A DNA stretch of 64,000 nucleotides from positions 1-64,000 of the forward strand of contig BEHT01000013.1 in NCBI GenBank assembly GCA_002898575.1. Reading direction: 5' to 3'. The notes beneath the pieces are model-generated. The model saw nothing but the letters and a program-made list of their open reading frames with translations, ran no database searches and was not told where the DNA came from. Positions 1 through 64,000 of this stretch are shown in pieces (positions within the stretch are counted from its first letter, which is position 1; each line of letters opens with the position of its first letter). The translations under genes were made by a program, and so were the position numbers. Origin of the DNA: a bacterium HR17. GTDB taxonomy: Bacteria; Armatimonadota; Fervidibacteria; Fervidibacterales; Fervidibacteraceae.

Positions 1-1
1 C

Positions 2-1682
2 TTGACCGAGTCTGAACTTATTGCCTTTTACATCTTTAGCGTTATGTCAATCATTCCTGCCATGAGTGGCGGGGTTAGGGCTTTCTTCCCTGCTTTGACT
101 GTTCCCGGTTATTTCGCACAATCTTACGACCATCTTAGAGATTTCTGGCAAGTTATTCCCCACTGGTGGGTACCTAAGGACACAGAAATTGTAAGGGAGT
201 TTTTTGAAGGTAGCAAAAGCGGTGTCCCGTGGGCTGTTTGGATTTTTCCTTTAGTCCTTTGGAGCGTCTTCTTTTTTGCCTTATTAGCATTTGCTTGGGG
301 ACTTTCATTGTTGTTAACACCGGAATGGTTAGCATCTGAGCGACTAAATTTCCCCTTAGCTCAACTCCCTTTGTATATAGTTCATTTCAAAGCACTGTTT
401 TCGTCTCTAACCCTGACAGGGATGGTCTTAGGTGGTTTACCAACTGTGACGATGATTTTTATTTCATTACTCCGTCCCATTACCGATAACCCTGTGGAAA
501 ACTTTTTTTTGGGAACTTGGATTTTTTACTTGAGGGGAAGCCGTTTGACAGTCTTAGACCTCTTCGTATTTACCCACATTGGCACGGGATTGGGCTAGGA
601 TATTTCGTTCCGCAAGATATTTTGTTTTCAATTTGGTTCTTCTACGGCGTCCTTAAACTTTTCACCTTAATTGGTATTGGCTACCGAGGATTTACTCTTC
701 CTGATTTCCCTTACCCTCAACTTCAAAGCGCTGGTGGCTACCTTTTCTTCGGATGTTTCTTTCTCTTGCGGGTTTTTCATGGTTGTTGGTCTAAGCGAAA
801 AATATTTGCTTGTGGACTTTTGATAATAGCCAGTGGTGTGGTGCTTACTTGGATGATTTTCTCTGGACTCTCGGTTACTCTCGCAACTACTTACTGGCTA
901 ATGGTAATGTTGTTCACCATTGTTTACGTCCGTATACGTGCTGAAATTGGAATGCCATATACATGGGTGTATCCTTACGGAATGCAGCGTGAAATCCTTT
1001 TCCTCGCCCTTGGTGTTCCATCAAATTTAAGACATCTTGCCCTTTTAGGTGGCTTCTTCTGGTTAAGCCGGCATTTCTTTTTACCTCTTAATGCTGCCTA
1101 CGCAGCAGATGCGATCAAATTGATCGCAAAAGGAAACATTATCTCTTCAAAATTCTCCATATGGGGCTTCGCCGGTGGAGCGGTCGGACTGTGGATAGCA
1201 TTTTTTACTCACTTGCAAGCCTATTATCGTCGTGGAGCAAATTTTTTGGAAGGGACACCAGGCACAGGCGACTTCAGAACTCTGGTCACTGTCCAAGATT
1301 ACCGTTGGCTTAGCCAGTTAGTGGACAACCCGCACCTCTTGAGGCGTGAAAGGTTGAGTTGGGTGGTTTATGGGACAGCGGTCAGTGGAGCGTTGATGGT
1401 CTTGAGGAGGTTTTGGACTTCATCGCCTTGGCATCCTCTCGGCTTCATTTTAGCAGGAGCCTATGGGCATTTATGCCCTTATTGGTTTCCCTGCTTAGTC
1501 GCTTGGGTAGTTAAAGGTTTGATTTTACACTACGGAGGCATGAGGCTTTACCGCAAACTTATTCCTTATTCTTAGGCATCGCATTGGGGCACTATTTAAC
1601 TGCTGGAATGTTATGGGCAGGATGTTTGCGCCCCTTGTTGAAAGACTGGTGGCCGTTTCCCTTTCGCATAGGGTTTGATTGA
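2..1682 (+). pseudogene. Broken DUF6785-type polytopic membrane protein, left end cut by window
   Basis: The reading frame enters from the left edge and codes for most of a multi-pass membrane protein. The segments ERLNFPLAQLPL, RPLRIYP and PYWFP with KGLILHYGG resemble what I know of the DUF6785/DUF6784 family, whose function is unknown. The frame breaks twice. At the eight-T run 503-510 it must shift by -1 to continue as GNLDFLLEGKPFDSLRPL. Near 1571-1573 it must shift by -1 again to continue as YFLGIALGHYLTAG, ending at the stop 1680-1682. Each break is cured by one extra T, so either the gene has decayed or there are two homopolymer errors. The DNA is visibly AT-richer than the rest of the window, which hints at a different origin. 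Confidence 0.7.
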
Positions 1683-2448
1683 TCCTTGACTATGGATGCG
1701 TTCATGGGGCGGCTAACGAACAGAGGAAGGGCGACATCTGACCTGCTTTAGCGGACTTTTCAGCAACGAGGTGGATATTGTTCAAAATGCTTTCAGCCAT
1801 TGCTGTGGCTGATTGGCAAAAATCGGACCGCCGATTTGTTACCGACTCTCCCCTACCATCCAGCGTTGACAACAACCTCGTTGTCATTTCCCAAGCGACA
1901 AGGGCATTTGTGGCTTTCACGGAAAATCGGCTCTCGATGCCGTTGAGTCTGCTCCTGTGAAACGGGTATGGGAGTTGTTGCAAAGTGTGCAGACACTGGC
2001 ATCTCTAAAAACCTTTCAACGAGACGACCGACAACGAGCGATAGCAAGTGTCTCGCGTATCTTACAAAGCAGTCACATCGCGTTTGGCAGGTGAAGGTGA
2101 GTGAGGTATTGCTCGGCGAAGCTGGGTTTTCATGCGTGGGTGGTGGCGTTGGCTGAAGAGTTTCCTTCCATGTGTGGCGATCATTTGCCGACCATACTGC
2201 GCAATTTGGCAAATGTAGGTGCAAGGGAGGGCTGCTTGCGTTTTGCTTCCCCTTTGTTGCGGAGATTGGCTGTCGGGTTGTGGAGGGTGCTTGGCAATTG
2301 CACAACTGTTTCCTGAACGCGCCTATCGCAATGGTCGTGGCAGAAAGTGGGTTGGAGGTGACAAAATGGTGTCCACGCGCATGCGGAAACTTGTGGGCAT
2401 GTCGGAAAAGCGTGAGTGAAACGCGGTGAAGGAAGGTAGGAATGCATC
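1683..2448. other. Gene-free stretch, possibly decayed coding DNA
   Basis: About 770 bases between the broken membrane-protein gene and the dehydrogenase hold no convincing gene. Short overlapping open frames occur on both strands without ribosome sites or family motifs. One frame from 1957 to 2094 on the + strand reads like an amphipathic helical protein piece (KRVWELLQSVQTLASLKTF) but has no SD and no recognisable family. It may be a gene remnant. Confidence 0.4.
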
Positions 2449-3462
2449 ATGGTGCAAACATGGACGGTGATGTGTGAAGCGCCCAAGCAAGTCGTCGTGA
2501 AGGAAGAGGCATTGCCAGCGTTGGGGGCGGGAATGTTTTTGGTGCGAGGTAAGTTTTCCGCTATCAGCACAGGGACAGAGTTGACTTTGGTGACCGCAGA
2601 TTTCCCACCTGACAGTGTTTGGGCGCGCTTGGCTCGCTACCCGCTCAAACTTGGCTACAGTCACATGGGAGAGGTCGTCGCTGTCGGCGATGGCGTGGAC
2701 AAAGTTCAGGTCGGTGACCGTGTGGTCGGTTGGAAGCCGCACAGCCAATTCGTTGTCTATCGGCAAGACGAGTTTTGCGTGAAAGTGCCCGAAGGGGTCG
2801 CCGATGAAGATGCCGCGTTGTTTGCTCTCGCGATCATTGCACTTAATGGGGTGCGGCGGGCAAAGGTGCAATTGGGCGAAAGCGTTGTCGTGTTCGGGTT
2901 GGGTCCGATCGGTATTTGGGCGGCGCAATTCGCTCGCCTTTGCGGAGCGCGTCCCGTTATTGGCGTGGATTTGATGGCGCACCGACGCGCCTTAGCCGAA
3001 CACATCAAGGCAGTGGATGCGGCGTTGGATGGTGCTGCCCCTGACCTTGCCGACCAAATTGCTCGGTGGACAAAAGGTCGGATGGCGGATATCGTCTTTG
3101 AGGTGACGGGCAACGCCCAAGCGATTTTGGATGAAGTGAAAGTCGTGCGGCGGCAAGGGCGCCTCATCATTTTGAGCAGCCCGCGCGGCAAGACGCCGTT
3201 TGACTTCCACGATTGGTGCAATTGGACGAGCATCAGCATCATCGGGGCACACACCAGTTCGCACCCGCCCCACGAAAACCCCGATGACCCTTGGACGCGG
3301 GAGCGCAACACGGAGTTGTTTTTTGAATTGGTGCGGCGGGGCGAAGTGGCGACGACGGAGTTAGTGACCCATCGGTTCCGATGGCAGGAAGCGCCTCGCG
3401 CTTACGAACTGCTGATGACCGAACGAGGGCAAACAGGCATCGTGCTGCTGGATTGGCGATAA
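2449..3462 (+). CDS. Medium-chain dehydrogenase/reductase lacking the zinc cysteines
   Basis: This 337-residue protein is a member of the MDR (alcohol dehydrogenase-like) superfamily. It has an N-terminal GroES-like fold with GYSHMGEVVAVG and VGDRVVG, then a Rossmann domain with FGLGPIGIWAAQFARLCGA. Where classical zinc ADHs have CGxCGTD it has SAISTGTELT, and the structural four-Cys zinc lobe is also missing. It is therefore probably a zinc-independent NAD(P)-dependent reductase, as in the BchC-like and sugar-dehydrogenase-like branches. The substrate is unknown. The ATG is preceded by an AAGGTAGG ribosome site. It converges on the ROK kinase gene. Confidence 0.8.
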   Translation: MVQTWTVMCEAPKQVVVKEEALPALGAGMFLVRGKFSAISTGTELTLVTADFPPDSVWARLARYPLKLGYSHMGEVVAVGDGVDKVQVGDRVVGWKPHSQFVVYRQDEFCVKVPEGVADEDAALFALAIIALNGVRRAKVQLGESVVVFGLGPIGIWAAQFARLCGARPVIGVDLMAHRRALAEHIKAVDAALDGAAPDLADQIARWTKGRMADIVFEVTGNAQAILDEVKVVRRQGRLIILSSPRGKTPFDFHDWCNWTSISIIGAHTSSHPPHENPDDPWTRERNTELFFELVRRGEVATTELVTHRFRWQEAPRAYELLMTERGQTGIVLLDWR

Positions 3463-3482
3463 AGGCGATGCCCTCACCGCTG

Positions 3483-4445
3483 TCACAAAATCTCCAGCGA
3501 GCGGAATGCCAAGGCGGCTGCACCTAAAAGGCCGGCGTTGGAGCCGAGGGCAGCAGGTAAAATCGGTGTCGTTGTGGCGGTAGGAAGCGCCCGACGGCGC
3601 ACCTCCCAGCGCAATGGTTCCAACAGACACTCCCCTGCCGCCGCGACACCTCCCCCGATCAGGACAAGTTCAGGGTTGAGCAGGTTAAGGATGCCTGCCA
3701 ACGCAACGCCCAAGTATCTACCTGCCTCAGCCAAGATAAACCGCGCCAAGGGGTCACCTTGTTGGGCTGCGACGGCAACCTGCTCGGCGGTAATTTCTTC
3801 AGGCGCTTTTGGGGCTATCTGACTCTGCACACCCCGAGCGGTGAACTCGCGTGCTCGTTGGGCGATGGCGGGTCCAGACACGAAAAGTTCCACGCAACCG
3901 TAACCGCCGCAACCGCATCGGGGACCGTCGGGGTTAACGGGCACATGCCCCAGTTCACCTGCAGCGAAATTCGCCCCGCGCCAGAGGGACCCGTTGAGGA
4001 TAATTGCTCCTCCAACGCCCGTGCCGACGGTGATGTAAATGAGGTGGCGTGTCCCTTTGCCCGCACCGAAAATCCATTCACCCAACGCCGCGACATTGGC
4101 ATCGTTGTCTACGAACGCGGGCAAATGCAGCACTTGCTCCAGTTCTGCTTTCAAGTTGCGCCCTTTCCAATCGGGGATGTTGACGGCTTCCGAAAGCATC
4201 ACACCTGTCGTCGCATCCACAACGCCGGGCGTTCCCATCCCGACACCGACGAGGGCATCGGGGGGCAATCGGCTGGCATCCAATGCCTCCAACGCTGCTT
4301 CTTTAACGCGGTTAAGCACCCAATCGCCGCCTTTTGCCGCTTCCGTCGGGCGCGTCGCTTGAGCGAGGACTGTGCCGTCCTCACCCACGACGCCGGCTGC
4401 CACTTTCGTTCCGCCCAAATCTATCGCTAGGGCGTACCGCGCCAT
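3483..4445 (-). CDS. ROK-family sugar kinase (glucokinase-like)
   Basis: This 320-residue protein starts with AIDLGGTKVAAGVV, the phosphate-binding ASKHA motif of ROK kinases. It has GVGMGTPG, the sugar-binding DNDANVAALGE, TVGTGVGGAI, and the zinc-binding ROK signature GELGH followed by CGCGGYGCVE. Such proteins phosphorylate glucose or a related hexose with ATP in the cytoplasm. There is no N-terminal helix-turn-helix, so it is a kinase and not a NagC/XylR-type repressor. Glucose is the default substrate by family. Mannose, fructose or N-acetyl sugars cannot be excluded. It is a single gene, divergent from the clostripain-like gene. Confidence 0.85.
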   Translation of the reverse strand: MARYALAIDLGGTKVAAGVVGEDGTVLAQATRPTEAAKGGDWVLNRVKEAALEALDASRLPPDALVGVGMGTPGVVDATTGVMLSEAVNIPDWKGRNLKAELEQVLHLPAFVDNDANVAALGEWIFGAGKGTRHLIYITVGTGVGGAIILNGSLWRGANFAAGELGHVPVNPDGPRCGCGGYGCVELFVSGPAIAQRAREFTARGVQSQIAPKAPEEITAEQVAVAAQQGDPLARFILAEAGRYLGVALAGILNLLNPELVLIGGGVAAAGECLLEPLRWEVRRRALPTATTTPILPAALGSNAGLLGAAALAFRSLEIL

Positions 4446-4611
4446 TCAACCCTCACGCTCCTTTTTCATGTGAAGCCAATCGCACTCCAATGCCACTCAA
4501 CCACCGTCTCAACACCTTTCAACTGCGACCGGGTTAAAGTTTAAGGCGGCGTTTGGCGAATTTTGTGGACGGGTAAATGGCAGGCGACCTTGCGTCAAGG
4601 AGGTTATCACG

Positions 4612-5934
4612 ATGAGTTTGAAGCGCTGCCTGAACGGGGTTTTGTTGATTGTCCTAATCGCTGTCGGAGGGTGCAGCAACCCTAACTCGGTAGTGGGACC
4701 TACCCCGCCACCAATACAACGCACACCCAAACTGTGGACTGTGTTGGTCTATCAAGCGGGCGACAACGACTTGGAAGACGCCCTTATCAAAGACTTCAAC
4801 GAAATGGAGCGCATCGGCAGCGACGACAACCTCAACATCGTCGTCCAACTAGACCGCTCGCCCCGTTACGACACTTCTAACGGTGACTGGTCCACGACCC
4901 GCCGCTACTATGTCACCCGCGACCCGCAAGAGTCCTTTCCGCCCGATTTTACCACTCCTCCCAACAACACCATCCGCAGCCAACTCATCGCTGATTTGGG
5001 CAAGGTAAACATGGGCGATGGGAATGTGCTGCGGGATTTTTTGCTCTGGGGCATCCAAAACTTTCCCGCCCAGCGCTACTTGGTCATCTTGTCTGATCAC
5101 GGGGCAGGGGTGCGCCCCTTTCGGCTCCGCAGGCAGCCGACACGGGGCATGATGTTTGCCGACAGTTTCAACGACTACCTCAACGAGGACGAGACCAAAC
5201 AAGCCTTTGCCGCCGCTGTGCAACTTTTGGGGCGCCCCATTGACATCATCGGCTTAGACGCCTCAGAAATGAGCGAGATTGAGATCGCCTATCAACTGCG
5301 GGATGCCTGCCGTTACCTGATCGCGTCGCAACTTTCTGAGCCCAATGACGGCTACCCCTACGACCGCTTTTTGTTTGAGTTGCAGCGCAACCCCAGCATC
5401 AGCACGGAAGAGTTTTTGCAACGCTTCGTTCAGCACTACATCGCCAGTTACCAACCGGGGCAGCCGACCAATGGGGCAGGGAGTGCAGTGACGATCGCCG
5501 TCTACAATCAAAGCGTCGTGCCCAGTTATGTGCAGCGGGTAGACGCCTTAGCCCAAGTGCTCCTCAACAAAATCCCGCAATATCGCCAGCAGTTCATCAA
5601 TTTGCGCAATCAGACCCAGACCTTCAGCGAAGTGATTTACCGCGACCTTTACCACTACTGCCAGTTGTTGAGGGCGAACATTGACGATGCTGCTATCCGC
5701 CAAGCGGCGCAGGCGGTGATGGACTTACACGGTCCCAATGCGGGCAAGGCGCTGCTCTACGAATCCCACGCCAGTGGGTTTGACGCGGATGTTAGCAACG
5801 CTCACGGGATTGCCATCTACTTCCCTGACCCCGCCCAGTTTGACAGCCGCTACCTCAACGCCAACGATTTTGCCCGCCAAACCCATTGGGGTCTGTTCTT
5901 GCAAGCATTGGGGACAGGCACGCCTTTGCCTTAG
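4612..5934 (+). CDS. Clostripain-family (C11) lipoprotein with Ser in place of the nucleophile Cys
   Basis: The 440-residue product begins with a lipoprotein signal (LIVLIAVGGC), so it is probably anchored outside the cytoplasmic membrane. The body matches C11 (clostripain-like) peptidases: WTVLVYQAGDNDLE, the histidine block VILSDHGAGV (His163) and the block DIIGLDASEMSEIEIAYQL. In active family members the latter reads DACxM with Cys as nucleophile. Here the codon at 5263-5265 is TCA, Ser218. The 55-residue spacing between His163 and Ser218 equals that of the clostripain dyad (His176/Cys231), so the alignment is secure. It is either a pseudo-protease or a serine variant. The ribosome site is AAGGAGG. 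Confidence 0.85.
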   Translation: MSLKRCLNGVLLIVLIAVGGCSNPNSVVGPTPPPIQRTPKLWTVLVYQAGDNDLEDALIKDFNEMERIGSDDNLNIVVQLDRSPRYDTSNGDWSTTRRYYVTRDPQESFPPDFTTPPNNTIRSQLIADLGKVNMGDGNVLRDFLLWGIQNFPAQRYLVILSDHGAGVRPFRLRRQPTRGMMFADSFNDYLNEDETKQAFAAAVQLLGRPIDIIGLDASEMSEIEIAYQLRDACRYLIASQLSEPNDGYPYDRFLFELQRNPSISTEEFLQRFVQHYIASYQPGQPTNGAGSAVTIAVYNQSVVPSYVQRVDALAQVLLNKIPQYRQQFINLRNQTQTFSEVIYRDLYHYCQLLRANIDDAAIRQAAQAVMDLHGPNAGKALLYESHASGFDADVSNAHGIAIYFPDPAQFDSRYLNANDFARQTHWGLFLQALGTGTPLP

Positions 5935-5950
5935 GGCGCAAACTGCGCCC
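5934..5950. terminator. Hairpin between convergent genes
   Basis: GGGCGCA pairs with TGCGCCC around a 3-base loop, starting on the last base of the clostripain-like stop codon. It lies between two convergent genes and has no T-tract, so its termination role is inferred from position. Confidence 0.45.
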
Positions 5951-5969
5951 ACGCCCCGTCGGCAACGCC

Positions 5970-6377
5970 TCATTCGGGGCATTGCAAAACCGCGTGCTTA
6001 ACGGCAGCCAAGACTTCTTCCACCGACGGAAACCCTTTGCCGGAAGCGTTCCAATGACGAACGACGACGCCGTTGCGGTCAACGAGTAAAACGCCCGCCG
6101 CATCGCCGTCCAACCACGCCCGTCGTGCCGCTCCGCTTTCGTCCAGTACGCCCTCGCAGCCGTTAGGGACTTTGCTGCCCCGCCACACCAACAGCAGGTT
6201 CGCGTCCCACTCGGCAAGTCGTTCTTTTGCTGCTGCGTAGAGTCGGCAATGTGCCCGACAGACGTGACAGTTGCTGTCGTGTAACATCGCGACGACCGTA
6301 ACAGCGTAACGACGCCAATCAGGCGTAAACGGTGCACCGTCAGGCATCTTTAGAGTAACTGGTGGCAAACGCCTCAA
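5970..6377 (-). CDS. Thioredoxin-fold redoxin protein
   Basis: This 135-residue protein has an AhpC/TSA- or thioredoxin-like layout. It shows MPDGAPFTPDWRRYAVTVVA, then a CHVC redox motif in SNCHVCRAHCRLY, and later GVLLVDRNGVVVRHW near the end. It probably carries out thiol redox chemistry. No export signal is visible. I place the start at the TTG at 6377 because AAAGGAGGGA lies just upstream. This TTG overlaps the stop of the preceding heme-copper-like gene (TTGA), pointing to translational coupling. It is the last gene of a three-gene operon with DUF309 and the oxidase-like protein. Confidence 0.7.
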   Translation of the reverse strand: MRRLPPVTLKMPDGAPFTPDWRRYAVTVVAMLHDSNCHVCRAHCRLYAAAKERLAEWDANLLLVWRGSKVPNGCEGVLDESGAARRAWLDGDAAGVLLVDRNGVVVRHWNASGKGFPSVEEVLAAVKHAVLQCPE

Positions 6378-6841
6378 AGGTTTTCCCTCCTTTGCGGCAA
6401 CGGTTCGCGGTCTTCTTGCATCAGTTTGCCCATCGGACGAATGCGTGTCCAAATGTTGGTGACAAAAAGCAGAATGGCAACACCTTGCGCCAACCCGCCG
6501 ACCGCTGAAAGGGTCAGCCACCAGCGAGCGGTGGAGTAACTCGCCGCAATTTCGCCTAACGCCCGCACGGCGGTTCCGATTGTGACGAGCCAATAAATCG
6601 CTTCTGAAAGCAGTGGGCTGTAACGGGCGTCTTTGGGGCGCGGGAACATCCAGATGGCGACGCCCATGATCATCATCGCCACGAAGCCGACGAGAAACAG
6701 ATGCCCATGAGCCGTCGGCAGCCACCGCAGGGCTTTGGGTTCGCCGAAACGCTGCGCGGCGATCATGTGCATGCCTAACAGCGTGCTCAGCACTGCGAAC
6801 ACAAGGCTCGTTTTGATGTAACGGCGCGCCAATTCAAACAT
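6374..6841 (-). CDS. Short heme-copper oxidase subunit I-like membrane protein
   Basis: The 155-residue product has four predicted membrane helices. The piece TAHGHLFLVGFVAMMIMGVAIWMFPR resembles the HGH-LxxxGF-MG-xWMxP region of cbb3/NorB-type subunit I. Only a fragment-sized part of such a subunit is present, as in small stand-alone COX1-like proteins. It may bind heme through its His residues, but it lacks the full set of copper-site ligands and is unlikely to be an oxidase alone. The ATG at 6841 follows AAAGGAGGGA and overlaps the end of the DUF309 gene by 8 bases. Confidence 0.6.
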   Translation of the reverse strand: MFELARRYIKTSLVFAVLSTLLGMHMIAAQRFGEPKALRWLPTAHGHLFLVGFVAMMIMGVAIWMFPRPKDARYSPLLSEAIYWLVTIGTAVRALGEIAASYSTARWWLTLSAVGGLAQGVAILLFVTNIWTRIRPMGKLMQEDREPLPQRRENL

Positions 6842-7313
6842 CGGGACGCTCCCTCCTTTGTCGTTCAGGCACATCGGCTTTGGCGCGGTGTAACCGTTGG
6901 CGTCGGGGCGGCACCACGCCGTCGGGCACGATCCGGGGCTTGAGCGCCCAATTGAAGCGCTTTTTACTGCCCTGCAATATGGCGTCCACCTCTCGCTGAA
7001 GCGCCGCCACTTGCCGCTGTAATTCTGGCAGCGCCACGCCCAGCACTTTGCCGGGGCACGCTTGCAAGTAGCGGCTCACCCGCAACAGCAAATTGCGCAC
7101 CCCGCGCCATTCGCCCCGTTCGGCGTGGATGAGGGCGGCGTCCAGTTGAATGAGCGCTTTCAAGAAACTCCGTTCAGGTTCGCCGACTTTGCGCCATAAA
7201 CTCTCCCACGCCTCATGCGAGTGCCAATAGCAGCCCCGCCAATAAAGGCGCAGCCCGTCCAAAAATTCGGGCGGGTAGTTCGTTTGTTTTTCGCCGCTCC
7301 GTTGTCGTGTCAT
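6834..7313 (-). CDS. DUF309 domain protein
   Basis: This 159-residue protein carries the DUF309 signature FLDGLRLYWRGCYWHSHEAWESLWR near the N-terminus, followed by FLKALIQLDAALIHAERG. DUF309 proteins are small helical proteins of unknown function. The C-terminal 35 residues are Arg-rich and partly overlap the next gene. It leads a co-directional operon with a heme-copper-like protein and a redoxin, and is divergent from the cytochrome-bd-like pair, so a role in respiratory or redox physiology is an inference from context. Confidence 0.75.
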   Translation of the reverse strand: MTRQRSGEKQTNYPPEFLDGLRLYWRGCYWHSHEAWESLWRKVGEPERSFLKALIQLDAALIHAERGEWRGVRNLLLRVSRYLQACPGKVLGVALPELQRQVAALQREVDAILQGSKKRFNWALKPRIVPDGVVPPRRQRLHRAKADVPERQRRERPDV

Positions 7314-7349
7314 CCCGTTATTCAGCCCTCACTCTTCGGCGTTGCCACG

Positions 7350-7374
7350 GTAGGTGGCTCAGCAGCCACCCTAC
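7350..7374. repeat. GTAGG-bounded palindrome in a divergent promoter region
   Basis: GTAGGTGGCT, a CAGC loop and AGCCACCCTAC form an imperfect hairpin with one unpaired base. It sits in the 140-base gap between the DUF309 operon and the divergent bd-like operon. A second palindrome with the same GTAGG...CCTAC ends lies at 58930-58960, so this may be a dispersed REP-like repeat. Confidence 0.4.
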
Positions 7375-7453
7375 ATCGGACGGCGTCGGATGAAACTGAG
7401 CGATAAAAGTATCTGGCAAAATTTTTGCGTTCATGCGTGCGAGGTGATGAGCG

Positions 7454-8572
7454 ATGGAGCAGCAAGGCGGTTTTATTCCAACGCCCGAACCTATCCCGCT
7501 GCCGGCGCCTGTTTGGCTGCTGCAAGCGTTGCTGTTTATCACCTTCGTTGTGCACCTTGTTCCGATGAACTTGACTTTGGGCGGGCTGATGTTTTTGGCG
7601 TGGGGCGAATGGAGCCATGCACTGGACGAACGGCTGCGCCAATGGGTTGTCCGCTACTTGCCCATCACGACGGCGTTCACGATCACGACGGGCATTGCGC
7701 CTTTGCTGTTTTTGCAGGTGACCTACGGGCAATTTTTCTTTCCCGCCGCCATCCTCATCGCCTGGGCGTGGCTGCTGGTCATTGCAGCGCTGCTGCTCGG
7801 CTACTACGGCATTTACGCCTACGCGTGGGCGAGTGACCGCTTGGAGCGATGGCGCTGTTGGGTCATCGTTGCCAGCACGCTGCTTTTTCTTTACATTGCG
7901 TTTGCCTTCAGCAATGTCATCACGCTGATGGCGACACCCTTTCGCTGGTGGATTTTGTGGCAAGAAACCCCGTCTGACCGCCATTTCAACCTCAACTGGT
8001 GGGAGCCGACTTTGTTGCCGCGCTTTGCCCACTTCGTTTTGGCGTCAGCGGCGTTTTTCGGGTTGACGATGGCGCTCTACGGCGTCGCCGTCGTCGCCAA
8101 GCGCGATAGCGATGGCGCCATCGCTTTTCACCGCACGGGCGTCCGTTGGTTCGTTGCCCCGACGCTGCTCAACTACTTCGTCGGTCCACTGTTTTTGCTG
8201 TTACACGAAAAAAGCGTTTGGCAAAAGTTCGTCGGTGCAGATGGCGTCAGCACAGCGCTGTTGGTAGTGGGCATCGGTCTTTCCATCGTGGGCGTTATCG
8301 CCGCCGCGTTGAGCCTACGGGTGCGTCCCTTGCCGATGTTACTGGTCGCCTTCGGGGCGATGGGCGGGACGATAGTGATGATGGCGGGCGTTCGGTTCGT
8401 GTTGCGCCAGCACCTTTTGGCGCTTCACGCCCCACAAGTGCGCCTTAGCGATGTCCCCGTGCAACCCCAGTGGGGCATCGTCGTCCTTTTCGCCCTCCTG
8501 CTGGTGTTCGGTTTGGGCACGGTGATCTGGATGGTGTTGCAGCTGCAACGGGCGTGGGGGAAAATGCCCTGA
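7454..8572 (+). CDS. Cytochrome bd subunit I-like membrane protein (first of a pair)
   Basis: The 372-residue product is almost entirely membrane helices, about nine. VVHLVPMNLTLGG aligns with the HFLFVPLTLG segment of CydA, placing His34 at the position of the high-spin heme ligand (E. coli His19). RFAHFVLASAAFFG aligns with FVHTVASGY, placing His193 at the heme b558 ligand His186. The quinol-binding Q-loop is not evident. The ATG follows GAGGTGATGAGCG. It is followed by a second, more diverged CydA-like protein with a cytochrome c tail, suggesting a two-subunit complex of two CydA-type chains instead of CydA plus CydB. Confidence 0.6.
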   Translation: MEQQGGFIPTPEPIPLPAPVWLLQALLFITFVVHLVPMNLTLGGLMFLAWGEWSHALDERLRQWVVRYLPITTAFTITTGIAPLLFLQVTYGQFFFPAAILIAWAWLLVIAALLLGYYGIYAYAWASDRLERWRCWVIVASTLLFLYIAFAFSNVITLMATPFRWWILWQETPSDRHFNLNWWEPTLLPRFAHFVLASAAFFGLTMALYGVAVVAKRDSDGAIAFHRTGVRWFVAPTLLNYFVGPLFLLLHEKSVWQKFVGADGVSTALLVVGIGLSIVGVIAAALSLRVRPLPMLLVAFGAMGGTIVMMAGVRFVLRQHLLALHAPQVRLSDVPVQPQWGIVVLFALLLVFGLGTVIWMVLQLQRAWGKMP

Positions 8573-8607
8573 GGGTTGATAATAGCCGAAGGAGACAACA
8601 ATGGACG

Positions 8608-8745
8608 ATGGGCACATCGCTCAGCATGTGCCGGATGCCCGCTGCCAACGCGGTTTCTGTAAAATTTTTGCGGGAGCAGCCAAGCACCGCTGCCGCAGAT
8701 GACGGAACGCTGCGTCGCTTTGGGCAAGGAGGGAGCGGGCGATGA
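8608..8745 (+). CDS. Possible 45-residue small ORF between the two bd-like genes
   Basis: An ATG at 8608 opens a 45-codon frame that ends in an ATGA overlap with the next gene's start at 8742. A ribosome-site-like GAAGGAG lies at 8588-8594. A competing 33-codon frame starts at 8601 and sits better behind this site. Neither product is hydrophobic, so it does not look like a CydX-type subunit, and no family is recognised. It may simply be spacer. Confidence 0.2.
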   Translation: MGTSLSMCRMPAANAVSVKFLREQPSTAAADDGTLRRFGQGGSGR

Positions 8746-10061
8746 ACTACCCTGTCTGGGAAGTGCCTTATTTGGGCGGCGGGATGCTGATTGGCATCAT
8801 CGCCATCGCCCATGTCTTTATCGCCCACTTCGCAGTCGGCGGTGGGTTGTTTTTGCCCCTGACGGAACTTAAGGCATATCGCGAAAACGACCCGCGCGTC
8901 TTGGACTATGTGCGCCAGCACACGCGCTTTTTCGTTTTGCTGGTGTTGGTGGCAGGGGCGGTGACGGGCGTCGGGATTTGGTGGACGATTGGCTTGGTCC
9001 ATCCGTCAGCGACCCGCACTTTGCTGCTGGTTTTCGTTTGGGTGTGGGCAACAGAGTGGGTGGCGTTTTTCGTGGAGATTGCGGCGGCGTTCGTCTACTA
9101 CTACGGCTGGGACAGATTGCCGCCCCGCACTCACCTACTCGTCGGTGGCATCTATTTCGCTGCCGCGTGGGTTTCGCTTTTTCTCATCAACGGCATCCTC
9201 TGCTTCATGTTGACACCGGGCACATGGCTGCAAACGCGGTCGCTTTGGGACGCGTTTTTCAACCCGACGACGCTACCGTCCCTCTTTTTGCGGACGCTGA
9301 TCGCCATCGCATTGGCAGGCATCTTTGCGTTGGTCACGGCGACACAATTGCGACCTGAGGACTTACGGGCGAAGATGGTGCGTTGGGCGGCACAATGGCT
9401 CATCCCCGCAGGGTTGCTCATGCCTCTCGGGTTGGCATGGTATTTAACGCAGGTGCCCGACAGCGCCAAGCGGTTGGCATTGGGTGGAGCGGCACCCGTG
9501 TTGACCGTGTTCGTGACGATGAGTTTGCTGATGTCGGTGCTGATTTTCGCCTTCAGTTACCTCGGCGCGTTTCGGTTGCCCCACACCTTCAGCCAGCCTT
9601 TCGCCCTGCTGATCATGGCGTTGGCGTTTCTGACGACGGGCATGACCGAATGGGTGCGGGAAGCCGTCCGCAAACCCTTTGTTATCTACGGCTACATGTT
9701 CAGCAACGCCGTGCGCCCTGAAGAAGTCCCCTTGTTGCGACGGCGGGGTGTGTTGACGGTTGCCAAATGGGCGACGGTGCCGCGCGTCACACCGGACAAC
9801 TGGCGGGACGCTGGGCGTGAACTGTTTCGCTTGCAATGTGCCAGTTGCCACACCCTTGACGGCTACAACGGCATCAAACCCCTGATTCTTGGCTGGGACG
9901 AACGCATGATTGACCACGCGTTGCAACGGTTGCACCGGTTGCGCGGGTTCATGCCGCCCTTTGCGGGCACAGAGGCGGAGCGCAAAGCGTTGGCGAAATG
10001 GTTGGCGGAGTTGGCGCGGCAGGAAGCGTGGGAATTCAAGGCACAAGGTGAACGACGATGA
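8742..10061 (+). CDS. Cytochrome bd subunit I-like protein fused to a C-terminal cytochrome c domain
   Basis: The 439-residue product has about nine membrane helices followed by a soluble tail. IAHVFIAHFAVGGG matches the CydA HFLFVPLTLG region (His24, plus His29). FFVEIAAAFVYYYGWDRL matches the conserved FFFExxFxGLxxFGWDRL of CydA. At the heme b558 ligand position the sequence is LFLRTL, so His186 is replaced by Arg. The tail carries CASCH (Cys366, Cys369, His370) with FMPPF (Met404) as probable axial ligand, a class I cytochrome c. Electrons probably pass from a periplasmic donor through heme c to the b-type center. It overlaps the following Gfo/Idh gene by ATGA. Confidence 0.65.
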   Translation: MNYPVWEVPYLGGGMLIGIIAIAHVFIAHFAVGGGLFLPLTELKAYRENDPRVLDYVRQHTRFFVLLVLVAGAVTGVGIWWTIGLVHPSATRTLLLVFVWVWATEWVAFFVEIAAAFVYYYGWDRLPPRTHLLVGGIYFAAAWVSLFLINGILCFMLTPGTWLQTRSLWDAFFNPTTLPSLFLRTLIAIALAGIFALVTATQLRPEDLRAKMVRWAAQWLIPAGLLMPLGLAWYLTQVPDSAKRLALGGAAPVLTVFVTMSLLMSVLIFAFSYLGAFRLPHTFSQPFALLIMALAFLTTGMTEWVREAVRKPFVIYGYMFSNAVRPEEVPLLRRRGVLTVAKWATVPRVTPDNWRDAGRELFRLQCASCHTLDGYNGIKPLILGWDERMIDHALQRLHRLRGFMPPFAGTEAERKALAKWLAELARQEAWEFKAQGERR

Positions 10062-11128
10062 GCGATCTCGTTCGGTTGGGTTATGTCGGGGCGGGGTTCA
10101 TGGCGCAAAAGGTCCATCTGCCTAACTTCACCGGTTTGCCCGCTTGCTGTGTCGTCGCTTTAGCCGAAGTGCGCCCCAAGTTGGGCGCGTTGGTGGCGCA
10201 ACGGTTCGGCATCCCAAAAGTCTACCGCCATCACACCGAGTTGCTCGCCGACCCTGAAGTGGACGCAGTGGCGGTTTCAGCGCATTTCGCCGCGCAGGGT
10301 GAAATCGCCCGCGATGCGTTGTTGGCGGGCAAACCCGTGTTCATGGAGAAGCCGATGGCGGTCAGCGTGGAGCAAGCCGAACGCATCCTCGCCGCCGCAC
10401 GGCAAACGGGCACACCGCTGATGGTCGCTTACATGAAGCGCTACGATGCAGGCTACGAGTTGGCGAAGGAATGGGTTGACAGGTGGCGGCAAACGGGCGA
10501 AGCGGGGCGCCCCACTTTGGTGCGGGTGCATTATTTCGGCGGCGATTGGATTTGCGGGTTGGACACACCCTTTGTCACCACCGACGAACCCGCTCCACCC
10601 GCCCCGTCCATCAAACCCGCATGGTTGCCAGACGAGTTTGCCCCGCGCTTCGTCGCTTTTTTACAGCAGTATGTTCACGCTTTCAACTTTGCCCGTTGGC
10701 TGTTGGATGCGGGCGACGATGCACAAGTGATTGCAGTGGATTTGGACGGTGACGGTTACACGGGCGTCATCGTTTTGCGGGTCGCTGGTGTGCGGGTCGT
10801 TTTGGAGACGGGTTCGTTGACTTTCTACCGTTGGGATGAGCACACGCAGGTTTACTTTGAGCGGGGCTGGGTGCACTTGTGGTCACCCCCGCTGCTATTG
10901 CGCAACCAAGTCGGCGAGGTGGAAATTTACTTGAGCGGCGACCGCCACACCTTTTTCCGCCCGTTGCCCCAAGACCGTTGGTCGTGGGCTTACAAGCGAG
11001 AAGCCGAACACTTCATTCGCTGCCTGCTCACGGGCGAACCGTTCCGCTCGCCAGGTGAAGATGCATTGACCGATGTGCGGTTATGTGAAGAAGTGTATCG
11101 GCGCTGGTTGGGCATGGCGGAAAGGTAA
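10058..11128 (+). CDS. Gfo/Idh/MocA family oxidoreductase
   Basis: The 356-residue protein opens with a Rossmann motif, LGYVGAGFMAQKVHLPNF. It has the family NAD(P)-binding and catalytic segment ARDALLAGKPVFMEKPMAVSVEQAERI, where EKP supplies the catalytic lysine. The C-terminal part is an alpha/beta dimer domain. Members act on sugars, inositols or amino-sugar derivatives using NAD(P), and the substrate cannot be read from the sequence. There is no signal peptide, so it is cytoplasmic. It overlaps the upstream bd-like gene by 4 bases, yet a functional link to respiration is not obvious. Confidence 0.85.
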   Translation: MSDLVRLGYVGAGFMAQKVHLPNFTGLPACCVVALAEVRPKLGALVAQRFGIPKVYRHHTELLADPEVDAVAVSAHFAAQGEIARDALLAGKPVFMEKPMAVSVEQAERILAAARQTGTPLMVAYMKRYDAGYELAKEWVDRWRQTGEAGRPTLVRVHYFGGDWICGLDTPFVTTDEPAPPAPSIKPAWLPDEFAPRFVAFLQQYVHAFNFARWLLDAGDDAQVIAVDLDGDGYTGVIVLRVAGVRVVLETGSLTFYRWDEHTQVYFERGWVHLWSPPLLLRNQVGEVEIYLSGDRHTFFRPLPQDRWSWAYKREAEHFIRCLLTGEPFRSPGEDALTDVRLCEEVYRRWLGMAER

Positions 11129-11186
11129 CGAGCGCCGCTAAAATTGCCCCGTGCGTTGTAACTTCTGCCGACAGGAGGCATCGTCC

Positions 11187-12179
11187 ATGACCTACGACGA
11201 CATTCAGCGGCTGTCCGAACACATCTACCAAGCCAGCGGGTTTGTGGAACGGATCGTCAATGAAATCACCAAAGTCATCGTCGGGCAACGCTATCTCATT
11301 GAGCGGCTGCTGATCGGTCTGTTGGCGGACGGGCACATCCTCGTGGAAGGTGTGCCGGGGCTGGCGAAGACGCTGGCGGTGCGCTGCCTCGCCGCGACTT
11401 TGGACGCCAAATTTCAACGCATTCAATTCACGCCCGATTTGCTTCCCGCTGACATCATCGGGACGATGGTTTACGACCAACGGACAGGCACTTTCACGCC
11501 GAAAAAAGGGCCGATTTTTGCCAACATTGTCCTCGCCGACGAAATCAACCGTGCCCCTGCCAAAGTCCAATCGGCGCTGCTGGAAGCGATGCAAGAGCGA
11601 CAAGTGACCATCGGTGAGCAAACTTTTCGGTTGGATGACCCTTTCCTCGTCATGGCGACGCAAAACCCGATTGAGCACGAAGGCACTTACCCGTTGCCCG
11701 AAGCGCAAATTGACCGCTTCATGCTCAAACTCAAGGTTACCTACCCCAGCAAGGAAGAAGAGATGGAAATCTTGCGACGGATGACCGGTGAGACGGAGCC
11801 GTGGGTGCGACAGGTGGCGACGACGCGGGAAGTGCTGAACGCCCGCAAGTTGGTCCGGCAAATCTACTTGGACGACAAACTCGCCGGATACATCGTAGAT
11901 ATCGTGGCAGCGACCCGCGACCCCAAAGGCTACGGGCTGGGCGACCTCAACGGGGTGATTGAGTTCGGGGCGTCGCCTCGGGCGACCATCTACCTGGCAT
12001 TGGCGGCAAAGGCGATGGCATTTTTGCGCCGCCGGGGCTATGTCCTGCCTGATGACATTCACGCCGTTGTCCACGATGTTTTGCGCCACCGCATCATCCT
12101 CAGTTACGAGGCGGAGGCGGAGGAAATCACGACAGACCAAGTCATTGACCGCGTCTTGCGCAAAATCTCTGTGCCGTGA
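11187..12179 (+). CDS. MoxR-family AAA ATPase
   Basis: This 330-residue ATPase has Walker A GVPGLAKT, Walker B VLADEINRAPAKVQSALLEAMQE and the sensor segment MATQNPIEHEGTYPLPEAQIDRF, all typical of MoxR. I chose the ATG at 11187, nine bases after GGAGG; an in-frame start exists 12 codons upstream but lacks an SD. MoxR proteins act as chaperone-like ATPases that help assemble or insert metal centers and von Willebrand-domain partners. The next gene is the usual DUF58 partner, so the pair is a standard MoxR-DUF58 module. Confidence 0.9.
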   Translation: MTYDDIQRLSEHIYQASGFVERIVNEITKVIVGQRYLIERLLIGLLADGHILVEGVPGLAKTLAVRCLAATLDAKFQRIQFTPDLLPADIIGTMVYDQRTGTFTPKKGPIFANIVLADEINRAPAKVQSALLEAMQERQVTIGEQTFRLDDPFLVMATQNPIEHEGTYPLPEAQIDRFMLKLKVTYPSKEEEMEILRRMTGETEPWVRQVATTREVLNARKLVRQIYLDDKLAGYIVDIVAATRDPKGYGLGDLNGVIEFGASPRATIYLALAAKAMAFLRRRGYVLPDDIHAVVHDVLRHRIILSYEAEAEEITTDQVIDRVLRKISVP

Positions 12180-12394
12180 AAGGACGGGAGGCAGGCGATT
12201 TGGACGGACACACCGATGTAGTCGCAAAAGCCCCTGCGCGAGAGAGTTGGTCGCGGGACAGGGGGCTTTATCACAGCGTGGCGTTGCCAATCTGTCGGCT
12301 CAAAGTGGATCGGCTCTGGCGTCAACCGGTGCCAAAGGTCAGCGATGCGTTGAAAGTGGTGCGTCGGTGCCGCAAAGGTGTAAGGTGATGAACG

Positions 12395-13393
12395 ATGACT
12401 GCGTTACGGATGACAATCACGCGGCTGATGCATTTGCCGATGAAGGTTAAGATGTGGCTGCAACGCTGGCAAAGCGACGGGCGACCGACCTCGCTCCAAC
12501 CCGCATCGCCCGCTGAAATTCTGCGACGGGTCAAACGATTGGAAGTGCGGTTGCGCCGGCTTGTCGGCGAAATGTTTTTGGGCGCTTACGAGAGCATTTT
12601 TAAGGGGCAAGGGTTGGAGTTTGAAGAGGTGCGAGAGTATCAGCCCGGCGACGATGTGCGGACAATTGACTGGAATGTGACGGCGCGCATGGGCAAACCC
12701 TTCGTCAAAAAGTTCCGCCACGAACGGGAGTTGCGCGTGTTCGTCGTCGTGGACATCAGCCCGTCGCTGTGGTTTGGAACGCAAGGGAAACTGAAAAGCG
12801 AACTGGCAGCGGAAGTCGCAGCGGCGCTGATTTTCGCCGCCATCCGCAGCAACGACCGCGTCGGCTTGCTTTTGTTCACCGACCGCATAGAGAGGTTCAT
12901 CCCGCCCCGCAAAGGTATCCGTCACGCTTATCGGCTTGTTCGCGAGTTGCTCTTCACGCAACCGCAGGGGCATGGGACGGATATCGCAGCGGCGCTGGAG
13001 TTTTTGCGCCGCCTTGTTCGGCGACGCCGCAGCCTGGTTTTCCTGCTCACCGATTTCCACGCACAGGGTTACGAAGCTCCGCTGAAAAAACTGGCGGCGC
13101 GCCACGAAGTCTTAGCCCTCATCTTGCGCGACCGCCGCGAACGCGCGCTGGCACCGTTGGGTGTCGTGCGGTTCCGCGACCTAGAGACAGGCGAAGAGCG
13201 GTGGTTGGATTTGCGGACACCCCAAGCCGTGGAACGGTGGCAGCGCCATTTGGAAGCTGAATGGCAGCGCCGCCGTCAACTGCTCACACACCTACAAGTG
13301 GATTTCGCCGAAGTGACGCCGGGCGAATCGCCGTTGTTGCCGCTGATGGAGTTGTTCCGCAAACGCGAGTTGCGCCTGCGCAGCGGGCGTTGA
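12395..13393 (+). CDS. DUF58 domain protein with vWA-like fold
   Basis: This 332-residue protein has the DUF58 signature EYQPGDDVRTIDWNVTAR followed by FRHERELRVFVVVDISPSLWFG. The DISPS stretch fits a MIDAS-type metal site. GTDIAAALEFL and LVFLLTDFHAQG support a von Willebrand A-like domain. It is the usual partner of the MoxR ATPase encoded just upstream. The gap of 215 bases between them is longer than in most such operons and I see nothing in it. The start is uncertain: 12395 is used, but ATG codons further in, as at 12452, are possible. Confidence 0.85.
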   Translation: MTALRMTITRLMHLPMKVKMWLQRWQSDGRPTSLQPASPAEILRRVKRLEVRLRRLVGEMFLGAYESIFKGQGLEFEEVREYQPGDDVRTIDWNVTARMGKPFVKKFRHERELRVFVVVDISPSLWFGTQGKLKSELAAEVAAALIFAAIRSNDRVGLLLFTDRIERFIPPRKGIRHAYRLVRELLFTQPQGHGTDIAAALEFLRRLVRRRRSLVFLLTDFHAQGYEAPLKKLAARHEVLALILRDRRERALAPLGVVRFRDLETGEERWLDLRTPQAVERWQRHLEAEWQRRRQLLTHLQVDFAEVTPGESPLLPLMELFRKRELRLRSGR

Positions 13394-13401
13394 ACATGCC
13401 C

Positions 13402-14922
13402 TTACAAGGGCGTATAGGCGCGGTAGACGGTTTTCCACAAGACATAGCCGTAAACCATTTCGCTGTCCAGCGACGGATTGCCCGAGCCGCTGCCGCGGTC
13501 GCCACCGAACTTAGTGCCCCACAGCGCACCCGTTCCGTGTCGGTTGACATCCACGCGGGTGCGCAAAACCTGCTGGACGAAAAACTCGGCAGCGTTCATG
13601 TCGCGGGTGTGGATGCAGGCGACGATGCCGATGCGCCGCTCGTTGATGAGTTCCAGCGCCTCGTGGACGCTGCTAACTTGCCGCACGACCAAAATAGGTG
13701 CAAACACTTCCTCGCGCCCTAGCGTGTCGTCCGATAACCGGCTTTCCAAAAGGGTCAGCGGGAAAAAGCAACCTTTGCTCCATGGCGCGGGCACTTCACC
13801 TTGATAGAGCATTTTCGCGCCGTCAGCAAGTTCACGGCTCAGCAACTCTTCGGCGCGGGCTTTTTGCTCGGCGCTGACCAGAGGACCCAAGCCGAAGCGG
13901 TCAGGGGCGTTGTCCGCCTGCCACACTTCGTCCGACAGCGGGTCGCCCATCACGACATTGTTTGCTAACGCCAGCAATTCGTGCACAAAGGTGTCGTAAA
14001 CGCGTTCGTGCACTAAGACCTCTTGCACCGAGGTGCAGCGTTGCCCGTTGGTGATGGTCTTGGCGTAAAGCACCTGAAGGGCAGCGGCACGCGCATCGGC
14101 GGTGGCGTCAACAAAGTGCTGATTAATGCCGCCGACTTCCTTGATGACCCTTTTGCCCAACCCGCTGGCGATGCTGTCCACACGGTCGCCAGCAGCCTTG
14201 GAGCCCGTGAAGGAAACGGTTTGCACTGCTGGTTGACGGATAAGCACCTCGCCCGTTGCGGCGTCACCTAGCACCATGTTGAAGATGCCGCGTGGCAACC
14301 CCACTTTGTAGCGGCGTTCGGTGTCTTCCATCGCTTGCAAGACCAAACAGGCTAACGCCTGGGAACTTTCAGGCACTTCGGGTGCGGGCTTCCAAACGAC
14401 GGTGTTGCCCGCCATCAAGGCGGCGACGATGTGGGCGGTCGGGATAGCGACAGGGAAGTTGAAAGGTGTGATGAGCGCGACGACGCCGCGCGGTTCGACG
14501 CGGCTTTCCATCGTTAAGTTGGCGACGATGTTAGTGTAGGTTTTGCCTGTCATGCTGACCGCCATCGGAGCGACGACCTGCGTGACGCCGACAGCCTCAT
14601 TGATGTCCAAATGGGCATCGAAACGCGTTTTGCCCATTTCCGTCGCCATCGTCCGCACCAACTTCTCCCGCTGTTCTTCCAGCAACTCTGCGAGGCGCAA
14701 CCCGAACTTCATGCGGAGGTCTGTCGGCACTTGCCGCCATTGCCCAAAAGCGTTGGCAGCGGTTTGCACCGCTTGGCGGACTTCCTCTTCCATCGTCTCA
14801 GGGACGATGCCCATCAACTCGCCCGTCGTCGGTTGGCGGTGTTCATGCCCTGCTGCCGCATGGGAGGTGCGCCATTCACCGTTGATCAGTATCTTGTAGT
14901 GGTCGCCCTCTTTCAACGCCAT
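13402..14922 (-). CDS. NAD(P)-dependent aldehyde dehydrogenase
   Basis: The 506-residue protein is a full-length ALDH. It has the oxyanion asparagine region TPFNFPVAIPTAH, the cofactor-binding VVWKPAPEVP, VSFTGSKAAGDRV, a general-base glutamate in KEVGGINQHFV and the catalytic cysteine in NGQRCTSVQEV. GREEVFAPILVV is the usual C-terminal motif. The GGINQHF in place of the common LGGKNP suggests a distinct subfamily; the specific aldehyde is unknown. It lies immediately downstream of the zinc-ribbon membrane protein on the same strand (6-base gap). Confidence 0.85.
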   Translation of the reverse strand: MALKEGDHYKILINGEWRTSHAAAGHEHRQPTTGELMGIVPETMEEEVRQAVQTAANAFGQWRQVPTDLRMKFGLRLAELLEEQREKLVRTMATEMGKTRFDAHLDINEAVGVTQVVAPMAVSMTGKTYTNIVANLTMESRVEPRGVVALITPFNFPVAIPTAHIVAALMAGNTVVWKPAPEVPESSQALACLVLQAMEDTERRYKVGLPRGIFNMVLGDAATGEVLIRQPAVQTVSFTGSKAAGDRVDSIASGLGKRVIKEVGGINQHFVDATADARAAALQVLYAKTITNGQRCTSVQEVLVHERVYDTFVHELLALANNVVMGDPLSDEVWQADNAPDRFGLGPLVSAEQKARAEELLSRELADGAKMLYQGEVPAPWSKGCFFPLTLLESRLSDDTLGREEVFAPILVVRQVSSVHEALELINERRIGIVACIHTRDMNAAEFFVQQVLRTRVDVNRHGTGALWGTKFGGDRGSGSGNPSLDSEMVYGYVLWKTVYRAYTPL

Positions 14923-14928
14923 CGTCCT

Positions 14929-15723
14929 TCACCTCACCAAATTAACGAGCCACGCCAACACAGTAGCGCCCAGCGACGCGAAAAACAGGGCGGGTACAAG
15001 GGGCACCAAGCGCGGGGCGAGGCAGGGTTTCCCTGCGGGTTGACCGGCGGCGTTCAGGGGTTGGAGTTTCCACGCCCGTAGTTGCGTGGCGGCTTTGTCG
15101 TCGGCGATACCCCACACTTGCACGCGGTCGCCGACGGCAGGCAAATCGCCTTGTCGTTCGCCGATCAAAGCGACCTGAACTAAGCCCGTCGCCGTTTGGA
15201 TTTTCAGGTAGGCGCTGGGCACTTGTGCGGGCTTACCGATCAGGCTTAGCAGGCGCTTCCACGCCAAGGGGCTGAAGTAGGGGCGGCGCCACCGCAGCCA
15301 CGAAAGCACCAGCGTCGTGACCGTCGCCAGCAACGGGAACACCCATTGACCCGTGAGGGCGAACACCGCCAGCACCATCGCGGCTGCGATGAAACCCCAA
15401 AAGGCGGGTTCGTTAGGGGGCGTGACGGCTTCCACGTCCAAGCGGTCAGAGACTGTCCCTTCCAGCGCCACAGGGGGGTTGACCAACTCCAGCCATGCCG
15501 TCCGACCGCCGACGGTGACGACGGTTTTCACGAAGTCCCACAGTTTGCGCGCGGCTTCAGCGGCTTCCTCTTTGGGCACGGCGACGGCAGGCGGCGCGCT
15601 GTCTTTGGGAGGCGGTGAAGGGACCTCCACAGATAACGGTTTACCACATGCCGCACAAAACCGCGCCGTCGGACGATTGTCGTGACCGCAGTGCGGGCAC
15701 CGTAGCGTGGGCATCGCTGCCAT
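14929..15723 (-). CDS. Zinc-ribbon membrane protein of unknown function
   Basis: This protein of 264 residues starts with a zinc ribbon, CPHCGHDNRPTARFCAACG. A Pro-rich linker, a soluble stretch and two adjacent membrane helices (AFWGFIAAAMVLAVFAL and FPLLATVTTLVLSWL) follow. A small beta-rich segment with LPAVGDRVQVWG comes next, and a third helix ends the protein. The ATG at 15723 has GAGGTGAGG upstream and is preferred over a longer frame. I do not recognise a functional family. The ribbon may bind zinc as a regulatory or protein-contact element. Confidence 0.7.
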   Translation of the reverse strand: MAAMPTLRCPHCGHDNRPTARFCAACGKPLSVEVPSPPPKDSAPPAVAVPKEEAAEAARKLWDFVKTVVTVGGRTAWLELVNPPVALEGTVSDRLDVEAVTPPNEPAFWGFIAAAMVLAVFALTGQWVFPLLATVTTLVLSWLRWRRPYFSPLAWKRLLSLIGKPAQVPSAYLKIQTATGLVQVALIGERQGDLPAVGDRVQVWGIADDKAATQLRAWKLQPLNAAGQPAGKPCLAPRLVPLVPALFFASLGATVLAWLVNLVR

Positions 15724-15911
15724 CGCCCTCACCTCGCTTGAAGCGTTGAAAACACCTTTCTCCCAGTTAAACTTTGTAGCAACGGCGTATGGCTTGGACA
15801 GGGTTTTTGGGCACTTCAGCACACCCTGCGCTACACTTATGCGGCGACCACATTGTGCCGTGCGGTCACGCGATACCCGCGCAAATGCACTCGGCGGAGG
15901 CGACAGATACG

Positions 15912-16415
15912 GTGTGGTTAAAGGTTGTTTTCGTGGTTGCTGCGGTCCTCGCCGTCGTGGGCGCGTTGGGCATGTTGGCGACGCCCAATCCCGTCCACAG
16001 CGCGCTGTTTTTAGTCTTGACCTTGTTCTGCGTCGCAGCGATCTATTTGATGCTGGGAGCCGAGTTGTTAGCCGTTGCGCAGGTGATCGTGTATGCCGGC
16101 GCCATCATGGTGCTGTTTCTGTTCGTCATCATGCTGCTGAACTTGGGACGCGATGAGTTCGGCATTGACCCATTGCCCCGTCAATGGGCGATGGGGCTGC
16201 TGGTTTGTGGGGGGCTCGCTGTGTTGGCGATCGCCGTTAGCCTTTCGGCGTTCCTGCGATGGCAAACTGACCCATTGCAATTGGTGCCGCTGAAAGATTT
16301 GAGCCGTGTCCTGTTCACCAAACATTTGCTGGCGTTTGAAATCACCTCACTCATTTTGCTCATCGCGATGGTCGGCGTTGTCGTCATGGTCAAACGCCCG
16401 AAGGAGGGAGCGTGA
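15912..16415 (+). CDS. nuoJ: NADH-quinone oxidoreductase subunit J
   Basis: The product is the antiporter-adjacent membrane subunit NuoJ of respiratory complex I. It has five helices, with MLATPNPVHSALFLVLTLF and AQVIVYAGAIMVLFLFVIMLLNL as the diagnostic segments. I place the start at the GTG at 15912, 11 bases after GGAGG. This gives 167 residues, normal for the family. Longer in-frame starts lack an SD. The nuoK start follows the stop codon directly. Confidence 0.9.
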   Translation: MWLKVVFVVAAVLAVVGALGMLATPNPVHSALFLVLTLFCVAAIYLMLGAELLAVAQVIVYAGAIMVLFLFVIMLLNLGRDEFGIDPLPRQWAMGLLVCGGLAVLAIAVSLSAFLRWQTDPLQLVPLKDLSRVLFTKHLLAFEITSLILLIAMVGVVVMVKRPKEGA

Positions 16416-16727
16416 GTGGAGGCTGGGGTGCCGCTCAACTGGGTCATCGCCCTCAGCGGGGTGCTGTTCAGTTTGGGGGCGTTCGGCGTCCTAACAAAAC
16501 GCAACATTATCGTCATGTTCATGAGCGTAGAGTTAATGCTCAACGCCGCCAATTTGGCGTTGGTCGCTTTCTCGCGGGCACACAACAACTTGGACGGACA
16601 GATCATCGTCTTCTTCACCATCACGCTGGCGGCAGCGGAAGTCGCCGTCGGCTTAGCCATCATCGTCGCCCTGTTCCGCCTCAAACGCACGATTGATGTA
16701 GACCGCGCCACGCTGCTGCGGGGGTGA
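16416..16727 (+). CDS. nuoK: NADH-quinone oxidoreductase subunit K
   Basis: This 103-residue, three-helix subunit contains the proton-path glutamate segment [20 protein letters not shown] and the second segment [22 protein letters not shown], both conserved in NuoK/NDUFC-type MrpC-like subunits. It works in the membrane arm of complex I. The GTG start abuts the nuoJ stop codon, so the two are translated together. Confidence 0.93.
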
Positions 16728-16808
16728 GCACGTGGCGCGAGCCGTTGGGATGCGATATGCTGCACCCCGACGCAACCTTAGTGCGCCAGTGAAGGACGGG
16801 ATGCACGC

Positions 16809-18818
16809 GTGGAAGGGTATGCAGTGACTTGGTCGGTGCTCAAAGGTGGCGTGGAAGACTGGCCAGCAGTTCTGTTGGTCCTCGCCTTTCCGTTGGCGGG
16901 GTTTGTCATCAATGGCGTGTGGGGGCGACGGTTGCCTCGTAATTTAGTCGCCGTCGTCGCCTGCAGTGCTATCGCAGGCGCTTTTGTGTCCGCGCTTTAC
17001 TTGCTTGCGATGAACCTGTCTTTGCCGCCCACCCAACGCGCCATGAGCGTGCATGTGTTCGCATGGCTGGAAGCGGCAGCCGTTCGTGTCCCGTTCAATC
17101 TGCTCATTGACCCGCTGTCGCTGACGATGGCGCTGACAGTGTCGGGCATTAGTTTCCTCATCCACCTCTACTCGGTCGGCTACATGGCACACGACGAGGA
17201 ATTCAGCCGCTATTTTGCGCTGCTGAACCTGTTTGTCTTTTTCATGCTGCTGTTGGTGTTGGCGGGCAACTTGGCGGTCATGTTTATCGGTTGGGAAGGC
17301 GTTGGTTTTTGCTCCTTTGCCCTCATCAGTTTCTGGTTCACCCGCGAACGGGCGGCGGAAGCGGGGCGTAAAGCCTTTCTCGTCACGCGCTTTGGCGATT
17401 GGGGGTTTCTTGTCGCGACGCTGGCATTGCTGGCGCTTTTCGGCACACTGGATTTTGGCGGCATCGCCTTAGCCGTTCGCGAAAACGATTGGCTGACACC
17501 TTGGTGGGGTGAAAAGGTCAAAGCGCTGGATGCCCTCAACCGGCCGACCGCTCTTGGGCTAACTTTGGGCACGCTCGTTTGTCTCGGCTTGTTCATGGGC
17601 GCTGTCGGTAAGTCGGCACAATTCCCGCTCTATGTCTGGTTGCCCGACGCGATGGAAGGTCCGACTCCTGTCAGCGCGCTCATCCATGCAGCGACGATGG
17701 TGACGGCAGGCGTTTACATGGTTGCCCGGTTGCATTTCCTCTTTGAGCAAGCCCCCATCGCGCTGCTAACGGTTGCGGTCATCGGAGCCTTCACCGCTGC
17801 CTACGCCGCGACGATGGGTTGCGTGGAAAACGACATCAAGCGGGTCTTGGCTTATTCCACCATCAGCCAGTTAGGCTACATGTTCCTTGCGTGTGGTGTC
17901 GGCGCCTACGCAGCGGGCATCTATCACTTGGTCACCCACGCCTTTTTTAAGGCACTGTTGTTTTTGTGCGCGGGGTCGGTCATGCACGCGTTGCACGATG
18001 TCTTAGACATCCGGCGCATGGGCGGGTTGGCAAAAAAGATGCCGACGACGGCAGTGACTTTTTGGGTCGGTGGGTTGGCGTTAGCGGGAATCATTCCCAG
18101 CGGGCTGTTCAGCAAAGACGCCATCCTGCACGCTGCCGAGCAGCAAAAAGCGCTATGGGCGTTAGGGTTGTTCACGGCGGTGCTGACCGCTTTTTACACG
18201 GTGCGGTTGGGCATCAAAGTGTTCCACGGTCAGCCCCGTGATGCGCATTTGCACGAACACGCCCATGAAAGCCCATCCGTTATGACGATGCCAATGAGTT
18301 TACTGGCAGTCGGCACCGTTGTCGTCAGCGCCTTGTGGATGCCCTCCTTTGTGGGACATTGGACGGCGTTGCCGACTTACTTGCAGCCCGTCTTGGGCGA
18401 AACACATGAACCGTCGGCAGCCGAAGCGTTACAAGCGACACTGTGGGCGGTCGGCGCCGCGTTAGTGGGCGCGGTGATCGCCCTTTGGGCTTACGCGTGG
18501 CGTCCCGGCTCCCTGTGGCGCGTGGTGCAAGCGCTGCCGTGGCTGTATCGGCTCGTGGCAGGCAAATACTTCGTGGACGAACTTTACACGACCCTCATCA
18601 CCCGACCGGGACGCCGGGTTGCTGAATGGCTTGCGGCTCACTTTGACCTCGGCGTGATAGACGCCGCTGTCAACGCCACTGGTGGGGTCGTGGCATACAT
18701 CGGTGACCGCGCGCGACGATTGCAGACAGGTTTCTTGCGCAACTATGCCCTTTACTTTGTCAGCGCGTCCGTTCTCGTGTTGATTTACTTGCTGGTTCGG
18801 CTAACGGCGCGCCCATGA
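16809..18818 (+). CDS. nuoL: NADH-quinone oxidoreductase subunit L
   Basis: The 669-residue product is the distal antiporter-like proton-pumping subunit of complex I. FNLLIDPLSLTMALTVSGISFLIHLYSVGYM, LNLFVFFMLLLVLAGNLAVMFIGWEGVGFCSF and KSAQFPLYVWLPDAMEGPTPVSALIHAATMV contain the conserved Glu and Lys residues of the channel. The C-terminal part includes the long lateral helix. No nuoM or nuoN follows; the next gene is holA. The remaining complex I genes must lie elsewhere. Confidence 0.93.
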   Translation: MEGYAVTWSVLKGGVEDWPAVLLVLAFPLAGFVINGVWGRRLPRNLVAVVACSAIAGAFVSALYLLAMNLSLPPTQRAMSVHVFAWLEAAAVRVPFNLLIDPLSLTMALTVSGISFLIHLYSVGYMAHDEEFSRYFALLNLFVFFMLLLVLAGNLAVMFIGWEGVGFCSFALISFWFTRERAAEAGRKAFLVTRFGDWGFLVATLALLALFGTLDFGGIALAVRENDWLTPWWGEKVKALDALNRPTALGLTLGTLVCLGLFMGAVGKSAQFPLYVWLPDAMEGPTPVSALIHAATMVTAGVYMVARLHFLFEQAPIALLTVAVIGAFTAAYAATMGCVENDIKRVLAYSTISQLGYMFLACGVGAYAAGIYHLVTHAFFKALLFLCAGSVMHALHDVLDIRRMGGLAKKMPTTAVTFWVGGLALAGIIPSGLFSKDAILHAAEQQKALWALGLFTAVLTAFYTVRLGIKVFHGQPRDAHLHEHAHESPSVMTMPMSLLAVGTVVVSALWMPSFVGHWTALPTYLQPVLGETHEPSAAEALQATLWAVGAALVGAVIALWAYAWRPGSLWRVVQALPWLYRLVAGKYFVDELYTTLITRPGRRVAEWLAAHFDLGVIDAAVNATGGVVAYIGDRARRLQTGFLRNYALYFVSASVLVLIYLLVRLTARP

Positions 18819-18840
18819 CCGGTGGGAGGCGGTGACGGTT

Positions 18841-20016
18841 ATGCCTTACTTGCTTCTTCCCCGAGAGGCGCAAAGTTTTCGCAATGTGCGCAAGGCGTTG
18901 ACGAAACTGTATCAACGTGCCCGCTCGGGGCAAATGGAACAGACAGTCATCGTGGTGTTCGGCGACGACGAGTTCCTTGTCCAACGCGTCGTGCAACGGC
19001 TGACTGAGTTGCTCCTGCCTCCAGCAGAACGCATGGAAACCCTGACGGTTCTGGACGGCAAGGAAGCGACGGAGGAACAATTGGTGGAAGCGTTGTTAGT
19101 GCCGTCCTTTGGGTTTGAACATCTCAAACGCCGATTGGTTGTCGTCAAATCACCGCCACTTGTGTGGGGCACAGCCAGCGCGAAACGCAAGGGCAACGGC
19201 GAGTGGTGGCAATGGCTGCGAAATGTGCCCGAAAACACTTGGGTCGTCTTAGCCATCCCAGAGACAGTGCCTCCCTCGGTATTAAATGTGCTTGATGAGG
19301 TGGCGTTATTGGTGCCCATCGCTAAGTTGCGGTCGCAAGACCTCCCAGAATTTGTCCAAATGCTTGCCGAACAAGCCGGCGTTCATTTGACAAAAGACGC
19401 TGCCCAGGAACTGATAGAACGGGTCGGTAACGATGCCCGCCAGTTGGCGAACGAGGTGGAAAAGCTGGCGCTGATTGTCGGTATGGACGGACGCGTGACG
19501 GCGGATGTGGTGCGTGAAGCGGTGCCGTCGTTGGCTATGGATGTATTTGCGTTGGTCAACGCCATCACTGCCGGAGACACCCCAACCGCTGTGCGCCTCT
19601 TGGAAGGATTACTTGAGCGACGGGAACAACCGGTGCGCATCATCGGGATGCTCGCCCGGCAATTTCGCTTTTTGCTCCAAGCGCGGTTGCTGTTGGACGC
19701 TAAGGTGATCACTGCCGCGTTCCTTCACACCCGCTACGATACCCTGCGGCAACAACTGGAGCGCGTCCCGGAAGTGTTGCGCCAGCGGTTACCCAATGAC
19801 ACGCGTTACAACCTACTGCGCCAATCGCCAGCGGCTGTTCGCAACTTTCTTTTGCAGGCACGCGCGTTCTCTGCCGAGCAAATCCGGCACGCCCTGCGAT
19901 TGTTGCTGGAAGCGGACATCGGTTTAAAGACCGGCGTGGATCAAAGGCAACAGTTGATGTTGCTCGTCGTGCACCTTTGCAATTTCATTAGGGCATCCGC
20001 AAATAGCGTTGCGTAG
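18841..20016 (+). CDS. holA: DNA polymerase III subunit delta
   Basis: This 391-residue protein is the delta subunit of the clamp loader, which opens the beta sliding clamp. VIVVFGDDEFLVQRVVQRL, DLPEFVQMLAEQAGV and ARQLANEVEKLALIVG match the AAA+-like and lid regions of HolA. LLERREQPVRIIGMLARQFRFLLQARLL is the C-terminal collar-domain motif. The ATG at 18841 is 11 bases after GGGAGG; a GTG at 18832 lies too close to it. The gene converges on rodA with only 3 bases between stops. Confidence 0.9.
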   Translation: MPYLLLPREAQSFRNVRKALTKLYQRARSGQMEQTVIVVFGDDEFLVQRVVQRLTELLLPPAERMETLTVLDGKEATEEQLVEALLVPSFGFEHLKRRLVVVKSPPLVWGTASAKRKGNGEWWQWLRNVPENTWVVLAIPETVPPSVLNVLDEVALLVPIAKLRSQDLPEFVQMLAEQAGVHLTKDAAQELIERVGNDARQLANEVEKLALIVGMDGRVTADVVREAVPSLAMDVFALVNAITAGDTPTAVRLLEGLLERREQPVRIIGMLARQFRFLLQARLLLDAKVITAAFLHTRYDTLRQQLERVPEVLRQRLPNDTRYNLLRQSPAAVRNFLLQARAFSAEQIRHALRLLLEADIGLKTGVDQRQQLMLLVVHLCNFIRASANSVA

Positions 20017-20019
20017 CGG

Positions 20020-21120
20020 CTAACTGAAAGCCAACCGTCGGCGCCGCATCGCTACGCTTTGAACGAGCCCCAACACCAGGTAGGAGACGACTAAGTTGCT
20101 GCCCCCTGCGCTGAAAAACGGTAACGGGATCCCTGTGATCGGCATGAGGCGTAAGGTCATCCCGATGTTGATGGTGACATGGGCGGCGAAGTAACAGAAA
20201 GCGCCGACCGCCAAGAACGCGCCGAGGGGTGTCTCGCACTCCGCAGCGATTGCCAGCAACCGCCACAACAAAAGGGCGAAAGCGATGACGACGGTTGACG
20301 CCCAAACAAATCCGCCCTCTTCACCAACCACTGTGAAAATGAAATCCGTGTGCTGAGCGGGCACGAACCCGAGTTTGCCCATGCGCCCACGAAACACCCC
20401 TTTGCCGACGAGCCCTCCGGAACCGATCGCCAACTGCGATTGGATGATGTGGTAGCCTTCGCGGTTGGCGCGCGAGTAGGGATCAACGAAGGCGACCAAA
20501 CGCTGCTTTTGGTAATCTTTGATAACGCCTTTGTGCCATCCGATCGTAAAAAGCAGCAGCCCTGTAGCGAGAACGAAAGCGATCCATCGTAGCGGCGCGC
20601 CCGCGAATAGGAGCATTCCCAGCCAAATTGCCACCAGCACCAACGCCGTCCCCAAATCGGGTTGCAAGAACACCAAAACGAGTGGGAGGGTGACATGGAC
20701 GCCCGTTTTGAACAAAAAAGCCGCTTCTGTCAAGCGAGCGCGATGTTCGCTCAACATTGTCGCTAAGGATACGATCAGAGCGAGTTTAGCGAACTCTGAC
20801 GGCTGCACGGTCACACCGCCGATACGCACCCAGCGTTGCGCCCCGTATTGTTCGTGTCCGATGAACATCACGATCACCAGGCAAAGAATGTTCAGCCAAT
20901 ACAACCATTGTGCCCACCGCGCCCATCGTTGAGCATCCGTGCGCATTGCCACGACAAACAACGCCCATCCCAGCAGCATCCACATCGCTTGACGGGTGAC
21001 CTTTAGCCAGCCGGTTGTGTAAGTGGCGCTGGCAAGGGCGAGCAAACCGCTCGCCTGCAGGGCTAAAACGGTGCCCATAAGTAACCAGTCCATGCGTTTC
21101 CACCCGCTGCGTTCCGTCAT
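20020..21120 (-). CDS. rodA: RodA/FtsW/SpoVE-type peptidoglycan polymerase
   Basis: This 366-residue, roughly ten-helix SEDS protein polymerises glycan strands from lipid II. It shows GAQRWVRIGGVTVQPSEFAKLALI, FLQPDLGTALVLVAIW, GLVGKGVF, TDFIFTVVGEEGG and the C-terminal PLPFFSAGGSNLVVSY. RodA is favoured over FtsW because the sequence is short and ends soon after the last helix. The start directly follows the kinase stop codon and its GGAGG lies inside the end of the kinase gene, so translation is coupled. Confidence 0.85.
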   Translation of the reverse strand: MTERSGWKRMDWLLMGTVLALQASGLLALASATYTTGWLKVTRQAMWMLLGWALFVVAMRTDAQRWARWAQWLYWLNILCLVIVMFIGHEQYGAQRWVRIGGVTVQPSEFAKLALIVSLATMLSEHRARLTEAAFLFKTGVHVTLPLVLVFLQPDLGTALVLVAIWLGMLLFAGAPLRWIAFVLATGLLLFTIGWHKGVIKDYQKQRLVAFVDPYSRANREGYHIIQSQLAIGSGGLVGKGVFRGRMGKLGFVPAQHTDFIFTVVGEEGGFVWASTVVIAFALLLWRLLAIAAECETPLGAFLAVGAFCYFAAHVTINIGMTLRLMPITGIPLPFFSAGGSNLVVSYLVLGLVQSVAMRRRRLAFS

Positions 21121-22458
21121 TTAACGCGCGGCGCCTCCTTCGTCGGGACCGGGCTTGGCAAGTCGCAGAGGGAGGCGAATGAAAACGGTCGTGCCCTTGC
21201 CCAACTCGCTGTCCACCCAAATCTTGCCGTTGTGAGCGTCCACGATGTTTTTGACGATGCGCGTGCCTAAGCCCGTCCCGCCTGGCTTTGTGGAAATGGC
21301 GCGGTCGGTGAAAAGGCGCTCCTTCACCTCCGGAGGCATGCCCTGCCCCGTGTCGGCGACCTCTATGCCCAAGTAGTTGCCGTCAGGGAATTCGCCATCG
21401 TAGCGGACATAAGTGCGAATTGTCACCGACCCACCCGCAGGCGTTTCGGGAATAGCGTTGTTGACAAGGTTGTAAAGGGCATTGTAGAGGCGTTTGGGGT
21501 CAACCAGCACTAACGGCACCGTCGTCACCCGTTCTAGCTGTAACTTCACGCCTTGCTTTTGAGCCACCGGTTGCAGGGCTCGCAACACTTTTTCGGCGAC
21601 TTCGTTGACATCGGTCGGAATAAATTGGGGCTCCGCCACGACGCCTTTTACGGCGTCAGCGATTTCGCGGACGCGTTCTTGAATCTGCGCGGAGCCCTCC
21701 TCTATCATGGCGACGGCTTCATCAAAGAAACTGTCAAACGGGTTGAGGGCATTAAGCAGCGCCTCCCGCGCCGGCGGCGGAAGGGTCTCCTGAAGATGTG
21801 TCAATTGAGCGCGGAACGATTGGTAAAACGCGTGCAAGGTCTGCGCAGTGGTCAAAATGGGCGTGAGCATGTTTTTGATGTCGTGGCTGATGTTGCCCAG
21901 CAACCGGGCGATGATGGCGAGGCGACGCTCCTCTTGCATGCGCACCGTCTCAATCGCCGTCGCCGCCAGCGTTGCGACGACCGTTAACACTTCCAAGTCA
22001 TGGCGGTCAAAGGGTCCGTCGCGCTTGTTGACGGCTTGGAGCACGCCCAACGGTTTACCCTCGATGTCCCGCAGCGGAACCGTCACCATGTTGCGGGTGT
22101 GGTAGCCCGTTTTGGCATCCACATCCCGCAAGTGCCGTGCCTCACGGCTGGCATCCTCAGTGATTTTAGGTTGCCCCGATTGAAACACTTCTCCGGCAAC
22201 GCCGCGGTCTGCGGGAATCTCCATACCCGTCAATTCATCGGCTTTTTCGCCGACGACATAGCGAAACACCAGCGTGTTGTGTTCGGGGTTGTAGAGGTAA
22301 AGGGTGCCTGCATCGGCGCTGACGACCTCCAAAGCCACCCGCAGCGTTTCCTGCAACATGTCGTCCAAATTTTGTTTGGCGTAGAGCGCCGAAGTGATGC
22401 GGAAAATGGCTTCTAACTGCCGATTGCGTTTTTCTAACTCCCGCTGGGTGTCTATCAC
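21121..22458 (-). CDS. GAF-domain sensor histidine kinase
   Basis: This 445-residue protein has a short coiled start, a GAF domain (about residues 20-165, with DAGTLYLYNPEHNT and MVTVPLRDIEGKPLGVLQAVNK) and a kinase core. The phospho-acceptor His is in NISHDIKNMLTPI. The ATP-binding boxes are LYNLVNNAIPE, VADTGQGMPPE and GGTGLGTRIVKNI. It has no membrane helix, so it is cytoplasmic and probably senses a small molecule or redox signal. No response regulator is adjacent. It is co-transcribed with rodA, hinting at cell-shape or growth control. The GTG start has GGGAGG upstream. Confidence 0.88.
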   Translation of the reverse strand: MIDTQRELEKRNRQLEAIFRITSALYAKQNLDDMLQETLRVALEVVSADAGTLYLYNPEHNTLVFRYVVGEKADELTGMEIPADRGVAGEVFQSGQPKITEDASREARHLRDVDAKTGYHTRNMVTVPLRDIEGKPLGVLQAVNKRDGPFDRHDLEVLTVVATLAATAIETVRMQEERRLAIIARLLGNISHDIKNMLTPILTTAQTLHAFYQSFRAQLTHLQETLPPPAREALLNALNPFDSFFDEAVAMIEEGSAQIQERVREIADAVKGVVAEPQFIPTDVNEVAEKVLRALQPVAQKQGVKLQLERVTTVPLVLVDPKRLYNALYNLVNNAIPETPAGGSVTIRTYVRYDGEFPDGNYLGIEVADTGQGMPPEVKERLFTDRAISTKPGGTGLGTRIVKNIVDAHNGKIWVDSELGKGTTVFIRLPLRLAKPGPDEGGAAR

Positions 22459-22493
22459 GGGGCACCCACCTCCCGCTCACGGCTTTAACCCTT

Positions 22494-23387
22494 TCAGATG
22501 CACCCGCAGGCTGTCCCGCCATCCGGCAAGCGGCGCAGGATGCACCCACACCGTTGACACCGCGCCGTTACGGTCGTCCCGTTCACTGTGAGCGTGACGA
22601 CGCGTCCTGTCAGGGTCGCCATCACTTCGTCATGAAATTGTTGCCACGAACTATTACCCCAGCGGTAGGCCTCCACGATGAGTGGGAAGTCCACAGCCTG
22701 CAACAGCGGTTGCAGCAAGTCCCACGGGATGGTGCCATAGCCTGGCGGCAAGTGCAAATCGCGCGTTTTGTCGTTGTCAGCGAGGTGAAAGGTCGCCACT
22801 GTCGGTAAGACACTTTCCAGCCACAAGTGGACGTTGCCTGCGATGTGGGCGTGCCCCGTGTCAAAGCAGAGGCGCAAATGGGGCGTCAAGAAACCGGCAA
22901 GGAAACGGCTCAGTTCTGCCGGATCGCTGCCGATCGCCGCTTCCGGCAGCATGTTTTCGACCGCCAAGATAAGCCCCAACTCCTCGGCAACAGGCAGCAA
23001 TTCCTCCAAACTTTCGCGGAGCCAATCCCACGCCTTCTGGGGTGAGACCTCTGGGCGAGCGGTGCTGGACGGGTGTAAGACGCAAACGGCTGCGCCGACG
23101 AGAGCGATCCGCTCTAAAACGAACTTGAAATACTCCACTGCGCGCCGGCGTGCCCGTTGATCTGAGTGGGCTAAGTTGTGCGGTCCACCGAAAGGGGCGT
23201 GGACCGACCAAAACCGCACGCGGGCGTCCCGGAAGGCTTGGCGCCACATCTCCAGCACCCGCACAGGATTTTCCACCAGTGGGGCGTAATCACATTCAAC
23301 GGCAACGACGCCCGCATCAGACCATGCCCGCAAGTCGTCATCCAGTGTTTCCCGTTCAATGCGTGCGATAGCCACACCAATTTCCAT
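22494..23387 (-). CDS. TIM-barrel sugar isomerase/epimerase-like protein with a C-terminal Cys cluster
   Basis: The 297-residue product belongs to the AP-endonuclease-2/xylose-isomerase-like TIM barrels. Metal-site segments include WSVHAPFGG, VCVLHPSS, LAVENMLPE, LCFDTGHAHIAGN, FHLADNDKTRDLHLPPGYGTI and LIVEAYR. The family isomerises or epimerises sugars, sugar acids or inosose. The last 22 residues form an unusual tail with CQRCGC and CGC motifs, which could bind zinc and are not part of the ordinary barrel. It heads the operon with the histidine kinase and rodA. Confidence 0.75.
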   Translation of the reverse strand: MEIGVAIARIERETLDDDLRAWSDAGVVAVECDYAPLVENPVRVLEMWRQAFRDARVRFWSVHAPFGGPHNLAHSDQRARRRAVEYFKFVLERIALVGAAVCVLHPSSTARPEVSPQKAWDWLRESLEELLPVAEELGLILAVENMLPEAAIGSDPAELSRFLAGFLTPHLRLCFDTGHAHIAGNVHLWLESVLPTVATFHLADNDKTRDLHLPPGYGTIPWDLLQPLLQAVDFPLIVEAYRWGNSSWQQFHDEVMATLTGRVVTLTVNGTTVTARCQRCGCILRRLPDGGTACGCI

Positions 23388-23427
23388 CAGGTTTCACCCC
23401 ACCAGCGCGTCGGCATGCGGTGGACGC

Positions 23428-23433
23428 TACAAT
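23428..23433 (+). promoter_or_regulatory. Possible -10 element of the sdh operon
   Basis: TACAAT lies 66 bases before the chosen sdhC/D start in the gap between divergent genes. No good -35 box is seen at the right distance, so this is only a candidate. Confidence 0.25.
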
Positions 23434-23499
23434 GATGACGCATAGCGCACGCTAACGGTGCCGTATCCGACACAGCGCAGAAAGGAGGCAACGCAACCT

Positions 23500-24345
23500 G
23501 TGCATGGGCGTTATCGGGGCGATTTAGGCATGTGGATGTTCTTACTCCATCGGCTCACGGGTGTCGGTATTTTCGTTTTTCTGCTGGTGCACATCGTGGA
23601 CACCTCGCTGATTGGGTTCAGCCCGAAGGCTTACGACCACATGGTTTGGCTGTATCATCACCCCGTCTTTCGGGTCGGCGAAATCTTGTTGCTGGGCGCC
23701 GTGCTGTTGCACGCGCTCAACGGCGTGCGGGTCATTGTCATGGACTTCGTGCCCGCATGGACGGTTTACAACCGCCAATTGATTGTCGGCGTCGTCGGGG
23801 CGTTTGTCGTCCTGTTCGTCCCGTCCGCTGCCGTCATGTTCAGTTACATGCTGCAAGGTAGCGAACCCCTTAGCGTGGGCAACTTGCTGGAATGGCGGGC
23901 GTGGTTGCCGGCAGCCGCCAGCACTTTAGCCGTCGCTGCCGTGAGCGTGCCGAGTTTGACTTTACCCCGCCCGCAACCGCCTGCTCGCCCCGTTGGCGGC
24001 ATGGAGTTTCTGGGTTGGGCGTTCATGCGGGTCTCAGGCATTTTGCTCATTTTCCTCGTGCTGGGGCACTTTGCCATCATGCACTTGCTGGACGGAGGCG
24101 TCAATCGGATCAATGCCGCCTTCGTCGCTCAGCGGTGGGCAAATGTCGGTTGGCGCTTTTACGACTTCGCGATGCTCCTGCTGGCGATGGGACACGGCGT
24201 TTGGGGCATGCGGACGGTGCTATTGGATTTCGTCCACCGCCCGACACGGCGCTTTTGGGCGCTTGCTGCCCTTTACACGCTTTCTGGCGCCGTCATGGTC
24301 TTGGGCGCGTTGGTTCTGTTCACCTTTCAAGCACCGTCACGCTAA
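23500..24345 (+). CDS. Fused SdhC-SdhD succinate dehydrogenase membrane anchor
   Basis: This 281-residue protein contains two three-helix units. The first (WMFLLHRLTGVGIFVFLLVH, then HALNGVRVIVMDF) is SdhC-like. The second (FMRVSGILLIFLVLGHFAIMHLL, then GHGVWGMRTVLLDF) is SdhD-like. Both contain an H-x3-G-x-R-x4-D pattern, so each half could supply heme b ligands. Normally these are two separate proteins. The start is the GTG at 23500, 11 bases after AAAGGAGG; a longer start at 23458 would place this SD inside the gene. It leads the sdhA-sdhB operon. Confidence 0.85.
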   Translation: MHGRYRGDLGMWMFLLHRLTGVGIFVFLLVHIVDTSLIGFSPKAYDHMVWLYHHPVFRVGEILLLGAVLLHALNGVRVIVMDFVPAWTVYNRQLIVGVVGAFVVLFVPSAAVMFSYMLQGSEPLSVGNLLEWRAWLPAAASTLAVAAVSVPSLTLPRPQPPARPVGGMEFLGWAFMRVSGILLIFLVLGHFAIMHLLDGGVNRINAAFVAQRWANVGWRFYDFAMLLLAMGHGVWGMRTVLLDFVHRPTRRFWALAALYTLSGAVMVLGALVLFTFQAPSR

Positions 24346-24425
24346 ACTTGCCATGACATGATGAACACAAGCGGTGCGGAAAAACAGTCCTGTGCCCATA
24401 CGAGTTCAAGTTGAGGTGACTGCCC

Positions 24426-26204
24426 ATGCAAATCGTGCGGCACCGTTACGATGCCGTCGTGGTAGGTGCTGGCGGCGCCGGGTTAATGGCGGCGCTCAAC
24501 CTCGCGCAAGCAGGTGTGCCGACAGCGGTGCTCAGCAAACTGTACCCGACCCGCTCCCACACAGGCACAGCGCAAGGCGGTATCGGTGCGGCATTGGGCA
24601 ACATGGAAGAAGACCACTGGGAATGGCATGTCTTTGACACCATCAAGGGCAGCGATTACCTTGCCGACCAAGACGCCGTAGAAGTCATGTGCCGTGAAGC
24701 CATTGACTGCGTCTACTTTCTGGAACACATGGGCTTGCCCTTTGACCGCACGGACGAAGGTAAAATCATGCAGCGGCGCTTCGGTGGGCACACCAACAAC
24801 ATCACGGGTGAACCCGTTCGGCGCGCTTGCCACGCTGCTGACCGCACAGGGCACATGATTTTGCAGACGCTCTACCAGCAATGCATCCGCTACGGTGTCC
24901 AGTTCTTCAACGAGTTTTTCCTGACCGATTTGCTGCTGACGGGCGACCCGTTGGATCCAGCGACGCGGTGCTGTGGCGCCGTGGCGTTGGAGATGCGAAC
25001 AGGCATCTTGCACATCTTTCACGCCAAAGCCGTGCTGTTTGCGACAGGAGGCTTCGGGCGCATCTACAAGGTCACCAGCAACGCCCACACGCTCACGGGT
25101 GACGGTTGTGCTGTCGCATGGCGGCGAGGCATCCCGTTGGAAGACATGGAGTTTTATCAGTTCCACCCGACAGGCATTTACAAGTTGGGCGTGCTACTGA
25201 GCGAAGCGGCGCGGGGTGAAGGGGCTTACCTCCTCAACGGGTTAGGCGAACGCTTCATGGCGCGTTATGCGCCCAAGTTAATGGAATTGGCGCCCCGCGA
25301 TTTGGTCAGTCGGGCGATGTATCTGGAAATCCGCGAAGGGCGCGGGGTCAACGGTAAAGATTACTTGCATTTGGATGTCCGCCACTTGCCCAAAGAGGTG
25401 TTGGAAAAGAAACTGCCCGACATCACCGAATTTGCCCGCATCTACTTGGGCGTTGACCCCGAAAAAGAGCCTGTCCCCGTCCAACCGACGGCGCATTACG
25501 CGATGGGCGGCATCCCGACCGATGTGCATGGGCGAGTCGTTGTGGACGAAAAGAACACACCCCTCACCGGCTTCTACGCAGCGGGCGAATGTGCCTGCGT
25601 CTCAGTGCACGGGGCAAATCGGTTGGGCACCAACTCGCTCGTGGACATCCTCGTGTTCGGGCGACGGGCGGGGTTGCATATGGCGCAATTCTGTCGTGAG
25701 GCTGACTTCCCGCCATTGCCCGACAAGCCTGAAGCGATGACAATGGAACGCATCCGACACTTGCTCAACAACACCGACGGCAAATGGCGCGTCGGTCAAA
25801 TTCGGCGCGCACTGCAGGAAGTCATGATGGACAAGGCGTCCGTCCTGCGCACGGGCGACGGGCTGCGGGAGTGTTGGGACAAGGTGCGGGATTTGAAAGG
25901 GCAATATGCGCAGGTGCGGTTGGACGACCACCATCGGGCGTTCAACCTTGACCTCATTGAAGCGCTGGAATTGGGCTACCTGTTGGATTGCGCCGAAGCC
26001 CTCGTCGCCAGCGCCCTCAACCGCGCGGAAAGTCGCGGCGCCCATTACCGTGAGGACTTTCCCCAGCGCGACGACGCCAACTGGCTCAAACACACGCTCA
26101 TCTACCGGCGGGACAAAGGGCACAAGGCAGGCGATGCAGAGGTAGAGTTCCGCTACAAGCCCGTCGTCATCACCAAGTATCCGCCGCAGGAACGGAAATA
26201 TTGA
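24426..26204 (+). CDS. sdhA: Succinate dehydrogenase flavoprotein subunit
   Basis: The 592-residue FAD subunit oxidises succinate to fumarate on the cytoplasmic side. It has the dinucleotide motif VVGAGGAGLMAALNLAQAG, the FAD-attachment segment LYPTRSHTGTAQGG with the flavinylated His, RRFGGHTNN, the active-site arginine and histidine regions QFHPTGIYKLGVLLSEAARGEGAYL and PTAHYAMGGIPT, and GANRLGTNSLVDILVFGRRA. Full length for the family. It lies between the anchor gene and sdhB. The stop codon overlaps the sdhB leader. Confidence 0.95.
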   Translation: MQIVRHRYDAVVVGAGGAGLMAALNLAQAGVPTAVLSKLYPTRSHTGTAQGGIGAALGNMEEDHWEWHVFDTIKGSDYLADQDAVEVMCREAIDCVYFLEHMGLPFDRTDEGKIMQRRFGGHTNNITGEPVRRACHAADRTGHMILQTLYQQCIRYGVQFFNEFFLTDLLLTGDPLDPATRCCGAVALEMRTGILHIFHAKAVLFATGGFGRIYKVTSNAHTLTGDGCAVAWRRGIPLEDMEFYQFHPTGIYKLGVLLSEAARGEGAYLLNGLGERFMARYAPKLMELAPRDLVSRAMYLEIREGRGVNGKDYLHLDVRHLPKEVLEKKLPDITEFARIYLGVDPEKEPVPVQPTAHYAMGGIPTDVHGRVVVDEKNTPLTGFYAAGECACVSVHGANRLGTNSLVDILVFGRRAGLHMAQFCREADFPPLPDKPEAMTMERIRHLLNNTDGKWRVGQIRRALQEVMMDKASVLRTGDGLRECWDKVRDLKGQYAQVRLDDHHRAFNLDLIEALELGYLLDCAEALVASALNRAESRGAHYREDFPQRDDANWLKHTLIYRRDKGHKAGDAEVEFRYKPVVITKYPPQERKY

Positions 26205-26263
26205 GAGGCGTGCGACAGCATGCCCAAAAATTTCGCAACCGTGTTGCCGAGGTGAACGAAACG

Positions 26264-26983
26264 ATGCAGGTGCAAGTGCGCATCTTGCGGTTTGATCCTG
26301 AAAAGGACGGTCAACCTTACTGGCAGGAATTTCGGGTGGACGCCGACCCCAGCGACCGCGTGTTGGATTTGTTGCACACCATCCGCGACGAACATGACGG
26401 GACGCTGGCATTTCGGCGGTCCTGCGGGCATGGCATTTGCGGCTCCGATGGGATGGTCATCAACGGCAAAAATCGGCTCGCTTGCAAAACGCTCGTCAAA
26501 GACCTCAAGCAACCCATCACCCTTGAGCCGCTGCGGGGCTTTCGGGTCATCAAAGATTTGGTCGTGGACATGGAACCCTTTTTCGCCAAGTATCGGCGGG
26601 TCATGCCTTATCTCATCAACGACGAGCCGCCCCCCGAAAAAGAGCGGTTACAATCGCCTGAAGAGCGCGAGCGCTATGACGACACGACCAAATGCATCTT
26701 GTGCGCCTGCTGCACGACAGGTTGCCCCGTGTTTTGGGTCAACAGCGAATTTCTCGGACCTGCCGCGTTCGTTGCGGCACATCGCTTCGTCTTTGACAGC
26801 CGCGACCGCGCGGCAATAGAGCGGCTGCAAATTCTCGCCGAGTATGGCGGTGTCTTCAACTGCCACATGGCGTTCAACTGCGTGGACGCTTGCCCGCGCG
26901 GCATCAATGTCACCAAAGCCATCTTGGAACTGCGCCAAGCCATCCTTGGTGGGGCTGTTTCGTCATCACCCGAACGCGGGTAG
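26264..26983 (+). CDS. sdhB: Succinate dehydrogenase iron-sulfur subunit
   Basis: This 239-residue subunit passes electrons from FAD to quinone. The plant-type [2Fe-2S] cluster is bound by SCGHGICGSDGMVINGKNRLAC. The [4Fe-4S] and [3Fe-4S] sites are formed by CILCACCTTGCP and CHMAFNCVDACPRGI. I chose the ATG at 26264, eight bases after GAGGTGA. A longer in-frame start at 26201 overlaps sdhA but lacks an SD. It is the last gene of the sdh operon. Confidence 0.93.
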   Translation: MQVQVRILRFDPEKDGQPYWQEFRVDADPSDRVLDLLHTIRDEHDGTLAFRRSCGHGICGSDGMVINGKNRLACKTLVKDLKQPITLEPLRGFRVIKDLVVDMEPFFAKYRRVMPYLINDEPPPEKERLQSPEERERYDDTTKCILCACCTTGCPVFWVNSEFLGPAAFVAAHRFVFDSRDRAAIERLQILAEYGGVFNCHMAFNCVDACPRGINVTKAILELRQAILGGAVSSSPERG

Positions 26984-27027
26984 CGATGAGCGCGGCAATG
27001 CCCGTCCAGTTTACTGCAGCAGCCGCT

Positions 27028-27545
27028 TTATGACAGGAGCGGCATCTGCCCAATAAAGGTGGCAACAGGCAAACGCCTCACCCAGTCGCTTCCGCCATGA
27101 CGCTCCATGATGAACATGTGGTCGCCCCAAACCGCGTGGGCACGACGGGTCTCCCCTTCAATGGCAAAGACGACCGACAACGGGCGATGGTAGAACTGGA
27201 AGTATTTGAGTTCGTGGCGCCATTGCCCCCACGCAAAATGCCCGTAAATTTGCTGATCTCCGTAACACCCTCGTCCATCCGAGTAGTAAAGGCGGTCACG
27301 ACCACTGACGCACCCTGAAAAGAAGACGATGCCTTGCCGATGCGTCAATTGCCGCACCTTGCCCGTTTTCAAGTTGAGCAGGTAAAACTGAAACGCACCT
27401 GTCCGATCAGAGGCAAAGACAATATGTTCACCGTCGCTGGTGAAGGCATTGGCGGTGAGATAAAGCCCGATGTTGTCACCTACTCCGTCCGTGACCATAC
27501 TGTCACGCCCGTCTCTGCGTCCACTTGCTGGGGAAACGCCGCCAC
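27028..27545 (-). pseudogene. Frameshifted, shortened beta-propeller (oligogalacturonate-lyase/PD40-like) gene
   Basis: A good start, GTG at 27545 with GAGGAGGAGGG eight bases before, opens AAFPQQVDAETGVTV and then hits TAG after a frame change near 27495. The other frame continues with VTDGVGDNIGLYLTANAFTSDGEHIVFASDRTGAF and LKTGKVRQLTH, classical propeller blades of the oligogalacturonate-lyase or TolB/PD40 type. Only about 170 codons remain of the roughly 380 such proteins usually have, so the C-terminal blades are also gone. It follows the unknown gene at 27563 on the same strand and is probably decaying. Confidence 0.7.
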
Positions 27546-27562
27546 AGCGTCTACCCTCCTCC

Positions 27563-28699
27563 TCATTCAGACAATCCGACCGCTGCCCGCGCCGCTTTGA
27601 TGGCATTCAAATAGGCATCAGGTAAGTTGGAACGAGGAAAGAAGCGAGGTTGGTGGGAGTAAATCCAAACATACTCGTCGCTCAACTCCAACGCCGTCTG
27701 CAACGACCGCTGAAACTCAGCGGGTGAGAAGTAGTTTCTGCGAAAGTCCCTCACATCCCAAGGTTGCCTCACGCTGTTGTAATCCAGCCACAACCCAAAC
27801 CCGACGCGCATTTTGCGGCGATAAAGGTCAGGAAACAGCGAAAAAGCAGCGGCTTTGTTGACGATGGTGTGGTAGGCTTCCAAAAACTGGTGACGCTCCT
27901 TGAACCCGTAAGCAAACTCGCACAAGTCCACAAACTTTGCCCGCTCGTCCGCCGCCTCCATCATCCCGTCCACAAACGCAGGCAACAACCCATAAGCGTT
28001 TTGCTCGGGTGATTTTTTCCGTTCGGTAGGATGCATCGGTAAATATGAATGCGCCCAAAACATCAGGACGGTGATGTCGGGGAAAACCTCCCTCGTCGCT
28101 TCCGTCAACGCCCGTCCACATCGCCGAACCCGCTCCACATACTCCGCAAACGGCTTGTCCACTCGCTCCCGCATGGACGGATAATGGAAAAAGTAAGCGC
28201 CGTAGTGCTCAGGGTCAAGGATGATGCCCTTCATGCCACCTTCTTTGGCAATCGTCACCAAAACCCGCCAATTGTTGACAATGACCTTCCATCGCCTATC
28301 GTCAAACCAGTTGAAGCCAAAATCCTGCCCTTGCGAGCAAATGCAAGCAGGCAGAAAGTTGTCGGTGAACTTGCGCCATCGGGCAGCCTTTAGGTCGTCA
28401 ATGGCGGGGCGAAAATCTTCCAAGCGAAAGGCTTTAGGACCGAACAAGTTCCATGCCAGTTGATTGCCCGTGTGGGTCTCACCTTTTTGCCAAGCCTTTC
28501 TGTCAATGGCGACGGCGATGCCGATGCCGTCAAAGGGCATCAGCTCCATCTCTTGCCAATGTTCTCGGACATACATCGTATCCCTGATGCCCCAACCATA
28601 GTAGATGAGTTTCTTGCGAGGCGCTTGGGTAAAAGGTGGGATACTCAGCCATACCACCAAACCGGCAACGATGAAAACGGTCAACGCCACTGCACGCAT
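27563..28699 (-). CDS. Exported or anchored protein, perhaps a glycoside-hydrolase-like TIM barrel
   Basis: This 378-residue protein begins with a hydrophobic segment (ALTVFIVAGLVVWLSI), so it is secreted or membrane-anchored. The rest is soluble. LIYYGWGIRDTMYV, MKGIILDPEHYGAYFF, ITVLMFWAHSYL and VGFGLWLDYNS suggest barrel strands with acidic residues at their ends, like glycosidase-type TIM barrels. I cannot assign a family. It shares the strand and a possible operon with the propeller pseudogene, so a polysaccharide-related role is an inference. Confidence 0.6.
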   Translation of the reverse strand: MRAVALTVFIVAGLVVWLSIPPFTQAPRKKLIYYGWGIRDTMYVREHWQEMELMPFDGIGIAVAIDRKAWQKGETHTGNQLAWNLFGPKAFRLEDFRPAIDDLKAARWRKFTDNFLPACICSQGQDFGFNWFDDRRWKVIVNNWRVLVTIAKEGGMKGIILDPEHYGAYFFHYPSMRERVDKPFAEYVERVRRCGRALTEATREVFPDITVLMFWAHSYLPMHPTERKKSPEQNAYGLLPAFVDGMMEAADERAKFVDLCEFAYGFKERHQFLEAYHTIVNKAAAFSLFPDLYRRKMRVGFGLWLDYNSVRQPWDVRDFRRNYFSPAEFQRSLQTALELSDEYVWIYSHQPRFFPRSNLPDAYLNAIKAARAAVGLSE

Positions 28700-28727
28700 G
28701 GCGCATCAACTCCTTGGCGTGAGGGTG

Positions 28728-28955
28728 CTAATGCTGGGGCGACATGCGTTTCAAGCGGTCAGCGTAGACGCGTAATTGGGCGACGCGCTCTTGTGGGGGC
28801 AATTTTAGGCTAAAGAGGAAAGCGCGAAGGCTGCCGTGGAGAGATTGCGCTGAACGCGTCGCCAACCATCGCCATGCCCGCCAACGATGTTTGAGCACTT
28901 CCCGCTGCCAGCGGCGCTTGAGAAAAGCATTGACCCGTTTCCCAAAGCGCGCCAT
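28728..28955 (-). CDS. Small basic hypothetical protein
   Basis: This 75-residue, Arg-rich protein has no recognisable family. It is kept as a gene because the ATG follows GAGGTGACGCTCA and because it sits tightly in an operon, 6 bases after the probable selenoprotein gene and 28 before the next one. A run of basic residues and a helix-rich pattern (RAWRWLATRSAQSLHGSLRA) are visible. No membrane helix or signal is seen. Confidence 0.55.
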   Translation of the reverse strand: MARFGKRVNAFLKRRWQREVLKHRWRAWRWLATRSAQSLHGSLRAFLFSLKLPPQERVAQLRVYADRLKRMSPQH

Positions 28956-28961
28956 TGAGCG

Positions 28962-29480
28962 TCACCTCGTTCGGGTCGCGCGCTCCTTTAAAAGCGCCAC
29001 CAATCGGCGTTCAAACTCGCGAAGCCGTTCGCCAAACAACAGACCGACTTGCACCTCGCGGATATAGCCGTAGCGGTCTATAAGCAAAGTCGTGGGCGTC
29101 ACCGTGATGCGCCGCAAAGACAGTGGCAACCGGTTGGGCTCCCATCGCAGCAGCAGGTAATTGACGCCAAACCGTCGGGCTGCTTCCCGTTGTTCTTCTG
29201 GGCTTGCTGTGGAGAGCCCGATGACGACCAAGCCTTGGCGCCCGTAGCGTCGTGCCCACTTAGCAAGGTGTGGCACCTCCACACCGCAGGCGCTTCAGCC
29301 TGGTGACCAAAAGTTCATCACGACGACTTTGCCACGCCATTGACTAAACGGGTAAGATTTGCCCCGCAAATCGCGCAAGACGAGGTTGTCTATGACGCGT
29401 CCTTTAAGCGCCGACAAGGCAGTGACCGGATCAGCATGTGCTATTGCTGATGTCGCAAAGACCAAACTGATCACCAGCAC
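28962..29480 (-). CDS. Probable selenoprotein: TlpA/thioredoxin-like protein with in-frame TGA at the CxxC site
   Basis: The 172-codon frame runs unbroken except for one TGA at 29295-29297. Before it come a short signal peptide, VIDNLVLRDLRGKSYPF and KVVVMNFWSPG. After it come SACGVEVPHL, LVVIGLSTASPEEQREAARRFGV and the cis-Pro motif VTPTTLLIDRYG. Aligned with TlpA-like proteins (FWxxWCxxC), the TGA sits at the first redox Cys, giving U62-S-A-C65. A perfect hairpin follows at the distance expected for a bacterial SECIS. The start is GTG 29480 after AAAGGGG. Its neighbours on both sides are intact. If translated with Sec it would be an exported thiol-disulfide oxidoreductase; otherwise it is a pseudogene with a nonsense mutation. 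Confidence 0.75.
29267..29285 (-). promoter_or_regulatory. Candidate bacterial SECIS hairpin
   Basis: Reading the minus strand, nine bases after the TGA come GGTGTGG, a five-base loop AGGTG and CCACACC, a perfect 7-bp stem. The apical loop starts 17 nt after the TGA and has G among its first two bases. These two features match the published general model of bacterial SECIS elements bound by SelB (loop roughly 16-37 nt from the UGA, a G early in the loop). The hairpin lies inside the coding frame, as bacterial SECIS elements do. Confidence 0.65.
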
Positions 29481-29502
29481 AAACAGGTTCTCGCCCCTTT
29501 CG

Positions 29503-30603
29503 CTAAAGGCTCAATAACTTAGGTGGGTTAGGTGCACGGCTGAGCAACTCAACGCTCTTTTCTCGCACCCATACTAAATCTTCCAGACGCACACCACCCA
29601 TTGGGGGAACGTAAACCCCCGGTTCTACTGTAACGACCATACCCGCGCGCAAAGTTTCACGGGAGCGGTGGCTAAGCGCGGGTGCCTCATGGACTTCCAA
29701 GCCGACACCGTGCCCGGTGCTGTGCAGAAAGAATTTATCAAGACCGTAAGCCTTCAGCGATTGGCGGACAACTTGATGGACGGTGCGGGCTTTGACACCG
29801 ACCTGGAGGGTCTCTATGCCGCGTTGTTGAGCCTCCCAGACGGCGCGATACAGTCGCCTCTGTTCCGATGTCGGGCGTCCCACGACGATCGTGCGTGTCA
29901 AATCCGAACAATAGCCCTTTACAGAAGCCCCCAGATCAAAAGTCACTAAATCCCCTTTGCCGATGCGGCGTTCAGACGGTGCTCCGTGAGGAAGAGCGGT
30001 CCGTTCACCAGACACAACAATCGGCGGAAAGGCTAAACCGTCGGCTCCGTGTGTCCGTAAAAACGCCTCTATCTCCCACGCCAACTCACGCTCTGTCATG
30101 CCGATTCTGAACACGCTGAGGGCATGCTCAAAGGCGGCATCTGCCAGCGCCGCTGCTTTCTGAATTAGGGCGATTTCCGCGTCATCTTTTACCGCTCGCA
30201 GCGGTTCCACAAGGTCTGCCGTGCTGAGCAACCGCGTCGCCGTCCCCTTCAGTTGGTCGCGCAGCGCGTCCAGAAAGGCGACAGTGCAATAGTGGCTCTC
30301 TATCCCTACCTGCCTCCACCGCTTCTTCTGCACCAACCGCGCGACCGTTTGCGGGTAGCGACGGGTAACGGTGACCTGCACCTGCGTCCCACGCGTTTGT
30401 TCCTTTGCCTGCGTTTGATAGCGTCCGTCGGTGACCAAGATGGCGTCGTCGTCGCGCCCGATGACCAACACGCCGGCGCTGCCGGTGAAACCGGTCAAGT
30501 AGCGGATGCTGGCGCGATTGAACACGATCACCGCTTGCAAGCGCCGCTCCTGCAACTGTTCACGGACGCGCTGCAAGCGGTGCCGGAAAATTGCTGAGTC
30601 CAT
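29503..30603 (-). CDS. M24 family Xaa-Pro aminopeptidase
   Basis: The 366-residue protein has the creatinase N-terminal domain (RYLTGFTGSAGVLVIG) and the pita-bread metallopeptidase domain. The five metal ligands are visible: both Asp in VTFDLGASVKGYCSDLTRT, His in HSTGHGVGLEVHE, Glu in TVEPGVYVP and Glu in GVRLEDLV. It removes N-terminal residues before proline in the cytoplasm. The gene abuts aroQ (no gap), a common arrangement in Firmicutes-like genomes, where efp often follows. Here the thioredoxin gene follows instead. Confidence 0.9.
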   Translation of the reverse strand: MDSAIFRHRLQRVREQLQERRLQAVIVFNRASIRYLTGFTGSAGVLVIGRDDDAILVTDGRYQTQAKEQTRGTQVQVTVTRRYPQTVARLVQKKRWRQVGIESHYCTVAFLDALRDQLKGTATRLLSTADLVEPLRAVKDDAEIALIQKAAALADAAFEHALSVFRIGMTERELAWEIEAFLRTHGADGLAFPPIVVSGERTALPHGAPSERRIGKGDLVTFDLGASVKGYCSDLTRTIVVGRPTSEQRRLYRAVWEAQQRGIETLQVGVKARTVHQVVRQSLKAYGLDKFFLHSTGHGVGLEVHEAPALSHRSRETLRAGMVVTVEPGVYVPPMGGVRLEDLVWVREKSVELLSRAPNPPKLLSL

Positions 30604-31074
30604 TCAGGGCGCCTCCTTTGAAATTGGTTGGCGCTGCCGTGCGATAGCGACCGCCGCCCGCAACCCCAGCAGGTAACTGTCCACGCCAAAGCCGCAAATC
30701 TGTCCGACAGCGATGGGGGCGATGACTGAATAGCGGCGAAACTCCTCACGCGCGTGGATGTTGCTCAGGTGCACCTCCACGACGGGCAGCCCGACCGCAG
30801 CCAGTGCGTCCCGCAAAGCGATGGAATAGTGCGTCAACGCCCCTGGGTTGATGACGATCGCGTCTGCCCAGCGGCGTGCTGCATGGATGGCGTCAATCAG
30901 AGCGCCTTCGTGGTTGCTTTGCACGATTTGCAGTTCAGCGCCCAACTCCGTTGCCAGTGTCTGCAGCGCAGCGTTAATGGCGTCCAGCGCTGCCGTCCCA
31001 TAAACTTGCGGCTCGCGTTCACCCAAAAGGTTCAGGTTCGGTCCATGAACGACCAACACTCTCACCGTCGTCAC
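30604..31074 (-). CDS. aroQ: 3-dehydroquinate dehydratase, type II
   Basis: This 156-residue enzyme converts 3-dehydroquinate to 3-dehydroshikimate in the shikimate pathway. [21 protein letters not shown] carries the catalytic Arg and Tyr. [51 protein letters not shown] and [13 protein letters not shown] are all type II signatures. Length is normal. It is 7 bases from the upstream ligase-like gene and adjacent to the M24 peptidase. Confidence 0.95.
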
Positions 31075-31081
31075 TTTGGCG

Positions 31082-33217
31082 TCACCCCGCTCCGCTGCGG
31101 CTCAACCGTAACAGCCGCTGGATTTCACCCAGTTGCCGCCGCACAAATTCCCCTTGTCCGTGCGCCGCCTCAGGATCGCCGGCTTTCAGGATGGGCAAAT
31201 AGGCATCGCGGAAACTGCGGAACGCTTTCGCAGCGCTGTTAAGGAGCAACCGCGCTTCGTTGCGCTTGCCACTTGCCAGCAGGTGTTCCGCCAACCGCAC
31301 TTTGCCCGCCGCGATGAAAATGTCCTGCCACTGCTCAACGGGTTTGTAACGCCCGTAAGCGCTTTCCTCCAGCGCTACCAGCTGCCGATAAATTTGCAAC
31401 GCCATGCCGGTTTTGTTCTGCCACTCCAACAATTCGCCCAACCGCAGTAGCGCCTCCGTGTCCGTTCGGTTGAACCGCAAGGCAGTGCGCAGCGCCCTTT
31501 CAGCCTCATCCAGTTTGCCCATCGTCTGTAAAATGCGCGCCTTGACCTTGTAATTGCCCGAACGCGTCGGCTGCAAGCGGATGGCTTCCTCACACAATTG
31601 CAGCGCTTGTTGGAGCCGACCTTCATCGCCCGTCGCTTCCGACCACGCAGCCAGCAACACCGCGCGGTCAATTTTGTGCCGCGCGTTGAGCGGGTCAACT
31701 TCACCCGCCCGCTCCAGCCAATAAAGGCGCGCTGATGGCAACACCTCTTTCCGCGCCAACCCAGCGAAATACGCCCCACGCGCCACTGCAATTGTATGCC
31801 AAAGCCCGCCAAGCAACGGAACCAACAAGACGCATTGCCATTTCCAAGGCAAACGAACAGTTCGGCAAGTCAGTAAATGAGCGTTCGGTAACTCAGCAGC
31901 CTGCAGGTCAGCAGGCGGCGCAAGCACAATTCCGCACACAACCGCCAGCGTCAGCAAATTTGCCAGTGTCATCCACGCCGTCTCAACGAGATTGTGCGAG
32001 CAAAAGGCGATGACCGCAGCGATGCAACCGTAACGGATGGGTAAATCGGAAAGGCGGTAGGCAGGCGGGTTGGAATTCGGCAAATTGGCGGTTCGGTGGG
32101 TCGGTAGGCAAGCGAAGTGAGTGAAAAGCAAAACGGCAAAGAAAAGGAGAAGGAGCGCCAAACCAGCGAAACCGCTTTCCATTGCCACCTGCAAAAAACC
32201 GTTGTGCGCATGGCGCGTGAAACCGACCGTCGTGAACTGCGGATAAACCCATTCAAAAGTGCCTGCACCAAATCCTGCCAACGGTTTTGCCGTTGCCCCC
32301 GTGAGCGTTGCTTTCCACACGAGCCAGCGGAACAACGACGAATGCGCTTGCGCCGTCCACAGCGTCTCAAACCGCATCCGAACGGGGGGGACAAAAACCG
32401 CCGTCGCACACAGCGTCGCCAAACCGAGCACCAAAGCCAGCCACAACCGCTTGCGAGTCCGCTTCGCGGTGGATTGCGTCATCGCTATGGCGCCGAGCGC
32501 TATCATCCCGATAAGCCACGCTAGCAATGCCCCTTTTGAACCTGTCAACACCATCGCGATGAACAAAAGAAAGGCGACAAAGGCGGGCAGCACCGCCCAA
32601 CCCTGCGGGCGCTGCCACAAAATTCCAGAAGCGACGAAAAAACCCATCAACAAAAAGTTGGCGAACAAGTTGGGCTGCAAAAACGGTCCAAAAATGCGCC
32701 ACGCTAAATTGCCCATCGCTGCGTTGAGGGCATAATCCGCTAACCCTTGCAATGCCGTGACGGTCACCACCGCGACGAAAACCCCCGCTACCCATAAGCC
32801 CCGCCGTTCATCACATAAGCGCCGCACCACCAAGGCGACAACTGCGAACGCCGTCCATCGCCCTGCTTCTAACAAACTTGCCCACCGGTAAACTGACGGC
32901 GCAACTGTCAACCACTGCCATCCGACGAACGCCAGCAAGCAAATTTCCGCAACGGTCAACGGAAGCATCTGCTTGCGCCAAAGATTCCCCACAACTGCCG
33001 CGATGCCCAGAGCCAAAAGAGTTGCCAACACGATACCTGTCCACAACAGATCATTCGTGCCCGTCAAAAAAGGCAAGGCGAGGGCAAAGACAGCGTAGAG
33101 CGCGACAGGCAGCCAACCTTGCACTTGCTTCCAGTGAGTCTTCCAATCGCTCGGCAACTGTGCTGCAGGTTCTCTCCGTGTCGGCGCTTTCATCCGTTGC
33201 TTTGACATCGCCGTCAC
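31082..33217 (-). CDS. O-antigen-ligase-like membrane protein with C-terminal TPR repeats
   Basis: The 711-residue product has about ten to twelve membrane helices in residues 30-480. [14 protein letters not shown] and [26 protein letters not shown] are the Wzy/WaaL-type O-antigen ligase core with its His. The C-terminal 220 residues are tetratricopeptide-like ([56 protein letters not shown]). The family transfers or polymerises surface glycans. Two segments around residues 370-390 and 435-450 read like low-complexity insertions. A possible promoter lies upstream near 33380. Confidence 0.8.
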
Positions 33218-33377
33218 CGTTCAAAAGTCTGCCATGAACGCTGTGCCATCGGTCGCATTGTCCCCACGCTCATTGCTAAAACCTTGCCGTTAAGGGACAA
33301 GACGAGTTCGTGGAAAACTTCCGCACCTTGATAGTAATGCGGATTCTGTGATTTTGAGGAAGGTGCGGTCGTCATGA

Positions 33378-33383
33378 ATTATA
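33378..33383 (-). promoter_or_regulatory. Possible TATAAT -10 box upstream of the ligase operon
   Basis: A perfect TATAAT is present on the minus strand, about 160 bases before the ligase-like gene. No good -35 element is seen 16-18 bases upstream, so this is tentative. Confidence 0.25.
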
Positions 33384-33433
33384 CGCCTGCGTTTATCTTT
33401 GATCGCTGCCAAAGGGGCGAATGTGGTCGCCGT

Positions 33434-34912
33434 TCAGCGTGGAGTATTTGTGGGACTTTCGGAAGGTGACCGGGATGAGGGCAAAAGCGAGGCTTCAGCG
33501 CGCTGGGCAATAGCGGAGCAAAGTCCTGCAAAGATGAGGGTATGTAGAGGGAAAAGGGCAAACCAGTAAAATAAGCCGAGCAAACCGTAGGGTTCAAAAA
33601 CAGCGGATTGCACGAGTAAACTCGTTGTGCCTTTGGGGACGATGCGGAATTGCAACCAAGCTTCGCCAGGCAAACGCATTTCGGCTTTCAACCGTAACAG
33701 GTGCGGAGGCTCAACATCATCCACGCGCCAAAAATCTACAGCATCGCCGATTTGCAGTGGGCGGTGCGGGCGTCCTCGGCGCAACCCAACACCGCCGACC
33801 AATACGTCCATCAAGCCCCTTAGTTGCCAAAGAGCATCAGCGTAAAGCCAACCCGTTTCACCTCCAAGTTGACTGACGATCGCGAACACAGCTTCTGCAG
33901 GGGCGCGGACGCATTGCTTGTGCGTTTCAATAACGCGCCCGTTCTCCCATCGCATGCCGACGGGGTGCCCTTCATAACTGACACTGCGCCAAAATCCTTC
34001 TGCGTTGCCCTCCATGCCGTAGCCCTTGACAGCACGCAGCATCGCTCTTCGCCACGACATCGGGCGAATGTCAGGGAACAAACGCAACGCAGGCTCGTGG
34101 TGTAGCACGAGCAAATTGTTGCGCAGTCCTTCAATAAGTGGGCGCACTACTCGCGCTGAAATGGGTGTGATCAACCCAACCCAGTAGGATGCCAGTTCGG
34201 GCGTAAAAACAGGGACGGTAACCATAAGGCGTCGCAGCCCCCGTAATGCGGCGTAGTAGCGCATCATTGCAAGGTAATTGACGACATCAGGTGCACCGAT
34301 CTCCACGATCGCGTTAGTCGGGGGCAATTGCAAAGCGGTCGTCAGGTAAGCGATGACATCGCTGATAGCAATCGGTTGTAATTCGGTTCGGACCCAACGG
34401 GGACAAATCATGGCGGGCAACCGCTCGGTCAAGTAGCGCACCATTTCAAAGGGCAGACTCCCTGCTCCGATGATCGCTGCTGAACGGAATTCCAACACAG
34501 GCACACTCCCAGTCCGTAACCGTCGTCCCGTTTCGTGTCGGCTCCGCAAATGACGGGACAGTTTTTCGCGTTCATCTCCTAACCCGCTGAGATAAATGAT
34601 TTGGCGCACCCGTTTCTGCTTGGCGATGTATCCGAACTGCTCGGCAATTTGCGCGTCGCGCCGTTCAAAGTCTGCCACCGTGAGGCTGTGCAACAGGTAG
34701 TAGGCGGCATGAATGCCTTGCAGTGCAGCGCGCACAGCGTCAGCATCTTCCGCATCGCCTTCTATGACTTCCACTTTGTCTGCCCATGCAAATGGGCGTA
34801 ACTTACCTGCTGACCGAACAAGGCAGCGAACACGGTAGCCTTTTTGCAACAGAGTGGGCACGAGATGGCTACCGACATAACCTGCTGCTCCGGCAATCAA
34901 GACGCGCATCAA
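33434..34912 (-). CDS. NAD(P)-binding SDR protein with C-terminal DUF2867 (YbjT-like)
   Basis: The 492-residue protein starts with an atypical SDR Rossmann domain (VLIAGAAGYVGSHLVPTLLQKG, EVIEGDAEDADAVRAALQGI, IIYLSGLGDE). The C-terminal 150 residues, with HKQCVRAPAEAVFAIVSQLGGETGW, GDAVDFWRVDDVEPPHLLRLKAEMRLPGEAWLQF and YWFALFPLHTLIF, match DUF2867, an SRPBCC-like fold. This two-domain type recurs next to photolyase and light-response genes in other bacteria. The substrate is unknown. It follows uvsE with a one-base gap and is the last gene of the UV cluster. Confidence 0.85.
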   Translation of the reverse strand: MMRVLIAGAAGYVGSHLVPTLLQKGYRVRCLVRSAGKLRPFAWADKVEVIEGDAEDADAVRAALQGIHAAYYLLHSLTVADFERRDAQIAEQFGYIAKQKRVRQIIYLSGLGDEREKLSRHLRSRHETGRRLRTGSVPVLEFRSAAIIGAGSLPFEMVRYLTERLPAMICPRWVRTELQPIAISDVIAYLTTALQLPPTNAIVEIGAPDVVNYLAMMRYYAALRGLRRLMVTVPVFTPELASYWVGLITPISARVVRPLIEGLRNNLLVLHHEPALRLFPDIRPMSWRRAMLRAVKGYGMEGNAEGFWRSVSYEGHPVGMRWENGRVIETHKQCVRAPAEAVFAIVSQLGGETGWLYADALWQLRGLMDVLVGGVGLRRGRPHRPLQIGDAVDFWRVDDVEPPHLLRLKAEMRLPGEAWLQFRIVPKGTTSLLVQSAVFEPYGLLGLFYWFALFPLHTLIFAGLCSAIAQRAEASLLPSSRSPSESPTNTPR

Positions 34913-34913
34913 G

Positions 34914-35825
34914 TCACACCGTCCTTTGCGCTGGCATTTCGGACAACAAAGCGTCGTGGCGCCTTAGCCAGTTGCGCACACGCAAGGCTGCCAGCTCTTT
35001 CGCCTTTGCCTCTACCATGAGATCAACGACAAAAGGCAAGGCAGCGATCAAACTCCGCACATCAGCGGGGTCCACAAACAAATCGTGTGCGCCCAAGGGT
35101 ACGCCGGGCTTTTGTGATGAAATGTGCACTTCAGGAACGGTGTTCCACAGCGCTTTTGCCCTTCGCAGCCAACGCTCCAAATTGGGCGTGGGCAGCAACT
35201 TATCGTGGTGCCAGTCAAAGACCGGAGCAATGCCAACGTCCTCGCAAACGGACACGATGTCGGCAAAGGAAAAACACCGTTCGTCGTGCTCCAATGCAAT
35301 GCGACCCCGCAACTCTTCAGGCAAGCAGCGCAGCCGTTGCGCTAACCGACGCAGGCTTTCAGTTTTGTCGCCGTAAACACCCCCGCCATGCACGATGACC
35401 TTGTGCGAAGCGTCCAACCCCATGGCATCCAACACTTGGCACGAATAGATGATTTCCCGCACGGCTTTGCGGTAAACGCTGCAATCAGGCGCGTTTAAGA
35501 CAGTGTATTGCCCAGGGTGCATAGAGAAGCGGAATTCAAAGGACAAAAACCGATGGGCGATGGAGCGCAACCGTTCGCCAAACATTTCTTGCCAATCAAA
35601 TTGAAAGCGTTCGTGGGAGGCGAAGGGAATAAGCGAAGAGCCGATACGAAACAGGCGCAAGGACGGAAACCGAGTCATCCATGTGAGGATGCATTCAAGG
35701 TCATTCAAATTCGCCGTCACAGCGCTGCGTAACTTCGCTTCAGATAGGTTAGCCAACCGAAAGGTGCGGTTGGTCGTCCAACCCTTCGTGTAGGTCGTGC
35801 AGGCAAAACCGACATAACGCACCAT
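34914..35825 (-). CDS. uvsE: UV-damage endonuclease
   Basis: This 303-residue TIM-barrel protein nicks DNA next to UV photoproducts. Diagnostic segments are VRYVGFAC at the start, FRIGSSLIPFASHE, FRFSMHPGQYTVLNAP, KVIVHGGGVYGDK, IALEHDERCFSFADIVSVCEDVGI, PVFDWHHDKL and EVHISSQKPG, which hold the metal-binding His, Glu and Asp residues. It is almost full length for UvsE/UVDE. It is co-transcribed with the SDR/DUF2867 gene and lies in a cluster with photolyase. Confidence 0.93.
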   Translation of the reverse strand: MVRYVGFACTTYTKGWTTNRTFRLANLSEAKLRSAVTANLNDLECILTWMTRFPSLRLFRIGSSLIPFASHERFQFDWQEMFGERLRSIAHRFLSFEFRFSMHPGQYTVLNAPDCSVYRKAVREIIYSCQVLDAMGLDASHKVIVHGGGVYGDKTESLRRLAQRLRCLPEELRGRIALEHDERCFSFADIVSVCEDVGIAPVFDWHHDKLLPTPNLERWLRRAKALWNTVPEVHISSQKPGVPLGAHDLFVDPADVRSLIAALPFVVDLMVEAKAKELAALRVRNWLRRHDALLSEMPAQRTV

Positions 35826-35909
35826 CGTTGATCACCGGTCAGCCCTAAGGTGTGGGCATTGCCCTTACAACGACAACGCTGTAACACATCGGTTCTAAGC
35901 GAAGGGCAA

Positions 35910-36560
35910 TTATCGGGGACGAGCGATCTCCACGACTTCGGGACACGGTTCGGTGAAGACAGCGTCAAGGAGCTTTTGAGCCGCATCATCGGGACAGAGG
36001 GCGCGTTTGGGCGCCCCACCCAATACCGACCAAAGGTCTGTGGCGACTTCAGGCATGCGCACAAGGATGAGGTGAACACCTTCCACACGCATCTCACGGC
36101 GCGCATTGTTTAACAGCGCTTCCAACCCTGCCTTGCTGACAGCGTAAGCCGATAGCCCCTTGACTCGCAGCAGTTCGGGGTAAACACCGATGAAAACGGC
36201 GCGGGCGTTACGACGGAACCGGGCGTGCTTGAGCACCAGAAAGGCGCCTGTCAAGTTGGCGTCAATAACGCGTTGCCAATCTTGCAGCGTCATCTGACGC
36301 AGGTTTACCCGCTCAACACACCCTGCTGCGTAAATGAGCAAATCCAATTCACCGGCTTGAGCCAGAAGGGCAGCGACCTGCGATTCATCAGCGAGGTCGG
36401 CGGGGACGGCAACGGCGTTCAGCATCTTGGCTAACGCTGTTAACTTCTCAATGTTACGCCCAGAAAGGCAAAGCGGTTGTCCTCTGGCTGCTAACTGGTG
36501 TGCCAACGCTGTGCCGATGCTCCCTGTTGCACCGATGATGAGTGTTCTCACATGCATCAC
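35910..36560 (-). CDS. Short-chain dehydrogenase/reductase
   Basis: The 216-residue protein has the SDR motifs LIIGATGSIGTALAHQLAARG (NAD(P) binding), LLIYAAGCVERV and the catalytic YAVSK. It is a classical SDR of slightly short length, with the substrate unknown. Its start overlaps the stop of the upstream desaturase-like gene by 4 bases, so the two are translationally coupled and may act in one pathway. Confidence 0.85.
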   Translation of the reverse strand: MMHVRTLIIGATGSIGTALAHQLAARGQPLCLSGRNIEKLTALAKMLNAVAVPADLADESQVAALLAQAGELDLLIYAAGCVERVNLRQMTLQDWQRVIDANLTGAFLVLKHARFRRNARAVFIGVYPELLRVKGLSAYAVSKAGLEALLNNARREMRVEGVHLILVRMPEVATDLWSVLGGAPKRALCPDDAAQKLLDAVFTEPCPEVVEIARPR

Positions 36561-38092
36561 CTGCCTTGCAGGGCTAAACGCGACATTGTCGTTGATTGAA
36601 TGAAGAAGTCAGAGCCGTCGCAAAGACGCCATTCACGCAAAATAGCCTGCGCCACGCGTAGCGCTCCCAACACGACTGCTGCAGTGGATTGTCCTGGAAA
36701 AACGCTATCGCCGACGAGCCAAATGCCGGTTGCGATGCGGGGCGGAAGACAGCGGAACAGCGAAGTCTGCGGAAACCCACCGACCCAGCCGAAAGGACGA
36801 CCCGTGTAGCGCTGAAAGGTGATAGGTGTGCCGGCGAGCACCCGTGTCGTCGCCTCGCGAAACTGCGGGATGACCCGATCGGCAGCGGCAAGCAGGCGTT
36901 CCGTGCACTCCTGTTTGCGCTGCTCGTAGGCGGCTTTATCCGTTCGCCACAACCGCCACCAAGGTGCCAACTTTGTATGGGTGCTAATGGTGACAGCACG
37001 GTACCCGTGTGGTGCGCGGGTTTCGTCCCATTCAGGGCTGAGCGACAAAAAGGCGCTGTTGCTTTCCGCCAGCGGTTCAACTGTGATGATTTGATGGTGC
37101 GGGCAGAAGTTAGGCGGAACAGCAGATGCGTCCACACCTGCGTAAACGACAAACGCACCCCAACCGTCGTAAGGGAAAGGCGTTTGGTATCGTAGCCACC
37201 GGGGCGCTTTGTCCCCTAGCAACTCAACGACGCTTGCAGGTGTCAAATTAGCGACCACGATGTCGGCAGGTATACTCATGCTATTAGCCGTTTCCACTGC
37301 AACAGGCTTGTTACCTTCCATTACGATGCGCTTTGCGCGACAGTTATAAATCACGGCGCCACTATGCCGCACGACCGTGTCAGCGAGTGTTTGCGCCAGC
37401 GTGCCCATACCGCCGCGAAAATGCACGACGCCCCTACGAGGCAAGTCCAGCGCGGCGGCACCGAAAAGACCGTTAGCCCGCTCTGCAGTGCATTGCACCG
37501 AGATGAGCAGTTGGGCGTCCACGAACAAACGCAATTGAGGCGATGCGATTGCAAGGTGGGTGGCGACGGGACGAAACGCGTCAGCAAGCAGCAGCGCGCG
37601 AGAGGGTTTTTCGGCAAAGAACTTCGCTATCAACTTTGTCAACTGTCGCAGTTCTGCTTGCGACTGAGGACGCCAAGGAGGTAGCATCATCGCGAATGCC
37701 CAGAGGGCGTCCGCCGTTCGCTCTTGCCATCGCCAAAACGCTTCAGCAGCATCGCCAAAAGCGCGTCGGCGTTCCGTGCCCCATCGTTGCGAGTCGCTGA
37801 AGCGCACGACGCGCGTCCCATCGGGTAGGTGCACGGTCATCACGGGGTCAACGGGACGAGCGTCCCAACGAATGCCAAGCCAGTGTGCCAACAGGCTCAT
37901 TGGGGCGTCGGGAGCAAAACCGCCTGCGACCGTTGCGCCGACATCAAACCGATAGCCGTCAACGCAAAAAGTTGCCGCACATCCGCCCGGCGATTCATGG
38001 GCTTCCAGCACGGTCACGCTTAAACCCCTTTTCGCTAGCAGTGCAGCGGCTGTTAAGCCGCCGATTCCAGCGCCGATGACGACAACTTTCAT
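36557..38092 (-). CDS. Phytoene-desaturase-like (CrtI/CrtD family) FAD oxidoreductase
   Basis: The 511-residue flavoprotein begins with VVVIGAGIGGLTAAALLAKRGLSVTVLEAHESPGGCAATF, the FAD motif of carotenoid desaturases and related isomerases. It ends with GIWLVGDSVFPGQSTAAVVLGALRVAQAIL, the C-terminal FAD motif of CrtI/CrtD/CrtISO. The substrate may be a carotenoid or another polyene. No crtB or other carotenoid gene is present in the window. Its N-terminus overlaps the 3' end of the SRPBCC frame by 98 bases. Confidence 0.8.
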   Translation of the reverse strand: MKVVVIGAGIGGLTAAALLAKRGLSVTVLEAHESPGGCAATFCVDGYRFDVGATVAGGFAPDAPMSLLAHWLGIRWDARPVDPVMTVHLPDGTRVVRFSDSQRWGTERRRAFGDAAEAFWRWQERTADALWAFAMMLPPWRPQSQAELRQLTKLIAKFFAEKPSRALLLADAFRPVATHLAIASPQLRLFVDAQLLISVQCTAERANGLFGAAALDLPRRGVVHFRGGMGTLAQTLADTVVRHSGAVIYNCRAKRIVMEGNKPVAVETANSMSIPADIVVANLTPASVVELLGDKAPRWLRYQTPFPYDGWGAFVVYAGVDASAVPPNFCPHHQIITVEPLAESNSAFLSLSPEWDETRAPHGYRAVTISTHTKLAPWWRLWRTDKAAYEQRKQECTERLLAAADRVIPQFREATTRVLAGTPITFQRYTGRPFGWVGGFPQTSLFRCLPPRIATGIWLVGDSVFPGQSTAAVVLGALRVAQAILREWRLCDGSDFFIQSTTMSRLALQGR

Positions 38093-38567
38093 CGGAGCAC
38101 ATCCCTTCAGATGGGCGCAATAGAGGCGGGTGTTCTAGCAACCGCCTCGTTTTCCAGCGCCGATAAGCAAATAACAGTGGCAGCCCCAACCACAGCAAAA
38201 TGCCGACAAGTGCTTTAAGGGGATGGTGGGATAAGGCTGCATCAATTTCGTCCACGATTTGCGTGCAGTTGGCACTTATTGGCACGAATTGGTGGCGGTG
38301 TGTCCAGCGGGCAAACGGTCCGCTGATTTGGCAGTCGGTGAATCCTTGTTCATCAATGGTGACGACGCGGGCGACCCAATGGACAGGCACGCCAATAAGC
38401 CACAGCACCAGGTCTATTTCGTCGTCCTGTTGCAACTGTGCGGGCGCTGAACGCAATCGGATAGGAACTATCGGGGGCGTGATAGCCTGTAGGCTGCGCG
38501 GGTCGCGATAAAACGCCGCCACTTTCTGCAACGGGGCACGCACGATAAAGGCTTGGCGGAACTTCAT
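37995..38567 (-). CDS. SRPBCC-family protein
   Basis: The protein starts at the ATG at 38567 (FRQAFIVRAPLQKVAAFYRDPRSLQAITPP) and has the helix-grip pattern of ligand-binding SRPBCC proteins, including GPFARWTHRHQFVP and TQIVDEIDAALSHHPLKALVG, then a hydrophobic segment WLGLPLLFAYRRWKTRRLLEHP. After about residue 155 the frame runs into the start of the desaturase gene, where the last 40 residues are Arg-rich and look like shadow translation. A frameshift just before the desaturase start, or a true overlap, are both possible. Confidence 0.7.
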   Translation of the reverse strand: MKFRQAFIVRAPLQKVAAFYRDPRSLQAITPPIVPIRLRSAPAQLQQDDEIDLVLWLIGVPVHWVARVVTIDEQGFTDCQISGPFARWTHRHQFVPISANCTQIVDEIDAALSHHPLKALVGILLWLGLPLLFAYRRWKTRRLLEHPPLLRPSEGMCSDESCRHRRWNRRLNSRCTASEKGFKRDRAGSP

Positions 38568-38581
38568 CGCTGGCGTCTCAC

Positions 38582-38598
38582 GGCTGCGTCCCGCAGCC
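38582..38598. other. Hairpin between the YgaP-like and SRPBCC genes
   Basis: GGCTGCG pairs with CGCAGCC around a three-base loop. It lies between two co-directional minus-strand genes and has no T-tract. It may modulate expression of the SRPBCC gene. Confidence 0.3.
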
Positions 38599-38608
38599 AA
38601 CACCCTAG

Positions 38609-38773
38609 TCAGATGCCCGAAAGGGCTTGAGCGATACCCAAGACTCCCAGTGCTGCCAATGCGAGCCGTCCCCACGCGGGAAGGCGGGGCAACACAACTG
38701 CTGCTAAAAGCAATGCAGTTCCGCTGATACCCCGCACCCAGCGTTGGGGTGTGTCAATGTTAGGCTTGAACAC
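38609..38773 (-). CDS. DUF2892 (YgaP-like) small membrane protein
   Basis: This 54-residue protein with FKPNIDTPQRWVRGISGTALL and two hydrophobic helices is the DUF2892 type, also seen as the C-terminal part of YgaP. Its function is unknown. The GTG start at 38773 is chosen because AAAGGGAG lies ten bases upstream; a GTG two codons further out is too close. It sits after the terminator of the fasciclin gene. Confidence 0.75.
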   Translation of the reverse strand: MFKPNIDTPQRWVRGISGTALLLAAVVLPRLPAWGRLALAALGVLGIAQALSGI

Positions 38774-38800
38774 GCTCGTCACGCTCCCTTTGCAGAGATA

Positions 38801-38838
38801 AAAGGGCGGAGCGGCGCAGCGCCATGCACCGCTCCGCC
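38801..38838 (-). terminator. Intrinsic terminator of the secreted fasciclin gene
   Basis: On the minus strand GGCGGAGCGG and CCGCTCCGCC form a perfect 10-bp stem with a 14-base loop, followed by a C and then TTTT. It lies 12 bases after the fasciclin stop codon, so this is a convincing rho-independent terminator. Confidence 0.75.
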
Positions 38839-38850
38839 TAAGCCGACCTT

Positions 38851-39372
38851 TCACTTCTCAGGCGGCAGGATCACCTTGTCAATCACATGGATGACGCCGT
38901 TGCTCGCCATCACATCCGTCTTGATGACTTTTGCGTCGTTGACATAGACGCTATTGCGCTTGTGGGTGACAGTGATTTTCTTACCCTTCAGCAGTGTCTC
39001 CACTTGCGTGCCGCTTTTGAGTTTTTTGACATCGGCGGCGAGGTATTTGCCCGCAACGACATGGTAGAGCAGGATGGAGCGGAGTTTTTCTTTATTTTCG
39101 GGCTTGAGGAGTTCCTCCAGCGTGCCTTTAGGCAGTTTAGCGAACGCGGCGTCGGTCGGCGCAAACACCGTGAAGGGACCTTTGCCTTTTAAGGCATCTA
39201 CTAACTCGGCAGCCTGCAGGGCTTTCACCAGCGTTTTAAATTGCCCCGCTTTGACGGCGACGGTAGGTATATCTCCAGTAGGCTGAGCACCGCCGCCATA
39301 TTGCGCCACCGTCCAACTTCCCACAACAGCGACGACGGCACCGACCGTCAGCAACCGATGCAGCACCAACAT
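38851..39372 (-). CDS. Secreted fasciclin (FAS1) domain protein
   Basis: This 173-residue protein has a signal peptide ([18 protein letters not shown]) and one FAS1 domain. The two conserved FAS1 boxes are present: [17 protein letters not shown] and [13 protein letters not shown], with [13 protein letters not shown] between. FAS1 proteins are adhesion-like and often secreted. The ATG follows AAAAGGAGGGG. A second FAS1 gene, without a signal peptide, lies directly upstream. Confidence 0.9.
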
Positions 39373-39437
39373 ACAACACCCCTCCTTTTAAGATTTGGTG
39401 CGCCCAAAGGGCACCTTGCTTTGCACTGGTAAGCGGC

Positions 39438-39464
39438 GCGGGGTTGGCAGACAACCAACCCCGC
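39438..39464. terminator. GC-rich hairpin between the two fasciclin genes
   Basis: GCGGGGTTGG and CCAACCCCGC form a perfect 10-bp stem with a seven-base loop. It lies 32 bases after the stop of the upstream fasciclin gene. No T-tract follows, so it may be a weak terminator or an RNA-stabilising hairpin. Confidence 0.5.
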
Positions 39465-39495
39465 ACACCGGACAAGACGGCGCAGCGCTGGGCGT

Positions 39496-39921
39496 TTACA
39501 ATTCAGACGGCAAGATCACGGCGTCAATGACATGGATGACGCCGTTATCTGCGACGATATCGGTTGCGATGACTTTCGCCCCGTCCACAAAGATGTCGTC
39601 GTCCTTGAAAGTCACCGTGATAGGTTCTCCGCAAAGTGTGGGCACTTTGGCACCATCGGAGAGTTGTTTGACCTCAGTAGACATGTATTTGCCTGCGACG
39701 ACATGGTAGGTCAAAATCTTGACAAGTTTGTCCTTGTTCGCAGGCTTGACCAGTTCGTCCACCGTTCCTGCGGGTAGTTTGGCGAAGGCATCGTCAGTGG
39801 GGGCAAACACCGTGAACGGACCAGATTGCTTGAGAGTGTCCACCAAACCCGCCGCTCGCACAGCGGCGACGAGGGTTTTAAAGTTACCCGCTTGCACAGC
39901 GACTTCTAAGATGTCCGCCAT
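39496..39921 (-). CDS. Fasciclin (FAS1) domain protein without signal peptide
   Basis: The 141-residue product is a single FAS1 domain with [30 protein letters not shown] and [13 protein letters not shown]. It starts directly at the domain ([14 protein letters not shown]) and has no signal peptide, unlike its neighbour. The two are clear paralogs. The ATG follows GGAAGGTG. Export, if any, would be by another route. It is found near light- and UV-related genes. Confidence 0.88.
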
Positions 39922-39964
39922 CGCAAAGACACCTTCCTTCCACTGAGGTTGTCAGGGAACGCGC

Positions 39965-40063
39965 TTACCGGGCAGACAGACGACCTAACCAGAAGATCAG
40001 CCCGATGGCGATGATATGGACGATCCACCAACCAACGCGCAGGAACCGAAAGGGCTCCGGCAA
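39965..40063 (-). CDS. Small single-helix membrane protein
   Basis: A 32-residue frame reads PEPFRFLRVGWWIVHIIAI then GLIFWLGRLSAR, an amphipathic start plus one membrane helix. A perfect AAGGAGGTGAG lies at 40075-40085. The only canonical in-frame start, TTG at 40063, is 15 bases from GGAGG. An ATA at 40067-40069 sits at the ideal nine bases. The function is unknown. It lies upstream of the two fasciclin genes on the same strand. The rest of the gap to 40318 holds only the photolyase terminator. Confidence 0.5.
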   Translation of the reverse strand: MPEPFRFLRVGWWIVHIIAIGLIFWLGRLSAR

Positions 40064-40129
40064 CTGTATCGCGTCTCACCTCCTTGCCCTGCGTCAGGCA
40101 GAATCCACCTGCGCAAAGTGCACAAAAGA

Positions 40130-40149
40130 ACGAGGCGAGCGCGCCTCGT
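40130..40149 (-). terminator. Intrinsic terminator downstream of photolyase
   Basis: ACGAGGCG and CGCCTCGT form a perfect 8-bp stem with an AGCG loop. On the minus strand it is followed by TCTTTTGTG. It lies 170 bases after the photolyase stop codon and fits a rho-independent terminator. Confidence 0.6.
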
Positions 40150-40318
40150 GCCGGGGCCCCCTCGTCGGAAGGTGTCTGTGCGACGGGCGGCGAGGGGAGG
40201 GCTACCCGTATGCCCAGCCGTGAGGTGGCGACCCAACCACTTCCCTCTATGAACTCGTCAATCGTCAGTTATACCCTGCCACACTCACGACCGCGCATTA
40301 TTTTAAGCCGTGCGCCGT

Positions 40319-41659
40319 CTACTTGTCAATAGGCTTTAGCGCCGAAAAGTGGGCGCGGACAACTGATTGAAATGCAACCCGCGTTTCGTCTAAATCCACC
40401 ATCGGTGGCGGATAGTCAGGTGCATGCTGGCGAAGCAATGACGCGTCAAACAACGCTTGTGTCGGCACATGACGCAATTCGGGGACAAATTGACGGATGT
40501 AGTCGCCTTCAGGGTCAAACTTACGGGCTTGTAGCAGCGGGTTGAAAATGCGGAAGTAAGAGGCGGCATCAGCCCCGCACCCCGCGACCCACTGCCAGTT
40601 GCCGACATTTTGCGCTAAGTCGGCATCAACGAGGTGACGATAAAAGTGCCGTTCACCCCAGCGCCAATCAATGCGCAACTGCTTTGTCAGGAAACTGGCG
40701 ACGACCATGCGCACACGATTGGGTATCCAACCGTCTTGCTTTAGTTGGCGCATCGCTGCGTCAACAAGTGGGAAACCTGTCTGACCCGCACACCATCGGG
40801 CGAAATCGCGGTCATCATGGCGCCACGCAAACCCGCGCCATTCGCTCCGCCACTCTCGTGTTGCCGTTTCAGGGTAATGACACAGCAAGTGCACATAAAA
40901 GTCTCGCCATGCCAGTTCGCGCACGAACGCCTCGCTAACTTCAAGGGCATCGCGATACAGTCGGCGCAGTGAAATCAATCCGCAGCGAATATAGGGGCTC
41001 ATCCGCGAACTTGCGGTCGTTGTCAAAAAGTTGCGCGTGCGTTCGTAAGCAGGCAAATGATGTTGAGCGTAATGGCGCCATCGGCGTAAAACTTCTGCCT
41101 CGCTGGCACACCAATGTCGGGCTGCTTCGCTTTGTACTTGGGGCAATGTGGTTTCGGGAAAAGAAATGCACGGTGTGTTGAAACGGCGCGGTACTGGGTA
41201 ACCGGGTGTGCCTTTGCCCTGCAGTGACGGTAAAAAATGGCGCTTGTAAAATTGTGTGAAGGTCGCAAAGGGTTTTTCAGGAACAGGTGTTAAAGTGCTG
41301 TCGCGCAAAACGGTGTAGCGAAAACCCATGCGGTCAAGGAGTCGTATCAGTGCTGCGTCTCGTTCGCGTGAATGCGGTTCATGGTCTTCACAAAAACGCA
41401 CCAAGTCAGGCTTAACGGCAGCAAGGAATGCCGCTTGCTGCTCTGCGCGGATGCAATACAAGTGCCCGCCCCGCATCGCAATTTGCTGGCGTAGCTCGTT
41501 CAGGGCGAAGAAGAACAGTGCCCGCAAGTTGTCGCCGTGCTCGCGCTGGTTGAAGTCGTCCAGAACGAACAACGGGACGATCTCGTGGTCATCAGCGCCC
41601 TGCCACAGCGGGTTGTCGTGCAACCGTAATTCCCTGCGGACAATGCTAACGATGCGCAC
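40319..41659 (-). CDS. phrB: Deoxyribodipyrimidine photolyase, class I/cryptochrome family
   Basis: This 446-residue flavoprotein repairs cyclobutane dimers with blue light. It has the antenna domain (VSIVRRELRLHDNPLWQGA), then the FAD/DNA-binding core: LTTTASSRMSPYIRCGLISLR, FVRELAWRDFYVHLL, GQTGFPLVDAAMRQLKQDGWIPNRVRMVVASFLTKQL, WGERHFYRHLVDADLAQNVGNWQWVAGCGADAASYFRIFNP. These carry the Trp electron-transfer chain and the FAD-pocket Asn. A cryptochrome role cannot be excluded but the full repair motif set favours photolyase. A terminator follows. Confidence 0.93.
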   Translation of the reverse strand: MRIVSIVRRELRLHDNPLWQGADDHEIVPLFVLDDFNQREHGDNLRALFFFALNELRQQIAMRGGHLYCIRAEQQAAFLAAVKPDLVRFCEDHEPHSRERDAALIRLLDRMGFRYTVLRDSTLTPVPEKPFATFTQFYKRHFLPSLQGKGTPGYPVPRRFNTPCISFPETTLPQVQSEAARHWCASEAEVLRRWRHYAQHHLPAYERTRNFLTTTASSRMSPYIRCGLISLRRLYRDALEVSEAFVRELAWRDFYVHLLCHYPETATREWRSEWRGFAWRHDDRDFARWCAGQTGFPLVDAAMRQLKQDGWIPNRVRMVVASFLTKQLRIDWRWGERHFYRHLVDADLAQNVGNWQWVAGCGADAASYFRIFNPLLQARKFDPEGDYIRQFVPELRHVPTQALFDASLLRQHAPDYPPPMVDLDETRVAFQSVVRAHFSALKPIDK

Positions 41660-41732
41660 AATGTTTTCACCTCCGTTGCGACAAAGTTTTTGCGGCGCAG
41701 CGTTGGGCGACGCGACAAAGGAGTGGCATCGC

Positions 41733-42173
41733 GTGGAGATTTGGGTGCTATTAGTGCATGTGGCAGCAACCCTTTTTATGACGGGCGTCAGTTGGTTCGT
41801 GCAACTGGTGCATTATCCACTTTATCGTCTTGTCGGCATCGCCCAATTTGCCCGCTATGAAGCAGCGCACACTTTTTGGACGGCTTTCGTCGTCGTTCCG
41901 CCAATGTTGGCGGAAATGGCGACAGCCTTCTGGCTGGTATGGTGTAAACCCCTCGTCGGCATCAGCGAAAAAGCGTTGCGGCTTAACTTAGCCCTTTTGG
42001 GCGTCATTTGGCTTTCAACCGCTTTCGTTCAATCGCCACTGCACGGACGGCTCACCCGCGGTTTTGATGAGCGCACGGTTCGCTGGCTGGTCGCATCCAA
42101 CTGGTTACGCACTGTTTGTTGGTCGGTGCGGTCGGTGCTTGTCCTCACTTGGCTTGCCGAGTTGTTGCGATGA
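41733..42173 (+). CDS. Four-helix membrane protein of unknown function
   Basis: The 146-residue product has four hydrophobic helices, with FVQLVHYPLYRLVGIAQFARYEAAHTFWTAFVVVPPMLAEM as its distinctive region. I have seen similar small membrane proteins near photolyase genes in other bacteria, but the family has no known role. The GTG start at 41733 follows AAAGGAG by nine bases; a longer frame back to 41328 is only a shadow of photolyase. It is divergent from photolyase and converges on pdxH. Confidence 0.7.
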   Translation: MEIWVLLVHVAATLFMTGVSWFVQLVHYPLYRLVGIAQFARYEAAHTFWTAFVVVPPMLAEMATAFWLVWCKPLVGISEKALRLNLALLGVIWLSTAFVQSPLHGRLTRGFDERTVRWLVASNWLRTVCWSVRSVLVLTWLAELLR

Positions 42174-42179
42174 ACATGG

Positions 42180-42830
42180 CTAAGGAGCCAAGCGCTGAAT
42201 CCGCCAACTGCCGTCGGGCTGGCGAATGTAAAGCAAGCGGTCGTGTAGCCGGTTGGCGCGTCCTTGCCAAAACTCCATGCGCTCGGGTGTGAGCCGAAAG
42301 CCGCCCCAAAAGGGTGGGCGAGGCACTTCTTGTCCCGCGAAGCGCTCTGCCATCGCCTGATAGCGTCGCTCCAAAAAGGCACGGTCGGGAATAGGCTGGC
42401 TCTGCGGAGATGCCCATGCTGCCAATTGGTAACTGCGTGGGCGCGTGCGAAAGTAGGCGTCGGATTCAGCGTCGCTAACCCGTTCCACGACGCCCTCAAC
42501 GCGCACTTGCCGTTCCAGCGGCGACCAGAGGAACAGGAGAGCGGCTTTTGGGTTGTGCTGAAGATCGCAGGCTTTCCGGCTCTCGTAATTGGTGAAGAAA
42601 ACGAAGCCGCGTTCGTTCAAATCCCGCAGCAACACCGCACGCACCGACGGTTGCCCATCAGGGCTAACAGTTGCCAACGCGACAGCGTTGGGATCAAGCA
42701 ACCCCGCCGTCAACGCCTCTTGCAACCACTGCTTGAGCAACTCAAATGGGTCAGACGGCACACTCTTCTCGCTCAACGGGCGCTGGCGATAATCGCGCCG
42801 CAGCCGCCACAATTGTTCACGGATGTCCAA
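42180..42830 (-). CDS. pdxH: Pyridoxamine 5'-phosphate oxidase
   Basis: This 216-residue FMN enzyme makes pyridoxal 5'-phosphate from PNP or PMP. It has LATVSPDGQPSVRAVLLRDLNERGFVFFTNYESRKACDLQHNP, ALLFLWSPLERQVRVEGVVERVSD, WASPQSQPIPDR and the C-terminal FWGGFRLTPERMEFWQGRANRLHDR, all PdxH signatures. Length is normal. The gene is oriented away from the photolyase operon. Confidence 0.93.
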   Translation of the reverse strand: MDIREQLWRLRRDYRQRPLSEKSVPSDPFELLKQWLQEALTAGLLDPNAVALATVSPDGQPSVRAVLLRDLNERGFVFFTNYESRKACDLQHNPKAALLFLWSPLERQVRVEGVVERVSDAESDAYFRTRPRSYQLAAWASPQSQPIPDRAFLERRYQAMAERFAGQEVPRPPFWGGFRLTPERMEFWQGRANRLHDRLLYIRQPDGSWRIQRLAP

Positions 42831-43046
42831 TGACGACGCCTCCTTTGTCGCAAATCACCCAGCACTTGCGCCGCCTTGGACAACCAAATGTGGCGCCCCC
42901 AATTTTGGCACTCCCCAGATAGAAACTGCAACGCCGTTGACCGCGTTTTTTGTGGTGGCGCGTCAACCGAGAGCAGTCAACCATTGTTGAGCCTCATCCG
43001 TTTACCCAAATCGTCTAACGCCACCATCGTCCCTTGTCGCCGAGAC
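42831..43046. other. Intergenic region, nothing recognised
   Basis: This gap between pdxH and the small hypothetical gene holds no convincing frame. A GCCTCCTTTGTCG on the plus strand is the pdxH ribosome site in reverse. No clear promoter or terminator was found. Confidence 0.4.
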
Positions 43047-43283
43047 TCAAGCGATGATACCCTGCAGGTGCACTAAATCGCGCACCTGCTCGGCTTCAAC
43101 GACTTCAAAGACAAGGTAATTCAAGTTGCTACCGAGTTGTTGGCAAATGGCGATGGTGTCACGCAGGAACGCCTCCGACAACCTTTGCCCTGTCGGCGCT
43201 GCCACTGGCGGCAGAGCGGCTTTCGTCTCCGCGTCCTCCACATCCCTCAATTGCTGCTGGCGGCGTCGCAAAATTTGCTCCAT
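43047..43283 (-). CDS. Small helical hypothetical protein
   Basis: The 78-residue product (EQILRRRQQQLRDVEDAETKAALPP, then SEAFLRDTIAICQQLGSNLNYLVFEVVEAEQVRDLV) looks helical and has no signal or membrane segment. No family is recognised. The start is uncertain: an in-frame GTG at 43337 directly follows the glycosyltransferase stop, while ATG 43283 has GAGGGG six bases upstream. It is the last gene of the glycosyltransferase run. Confidence 0.5.
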   Translation of the reverse strand: MEQILRRRQQQLRDVEDAETKAALPPVAAPTGQRLSEAFLRDTIAICQQLGSNLNYLVFEVVEAEQVRDLVHLQGIIA

Positions 43284-43337
43284 CTCCTTCCCCTCACCCG
43301 TTAGCAAATCGGCAAGGCTTCGGGGTGGGTTAAGCAC

Positions 43338-44282
43338 TTAGCCATTGTGATGCGGGTCGTTAGGCAGTGGGGCAGATTTGCGGGCGAGCGTCCATTGCTG
43401 CCACGCTAAGCGCCAGCGGTGTATCGCCACTCTCAGCAACGCACCCGTTAACCGCAGCAGCATCCCGACAGCGATCAGCGGCAGCAACGGAAGGTAGCGC
43501 TGACGGTAGTTTTTCAGGTAGAACCGCCACATGCTCTTGTGGTGTTCTATCAGCGACGGGACGAGGCGTCGGTCGCTGCTGCGCCCGACTTTGTGCACGA
43601 TGACGGCATCGGGGCAAAAGAGCACCTTGAACCCTGCCTGCCATGCCCGCCAACACAAATCCACATCCTCGCAATATGCCCAGAAGCGCTCGTCTAACAA
43701 CCCGATACGCTCAAACACCTCGCGGCGCACCAACATCGCCGCTCCCGACACCCAATCCACTTCCCGCACGGCGTCGTAACCGAAATCTGCCAGCAAATAG
43801 CGCCGCACGAAAGGGTTTTGGGGGAACAGGCGCCCCAGCGGCGTGTTGCGGAACAGTCCCGCTCCGATGTCGGGAAACGACCGCGCCGACCGCTGCACGC
43901 TGCCATCGGGGTTGAGCAACTTCGCCCCGATGATCCCCGCTTCAGGATGAGCCTCCGCACACGCTATCAACGCCCGCAACGCCCCTTTGTGCACCACTGT
44001 GTCAGGATTGAGCAGCAGGATGTATTTGCCTCGGCTGAGGCGAATGCCGATGTTGTTCGCCCTCGTGTAGCCGAGGTTGCGATCGTTGACGAGAAGTTGC
44101 ACTCGCTGAAATTCCCGCCGCACCATTTCCGCCGTCCCATCTGTTGATGCGTTGTCCACGACGATGACTTCCATGTCCAATGGCGGTGCTTCGGTGTGCA
44201 GGAGCGATTGCAAGCACTCCCGCAGATCGTCGCGCACATTCCAACTGACGATGACGACGGACAAAACAGGGGCGTCGGTCAT
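43338..44282 (-). CDS. Family 2 glycosyltransferase (WbbL/rhamnosyltransferase-like)
   Basis: This 314-residue GT-A enzyme has LSVVIVSWNVRDDLRECLQSLL, EVIVVDNASTDGTAEMV, the metal-binding LLNPDTVV, and DFGYDAVREVDWVSGAAMLVRREVFERIGLLDERFWAYCEDVDLCWRA, typical of WbbL-like rhamnosyl- and related transferases. A hydrophobic C-terminal helix (LLPLIAVGMLLRLTGALL) probably anchors it. It overlaps the Trm112-like gene by 4 bases. A second, related transferase follows upstream. Confidence 0.85.
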   Translation of the reverse strand: MTDAPVLSVVIVSWNVRDDLRECLQSLLHTEAPPLDMEVIVVDNASTDGTAEMVRREFQRVQLLVNDRNLGYTRANNIGIRLSRGKYILLLNPDTVVHKGALRALIACAEAHPEAGIIGAKLLNPDGSVQRSARSFPDIGAGLFRNTPLGRLFPQNPFVRRYLLADFGYDAVREVDWVSGAAMLVRREVFERIGLLDERFWAYCEDVDLCWRAWQAGFKVLFCPDAVIVHKVGRSSDRRLVPSLIEHHKSMWRFYLKNYRQRYLPLLPLIAVGMLLRLTGALLRVAIHRWRLAWQQWTLARKSAPLPNDPHHNG

Positions 44283-44488
44283 TGTGTCCCCTCGCCCTGC
44301 GGTGGCAGTTCGGCTTCGTCAATCAACATGACAGGAATGCCGTCGCGGATGGGATAACGGCGTTTGCACTTTTTGCAAACGATGCGCTGCTGTTCCGCCC
44401 ACACTTCCAAATCGCCCCGACATTCAGGGACTGGGCAACACATGATTTCCAGCAACCACTGCGGGATGAGTTCTTGCCGTTCCGCCAT
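44279..44488 (-). CDS. Trm112/UPF0434-like zinc-binding protein
   Basis: The 69-residue protein has two Cys pairs in MCCPVPECRGDLEVW and IVCKKCKRRYPIRDGIPVML, the Trm112/YcaR fold. In eukaryotes and archaea Trm112 activates methyltransferases; bacterial roles are less clear. It is nested between two glycosyltransferases and overlaps the next start (ATGA), so it is expressed with them. It might regulate or accompany a partner enzyme. Confidence 0.85.
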   Translation of the reverse strand: MAERQELIPQWLLEIMCCPVPECRGDLEVWAEQQRIVCKKCKRRYPIRDGIPVMLIDEAELPPQGEGTQ

Positions 44489-44499
44489 TGCACCTCACC

Positions 44500-45405
44500 T
44501 CAGCAAGTGATTGTGAGCCTCAAAAAGTTTGCGATGAGCGCGACGGTGATGCGCAAGGCACTGCCGACGGCGATGGCGCTTCGCAAAAGGGCGTAAAGGG
44601 GTTTAGGCATTAGCGGACGGAAATGCTTGTCGTAAAACTGCAGCAACCCTTGATGTGACGCCCAGCATTTGCCGATACCCAGAAAGCGGGTGCTGGCGCC
44701 GTGATGGTGGACGACGACGGCGTCGGGCAAAAAGTAAATCCGCCAGCCCGTCATTTTTAGCCGCCAGCAAAAATCCACATCGTTAAAAAAAATCCGTAGC
44801 GTGGCGTCCATGCCGCCAATTTGCTCCCACGCCGCCCGCCGCACCAACAGCGCTGACGCCATCGGTTGGTCAACCTCCGCGACGCGGTCGTAGTGAAACC
44901 AAGCCATGCGGTAGCGCCCCAACACACGCGAACGCGGGAAAAGTTTGTCCAGCCCCAGCGCCGCAAAGACCAAGGCGGCAGGCGTCGGAAACGACCGCAC
45001 CGACGGCTGCAACCTGCCATCGGGATAGATGAGTTTTGGCGCTACCGCACCCGCATCGGGATGCATTTGTGCGAAAGCGACCAGTCGCGCGATGGCGTTC
45101 GGCGTCACTTCGGCGTCGGGGTTAAGCAGCAGAAAGAACTGCCCTTGCGCGACCGCTGCTGCTTGATTGTTGGCGGCGGCGTAACCGATGTTGCGTTCGT
45201 TGGCGACCAACTTCACCTGCGGAAACTCTTGCCACACCATCTCCGCACTGCCGTCCGCCGATGCGTTGTCCACGACGATGACCTCTATGGCAATTTCCGT
45301 CCCATGTCTATCGCTCTGCGCCTCCAAGATTGCCTTCAAACAGCGTCGCAAGTGCTCCCTCGTGTTCCAGTTGACGATGATCACTGACACTGTTGTCTTG
45401 TCCAT
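44500..45405 (-). CDS. Family 2 glycosyltransferase (WbbL/rhamnosyltransferase-like)
   Basis: This 301-residue enzyme is a paralog of the one at 43338. It shows VSVIIVNWNTREHLRRCL, EVIVVDNASADGSAEMV, LLNPDAEVTPNAI, and RVAEVDQPMASALLVRRAAWEQIGGMDATLRIFFNDVDFCWRL. The C-terminus is hydrophobic and may contact the membrane. The ATG at 45405 follows CAGGTGACAG. A longer start 8 codons upstream has no SD. With its neighbours it builds a surface glycan. Confidence 0.85.
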   Translation of the reverse strand: MDKTTVSVIIVNWNTREHLRRCLKAILEAQSDRHGTEIAIEVIVVDNASADGSAEMVWQEFPQVKLVANERNIGYAAANNQAAAVAQGQFFLLLNPDAEVTPNAIARLVAFAQMHPDAGAVAPKLIYPDGRLQPSVRSFPTPAALVFAALGLDKLFPRSRVLGRYRMAWFHYDRVAEVDQPMASALLVRRAAWEQIGGMDATLRIFFNDVDFCWRLKMTGWRIYFLPDAVVVHHHGASTRFLGIGKCWASHQGLLQFYDKHFRPLMPKPLYALLRSAIAVGSALRITVALIANFLRLTITC

Positions 45406-45449
45406 ATCTGTCACCTGAGATACTGGCACAAAACTTTGGCGGCTGCGTC

Positions 45450-46562
45450 TTACGGGGTAGCAGCCACTTCCTCATAAACGCGTAGCGTCGCTTCTGCTGT
45501 TTTACGCCACGAAAACTGTAGAGCGCGTGCGTAACCTTTTTGGCGTAAGGCAGCGCGCAAATCGGCGTCTGCCAGCAATCGCCGCAACCCTTCTGCGATG
45601 CTCTCCACGCGCAGCGGGTCAACAAGCACCGCCGCCCCTTCGGCAATTTCCCGCAGCGAGGAAGTGTCGGAAGTCAACACGGGCGCGCCGCTCGCCATCG
45701 CCTCTACTACGGGCAGCCCGAACCCTTCCCATAACGCCGGGTAGGCGAACACCGTCGCCCCTTGATACAGCGCGGGCAAGTCCTCATCGGGCACATAACC
45801 CGTAAAACGCACGCATTCGGTCAACCGCAATTCACTGACCGATTGCAGCAACCCTTGCACCTTCCAGCCGATTTTGCCTACGAAGACCAACGGATGGCGT
45901 TGGCGCGTTGTCGCATCAAGCGCCGCGAAGGCGTGGAGTAACCGCACGGGGTTTTTGCGAGGTTGCAACACACCGACAAACAGCACATAACCGTCCGTCA
46001 ACCCGTAGCGCTCCAAGACGCGGCGCCGTTGCCCTTCGGGAAGGCGGACGAAAAACCGCTCCTCAGCCGCGAGGTAGATGACCCGCACCTTGTGTCGTGG
46101 CACGCCGAAAAACGCCACGATGTCTTCTTGTGATGCTCGCGAATCCGTGATGACGCTGACGACTCGGCGGAAAGTCAGTGTCAAAAAGATGTCCATCAGC
46201 CAACGGTCTTTGGTCGGAAAAGTTTCAGGGAAGCGCCGCCAGTGGACATCGTGCACCGTCGTCACCGTCGGACACGAAGCAACGAGCGGGGCGATGTATT
46301 GCCCATGCAAAAGGTCAACCCGATGGACGGCGCAGGCGCAAGGCAACAGGGCACCCGTGTAAAGCCAACGCGACAGGCGCGGCAACCGCATGAGACGAAA
46401 ATTGGACGGCAGTGCGAAAGGGAGTTCGCCCCTTCGGTCCGTAAACAAGGTGAACTCATGGGGCAAGTCCATACGGGCGAACTGCTGTAAGAGGTTGAGC
46501 AAGTAGGTGCGGTCGCCCGTGTGCGGTCCAAAAAGCACCCGTGCATCTAACCCGACGCGCAT
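45450..46562 (-). CDS. Family 4 glycosyltransferase
   Basis: The 370-residue GT-B enzyme has an N-terminal MRVGLDARVLFGPHTGDRTYLLNLL and a C-terminal Rossmann domain with YVLFVGVLQPRKNPVRLLHAFAAL, VRFTGYVPDEDLPALYQGATVFAYPALWEGFGLPVVEAMASGAPVLTSDTSSL, including the E-x7-E nucleotide-sugar motif. The donor and acceptor are unknown. It is oriented like the two family 2 enzymes and probably works on the same glycan. Confidence 0.88.
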   Translation of the reverse strand: MRVGLDARVLFGPHTGDRTYLLNLLQQFARMDLPHEFTLFTDRRGELPFALPSNFRLMRLPRLSRWLYTGALLPCACAVHRVDLLHGQYIAPLVASCPTVTTVHDVHWRRFPETFPTKDRWLMDIFLTLTFRRVVSVITDSRASQEDIVAFFGVPRHKVRVIYLAAEERFFVRLPEGQRRRVLERYGLTDGYVLFVGVLQPRKNPVRLLHAFAALDATTRQRHPLVFVGKIGWKVQGLLQSVSELRLTECVRFTGYVPDEDLPALYQGATVFAYPALWEGFGLPVVEAMASGAPVLTSDTSSLREIAEGAAVLVDPLRVESIAEGLRRLLADADLRAALRQKGYARALQFSWRKTAEATLRVYEEVAATP

Positions 46563-46612
46563 CCTGTTCCTTCACCCATCGGCACATGTTAATGCGCTCG
46601 CTCCCACACCGT

Positions 46613-47998
46613 TTACTTCATCGTCCTCCAAACGATGTCGCCCCTAACCCATCGCGGCTTCCCTTCAACACCACCGTCGTCTTTCATGTCCTCGCCGACG
46701 CTCCAAACCTTAAAACCTTTTGCCGACCGTCGGTAACGCAGCGGTTTACCGTCAAAAGGGTCAGTGGGAACAGCGGGCAAGTATTGGGGCACAAGGGCTT
46801 GTAGCGTTTCAGGATAGCGACCGTGCCCGTGGCGATACAACCGCAGCGCCATCGCCGTCATCCCAATCCGCTGCAAGGCGTGATAGGTCGTGGCTCTTTG
46901 AAAAAGCCTTGAAAGCGGAGGCATGAGCATCTGAGCGACAGCGTTTTCGTTCCAAATCAGCGCCACGCTGCCTAGCTCCACACCCCTCGCAGGACGGTCA
47001 ACTTCCTGCTGCCAGCGGTCTTCCAACCGCTTTAGTGCCTGCCAATCGTAAGGCTCACCCTTGCGGGCAAGGGCAATCAGCGCCTCGTAGTGCTGCAGCA
47101 TCCTCAGTTCGTTGCGCGCAATCAAATCGGGTTTGCTTTGCAACCACACCGCAAGGTTTAACTGCAAAGGTGGCGTAGTGCTGGGGTCGGTTAGCGCGTT
47201 GAGTTCTCTCCGCGATGCTCTTTCCTGCAGCCACTCACAGGTGGCGATGACGAACACGCGCTCCGCCTGCAACGCCCTCACAAAATTGCGGTCAATGTCC
47301 CACGCCTGTAACTCCGCTATTACCATGCGGTAGGCGTTCGGTGACGGGTCTTCGTCCGCCAAAATCCGTTGCAACGCGCTTACAGTGATAGCGAAAATCG
47401 CCCCTTGGACGAGGAAGCCGATCATGGACGGTTCATCGCCTAACCGTCGCACCAGCCGCAAGCCCGTCAGGCAACTTTCCATCGCCCCATCCATGTCCCC
47501 TTGCCGCTTCCGCCACAACCCTTCTGCTACCAACAACCGCGCAAACTCCCGAAAAGGTGCGAGGTGCGGGAACATGACCGCCGTCGGGTTTTCCACATTC
47601 CAGTCCGTCATGCGCATGTGCGGGTAAGTGACGGCGTGGCGCAGAGTTTGCAGAGCGGGGCGTAGTGCCTGCAAGGCTTTGTAAACATGGGCGTGGCGGA
47701 CAGGCTTAGACGGTCGCAGTTCAAGAAAGGCGTAAAGGTCGTCCCAAACAGGCTGCGGCAAGGACTTTTGTGCGGTTTCCAGTTGCGCAATAGCGTGTCG
47801 GTAAAGCGGCGTGCCGTCTTGTTGGGGCGGGATAGGTGGGAGCAACTCTGCCAAAGTCGTCGGTTCGCCTGCCTGTTGCAGACGCGCCAATTCCTTTTTC
47901 ACTTGATGGACAGGCGATGGCTGTCGCCAGCGGATGTAAAGCCCCACAAGCATCAGCGCGACGATAACGATCCCGACCGCCCAAAACCAGCGGCTCAT
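46613..47998 (-). CDS. Anchored hypothetical protein with a pilin-like C-terminal motif
   Basis: This 461-residue protein has an N-terminal membrane helix (WAVGIVIVALMLVGLYIRW) and a long helical body. The C-terminus, GRYPETLQALVPQYLPAVPTDPFDGKPLRYRR, resembles the C-terminal part of type II secretion pseudopilins and of large hypothetical proteins common in Planctomycetes and Armatimonadota. The start is ATG 47998 with GGGAGGGGG upstream. The function is unknown. Confidence 0.65.
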   Translation of the reverse strand: MSRWFWAVGIVIVALMLVGLYIRWRQPSPVHQVKKELARLQQAGEPTTLAELLPPIPPQQDGTPLYRHAIAQLETAQKSLPQPVWDDLYAFLELRPSKPVRHAHVYKALQALRPALQTLRHAVTYPHMRMTDWNVENPTAVMFPHLAPFREFARLLVAEGLWRKRQGDMDGAMESCLTGLRLVRRLGDEPSMIGFLVQGAIFAITVSALQRILADEDPSPNAYRMVIAELQAWDIDRNFVRALQAERVFVIATCEWLQERASRRELNALTDPSTTPPLQLNLAVWLQSKPDLIARNELRMLQHYEALIALARKGEPYDWQALKRLEDRWQQEVDRPARGVELGSVALIWNENAVAQMLMPPLSRLFQRATTYHALQRIGMTAMALRLYRHGHGRYPETLQALVPQYLPAVPTDPFDGKPLRYRRSAKGFKVWSVGEDMKDDGGVEGKPRWVRGDIVWRTMK

Positions 47999-48101
47999 GA
48001 CAATGCCCCCTCCCGATGCGTTGCTTTTGCGCCCGACTTTAGTCTGCAGGGTCATCGCCTGCTGTGCTGCAACGATTGGGTCAAGGCGCAGTTACCGCAC
48101 C

Positions 48102-48494
48102 TCACTTTGCGACGATGCGGTAGGTGTCCAGTTGCATCGTTTTGGTCGGGACGCCGCCTTCGGCGTGGGCTTTGCGGAACTCCTCGCTGTTGACCCACGC
48201 GCGGAAGCTGGCTTCGTCTTTCCAGAGAGTCACGACCAAAAACTTGTTCGCTGTTTGCGTGTGCTGCAGGACATACATGCCCTTGTAGCCCTTCACCTTG
48301 TCAATCAGACGCGCCCGCTTTTGGAAGCGCTCGATGAACTCGCGTTCGCACCCTTCCTGCACTTCTACTGCAAAGGCGGTCACGAACTGCGGCTCATCTT
48401 TTTGCGGTTCGGTCGGCTGAGGTTCGTTCGGTTGCAACGCGACGGCAATGGCAATCGCTAACGCTGCCAACACCGCGATCGTCCACCATTGCAT
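48102..48494 (-). CDS. Anchored ABM-domain protein
   Basis: The 130-residue protein has an N-terminal signal or anchor helix (WWTIAVLAALAIAIAVAL) and a proline-rich spacer. An antibiotic-biosynthesis-monooxygenase-like ferredoxin fold follows: FVTAFAVEVQEGCEREFIERFQKRARLID, YKGMYVLQHT, FLVVTLWKDEASFRAWVNSEEFRKAH. ABM and IsdG-like proteins are small monooxygenases or heme-binding proteins. An exported version is less usual. The neighbouring flavoprotein on the same strand may be co-transcribed. Confidence 0.75.
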   Translation of the reverse strand: MQWWTIAVLAALAIAIAVALQPNEPQPTEPQKDEPQFVTAFAVEVQEGCEREFIERFQKRARLIDKVKGYKGMYVLQHTQTANKFLVVTLWKDEASFRAWVNSEEFRKAHAEGGVPTKTMQLDTYRIVAK

Positions 48495-48536
48495 CGTTTG
48501 TCACCTCCGGCGGCGTTTGCTTGTCTCGTCTCCTCC

Positions 48537-49661
48537 TCACAACGCAGGCGGAACGACTTGCCAGTAGAGGCGGCGCATCGCTCGTTTCTGTTGGAACAAC
48601 GCTTTGTTCGGTTTGGGCGGATGGGGCGGGTTATCGTAATCAAAACTGGCGACCGTCGCTTCACCGTCGCCGACTTCAATGACGCAGCCGACTTGCCCGT
48701 TGTAGCGGCGCACCTCTTTGCCCGTCAGTTGTGCGACGATGTTTTCTGCGACGACGAACGCTTGCCGTTGCGCTGCCGTCGCGGCTTTGGGCGTCGCCAA
48801 ATTGGTGCAATCGCCGACGGCGTAGACGCGTTCCTGCCCTTCCACCTGCAAAGTGTTTCGGTCGGTCGGCAGAAAACCCTTCGCGTCGACGATGCCGAGT
48901 CGGCGGGCGCACTCAGCGCCCCAATGGGGCGGCACCAACACGAACAAATCCGCCGTCAACTCCGTCCCGTCCATTGAAACGGCTTTGCGGCTTTTAGGGT
49001 CAAAACTTTCCAGCGTGAAGAAAGGCATGAGCCGCACCTTGAAGCGCTCAAACCGCTCCTCAAAGATGGGCACCAACGGCTCAATGTGGAAGACGCGGGG
49101 CAACGGCGTGGCATAGATGAGTTCCGTCTTGTCGCGGATGCCCCGACGGACAAGGTGTTCGTGCAGGAGGCAAACGAACTCAATGGGTGACGGCGGGCAC
49201 TTGTAGGGCAACCCGCCGATGCCGACGACAATCGTTCCGCCTTCAAATTGTGCCAACGCCTCCCGCAACCGCAGCGCTGCTTCCGCGCTGTGGAAGTGAT
49301 GCCCACCTTCGGCTAAGCCCGCAATTTCATCGGGGTGCGGTGCGCATCCCGTCGCCAAAACGAGAAAGTCGTAAGCCAACCGCTCACCGTTCAAATGCAC
49401 GGTGCGGTTGTCCAAGTCAATACCCGTGACAGGGTGCGTGATGACTTGCACGCGGTCGTAAACGAGAGCCTTTAGGCGCTTTTGTAGTTGCTTGGGCTCA
49501 ACTTCGCCGAACGGCACATAGAGCCAACCTTGTTGGTAGGTGTGCACGCCCGTCGCATCAACGAGCGTGATTTGCACATCGTCGGGGGCAAGCAACGCCA
49601 ACCGATTTGCCGTCACGGTCCCGCCAACGCCTCCGCCGACGATGACGACACGCACCGCCAT
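48537..49661 (-). CDS. Sulfide:quinone oxidoreductase-like FAD protein
   Basis: This 374-residue flavoprotein has two dinucleotide motifs (VVIVGGGVGGTVTANRLALL and the VLATGCAPHP region), VYAVGDCTNLATPKAATAAQRQAFVVAENIVAQLTG, and cysteines in PYKCPPSPIEF and GQVGCVIEVGDG. The CPP segment is typical of sulfide:quinone oxidoreductases and flavocytochrome c sulfide dehydrogenases. Sulfide oxidation is likely but other NADH or thiol substrates are possible. The ATG at 49661 follows GGAGGTGATTGCCG. Confidence 0.78.
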   Translation of the reverse strand: MAVRVVIVGGGVGGTVTANRLALLAPDDVQITLVDATGVHTYQQGWLYVPFGEVEPKQLQKRLKALVYDRVQVITHPVTGIDLDNRTVHLNGERLAYDFLVLATGCAPHPDEIAGLAEGGHHFHSAEAALRLREALAQFEGGTIVVGIGGLPYKCPPSPIEFVCLLHEHLVRRGIRDKTELIYATPLPRVFHIEPLVPIFEERFERFKVRLMPFFTLESFDPKSRKAVSMDGTELTADLFVLVPPHWGAECARRLGIVDAKGFLPTDRNTLQVEGQERVYAVGDCTNLATPKAATAAQRQAFVVAENIVAQLTGKEVRRYNGQVGCVIEVGDGEATVASFDYDNPPHPPKPNKALFQQKRAMRRLYWQVVPPAL

Positions 49662-50080
49662 CGGCAATCACCTCCGTGAGGGCGCGCCTTTTGTCCCTTT
49701 CGTTCTGCCATTTTGCTGCTCGGTCAATTTGCCGCGCTGCAGTGCGGCGGCGCCTACCGCTCGGACGAGCCCCAAGACGCTTCGCTCCGTCACAGCCGAC
49801 CAACACGCAACGGATGCCCTGCGCGTTCAGGCGCTCAAACAGCCGGTGCGGCGTTTGTCCTTCCATGCACCGATCTGCCTTGAGCGGGTTGCGCCGCGCG
49901 CCCGACGCGATCGCCGTCTCCGATGCGTTTTTGCCCGACAGCGACTCGTCCCGCACGAGCGGCAGAACCGCCGTGACCGTCACCGGCGGCAATTTTGGCA
50001 TAGATGGCACGAAACGCTTTACGGGGCGTGCTACGATTTGAGTGGTGTCATTTTTCTCGTAGCGGTGAGGTGACCGCACA
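49662..50080. other. 419-base region without a convincing gene
   Basis: The divergent promoter region between the SQR-like gene and the RmlC-like gene has no supported gene. An open minus-strand frame across it is Arg-rich, lacks an SD and has no recognisable family. The ribosome site of the RmlC-like gene lies at its right end. Confidence 0.4.
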
Positions 50081-50536
50081 GTGATCGCGGGTGTGACCGT
50101 CAAACCGCTGAAGGTGCACGCTGATGAACGGGGTTGGCTGATGGAGATCTTGCGGTGCGACGACGAGTTCTTTGACCGGTTCGGGCAAGTTTACCTGACG
50201 ACCTGCTACCCTGGCATCATCAAGGCGTGGCACTGCCATCAGCGTCAAACCGACCGCTTTTGCGTCGTCAAAGGGATGGCAAAGGTCGTGCTGTGGGACG
50301 GGCGTCCCGATTCGCTAACGAAGGGCGAACTGAACGAGTTTTATATGGGCGAACGCAACCCCATTTTGCTGGTCATCCCGCCTGGCGTCTGGCATGGGTT
50401 CACTGCCGTCGGCAACGAGACGGCGTTCGTCATCAACTGCCCCAATTTCCCCTACGACTACCGTCATCCTGACGAGTTGCGCCGTCCCTACAACGACCCT
50501 GAAATCGGCTACGATTGGAGCGTGCGACACGGATGA
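50081..50536 (+). CDS. dTDP-4-dehydrorhamnose 3,5-epimerase (RmlC)-like protein
   Basis: The 151-residue cupin has HADERGWLMEILRCDDEFF, GIIKAWHCHQRQTDRFCVVKGMAKVVLWDGR and LLVIPPGVWHGFTAVGNETAFVINCPNFPYDYRHPDELRRPYNDPEIGYDW, which match the RmlC family although shorter than the ~180-residue classic enzyme. It probably epimerises a dTDP-4-keto sugar and may also be a related sugar isomerase. The GTG follows GTGAGGTGA. It overlaps the next glycosyltransferase (ATGA), consistent with glycan synthesis. Confidence 0.8.
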   Translation: MIAGVTVKPLKVHADERGWLMEILRCDDEFFDRFGQVYLTTCYPGIIKAWHCHQRQTDRFCVVKGMAKVVLWDGRPDSLTKGELNEFYMGERNPILLVIPPGVWHGFTAVGNETAFVINCPNFPYDYRHPDELRRPYNDPEIGYDWSVRHG

Positions 50537-51345
50537 GCGAGCCAGAAGGCAAAGCCAACTTTTTCCTGTCCATCGTCATCCCCGCTTACAACGAAGCGCG
50601 ACGGCTACCCCGCACTTTGGCGCGGCTGCACGATTACTTGCAGGACGATGAATTTGGACGCCGATGGCAAGTGAGCGCAGACGATGTGGAGGTCATCGTC
50701 GTGGACGACGGCAGCACGGATGGGACGAGTGAGTTGGCGAAAAGTTTTGTCGGACGCTTGCCGAATCTGCGGGTGCTGCGCCATTCGCCCAATCGGGGCA
50801 AAGGCTATGCGGTGCGGCAGGGTATGCTGGCGGCGCAAGGGCGCTTCCGTTTGTTCACCGACGCCGACCTTTCCACGCCCATTGAGGAACTGAGCAAGTT
50901 GTTGCTGCCCGTGCACAACGGCGAATACGACCTTGCCATCGCCAGTCGCGGGTTGCCCCAATCGGAACTGGTCGTGCGCCAACCGTTGCACCGCGAGATG
51001 CTGGGGCGGGCGTTCAACTTGGTCGTGCAACTGTTGGCGACCCCAGGCATTTGGGACACACAATGCGGCTTCAAAATTTTTCGGGGCGATGTCGGCGAGC
51101 GCCTGTTTCGCTTACAACAGCTAGACGGTTTTGCCTTTGATGTAGAAGTGCTTTACCTCGCCCGCAAATTGGGCTACCGCATCGCTGAAATTCCTGTCCG
51201 CTGGCTCAACGACCCTGACACAAAAGTGCAAGCGTTACGGCACGGGTTACGGATGCTGCGCGACATCCTGCGGGTGCGTTGGAACGATTTGCGGGGCGTC
51301 TACGCCGCTGCGACCCAGTTTGCCCCTGTTTCCCATGAGCGTTAA
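50533..51345 (+). CDS. Family 2 glycosyltransferase of dolichyl-phosphate glucosyltransferase type
   Basis: The 270-residue enzyme begins SIVIPAYNEARRLPRTLARL, has EVIVVDDGSTDGTSELA, NRGKGYAVRQGMLAAQG, FTDADLSTPIEELSKLL and WDTQCGFKIFRGDVGERLFRL, the pattern of polyprenyl/dolichyl-phosphate beta-glucosyltransferases. It likely transfers a sugar onto a lipid-phosphate carrier. The ATG overlaps the stop of the RmlC-like gene. It has no obvious membrane helix. Confidence 0.85.
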   Translation: MSEPEGKANFFLSIVIPAYNEARRLPRTLARLHDYLQDDEFGRRWQVSADDVEVIVVDDGSTDGTSELAKSFVGRLPNLRVLRHSPNRGKGYAVRQGMLAAQGRFRLFTDADLSTPIEELSKLLLPVHNGEYDLAIASRGLPQSELVVRQPLHREMLGRAFNLVVQLLATPGIWDTQCGFKIFRGDVGERLFRLQQLDGFAFDVEVLYLARKLGYRIAEIPVRWLNDPDTKVQALRHGLRMLRDILRVRWNDLRGVYAAATQFAPVSHER

Positions 51346-51407
51346 CACGGGCAAGCACGGCGCTTAAACTTTTGCCAAGTGCCATCAGCTCAAAGGAGGG
51401 CGGTAGC

Positions 51408-52703
51408 ATGGAGCGGCGCAAGGAAGAAGCCACGGTGTCGCGGCGACGGTTTTTGCGCACGGTCAGCGGCGTGGCGGTCGGCGCCTTGGGCGGTTCTCTG
51501 TGGGCGCAACCCGTCCCTCAGCAAGTGTCCCCCAACGACAAAATCGGCATCGGGTTTATCGGCGTCGGCGGTATGGGACGCGGGCATCTCGGTTGGTTTC
51601 TCGCCCAACCCGATTGCGATGTCGTGGCGTTGTGCGATGTGGACGAGCGCGCTTTGGCGGAAGCCAAACGCATGTGCGGCGACCGTCCCGTCGCCATCTA
51701 CAAGGACTATCGCCAACTGTTGGAGCGTTCCGATGTGGACGCTGTGGTCATCGCAACACCTGACCATTGGCATGCCCTTATCGCCATCCACGCCGCGCAG
51801 GCGGGCAAGGACATCTATTGCGAAAAGCCGATGACCCACACGATTGAGGAGGGGCGCCAACTGGTCAACGCAGTGCGCCGCTACGGACGGGTGTTCCAAT
51901 TAGGCACGCAACAGCGGGCAGGCGACCATTTCCGTCGCGCCGTTGAGTTGGTGCGGTCGGGCAAATTGGGTAAGGTGAAACTGTGTCGCTGCTGGATCGG
52001 CTACAACCCGCACAGCGGCTATGTCCCTGAACAACCTCCGCCAAAGGAGTTGGATTGGGACATGTGGCTTGGTCCGGCGGCGTGGCGCCCTTACCGTCCG
52101 TGTTATCACCCGTTCAATTGGCGCTGGTTTTGGGACTTTGGCGGTGGTCTGATGACCGATTGGGGTGTGCACCTGATTGACATCATCTTGTGGGGCATGG
52201 GCGACGAACTGCCCGTCGCAGTGGAAGCCAAAGGGCGCTACTACCCCGACAGTTTTTACGATGTGCCCCAATGGATAGAAGCCGTTTACGAGTTTCCGTC
52301 CTACACGCTCGTTTGGCACCAACCGCCGCCCAACCCGTTGCCGCTGGGACGGGCGGGGCATGGCATGTATTTTGAGGGCGATAAGGGGCGGCTCTTTGTG
52401 GACCGGGGCGGTATCGTCACCGACCCCCCTGACCTCATTTACGAACCGCTGGGTCCCAACGACTTTCGGTTGCCCCGCGTGCCGTCGCACCAACGCGAAT
52501 TTTTGGAGTGCGTCAAGACACGCCAGCGCCCGACCTGCGATGTGGAAGTTGGACACCGCTCCACTTATGTCAGCATCTTGGGCAACATTGCCTTTCGCTT
52601 GGGACGCAAGTTGCGCTGGGACGCGCAAAAGGAGCAATTTGTCGGCGATGAGGAAGCCAACCGCTGGCTGACAAAGCCTTACCGCAAACCGTGGACGCTG
52701 TAA
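51408..52703 (+). CDS. Tat-exported Gfo/Idh/MocA family oxidoreductase
   Basis: The 431-residue protein starts with a twin-arginine signal (SRRRFLRTVSGVAVGALGG), so it is folded and exported. It has IGIGFIGVGGMGRGHLGWF (nucleotide binding), VDAVVIATPDHWHALIAIHAAQAGKDIYCEKPMTHTIEEGR (catalytic lysine) and the C-terminal domain WFWDFGGGLMTDWGVHLIDIILWGMG. Such exported forms are common in Planctomycetes- and Armatimonadota-type bacteria and act on sugars or sugar acids. The ATG follows AAAGGAGGG. A DUF1080 gene follows. Confidence 0.9.
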   Translation: MERRKEEATVSRRRFLRTVSGVAVGALGGSLWAQPVPQQVSPNDKIGIGFIGVGGMGRGHLGWFLAQPDCDVVALCDVDERALAEAKRMCGDRPVAIYKDYRQLLERSDVDAVVIATPDHWHALIAIHAAQAGKDIYCEKPMTHTIEEGRQLVNAVRRYGRVFQLGTQQRAGDHFRRAVELVRSGKLGKVKLCRCWIGYNPHSGYVPEQPPPKELDWDMWLGPAAWRPYRPCYHPFNWRWFWDFGGGLMTDWGVHLIDIILWGMGDELPVAVEAKGRYYPDSFYDVPQWIEAVYEFPSYTLVWHQPPPNPLPLGRAGHGMYFEGDKGRLFVDRGGIVTDPPDLIYEPLGPNDFRLPRVPSHQREFLECVKTRQRPTCDVEVGHRSTYVSILGNIAFRLGRKLRWDAQKEQFVGDEEANRWLTKPYRKPWTL

Positions 52704-52769
52704 ACGCGCGTGGGAGGAAGCGAAACGCTTTTGTGCCCACGCCCATGCCACTTGAAAGGAGGGGTCGTC

Positions 52770-53390
52770 GTGAAGCGGCGTGAAATGCTGGCTGCATTGG
52801 GAACGCTGGGTCTCGCAGGCGCTGCAGCCGCAGCGATTGTCCAAGAGGCAAAAGACGAGGAGGGGTTTACGCCCCTGTTCAACGGCAAAGACTTATCTGG
52901 GTTCGTGCCTTTCCTTGACCCCCGTGCCCAAGATGCTGACCCTGCCAAGACTTGGCAGGTGAAGGACGGTATCATCGTTTGCTTCGGGCGCCCCTTCGGC
53001 TACCTGCGCACCGAACGGATGTTCGGGAACTTCATCCTGCGATTTGAGTATCGGATGGTGGCGCCAGGCAATAGCGGCGTCTTTCTGATGGAGTTGCCCG
53101 ACCGCATTTGGCCTAAGGGGATTGAGTTCCAACTGCTCTACACTGAGGTCGGACGCATCTTCGGCGTCGCAGGCGGTAAGGTCAACGCCACGCCTGTTCT
53201 GCAAAGACCGGCGAGAGTGGGCGAGTGGAACACCTACGAAATCATTCACCACAACGGTTTCGTCGCCACTTGCCTGAACGGGCACATCGTTGCCGTCGGC
53301 TGCGATGCCGAACCGCGCAAGGGGCATCTGATTTTCCAGTCCGAGGGCGTGGAAATCCACTGGCGCAACATCCGTATCCGTGAACTGTGA
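52770..53390 (+). CDS. DUF1080 (3-keto-disaccharide hydrolase-like) exported protein
   Basis: The 206-residue product has an N-terminal signal (AALGTLGLAGAAAAAIV) after two Arg residues and a DUF1080 domain: FTPLFNGKDLSGFVPF, WQVKDGIIVCFGRPFGYLRTERMFGNFILRFEYRM, NSGVFLMELPDRIWPKGIEFQLL, and HLIFQSEGVEIHWRNIRIREL. DUF1080 proteins are linked with keto-glycoside hydrolysis, which fits the neighbouring exported Gfo/Idh dehydrogenase. The GTG at 52770 follows AAAGGAGGGG. Confidence 0.85.
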   Translation: MKRREMLAALGTLGLAGAAAAAIVQEAKDEEGFTPLFNGKDLSGFVPFLDPRAQDADPAKTWQVKDGIIVCFGRPFGYLRTERMFGNFILRFEYRMVAPGNSGVFLMELPDRIWPKGIEFQLLYTEVGRIFGVAGGKVNATPVLQRPARVGEWNTYEIIHHNGFVATCLNGHIVAVGCDAEPRKGHLIFQSEGVEIHWRNIRIREL

Positions 53391-53472
53391 GCGCTTCCTT
53401 TGCCGAACTCGCCGTCGCGTTCAAAAGGGCTTGTCACTGTTTGGGCGTTGTAGGGGCGCGAAAGGAGGGAAG

Positions 53473-54381
53473 ATGACCGTGGGCAAAAACGGACAGTCGT
53501 TGGGGAAGGTCATCACGGCGATGGTCACGCCCTTTGATGACGACGGGCGTATTAACTTCGCCGAGGTGGAGCGGTTGACCGAGCACCTCATCCAAACGGG
53601 TTCGGACGGCATTGTCGTCGCCGGCACGACGGGTGAGTCACCCACCTTGAGCCACCGCGAAAAACTGGATTTATTTCGGGTGGTCAAGCAAGCGGCTGCC
53701 GGGCGCGCCAAAGTCATTGCCGGCACAGGCAACTACAACACGGCGGAAAGCCGAGAACTGACCAAAGAAGCTGAGCAAATTGGCGTGGACGGTGTGCTGC
53801 TCGTTTGCCCCTACTACAACCGCCCCAACCAAGAGGGTTTATTTCAGCACTTCAAGTCCGTTGCCAGTGCCACCGAGTTACCTGTCATCCTCTACAACAT
53901 TCCGAGCCGCACGGGGCGCAACATAGAAGCCGGCACGACCTTGCGGTTGGCGAACGAAGTGCCCAACATCGTCGGTGTCAAGGAAGCCAGCGGCGACATG
54001 AAACAGGTCGCCGACATTTGCGCCAACGCCCCTGAGGGGTTCGCCGTCTGGAGCGGTAACGACGAGGACACCTTTCACATCGTCGCGCTGGGGGGAGTCG
54101 GGGTCATTAGCGTCGTCTCTCACATCTGCGGACAGGAGTGCCAGCAGATGATCGCAGCGGTAGAGCGGGGCGATGTGGCGGCGGCGCGGCAAATCCATTT
54201 CTGCCTCATGCCTCTCATCCGGGCACTTTTCCCACCGACCAGCCCCAACCCTGCCCCGATCAAGGCGGCCTTGAACCTTTTAGGCTTCAAAGTCGGCAAC
54301 CCCCGTCTGCCGTTGGTGCCCTGCACCGAGGCAGAAGTTGCTGCCATCCGCAACGCCCTACAAGCGTTGGGGCGGTTGTGA
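53473..54381 (+). CDS. dapA: 4-hydroxy-tetrahydrodipicolinate synthase (DapA family)
   Basis: The 302-residue TIM-barrel lyase has VITAMVTPFDDDGRINF, IVVAGTTGESPTLSHREKLDLF, VIAGTGNYNTAESRELTKEAEQIGVDGVLLVCPYYNRPNQEGLFQHFKSVA, YNIPSRTGRNIEAGT and the Schiff-base lysine in VGVKEASGD. It is probably the lysine/diaminopimelate enzyme, though related aldolases share these motifs. The ATG at 53473 is four bases from AAAGGAGG and the GTG at 53479 ten bases, so the true start may be the latter. Confidence 0.9.
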   Translation: MTVGKNGQSLGKVITAMVTPFDDDGRINFAEVERLTEHLIQTGSDGIVVAGTTGESPTLSHREKLDLFRVVKQAAAGRAKVIAGTGNYNTAESRELTKEAEQIGVDGVLLVCPYYNRPNQEGLFQHFKSVASATELPVILYNIPSRTGRNIEAGTTLRLANEVPNIVGVKEASGDMKQVADICANAPEGFAVWSGNDEDTFHIVALGGVGVISVVSHICGQECQQMIAAVERGDVAAARQIHFCLMPLIRALFPPTSPNPAPIKAALNLLGFKVGNPRLPLVPCTEAEVAAIRNALQALGRL

Positions 54382-54392
54382 TAGGGAAGGCA

Positions 54393-54421
54393 GGGTGGGA
54401 GGCAAACACCGCCTCCCACCC
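54393..54421. terminator. GC-rich hairpin between convergent genes
   Basis: GGGTGGGAGGC and GCCTCCCACCC form a perfect 11-bp stem with a seven-base loop between dapA and the prepilin gene. There is no T-tract. A bidirectional terminator role is inferred from position. Confidence 0.55.
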
Positions 54422-54430
54422 AGATGGCTC

Positions 54431-55300
54431 TCACTGGCAGCGGAAACTCCAATACTGCGGGAACAACGCCCCATACATTTGCGCGTCGCGAGACCACTTG
54501 GCATGTCCATCGGTGAACACAAAATTACGCCCCTCCATGTGTTGGGGTAACCAATCTGGGTAGCATTTGGGGCAAGTGAAATTGGGGTCATGGTTGGTCA
54601 GTCTATTGCAGTTCCATCCGTCCACCCAGTTCCAGCCTTGAATTTCTGCCGCCCAGTTGGCTTTGCCCGTGTCCCAGAACAGAATATGCTCTGCAGGACG
54701 CTTGATTTCCGCCAAACGCGCGGCGGGGTTGCCTGGGTTGCCGTTGCCGCCGGAACAATTGGGTCCGATCCAACGGTCAGCAATGGCGTTGCTGTAAGCA
54801 TAGCCGATGTTGTTTTCGTTGTTGGCGGGACGCCACCAAGTGCGTCCACCTGACGGGCAAGCGAAGATCTGATTGTTGCGGGCATAGATAGAACCGAGCA
54901 GCCATGCCCAGTTCGGCGTGCCCGGTCCTTGCCAAGTGCCAAAGCCAGGTTGCCCTTTGGTGACTTCGGGGCGGGTCCACCATCCCTGACAGTTGGTGTC
55001 ACCGTCACCGTTGCATGGACCGTTGCCCAACGGGTACCACCGAGCCGGCCAGACCGACCAATCGGTGCCTTCGTGGCACCGATAGACTTCCATAAACTGC
55101 TCGTCGTAGTCCTGCGTGTATTGGGCAGCAGCCATGCCGAGATTGCGGTTGTTAGAGAGACAGGTAGATTGGCGGGCTTTCTCGCGCGCCTGCGCGAACA
55201 CAGGAAACAGTATCGCCGCTAAGATCGCGATGATCGCGATGACGACCAACAACTCAATCAGCGTAAAGGCACGCCATCGTTTTGCGTCGATACACGACAT
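54431..55300 (-). CDS. DUF1559-type prepilin-like protein
   Basis: The 289-residue protein has a class III (type IV prepilin-type) signal, [24 protein letters not shown], followed by [31 protein letters not shown]. The body, with [25 protein letters not shown], and [12 protein letters not shown] near the C-terminus, is the DUF1559 layout common in Planctomycetes and Armatimonadota. It would be cut by a prepilin peptidase and may assemble a pseudopilus or coat. The ATG at 55300 has only a weak SD. Confidence 0.85.
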
Positions 55301-55374
55301 CCTACATCGCCCCCTTTGTTCCGCGCCGCGGTAAGCGGCGCTGTGTTGGATTCGTCTGTGAATTTTAACGCCTG

Positions 55375-55704
55375 TCATCGCACTTTTGTTCCTGGCGGCA
55401 CCTCGCGGTCAAGGGTCACGAGGGCGAGGGCTTTTTCCTCGCCTGCCGCCAAGATCATCCCGTGCGAGATGACCCCACCGATGCGTTTCGGTTCCAAGTT
55501 GGCGACCACGACGACTTGCTTGCCGATTAACTCGTCAGGGGCAAATTCTTGAGCGATGCCTGCGACGACGGTGCGTGTTTCTACGCCGATGTCCACTTGC
55601 AAGACCAGCAGTTTATCTTTGCCGGGCACTTTCTGGGCGTTGATGATTTTACCCGCCCGCAAATCCAGTTTGGCGAACTCCTCAATGCTGATCGTTTCCG
55701 CCAT
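55375..55704 (-). CDS. MetRS beta-chain-like tRNA-binding protein
   Basis: The 109-residue OB-fold protein reads [83 protein letters not shown]. It matches the stand-alone C-terminal tRNA-binding domain of methionyl-tRNA synthetase, also seen as CsaA-like proteins. It probably binds tRNA or aids MetRS. The gene is followed by the prepilin gene and preceded by a dehydrogenase on the same strand. Confidence 0.9.
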
Positions 55705-55728
55705 CGTCAGTCACCTCCGCATCAAGGG

Positions 55729-56685
55729 TCAATAGCCTGCTTCCTTGTCCACGACTCCGACGAGCGGTTCGCCCGCGAGGAAGCGGCGCAAGTTGTCCAA
55801 AAAGCGCTCAAAGATGCGCTGGCGCGTCCGGTCGCTCATCCCGCCGACATGGGGCGTGAGGATGACATTGGGCAACCGCCACAGGGGGCTTTCAGGGGGC
55901 AACGGTTCATCCTCAAACACATCCAACCCCGCTCCTGCCAACTGTCCCGACTGCAGCGCTTCCACCAGCGCCGCTTCATCCACGATAGCGCCTCGGGCGA
56001 CATTGATGAGCAGCGCCCCGCGTTTCATGGAGGCTAACTCGTTTTGACCGATGAGGTAGCGCGTTTGGGGCGTCAGCGCTGCTGTGACGACGACGACATC
56101 GCACTCGGGCAACATCAACCGCAACCCCTCGTAACCCAGAAACAACCCGTCCACAGGTTCGTCAGCGATAGCAGCGGGACGGCGTTTGACTGCCAGCACG
56201 CGCATCCCAAACACCGCCGCCCGCTTCGCCACTTCCCGACCGATGCTCCCCAGCCCGACGATGCCCATCATTTTGCCCATTAGGTCGGTGACAGGTGCGC
56301 CTGTCACTTCGCGGCGCCAAATGCCTGCGATTTGATAGCGGATGAAAGTCGCCAGATGACGGGCTAGTGCCAACAGCAGCGCAAACACATGGTCTGCCAT
56401 CGGCGCGTCAAAGACGCCTTTGCCGCAAGTGACGACGGCGGGCGTTTGGCGGATACTGTCCAGCAAACTGTCCACGCCCGCCCAAGGGATGTGCACCCAC
56501 CGCAAGTTTTTTCCCGCTTCCAAGACCTCGCGGGCGAAGGCGCCTAACAAAGCGATGTCTGCGTCCTTCGCCTCTTGCAGCGCCAGCGCTTTCTCGCTGG
56601 TCGCAACGACTGTCCCTTCGCCTAAAGTGAGGCGCACTTGCTCCAATTGCTCCGCTGTCAACTCGTGCGTGATAAGCAACTTCAC
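55729..56685 (-). CDS. D-isomer-specific 2-hydroxyacid dehydrogenase
   Basis: The 318-residue enzyme has the NAD motif GIVGLGSIGREVAKRAAVFGM and the catalytic trio: Arg in LINVARGAIVDEAALVEAL, Glu in DVFEDEPLP and His in LTPHVGG. It lacks an ACT domain, so it is not a classic long SerA. It reduces or oxidises a 2-keto acid, such as glyoxylate, hydroxypyruvate or phosphohydroxypyruvate. The GTG at 56685 has AAAGGAG ten bases upstream. It follows a sugar-binding protein on the same strand. Confidence 0.88.
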   Translation of the reverse strand: MKLLITHELTAEQLEQVRLTLGEGTVVATSEKALALQEAKDADIALLGAFAREVLEAGKNLRWVHIPWAGVDSLLDSIRQTPAVVTCGKGVFDAPMADHVFALLLALARHLATFIRYQIAGIWRREVTGAPVTDLMGKMMGIVGLGSIGREVAKRAAVFGMRVLAVKRRPAAIADEPVDGLFLGYEGLRLMLPECDVVVVTAALTPQTRYLIGQNELASMKRGALLINVARGAIVDEAALVEALQSGQLAGAGLDVFEDEPLPPESPLWRLPNVILTPHVGGMSDRTRQRIFERFLDNLRRFLAGEPLVGVVDKEAGY

Positions 56686-56732
56686 CGTCGCATCGCTCCT
56701 TTCCACACCTGCTCAACCACTGCGTTCTGCCC

Positions 56733-57686
56733 TTACCTTCGGATGGGTGGAAAGAGCAATTGTCGGATAGCGGGTCGGTTCATGTTCGCCTTCGTCACGA
56801 CCGTCACGCCCGTGTCTATGCGCTTCGGAATTTTTTCGCCCCGCAAGGCTTTCACCGCCATCTTGACACCGTCGTAGCCCATACGGAAGGGATTTTGGAC
56901 GATGAGGGCTTGAATGACGCCCTCTTCTAAGGCTTTGATTTCTGTCGGTGCGGCGTCAAAGGCGACCAACTTCACCCTCCCGACAAGGTTGCGGGCTTTC
57001 AGCACCCGCGCCGCTCCGATGGCGCCTGGTTCGTTGGCGGCAAAGATGCCCTTCAAGTCAGGGTGTGCCGTCAGCATGTTTTCCGTCACCTGCATCCCTT
57101 TCGTTACATCGCTTTGCGAGTACAGGGTCGCCACCAGCCGCACCTTCCGAAACTTTTTCAGCCCTTCCTTGAACCCCCGCTCCCGCTGAATGGAAGTGGC
57201 GGCGCCGGGCACAAAGGGGATAAGCCCGACCTTGCCTTCATAGCCGATGAGTCGCGCCAAAGTTTCGGCAGCGATGCGCCCGCCTTTAATGTTGTCCGTC
57301 GCCACAAAACACAGCGACACATCGGGGTCAAGCCCTGAGTCAATCGTGATGACCTTGATGCCTGCCTTCAACGCCTTTTGGGCGACGGGCACCATCGCTT
57401 TGGCATCGCACGCCGCAAAGACCAACGCATCTACCCGCTGCGTGATGAGGTTTTCCAAAATTGCCCGTTGCCCGGCGATATCCGTCTCGTCGCTGGGACC
57501 GCGCCAAATGATTTCGGCGCCTTCTTCGTGCGCCGCCTTTTCCGCACCGGCGCGCACCGTGAGCCAGAAATCAAAGGCGACGCTTTTGGGCACGACAGCG
57601 ATGCGATAGCGTTTCTTTTGCACCGGCGCATTTGCCAGCGCCATTGTCGCTGCCAAAACAACCAAGCCCCAAAGTCCCTTGCGCAT
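56733..57686 (-). CDS. Periplasmic sugar-binding protein (RbsB-like)
   Basis: The 317-residue protein has a signal peptide (GLWGLVVLAATMALANA) and the periplasmic-binding fold: YRIAVVPKSVAFDFWLTVRAGAEKAAHEEGAEIIWRGPSDETD, QRAILENLITQRVDALVFAACD, ITIDSGLDPDVSLCFVATDN, GRIAAETLARLIG. It is a ribose/galactose-type ligand binder of an ABC importer. No permease or ATPase gene is adjacent, so the partner is elsewhere or the protein acts as a sensor. The ATG at 57686 has AAAGGAG upstream. Confidence 0.85.
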   Translation of the reverse strand: MRKGLWGLVVLAATMALANAPVQKKRYRIAVVPKSVAFDFWLTVRAGAEKAAHEEGAEIIWRGPSDETDIAGQRAILENLITQRVDALVFAACDAKAMVPVAQKALKAGIKVITIDSGLDPDVSLCFVATDNIKGGRIAAETLARLIGYEGKVGLIPFVPGAATSIQRERGFKEGLKKFRKVRLVATLYSQSDVTKGMQVTENMLTAHPDLKGIFAANEPGAIGAARVLKARNLVGRVKLVAFDAAPTEIKALEEGVIQALIVQNPFRMGYDGVKMAVKALRGEKIPKRIDTGVTVVTKANMNRPAIRQLLFPPIRR

Positions 57687-57809
57687 CAACCATCGCTCCT
57701 TTCTGTCGCGGAAATCCGCCGGCACCGATGTCGTCTCAAAATTGTTGCGTGCGTCTGCCTGAACCCGCCACAGCCGCGACGACATCGCGATTGCAAAGGA
57801 GGCACGACG

Positions 57810-58913
57810 ATGTTCGCCGAAAAAGAACTGCTTCTTGTTCCCGGACCGACACCTATCCCGCCACAGGTGCAGCGGGCGATGGTGCGCGCCGTTATCAATC
57901 ACCGCAGCCCTGCTTACGAAGAGTTGTTCGCCCAGCTGCAGGAAAAATTGCGCCGCCTGTTCGCCGTCACGGGTGAAGTGTTCGTCTTCCCGGCGTCGGG
58001 CACGGGCGCGTTGGAGGCGATGGTCGTTAACTTCCTATCGCCTGGCGACCCCGTGCTGATGGTCAGCATCGGCTGGTTCGGTGACCGCTTCGGCGAAATC
58101 GCCGAACGCTTCGGGGCGAAAGTCACTTGGCTGAAAGTGGAATGGGGCAACGCGGCGACGCCCGCGTCGGTCGCAGAAGCCATGGACAAAGCGCCGCAAC
58201 CGTTCAAAGCCGTCTTGTTGACGCACAACGAAACTTCCACCGCTGTCGTCAATCCCGTCCGCGCAATTGCCCAGGTCGTGAAGGAGCGAGGAGCGTTGCT
58301 GTTGGTGGATGCTGTTAGCGGTTTGGGCGCGATGCCGTTGCCGATGGATGAATGGCAAATTGATGCCGTCGCGAGCGCGTCGCAAAAAGCGCTGATGACG
58401 CCGCCAGGCATCGGTTTGGTGGCGGTGCGGGAAAGCGCATGGGAGGCGGTGGAACGGGCACAAATGCCCCGCTACTACTGGGACTTGCGATTGGCGCGGG
58501 AATTTCAGCGTCGCCACCAAAATCCCTACACACCGCCCGTGACCTTGCTTTACGGGTTGGACGCTGCGTTGGACCTGATCTTTGCCGAAGGGTTGGACGC
58601 CGTCTTTGAACGCCATCGGCGGTTGCGCGATTTGCTGCGCAACGGCGTCCGCGAAATGGGCTTAGCGTTGTTCGTCCCTGACGATGCCGTCGCTTCGTGC
58701 AGCCTGACCGCCATCAAAGTGCCCGACGGCGTGCACGGTGGCGACCTTATCCGACGGTTGCGCCAACATTACCGCGTGGAAGTCGCTGGCGGTCAGGAGC
58801 ACCTACGGGGCAAGATCCTCCGCATCAGTCACATGGGCTATGTGCACGAAAGCGACATCCTGTTGGCGTTGGAAGCGTTGCGGTGCGCCTTGCGCGATGT
58901 GCGGGCGCAATGA
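57810..58913 (+). CDS. Class V PLP aminotransferase (serine/alanine-glyoxylate type)
   Basis: The 367-residue protein starts FAEKELLLVPGPTPIPPQVQRAMVRAVINHRSP. It has FVFPASGTGALEAMVVNFLSPGDPVLMVSIGWFG, THNETSTAVVNPVRAI, LLLVDAVSGLGAMPLPMDEW and the PLP lysine in ASASQKALMTPPGIG, the serine-pyruvate/alanine-glyoxylate aminotransferase pattern. With the neighbouring 2-hydroxyacid dehydrogenase it could form a glyoxylate/serine route. The ATG at 57810 follows AAAGGAGG. A longer frame back to 57378 is a shadow of the binding-protein gene. Confidence 0.88.
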   Translation: MFAEKELLLVPGPTPIPPQVQRAMVRAVINHRSPAYEELFAQLQEKLRRLFAVTGEVFVFPASGTGALEAMVVNFLSPGDPVLMVSIGWFGDRFGEIAERFGAKVTWLKVEWGNAATPASVAEAMDKAPQPFKAVLLTHNETSTAVVNPVRAIAQVVKERGALLLVDAVSGLGAMPLPMDEWQIDAVASASQKALMTPPGIGLVAVRESAWEAVERAQMPRYYWDLRLAREFQRRHQNPYTPPVTLLYGLDAALDLIFAEGLDAVFERHRRLRDLLRNGVREMGLALFVPDDAVASCSLTAIKVPDGVHGGDLIRRLRQHYRVEVAGGQEHLRGKILRISHMGYVHESDILLALEALRCALRDVRAQ

Positions 58914-58929
58914 CAACGACGCCGTCGGC

Positions 58930-58960
58930 GGTAGGGGCGCAAAACCGATGCGCCCCTACC
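58930..58960. terminator. Perfect 12-bp palindrome between convergent genes
   Basis: GGTAGGGGCGCA and TGCGCCCCTACC flank a seven-base AAACCGA loop. It lies between the aminotransferase and enolase stops and has no T-tract. It may act as a bidirectional terminator or be a dispersed GTAGGGG-type repeat; a GTAGGGGCGC half-copy occurs near 53450. Confidence 0.5.
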
Positions 58961-58968
58961 CTACCCGA

Positions 58969-60285
58969 TCACCGCAGACGCCGCCAGTTAACTGACGGAA
59001 AGGCTTTGCGCCCTGGGTAAACTGCCTTGCCGCCCAGCGCCTCTTCAATGCGGAGCAACTGGTTGTATTTCGCCGTCCGCTCGCCGCGACAAGGCGCACC
59101 TGTTTTGATTTGCCCCGCATCGGTGCCGACCGCCAAGTCGGCGATGAAGGCATCTTCGGTCTCGCCGCTACGGTGGCTGACAATACAGGCGTAGCCGGCG
59201 CCTTTGGCGAGGCGCATCGTCTCCAGCGTTTCGTTTAAGGTGCCGATTTGGTTGACTTTGATGAGGACAGCGTTGGCGACCCCGCGCTTGATGCCCTGCT
59301 TGAGCCGCTGCGGGTTTGTCACGAACAAATCGTCGCCAACCAGTTGGAGACGGTTGCCCAGCGCTTTGGTCAGCAACTCCCAACCGCGCCAATCGTTTTC
59401 CGCCATGCCGTCTTCCAGCGAGACAATGGGGAAACGGTCCACCAATTCCGTCCAAAAGCCCACCATGTCTTCGGCGTTCATCCGCTTGTTTTCCCGCTGC
59501 CAAAAGTAAACCTTTTTGCGGGCGTCGTAGAGTTCCGAAGCCGCAGCGTCCAACGCCACGCAGACCTCTTTGCCGGGCGTGTAGCCGGCTTTGTCTATCG
59601 CCTCTGTCAGCAGTTGCACCGCTTCCACACTCCCACCGTCCAAGATAGGGGCGAACCCGCCCTCGTCGCCGACACCGCCGCTCCGCCCTATTGCGATGAG
59701 GACTTTGCGCAAGGTGTGATAAACCTCAACGCCCATCCGCAGGGCATCAGCGAAAGTTTGCGCACCGACGGGCACGATCATGAACTCCTGCAGGTCCAAG
59801 TTGTTCGGGGCGTGAACGCCGCCGTTGAGGATGTTCATCAGCGGCACGGGCAAGGTGACGCCTTTGCTGCCAAACAAATCAGCGATGTGGCGGAAGAGGG
59901 GCACACCTTTTGCCGCCGCCGCGGCACGGGCAGCCGCCAACGAAACGCTCAAAAGGGCGTTGGCGCCCAGTTTGGACTTGTTTTTTGTCCCGTCCAGCCG
60001 CAGCAGCGTGCGGTCTAAACGGCGTTGGTCTGTCGGGTCTAAACCGAGAATCGTCGGCGCGATGACCTCGCGGATGTGGCGGACTGCCGTCAAAACGCCC
60101 TTGCCGCCGTAACGGGTCTGATCGCCGTCGCGCAACTCCACCGCTTCGTGTTCGCCGGTAGAGGCACCGGATGGGACCGCTGCCCATCCGACACAACCGT
60201 TGTCCAAAACGATTTCCGCTTCAACGGTCGGGTTGCCGCGCGAATCCAAGATTTCGCGCGCCCGCACCTCCACAATTGCTGCCAC
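58969..60285 (-). CDS. eno: Enolase
   Basis: The 438-residue enzyme converts 2-phosphoglycerate to phosphoenolpyruvate. It has [61 protein letters not shown], the active-site [50 protein letters not shown] and [18 protein letters not shown]. Full length. The GTG start has GGAGG upstream. It is a single gene facing the aminotransferase. Confidence 0.96.
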
Positions 60286-60359
60286 ACCGCTTTCCTCCTT
60301 TCACCTGCCGAACTATTTCGCTCCGATGTTTCCGCTGCGTTGAGCCGTCCCGTTTTTGC

Positions 60360-61511
60360 TTACGCCATCGGCAAGTCCCACAGCGGCGGTAACTTTTCGG
60401 GATGCAACGCCCGCATGCGGATAAGGTAGGCTTCCAGCCAACCCCGTGCCTTGTCGGGATGCATCATTGCCCAGACGACCTTTTCGTAGTCCAGGCTGTT
60501 GATGCGGTCGGCGGCGGCACGGATGGCGTCCATGCAGATTTTCAGCGCCACATCCACCGGCTGCCGTTCAGGGTTGATGTCAATGCCGAAGTAGCCCTTG
60601 TAGCCATACATCTTTAGCACGAACAGGGCTGCCTCGGTGATTTCAGGTCCGATGACGCCGACATTCAGGTCTTGATCGTAATTGCCCAGCGGCTGGCTGT
60701 TCCAGTGGGTGTGGGCTAAGCGTCCCTCGCGCATGATGCGGGCGAGGCAGTAAGGCACATCTTCCGTGCCCATCAAAATGTGCCCGATTTCGGGGTTGAG
60801 GCAGACGAGTTTGTGCCCTTCGGAGAGGAGCCGTTGGTTTTCGGGGTTCGTCAGGCGCGCCTCCACATCCTTTGCCATCAGCAAACCGTCGGCGGTCATG
60901 CGGTAGATGTTGTTGCCGCGCGGCTCGTAGGGTTTGGGTTCCATGGCGATGCGCACGCCGGGCACTTCGTCCATCGCTTGGGCTAAACCCTCTTCAAAGC
61001 GGTCCCACATCCCGTAAAAGTCCACGCCGAAGTTGTTCTCATAGCCGTCAATGCCTGGCCAGACGATGGCGAAGTCGCAATCAAACTCCTTGTTGAGGCG
61101 CAAGGTGATGATGGTTCGCTCTACGGCTTTCTGGCGCACCGTCGGGATGGGCGAACTCAACGACCCAAACTCAAAGTCGGCATCATAAAACAACCCCGGC
61201 ACGATCGTCAGCAAACGGATACCCGTGTCGCGCACGAACGCTTTCCACAACTCCACATTGTCCTCGTTGATTTCGGCGGGGTAGTGGGCTTCCAACGCCG
61301 CCAGCCCGTAGTCTTTCAACTGGGCGGCAATCTCCAGCCGCTGTTCAATGTTCAAGACGGGTTTGTAGAAGTCGTGGAAGCGCGACGCAAAAGGCGAAAA
61401 ATACCAAATGCCCGCGCTGAACTTCGGCTCCAAGATGAAAGTTTGCAAATGCTTGAGCAACTCCTCGGGTGTGCGGCGTGTGGTTTGATCGCGCAAGTCT
61501 ACCAGCGGCAT
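60360..61511 (-). CDS. Class I xylose isomerase-like protein
   Basis: The 383-residue TIM-barrel protein carries xylose isomerase motifs: WYFSPFASRFHDFY (active-site His), the metal-site glutamate in AMEPKPYEPRG, LNPEIGHILMG, HTHWNSQPLGNYDQDLNVG and GYFGIDINPERQ. It is shorter and more diverged than standard XylA, so the sugar could be xylose, glucose or another aldose. The ATG at 61511 follows GGAGGTGG. It is co-directional with the M55 peptidase gene. Confidence 0.8.
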   Translation of the reverse strand: MPLVDLRDQTTRRTPEELLKHLQTFILEPKFSAGIWYFSPFASRFHDFYKPVLNIEQRLEIAAQLKDYGLAALEAHYPAEINEDNVELWKAFVRDTGIRLLTIVPGLFYDADFEFGSLSSPIPTVRQKAVERTIITLRLNKEFDCDFAIVWPGIDGYENNFGVDFYGMWDRFEEGLAQAMDEVPGVRIAMEPKPYEPRGNNIYRMTADGLLMAKDVEARLTNPENQRLLSEGHKLVCLNPEIGHILMGTEDVPYCLARIMREGRLAHTHWNSQPLGNYDQDLNVGVIGPEITEAALFVLKMYGYKGYFGIDINPERQPVDVALKICMDAIRAAADRINSLDYEKVVWAMMHPDKARGWLEAYLIRMRALHPEKLPPLWDLPMA

Positions 61512-61631
61512 CAAAACCACCTCCAATCGTGGTTGAGAGAGTGAAAGTGCCACAGTCATTTTGGCAAAACAGCATCCGCACAGCAAGGGCAATGCGTTTT
61601 TGTGACGATTGTGCGAGGAGGCACCCTGCCC

Positions 61632-62414
61632 TCACAGCCATTCACGAAGGTGGTTAAAAGTGGCTTCAACGGTGTAAGCGTCCACGCGCCGCCAACAAGT
61701 CGCGCCCCGTGTCGCCCGCTCGGCTTCCTCCAAGCGCTTGTAGCGGATTTGCACATGGATGGGGCGGGTGAAGGTAAAAGGGCGCATCTCGGATAACCGC
61801 GCGACGGCACGGCGCACCGCGTCGTAAATCTCCCTCTCCACGCGTTTGGGATGCTTGCTGACAGCGGCGTTCCAACCGAAGGCATGTTTGGTGACGACCG
61901 TTTCCGCCCAGGGCAAAACCTGGCGGGCTTCCGCCACCCCTTTGTCATCGCTGGCGACGAAAATCACGGGCACACCCAATTCCCCTGCGACCGCCGCATC
62001 CAACGCCATTTCGCCGACCTCCGCGCCGTTGACTTTGACCCATTGGTATGCCCGCGAACTGAAGGTGTGGGCGATGACGGCGTCTTGCGTGTTGTCTTTG
62101 GCGTGGTAGCCGACAAGCAAAACACCCGCAAAAGTTTCATCCATGCCCGGAAAGCGGTGGGGGAAACCGACGCCCAACGCGATGTCCACTCGTTCATCCA
62201 GCGCGGCGTAATCCATGTTGAGGCTACTACCGTGATTGTCCCAGACAATGACTTGTTCGGCGCCGCTGTCAAAAAGGGCGCGGGCGGCAGCGTTGGCTTC
62301 TCGCACCGCTTCCGCGCAGGCGAAGGCGTAATTGCGCGACTCGTTCAATGTCCCGCCCGGCGCCCCAACGACACACGCCAGTCCCTCACAATCCACAGCG
62401 ACGACAAACCGCAT
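61632..62414 (-). CDS. M55 family D-aminopeptidase
   Basis: The 260-residue protein has the DppA-type zinc motifs: AVDCEGLACVVG (Asp and Glu), IVWDNHGSSLNMDY, LLVGYHAKDNTQDAVIAHTFSS and VIFVASDDKGVAEA. M55 enzymes cleave D-amino-acid peptides and may recycle peptidoglycan fragments. Length is normal. It lies between a xylose-isomerase-like gene and an unknown gene on the same strand. Confidence 0.88.
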   Translation of the reverse strand: MRFVVAVDCEGLACVVGAPGGTLNESRNYAFACAEAVREANAAARALFDSGAEQVIVWDNHGSSLNMDYAALDERVDIALGVGFPHRFPGMDETFAGVLLVGYHAKDNTQDAVIAHTFSSRAYQWVKVNGAEVGEMALDAAVAGELGVPVIFVASDDKGVAEARQVLPWAETVVTKHAFGWNAAVSKHPKRVEREIYDAVRRAVARLSEMRPFTFTRPIHVQIRYKRLEEAERATRGATCWRRVDAYTVEATFNHLREWL

Positions 62415-62439
62415 GGGGCTGATGTCCCCCTTTCACCCC

Positions 62440-63630
62440 TCAATCCTTCAGCAAACGGATGGCTTCACGCACCCAAGCCCAGTTTTGCCGACGCAGGCTA
62501 CCGTAGCCGACAAAGATGACGCCATCCACGCGTTGCTCTTTGCACGCATGCACTTGGGCAAAGAACGCGTCTTTATCGCGGATGAAGCGTTCGGACGGGT
62601 GCAGGCGCACCCACAGCGCAGCGCGGTGCCCTAAAACTTGTCGGTTAAGCACCAAATGGGGGCGGAGCCGCTCTGGTGGCACTGCCTTAGCGTCCACTTC
62701 TACGGCGTCTGCCAATTCTGCCAAGCGTTGGCGATCCAGCCCATATTGCCACAGCGTGGCGGGCAGCAAGTGTCCCTCCACATGGACGCGTTTGTCATGC
62801 TTGTGAGTGGCTTCTTCCACGAGGTCGGACAAAAGGGTCGAAACGATGTCCAACCGCACTTGAATGAACTTTTGGGCTTCACCTTCAGCGAAACTGCCCC
62901 ACAGTTCCCAGTCCAACGGCGCTTGGGAAAGTTCTGTCGGCATGACGGCAAATTCTTCCAGCTGCGCTTGAGTGAAGAACCGCACCCGTTCGGCTTCTAC
63001 CCCGTGCGCAGCGGCGATACGGCAACAATGGTCACAGTAGCACCGCGAGAGCAAGAAGTCCGCCGCCGGCGTTAGGTCCAAGTCAGACAGCAGCCCAGGG
63101 GCTTCAGAGAGGTTAACAAATCCGACCGCCTCCAACTCCAAGGCATCCAACGGATAGTTGGCGGTTAAATCTCCGACTAGGCTGACCAACAACTGGCGGA
63201 CAACGGGGTTGGACGGGCAGAGGGCGTGCAAGAGGCGGTCGCCCAGCGCGTTTTGCACGGTCAAATCGGGGCAGCGTCGCCCGATCGCCAAGTTGCGGCA
63301 GCAGGGCAGCGCCGCACTGACATCCAACCCGACCGACTTGGCGCGTTCCGCCAGCTCTTTCAGCCAGTTGCGCCCCTCGCACAATGGGCTGACCGGAGGC
63401 AAGAGAGGGAGCCCGACATACCAACTCCGTTCAGGCAAGAACCAGAAAGCACCCGCTTCGTCGTAACGCACCCGCAGACCGTGAGCGTTCGGGAGGAACA
63501 AAGTCTCCGTGGGGCTGGCAACGACGAGGCTGATGCCATCTATGCCCCAGTCATTTTTCAAAGCGGCGAAAGTGTCGGCGGCTTGGTCTAAACCGAAATC
63601 CCAGACGAACGCCCGCAGCATCACCTGCAT
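62440..63630 (-). CDS. Hypothetical TIM-barrel-like protein
   Basis: The 396-residue soluble protein starts LRAFVWDFGLDQAADTFAALKNDWGIDGISLVVASP. A repeated strand-helix pattern (ALELEAVGFVNLS, VDGVIFVGYGSLRRQNW at the C-terminus) suggests a glycosidase- or isomerase-like TIM barrel. CYCDHC in the middle could bind a metal. No family is identified. The ATG at 63630 follows GGAGGTGG. It lies upstream of the M55 gene and may share its operon. Confidence 0.6.
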   Translation of the reverse strand: MQVMLRAFVWDFGLDQAADTFAALKNDWGIDGISLVVASPTETLFLPNAHGLRVRYDEAGAFWFLPERSWYVGLPLLPPVSPLCEGRNWLKELAERAKSVGLDVSAALPCCRNLAIGRRCPDLTVQNALGDRLLHALCPSNPVVRQLLVSLVGDLTANYPLDALELEAVGFVNLSEAPGLLSDLDLTPAADFLLSRCYCDHCCRIAAAHGVEAERVRFFTQAQLEEFAVMPTELSQAPLDWELWGSFAEGEAQKFIQVRLDIVSTLLSDLVEEATHKHDKRVHVEGHLLPATLWQYGLDRQRLAELADAVEVDAKAVPPERLRPHLVLNRQVLGHRAALWVRLHPSERFIRDKDAFFAQVHACKEQRVDGVIFVGYGSLRRQNWAWVREAIRLLKD

Positions 63631-63804
63631 GGGGCGCCACCTCCCGACGGCGGTGCGCCTTGCTCGGTGTCACCGTAACATCTTGTCACATCGTGCGACC
63701 GTTGAAGCCCCTGTTGCGGAGCGCTGCAGTGTGTCCTAAAATGACGCTGCGGGTGTGGGTCCGACACAAACCGCCTTGACTTGCATGTGTGGGAGGTGCC
63801 GGTG

Positions 63805-64000
63805 ATGCAAGCGCCGACAGCGCGACGCACCGTCGTGGACATTTTGAGGGAACAGGGTAAGGTGACGGACGCGCAACTGCAGGAAGCCCTCCGTGCCCAC
63901 CAAGCCACGGGTCAGCCGATAGAGCAGATCTTGGTAGACTTAGGGATCGTTGCCGAAACAGACATGCTGGCGGCACAAGCCCAGTTGCTGAATGTGCGCT
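63805..64000 (+). CDS. PilB/GspE-type secretion ATPase, N-terminal part
   Basis: The frame runs off the right edge after 65 codons. It reads VDILREQGKVTDAQLQEALRAHQATGQPIEQILVDLGIVAETDMLAAQAQLLNV, the MshEN/T2SSE N-terminal domain of type IV pilus or type II secretion ATPases. The ATPase core is outside the window. The ATG at 63805 has GGGAGG upstream (a GTG three bases earlier is also possible). It may work with the prepilin-like gene at 54431. Confidence 0.8.
   Translation, partial: MQAPTARRTVVDILREQGKVTDAQLQEALRAHQATGQPIEQILVDLGIVAETDMLAAQAQLLNVR

Follow-up and report, generated by a model that had tools for sequence, protein, structure and literature searches.

A tandem pair of CydA-like proteins, one with a fused cytochrome c, as a proposed cytochrome c-fed member of the bd superfamily

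The closest relatives of the locus described here are found among cytochromes bd and bd-like proteins. In the archaeal CydAA' of Caldivirga, two CydA paralogues reportedly take the place of CydAB and form a quinol oxidase. The founding paper of the OR-C family is said to be that of Murali, Gennis and Hemp (2021), and we take this family to comprise bd-superfamily CydA proteins that have no quinol site and bear a haem c. The E. coli CydA residues used below for comparison (H19, E445, E99/E107, K252/E257 and H186/M393) are haem-ligand, proton-path or quinol residues of cytochrome bd.

The bd superfamily is split into qOR, OR-C and OR-N in the available parts of two sources (PMC13189123, PMC10839748), and the OR-C name is also used in an excerpt of PMC11707229. 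For the nitrite oxidisers, the available text of PMC10839748 presents OR-N as presumed CydAA' pairs with cytochrome c as their donor and describes experimental confirmation of composition and function as lacking, and OR-N5 pairs are placed downstream of alternative complex III in an excerpt of PMC12342949. Chimaeras of CydA with multiple c-type cytochromes, known from more than 50 delta-proteobacteria, are set aside as not being proper bd oxidases in the portion of PMC5322542 that is available.

The window, which is the whole stretch of 64,000 nucleotides that was analysed, carries two neighbouring genes whose products, P1 and P2, are two CydA-fold proteins. The coordinates and frames assigned to both genes in the first-pass annotation were correct, and the features are as follows.

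7454-8572, + strand: gene 1, encoding P1 (372 aa), with nine predicted transmembrane helices and without haem c
8742-10061, + strand: gene 2, encoding P2 (439 aa), with eight predicted transmembrane helices and a C-terminal fused cytochrome c
8742..9668, + strand: bd-type membrane core of P2 (residues 1-309), from alignment and fold match
9789..10028, + strand: cytochrome c domain of P2 (residues ~350-429), predicted to be periplasmic, with C366-x-x-C369-H370 and the presumed axial ligand M404

A Pfam search identified P2 as Cyt_bd_oxida_I (E 1.7e-18) followed by Cytochrome_CBB3 (E 9e-8), and P2 is the sole PF01654 match in the source assembly (3.15 Mb, 96% complete). The GWDRL segment and the CASCH motif that had been read in P2 are both present, the former being common to E. 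coli CydA and the latter lying at residues 366-370. P1 gave zero family matches in Pfam and NCBIfam, and no match in PHROGs.

Some features around the pair were also recorded. Between the two genes lies a 33-aa reading frame (8601-8702, + strand) with a Shine-Dalgarno-like stretch, which is not kept in the same-family genome G003, whose P1 and P2 genes overlap. A gene for a DUF309 protein (6837-7313, - strand; E 3.6e-17) immediately precedes the pair and runs in the opposite direction. A COX1-like four-helix protein of 166 aa (PF00115, E 1e-9) is encoded at 6374-6874, likewise on the - strand and thus opposite to the pair, and a similar weak COX1-like match exists in G003 on another contig. 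A functional link of the pair with the DUF309 or the COX1-like protein, or with the downstream gene that overlaps P2 by 4 bases, was considered and rejected, no counterparts having been seen in 21 neighbourhoods inspected by eye.

Kinship with CydA was found both by profiles and by predicted structures. A profile of 36 P2 proteins matched E. coli CydA at E 1e-5 and the Geobacillus CydA structure 5doq at E 5.9e-13, and the P1 profile matched the P2 profile at E 7.9e-13 over 293 columns. Searched directly, the P1 profile did not detect E. coli CydA, and the kinship of P1 with it is reached only via P2 and the fold. The first-pass annotation had named structure models without a bd-like haem pocket as evidence against its proposal; the AlphaFold models (pLDDT 91.3 for P2 and 90.7 for P1) both show the bd fold. 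The best match of the P2 model was a CydA chain (Z 32.3, rmsd 2.8, 315 aligned) and that of the P1 model was the CydA of E. coli bd-II (Z 30.9, rmsd 3.4, 347 aligned). Taking both models together, CydA chains gave Z 27.4-32.3, and the next group was formed by NrfD-like subunits of alternative complex III and the polysulfide reductase PsrC (Z 15.6-19.9). The CydA match of P2 stops short of the final CydA helix, still present in P1, and the modelled P2 tail matched cytochrome c6 (Z 7.7, 77 aligned). P1 as a CydB homologue was rejected: it had no profile match to E. coli CydB, and whenever a bd entry came up in the fold comparison, its best-scoring chain was CydA.

In a FastTree tree P1, P2 and qOR formed one clade each (support 0.995-1.0), the tree having taken in these three kinds only. 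The sample consisted of 33 of the 104 P1 rows, 33 of the 107 P2 rows, two plasmid proteins per kind and 15 canonical CydA; the row sets exclude proteins of 330 aa or less, matches with E >1e-30 and near-identical cores.

P2 keeps the presumed di-haem and proton-path residues. Its H24, E105, E112, H131, E307 and R310 are equivalent to E. coli H19, E99, E107, H126, E445 and R448, and in an alignment with 15 canonical CydA they are kept in 34 of 35 sampled rows at H19 (one gap) and at E99, and in 35 of 35 at each of the other positions. Across all 107 rows H24 is found in 106 and M404 in 105, and E303, R306, E307, R310, K311, R184 and the CxxCH residues are invariant. If the CydA fold, the H19/E445 ligands and the Glu99/Glu107 pair are taken as the marks of the bd superfamily, P2 has all of them and P1 only the fold and H19.

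The b595-histidine region had been recognised in both proteins, which is the case, the H19 equivalent being H34 in P1 and H24 in P2. In P1 this residue is His in 104 of 104 rows, and R190 is equally invariant (104/104). The sampled alignment gave P1 no equivalents of E99 and E107. At the Glu445 position the P1 of the window has Phe315, and 31 of the 35 P1 rows sampled have Asp, His, Glu or Gln, which makes an O2-reducing site of its own unlikely for P1.

The first-pass annotation also held that only P1 keeps a b558 histidine, His193, and that P2 has Arg at this site. His193 does align with E. coli His186, but its reading as a kept ligand is not supported, as position 193 is His in 68, Phe in 29, Tyr in 4 and Met in 3 of the 104 rows; with 36 of 104 P1 relatives carrying another residue, His193 was rejected as a family-wide b558 ligand. 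The Arg of P2 stands in one alignment (the invariant Arg184), but another places Leu183 there. At the Met393 position both proteins have other residues, for the most part aliphatic ones, Met being left in 2 of 35 P2 rows. Since His193 is not family-wide and Met393 is lost from both proteins, haem b558 is probably absent from the pair. One could still imagine P1 as a second haem-bearing electron relay through His34 and perhaps His193, with all else as proposed below. The invariance of H34 and R190, which suggests that a cofactor or structural role is kept, and the presence of His193 in the window speak in its favour; the residues other than His at position 193, the lack of a Met393 equivalent and the Phe315 of the window make such a relay unlikely.

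At the quinol-site residues K252/E257 a gap was found in 35 of 35 P1 and 35 of 35 P2 sampled rows, and the marks of a qOR, that is the Q-loop residues K252/E257 together with the b558 ligands H186/M393, are not found in the pair. This bears on the idea that the pair is a quinol-interacting enzyme, alternative complex III-like or working in reverse electron flow, and not a terminal reductase. Both models do match the NrfD-like subunits and PsrC below CydA, and a quinone role has been floated for the Nitrospina bd-like proteins, if they have a novel quinone binding, in the available part of PMC3578206. We regard this idea as very improbable nonetheless, since the scores of the CydA chains lie well above those matches, the di-haem ligands are kept and the Q-loop residues are not, and the quinol-oxidising module linked to the pair in relatives is a separate cytochrome b with PEWY.

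The orientation of P2 was predicted from the charges of its loops. The presumed inner loops carry on average 2.8, 2.0, 4.2 and 1.8 Lys/Arg and the outer loops 0.0, 0.1, 0.9 and 1.4; the totals are less clear (10.8 in vs 8.4 out) because of the stretch past the last helix, which has conserved Arg/Lys and a mean of 6.0 Lys/Arg. By the loop charges the N-terminus is predicted to lie outside and hence the c-domain also, in the periplasm, on the side of haem c attachment and of electron carriers.

The two genes occur together. When P1 is counted up to E 0.001 and P2 by its strong matches (E 4.1e-37 or better), both genes are found in the identical 55 of 275 genomes of the phylum. The other 18 genomes with P2 matches have weak ones only (E 1.5e-8 to 7.5e-4), and the nine of them that were fetched all proved to be canonical CydA. 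Both genes lie on one contig in 53 of the 55 pair-bearing genomes, counting G007, where the tail of a split P2 precedes P1, and on different contigs in G019 and G082.

No CydB match (PF02322) was found in the genome of the window, which bears out the earlier statement that there is no CydB. PF02322 was above the cut-off in 7 of the 55 pair-bearing genomes, always on a contig other than that of the pair. A CydB fixed beside the pair in relatives, which the first-pass annotation had named as evidence against its proposal, was searched for with the E. coli CydB query, and none adjoins the pair in the named loci (the best 80 of 388, see below). In a control this query recovered CydB next to canonical CydA at 13 of 14 loci of the phylum; 5 of the 14 had been preselected by CydB, and of the other 9 loci 8 gave CydB and one is truncated.

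Scanning public genomes gave 388 relatives, of which the best 80 were kept as the named loci. The titles of these best 80 of 388 include Acidobacteria, Chloroflexota, Bacteroidota, Ignavibacteriae, Kryptonia, Methylomirabilota, Calditrichota, Omnitrophota, Verrucomicrobia, Cyanobacteria and others. P1 lies on the same strand as P2 within 1812 bases in 75 of the best 80 of 388, and within 60 bases in 51 of those 75; in the remaining 5 the region is cut by a contig end. This count, like the 27 of 80 given below for the Rieske/cytochrome b genes, describes the best-80-of-388 sample only. Recurrence in related genomes had been put forward as a check on the pair: it recurs across many phyla and is not a local oddity, and the pair is real and well conserved across them. 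A P1-like gene also directly follows P2 in the three opened of four plasmid records (Thermus, Agrobacterium and Methylosinus). The distances among P1 proteins mirror those among P2 proteins (r 0.89 over the 82 loci with one P1 and one P2 row only; 0 of 1000 permutations as high), which partly reflects the shared descent of neighbouring genes, and only 47 of the 82 loci share the nearest neighbour for P1 and P2. For a putative two-CydA plan of the enzyme, what was observed is the joint occurrence of the genes and the paralogy by profile (E 7.9e-13).

The order of the genes varies. In the best 80 of 388 loci we found P2-P1 (43), P1-Rieske-cytochrome b-P2 (24), P2 alone (4), P2-P2-P1 (3), Rieske-cytochrome b-P2-P1 (2), P1-P2 (1, L126, from the family of the window) and Rieske-cytochrome b-P2 (1), besides two odd loci, L110 with a distant cytochrome b and L120 with a split P1. 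Two tandem P2 paralogues precede a single P1 in L092, L100 and L103, which are metagenome-assembled genomes titled Bacteroidota, Ignavibacteriae and uncultured bacterium. On the plasmids of Agrobacterium (L188) and Methylosinus (L189), genes with the annotations ATP-binding protein and response regulator come after the pair, so that these plasmid pairs may be under two-component control.

Rieske and cytochrome b genes adjoin the pair in 27 of the best 80 of 388 loci, and both were confirmed by Pfam in L077. The cytochrome b of this module, taken to be Qo-competent, has the four haem histidines in 35 of 35 proteins and PEWY in 34 of 35, with one PEWF. Both cluster motifs are present in the 35 Rieske proteins, with CTHMGC or CTHLAC for CxHLGC in 10 of 35 and CxCHS for CxCHG in 2 of 35. 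No clear cytochrome c1 or f gene was found beside the module in the 27 loci. Within 3 kb of the 27 operons an extra CxxCH frame was absent in 22 and single in 5; one of these five, a frame of 156 aa that immediately precedes P1 in L153, may encode a genuine c-type protein. As the linked module is mostly without another CxxCH frame, it seems that electrons usually leave the bc module of linked loci through the P2 haem c, and this arrangement suggests a route from quinol through Rieske/cytochrome b, the P2 haem c and the di-haem site to O2.

With a confidence only a little better than even, we propose that CydA'-Rieske-cytochrome b-CydA-c is a one-operon respiratory unit of many bacteria, in which the fused haem c would replace cytochrome c1 or f and the Q-cycle would directly feed a bd-type active site, in a bc-bd supercomplex; the pair of the window would be the same reductase without a linked bc module. 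The available part of PMC6349859 mentions petB/petC near O2 reductases in Melainabacteria, where a C-type haem-copper reductase is spoken of. Our literature search found no text on a P1-Rieske-cytochrome b-P2 operon, and OR-C by name only.

In the genome of the window the pair stands alone, and the Rieske, cytochrome b and multihaem c genes are located elsewhere, in two haem-copper oxidase clusters. One contig of this genome (C11, L204) encodes at 5128-7578 (- strand) a cytochrome b of 816 aa that includes c-type haem domains by fusion and has 17 CxxCH motifs, adjoining a Rieske gene and a haem-copper oxidase, and at 8164-9768 (+ strand) a cytochrome c552 (PF02335, E 1.5e-75) next to the haem-copper oxidase cluster.

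Drawing on the fold, the ligands, the loss of the quinol site, the co-occurrence and the operon partners, and on the predicted topology, we consider it probable that P1 and P2 form a heterodimeric, cytochrome c-fed, O2-reducing member of the bd superfamily with P2 as the catalytic subunit and P1 as its partner. The heterodimer, the haem content, O2 as substrate, the direction of the electrons and the uptake of protons are what we infer from those data. A heterodimeric, c-fed, bd-like reductase had been suggested in the first-pass annotation; the two co-occurring CydA-like subunits without CydB, the c-type entry and the P2 di-haem site stand, but the role of His193 as b558 ligand does not. The membrane core of P2 would bind the two active-site haems via H24 and E307, protons may be taken from the cytoplasm along the putative E105/E112 route of P2, and electrons would reach P2 through its fused haem c in the periplasm and not from quinol at a Q-loop. 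P1, a degenerate paralogue of CydA, would stand in for CydB as the partner subunit. In the organism of the window a separate bc complex would presumably load the haem c by way of c-type cytochromes, and in many relatives the Rieske protein and cytochrome b of the same operon may load it directly.

O2 is the suggested substrate because the di-haem site is kept. The same path from haem c to the di-haem site would also serve a pair that reduces another substrate, such as nitric oxide or peroxide, for detoxification, and the kept ligands fail to tell O2 from NO or peroxide. A haem-copper COX1 match is found in 48 of the 55 pair-bearing genomes, which thus mostly have another terminal oxidase and therefore do not require O2 reduction by the pair; moreover, canonical bd enzymes can contribute to the detoxification of O2 and NO according to the available part of PMC10839748. 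A detoxifying role nevertheless seems improbable to us, given that the Rieske/cytochrome b genes in 27 of the best 80 of 388 loci look like a main respiratory chain and that inspection of 21 neighbourhoods by eye revealed no gene of NO metabolism next to the pair. Among the 7 of 55 genomes without COX1, G062-G064 have CydB and G135, G196 and G214 are only 70-80% complete. The seventh, G040 (98% complete), has the order P1-Rieske-cytochrome b-P2 and neither COX1 nor CydB; it leans towards O2 as substrate. It is the only nearly complete pair genome of this kind, and missing contigs or another oxidase (AOX) could also account for it.

If the proposed O2 reductase is true, bd chemistry can couple to the Q-cycle, with an energy yield above that usually assigned to bd, and some genomes annotated as being without a bd oxidase do have one. 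In the plasmid records the P2-like genes are annotated as 'cytochrome c' or 'c-type cytochrome'; the gene that follows is, in the three opened of four records, a 'hypothetical protein' or 'cytochrome C'. The most interesting part is found outside the window, in the relatives that have the bc module in the operon of the pair, and the plasmid copy in Thermus thermophilus offers a tractable host for the pair.

Compared with the known systems, the pair shares with canonical CydAB (E. coli, Geobacillus) the CydA fold and the di-haem ligands, but it has no CydB, Q-loop or b558 ligand pair, it has an added haem c, and P2 does not have the last CydA helix. The proposed bc-bd supercomplex would have a parallel in the actinobacterial bcc-aa3 supercomplex. 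Unlike the Caldivirga CydAA', the pair has no quinol site and carries a haem c. By the definition given at the outset, it most likely belongs to the OR-C branch, with a CydAA'-like plan: P2 is, like OR-C, a bd-superfamily CydA without quinol site, and it bears a haem c, as the CydA of OR-C reportedly does. The OR-N CydAA' of Nitrospira and Nitrospina are alike in having two CydA-like subunits and a presumed cytochrome c donor, according to the available parts of PMC10839748 and PMC12342949, and in being without a quinol site, according to an excerpt of PMC12324825. In the pair, by contrast, the catalytic subunit carries a fused haem c, and the complex linked in relatives is Rieske/cytochrome b; moreover, 14 helices are predicted for the Nitrospina bd-like protein in the available part of PMC3578206, against 8 in P2 and 9 in P1. 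The delta-proteobacterial chimaeras, as described in the available portion of PMC5322542, likewise have CydA joined to c-type haem and no cydB, but they contain several c-type cytochromes whereas P2 contains one.

Follow-up and report, generated by a model that had tools for sequence, protein, structure and literature searches.

TlpA-like selenoproteins with a UxxC redox motif are already known in bacteria, and the gene described here adds to them. Table 1 of PMC13188914 catalogues a thiol-disulfide isomerase-like selenoprotein (cd02966, UxxC) and a Prx-like thiol:disulfide oxidoreductase selenoprotein (PF00578, UxxC). Likened by description, these share with our protein the TlpA-like/AhpC-TSA domain and a single selenocysteine (Sec) that opens the UxxC motif, whereas here several paralogs occur within one genome. 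A further family, the UGC-containing TlpA proteins (ResA-like WAxxUGC, NF041054), also combines a ResA-like domain with Sec, but its motif is UGC rather than UxxC and our protein matches it weakly (19.8 bits, far under the cut-off of 300). By both profile and fold, the closest solved structures are those of ResA of Bacillus, which has the same redox-pair spacing and the cis-Pro, but has Cys where our protein would have Sec, at about 25% identity. As for the RNA signal, the published rules for bacterial SECIS (bSECIS) hairpins give a stem of 4-16 bp, a loop of 3-9 nt with G in the first two loop positions, a distance of 16-37 nt from the UGA and an MFE of -7.5 kcal/mol or lower (PMC13188914). 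The present locus follows the bSECIS model, with E. coli fdhF as prototype, in having a UGA and then a hairpin at 16-37 nt with G early in the loop, but its family differs in a compact core, GxGGAGGxxCCxC, near the UGA.

The window, a stretch of 64,000 nucleotides from bacterium HR17 of the phylum Armatimonadota (contig BEHT01000013.1), had received a first-pass annotation whose author knew of no selenoprotein TlpA from this lineage. The kind of protein is, as above, already catalogued (PMC13188914); what stands of that remark concerns the phylum, which goes unmentioned in the literature searched. Open-access texts on Armatimonadetes, Armatimonadota or Chthonomonas together with selenoprotein or selenocysteine yielded nothing relevant where they were searchable, and the phylum is absent from the main text of a 2016 survey and of the deep-Sep paper. 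Within the main texts of the open-access literature searched, the paralog expansion and the phylum record appear to be unreported. The features of the gene are as follows.

28962-29480, minus strand: predicted ResA/TlpA-type thioredoxin-fold selenoprotein gene, 172 residues with Sec as residue 62 (frame, Pfam, AlphaFold2, Foldseek)
29427-29480, minus strand: hydrophobic, signal-peptide-like N-terminus, MLVISLVFATSAIAHADP (translation inspected by eye)
29295-29297, minus strand: in-frame UGA, predicted Sec codon, first Cys of CxxC (aligned with homolog Cys and family UGA)
29286-29288, minus strand: TGC codon of the resolving Cys of UxxC (invariant column C65, alignment A1)
29267-29285, minus strand: bacterial SECIS hairpin, stem GGUGUGG/CCACACC, loop AGGUG at 29278-29274 (covariation; covariance model)
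29094-29096, minus strand: cis-proline codon of the thioredoxin-fold type, TPT, residue 129 (invariant column P129, alignment A1)

The frame opens with GTG at 29480, codes from 29480 to 28965 and ends in TGA at 28964-28962, and its sole internal TGA is that at 29297-29295. All coordinates given earlier for a 172-codon TlpA-like frame interrupted by this triplet alone were reproduced. The read-through translation runs ...GKVVVMNFWSPG-U-SAC-GVEVPHL..., with WSPG-U-SAC as the redox motif, and in the alignment the UGA falls on a conserved Cys that other homologs keep, so that its placement exactly at the first Cys of the motif is confirmed from both translation and alignment. The protein scores 48.5 bits against PF00578 (AhpC-TSA, cut-off 26) and 42.7 bits against PF08534 (Redoxin, cut-off 26.6). 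The alignment and the AlphaFold2 model (mean pLDDT 87) show a thioredoxin fold, a redox pair with two-residue spacing and the cis-Pro, and a Foldseek search with the model ranked ResA structures first. Among NCBIfam models the nearest were ResA, TlpA and DsbE, all under their cut-offs, including the ResA model PRK03147 (NF002854) at 56.8 bits against 170.

The hairpin has a perfect 7-bp stem that begins nine bases past the TGA, with 16 nt from the UGA to the apical loop. Stem, loop (AGGUG) and spacing all lie within the bSECIS rules (PMC13188914), which bears out both its earlier description and the earlier statement that it obeys known distance and loop rules. The UGA plus 40 nt folds at -14.4 kcal/mol. 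Compared with shuffles, the free energy is not unusual for GC-rich sequence (z -0.47), and as strong evidence from a single sequence the hairpin did not hold up. We also counted chance occurrences over all TGA triplets of the window, demanding at least 7 contiguous Watson-Crick pairs and the bSECIS loop and spacing rules: 1.0% precede an equally good hairpin, and 0.1% do so at a spacing of 16-17. When the count is limited to TGAs flanked on either side by at least 50 open codons, 2 of 83 have such a hairpin. The second TGA with a 7-bp hairpin (60223, minus) was set aside, as it lies in an Arg-rich frame with no redox motif or recognisable protein pattern. An Rfam search with the hairpin returned no matching family. 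Because the energy of the single hairpin is unremarkable and the chance level stands at 1.0%, the case for Sec had to rest on comparison.

The genome itself (3.15 Mb, 96% complete) holds the whole Sec pathway: selB (C34, 409 bits), selA (C14, 581 bits), selD (C2, 385 bits) and tRNA-Sec (selC; C7, 78 bits), the last with anticodon UCA according to ARAGORN, which identified the runner-up to the tRNA-Sec model as tRNA-Cys. SelD is itself a selenoprotein by its motif GGUACKIGP and a hairpin after the UGA (L007:1531, plus). Three TlpA-like paralogs, on contigs C22, C7 and C29, carry TGA at the equivalent codon followed by the same hairpin; in the one on C29 (G000:C29:17069-17107, minus; L126) the redox domain forms the C-terminal end of a longer open frame. 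No formate dehydrogenase scored over its family cut-off in this genome. The selenoproteins found are SelD and the four TlpA-like proteins, a list that may be incomplete.

From 14 hairpins we built a covariance model; run against the whole genome, it recovered the window gene and the C7, C22 and C29 genes at E below 1e-6, all four being TlpA-like UxxC proteins; after a clear gap, the next match (C9, E 0.82) had no matching frame and was rejected. Of the four, the window hairpin (E 2.8e-7) has the lowest score, and its loop-closing position is an A-G mismatch where most others have A-U. Across 291 genomes of the phylum the model found matches in 32, and all 26 of the 26 matched loci inspected are TlpA-like UxxC frames. 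A scan of a named genome collection gave weak, distant matches only. A protein search of the same 291 genomes placed the C22 paralog and two UGA genes of genome G061 directly below the query, and a profile search of the phylum genomes added many further UGA-bearing relatives. In all frames inspected the UGA takes the place of the first redox-motif Cys, usually followed by about 100 more residues of the fold. Relatives thus have Cys at this codon in some cases and TGA in others, and the picture that would have spoken against Sec, relatives with Cys throughout and no hairpin, is not what we found, since many have TGA with a covarying hairpin.

Altogether, UGA-containing TlpA genes occur in at least 44 of the 291 genomes (32 by the model and 12 with other hairpin types), and a selB match is present in 41 of these 44. 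The remaining three (G063, G067 and G209, each with Sec-TlpA) are drafts 61-88% complete. A selB match was present in 29 of the 32 model-matched genomes versus 112 of the 259 others (Fisher p 2e-7, a value that overstates independence because the sequences are related). Two groups of UGA-TlpA genes can be told apart by their motifs: UGPCKASxPHL (L070, L072, L079, L086, L088, L110, L111, L114, L115) and UGxCMAGLPEV (L071, L073, L076, L077, L081). Neither has the compact hairpin; other hairpins fold after their UGA, and that of the UGxCMAGLPEV group, with stem GGGCUGCC/GGUAGCCC and loop GGA, is strongly conserved. The genome G045, taken as that of the cultured Chthonomonas calidirosea T49, has two Sec-TlpA matches to the hairpin model.

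C1:2054511-2054549 (minus strand) and C1:1995211-1995249 (plus strand), G045: hairpin-model matches (L139, L113), the first inspected in detail

Covariation was assessed on 14 sequences that came from protein searches. The seven pairs of their stem form in 98% of cells, and four of the seven changed on both sides. The covariation score was 0.455, compared with 0.166 in shuffles, and slid structures reached 0.19 at most; 0 of 500 shuffles attained the observed score, a count that overstates independence among related sequences. Columns 17 and 27 form a Watson-Crick pair in each of 39 genes, with all four pair types represented; some members of this set, which was limited to genes with Pro at +8, came from the hairpin model, and that favours pairing. 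The codon pairs are GCG-CCG (20), GAG-CCT (17), GTG-CCA (1, the window gene) and CGG-CCC (1). Column 27 corresponds to the third, silent position of the Pro codon and column 17 to the second base of an Ala, Glu, Val or Arg codon, so the constant Watson-Crick pairing means that a silent proline base tracks its partner one to one. In Cys homologs the same columns pair in 8 of 36, and a stem of 5 bp or more that obeys the rules is found at 22 of 28 Sec sites versus 4 of 36 Cys sites. These alignments indicate a hairpin under selection, covarying in the Sec genes and mostly absent from the Cys homologs.

The gene also keeps its place beside the same neighbours in another genus. Upstream of it, on the same strand, lie the following.

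29503-30603, minus strand: M24 family Xaa-Pro-type peptidase, upstream neighbour (PF00557/PF01321; same order in L055)
30604-31074, minus strand: aroQ, type II 3-dehydroquinase (PF01220; same order in L055)
31082-33217, minus strand: O-antigen-ligase/TPR protein (PF04932; similar gene in L055)

In G061, of that other genus, the order is O-antigen-ligase/TPR protein, methyltransferase, aroQ, pepQ-like peptidase and UGA-TlpA (genes named by eye), and the window has the same order minus the methyltransferase. The two TlpA proteins are 37% identical, and both genes keep the UGA and the hairpin. Downstream of the selenoprotein gene, also on the minus strand, are two open frames (27563-28699 and 28728-28955) for which a Pfam search gave no match. 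Farther off, on the plus strand (23458-26983), succinate dehydrogenase/fumarate reductase-like genes for cytochrome b, flavoprotein and iron-sulfur subunits stand in a row, the iron-sulfur subunit assigned by profile and the others by appearance.

With these data, alternative readings of the interrupted frame can be weighed. If a nonsense mutation or a sequencing error had cut a Cys-type TlpA gene, the hairpin would be there by chance, for which its ordinary stability at this base composition (z -0.47) and the roughly 1% of window TGAs with an equally good hairpin leave some room. But TGA stands at the equivalent codon in 53 different sequences of our tree set, in three paralogs of the same genome and in the syntenic gene of another genus, the stem covaries, and the 110 codons past the TGA still specify the conserved fold, including its invariant cis-Pro. 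Retention of UGA and hairpin in a syntenic gene only 37% identical rules out both a recent nonsense mutation and an error in sequencing, and such an error is rejected also on the recurrence of the TGA in dozens of genomes. A pseudogene is therefore wildly improbable, and the earlier argument that a random nonsense mutation is not to be expected at this codon is borne out by the recurrence of TGA with a covarying hairpin. At the level of sequence comparison, a chance origin of the TGA and hairpin is excluded.

Read-through of UGA is known in bacteria, and the codon might instead be decoded by a near-cognate tRNA or under a reassigned code, with Trp, Cys or Gly inserted in place of Sec. Against this, the gene's own final stop is also TGA, the recoded position is the catalytic Cys with the covarying hairpin next to it, and the genome has a complete Sec pathway with a tRNA-Sec of anticodon UCA and a Sec-type SelD, which leaves this reading with next to no probability. 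Only slightly less improbable is a selenium-dependent switch in which the full-length selenoprotein is no more important than the short product or a second protein initiated at GTG 29282. When selenium runs short, some translation generally ends at Sec codons, and a GTG-started frame of 106 codons does open just past the UGA, but its product would be missing the beginning of the fold and the entire redox motif, and the GTG is not conserved, relatives having GCG or GAG there.

Thus, the gene almost certainly encodes, as far as sequence can tell, a Sec-containing and probably exported ResA/TlpA-type thiol-disulfide oxidoreductase, made by SelB/SECIS recoding. The first reading of the locus as a selenoprotein thioredoxin is upheld by the Sec machinery, the UGA-bearing relatives and the covarying hairpin. 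We infer Sec incorporation at UGA 29297-29295, where SelB carrying Sec-tRNA-Sec would recognise the hairpin at 29285-29267; Sec would be inserted at residue 62 and translation would run on to the TGA at 28964. Export is probable from the hydrophobic N-terminus seen by eye. In the enzyme, Sec would be the attacking nucleophile of UxxC and Cys65 the resolving residue, and the protein probably acts in thiol-disulfide exchange outside the cytoplasm, where it would exchange or reduce disulfides.

A tree built from 53 domains with Sec and 35 with Cys requires at least 5 changes between the two residues. Cys members nested in Sec clades come from G073, G175 and G161, all genomes with no selB match, which is what reversion following pathway loss would give; another Cys member, from G031, belongs to a genome with selB. 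With moderate confidence, we propose that Armatimonadota use most of their Sec in exported TlpA/ResA-type oxidoreductases, a set that has expanded, with a compact family-specific SECIS, repeated Sec/Cys exchange and reversion to Cys where selB is gone. Since Sec-TlpA genes are easily annotated as truncated fragments, the redox enzyme set may be misannotated across the phylum. The Sec-TlpA paralogs, their close Cys counterparts and the cultured Chthonomonas calidirosea T49 make the Sec versus Cys question testable, namely what a thioredoxin-like enzyme outside the cytoplasm gains from Sec in place of Cys, and what course the Sec/Cys exchange takes when the pathway is lost.
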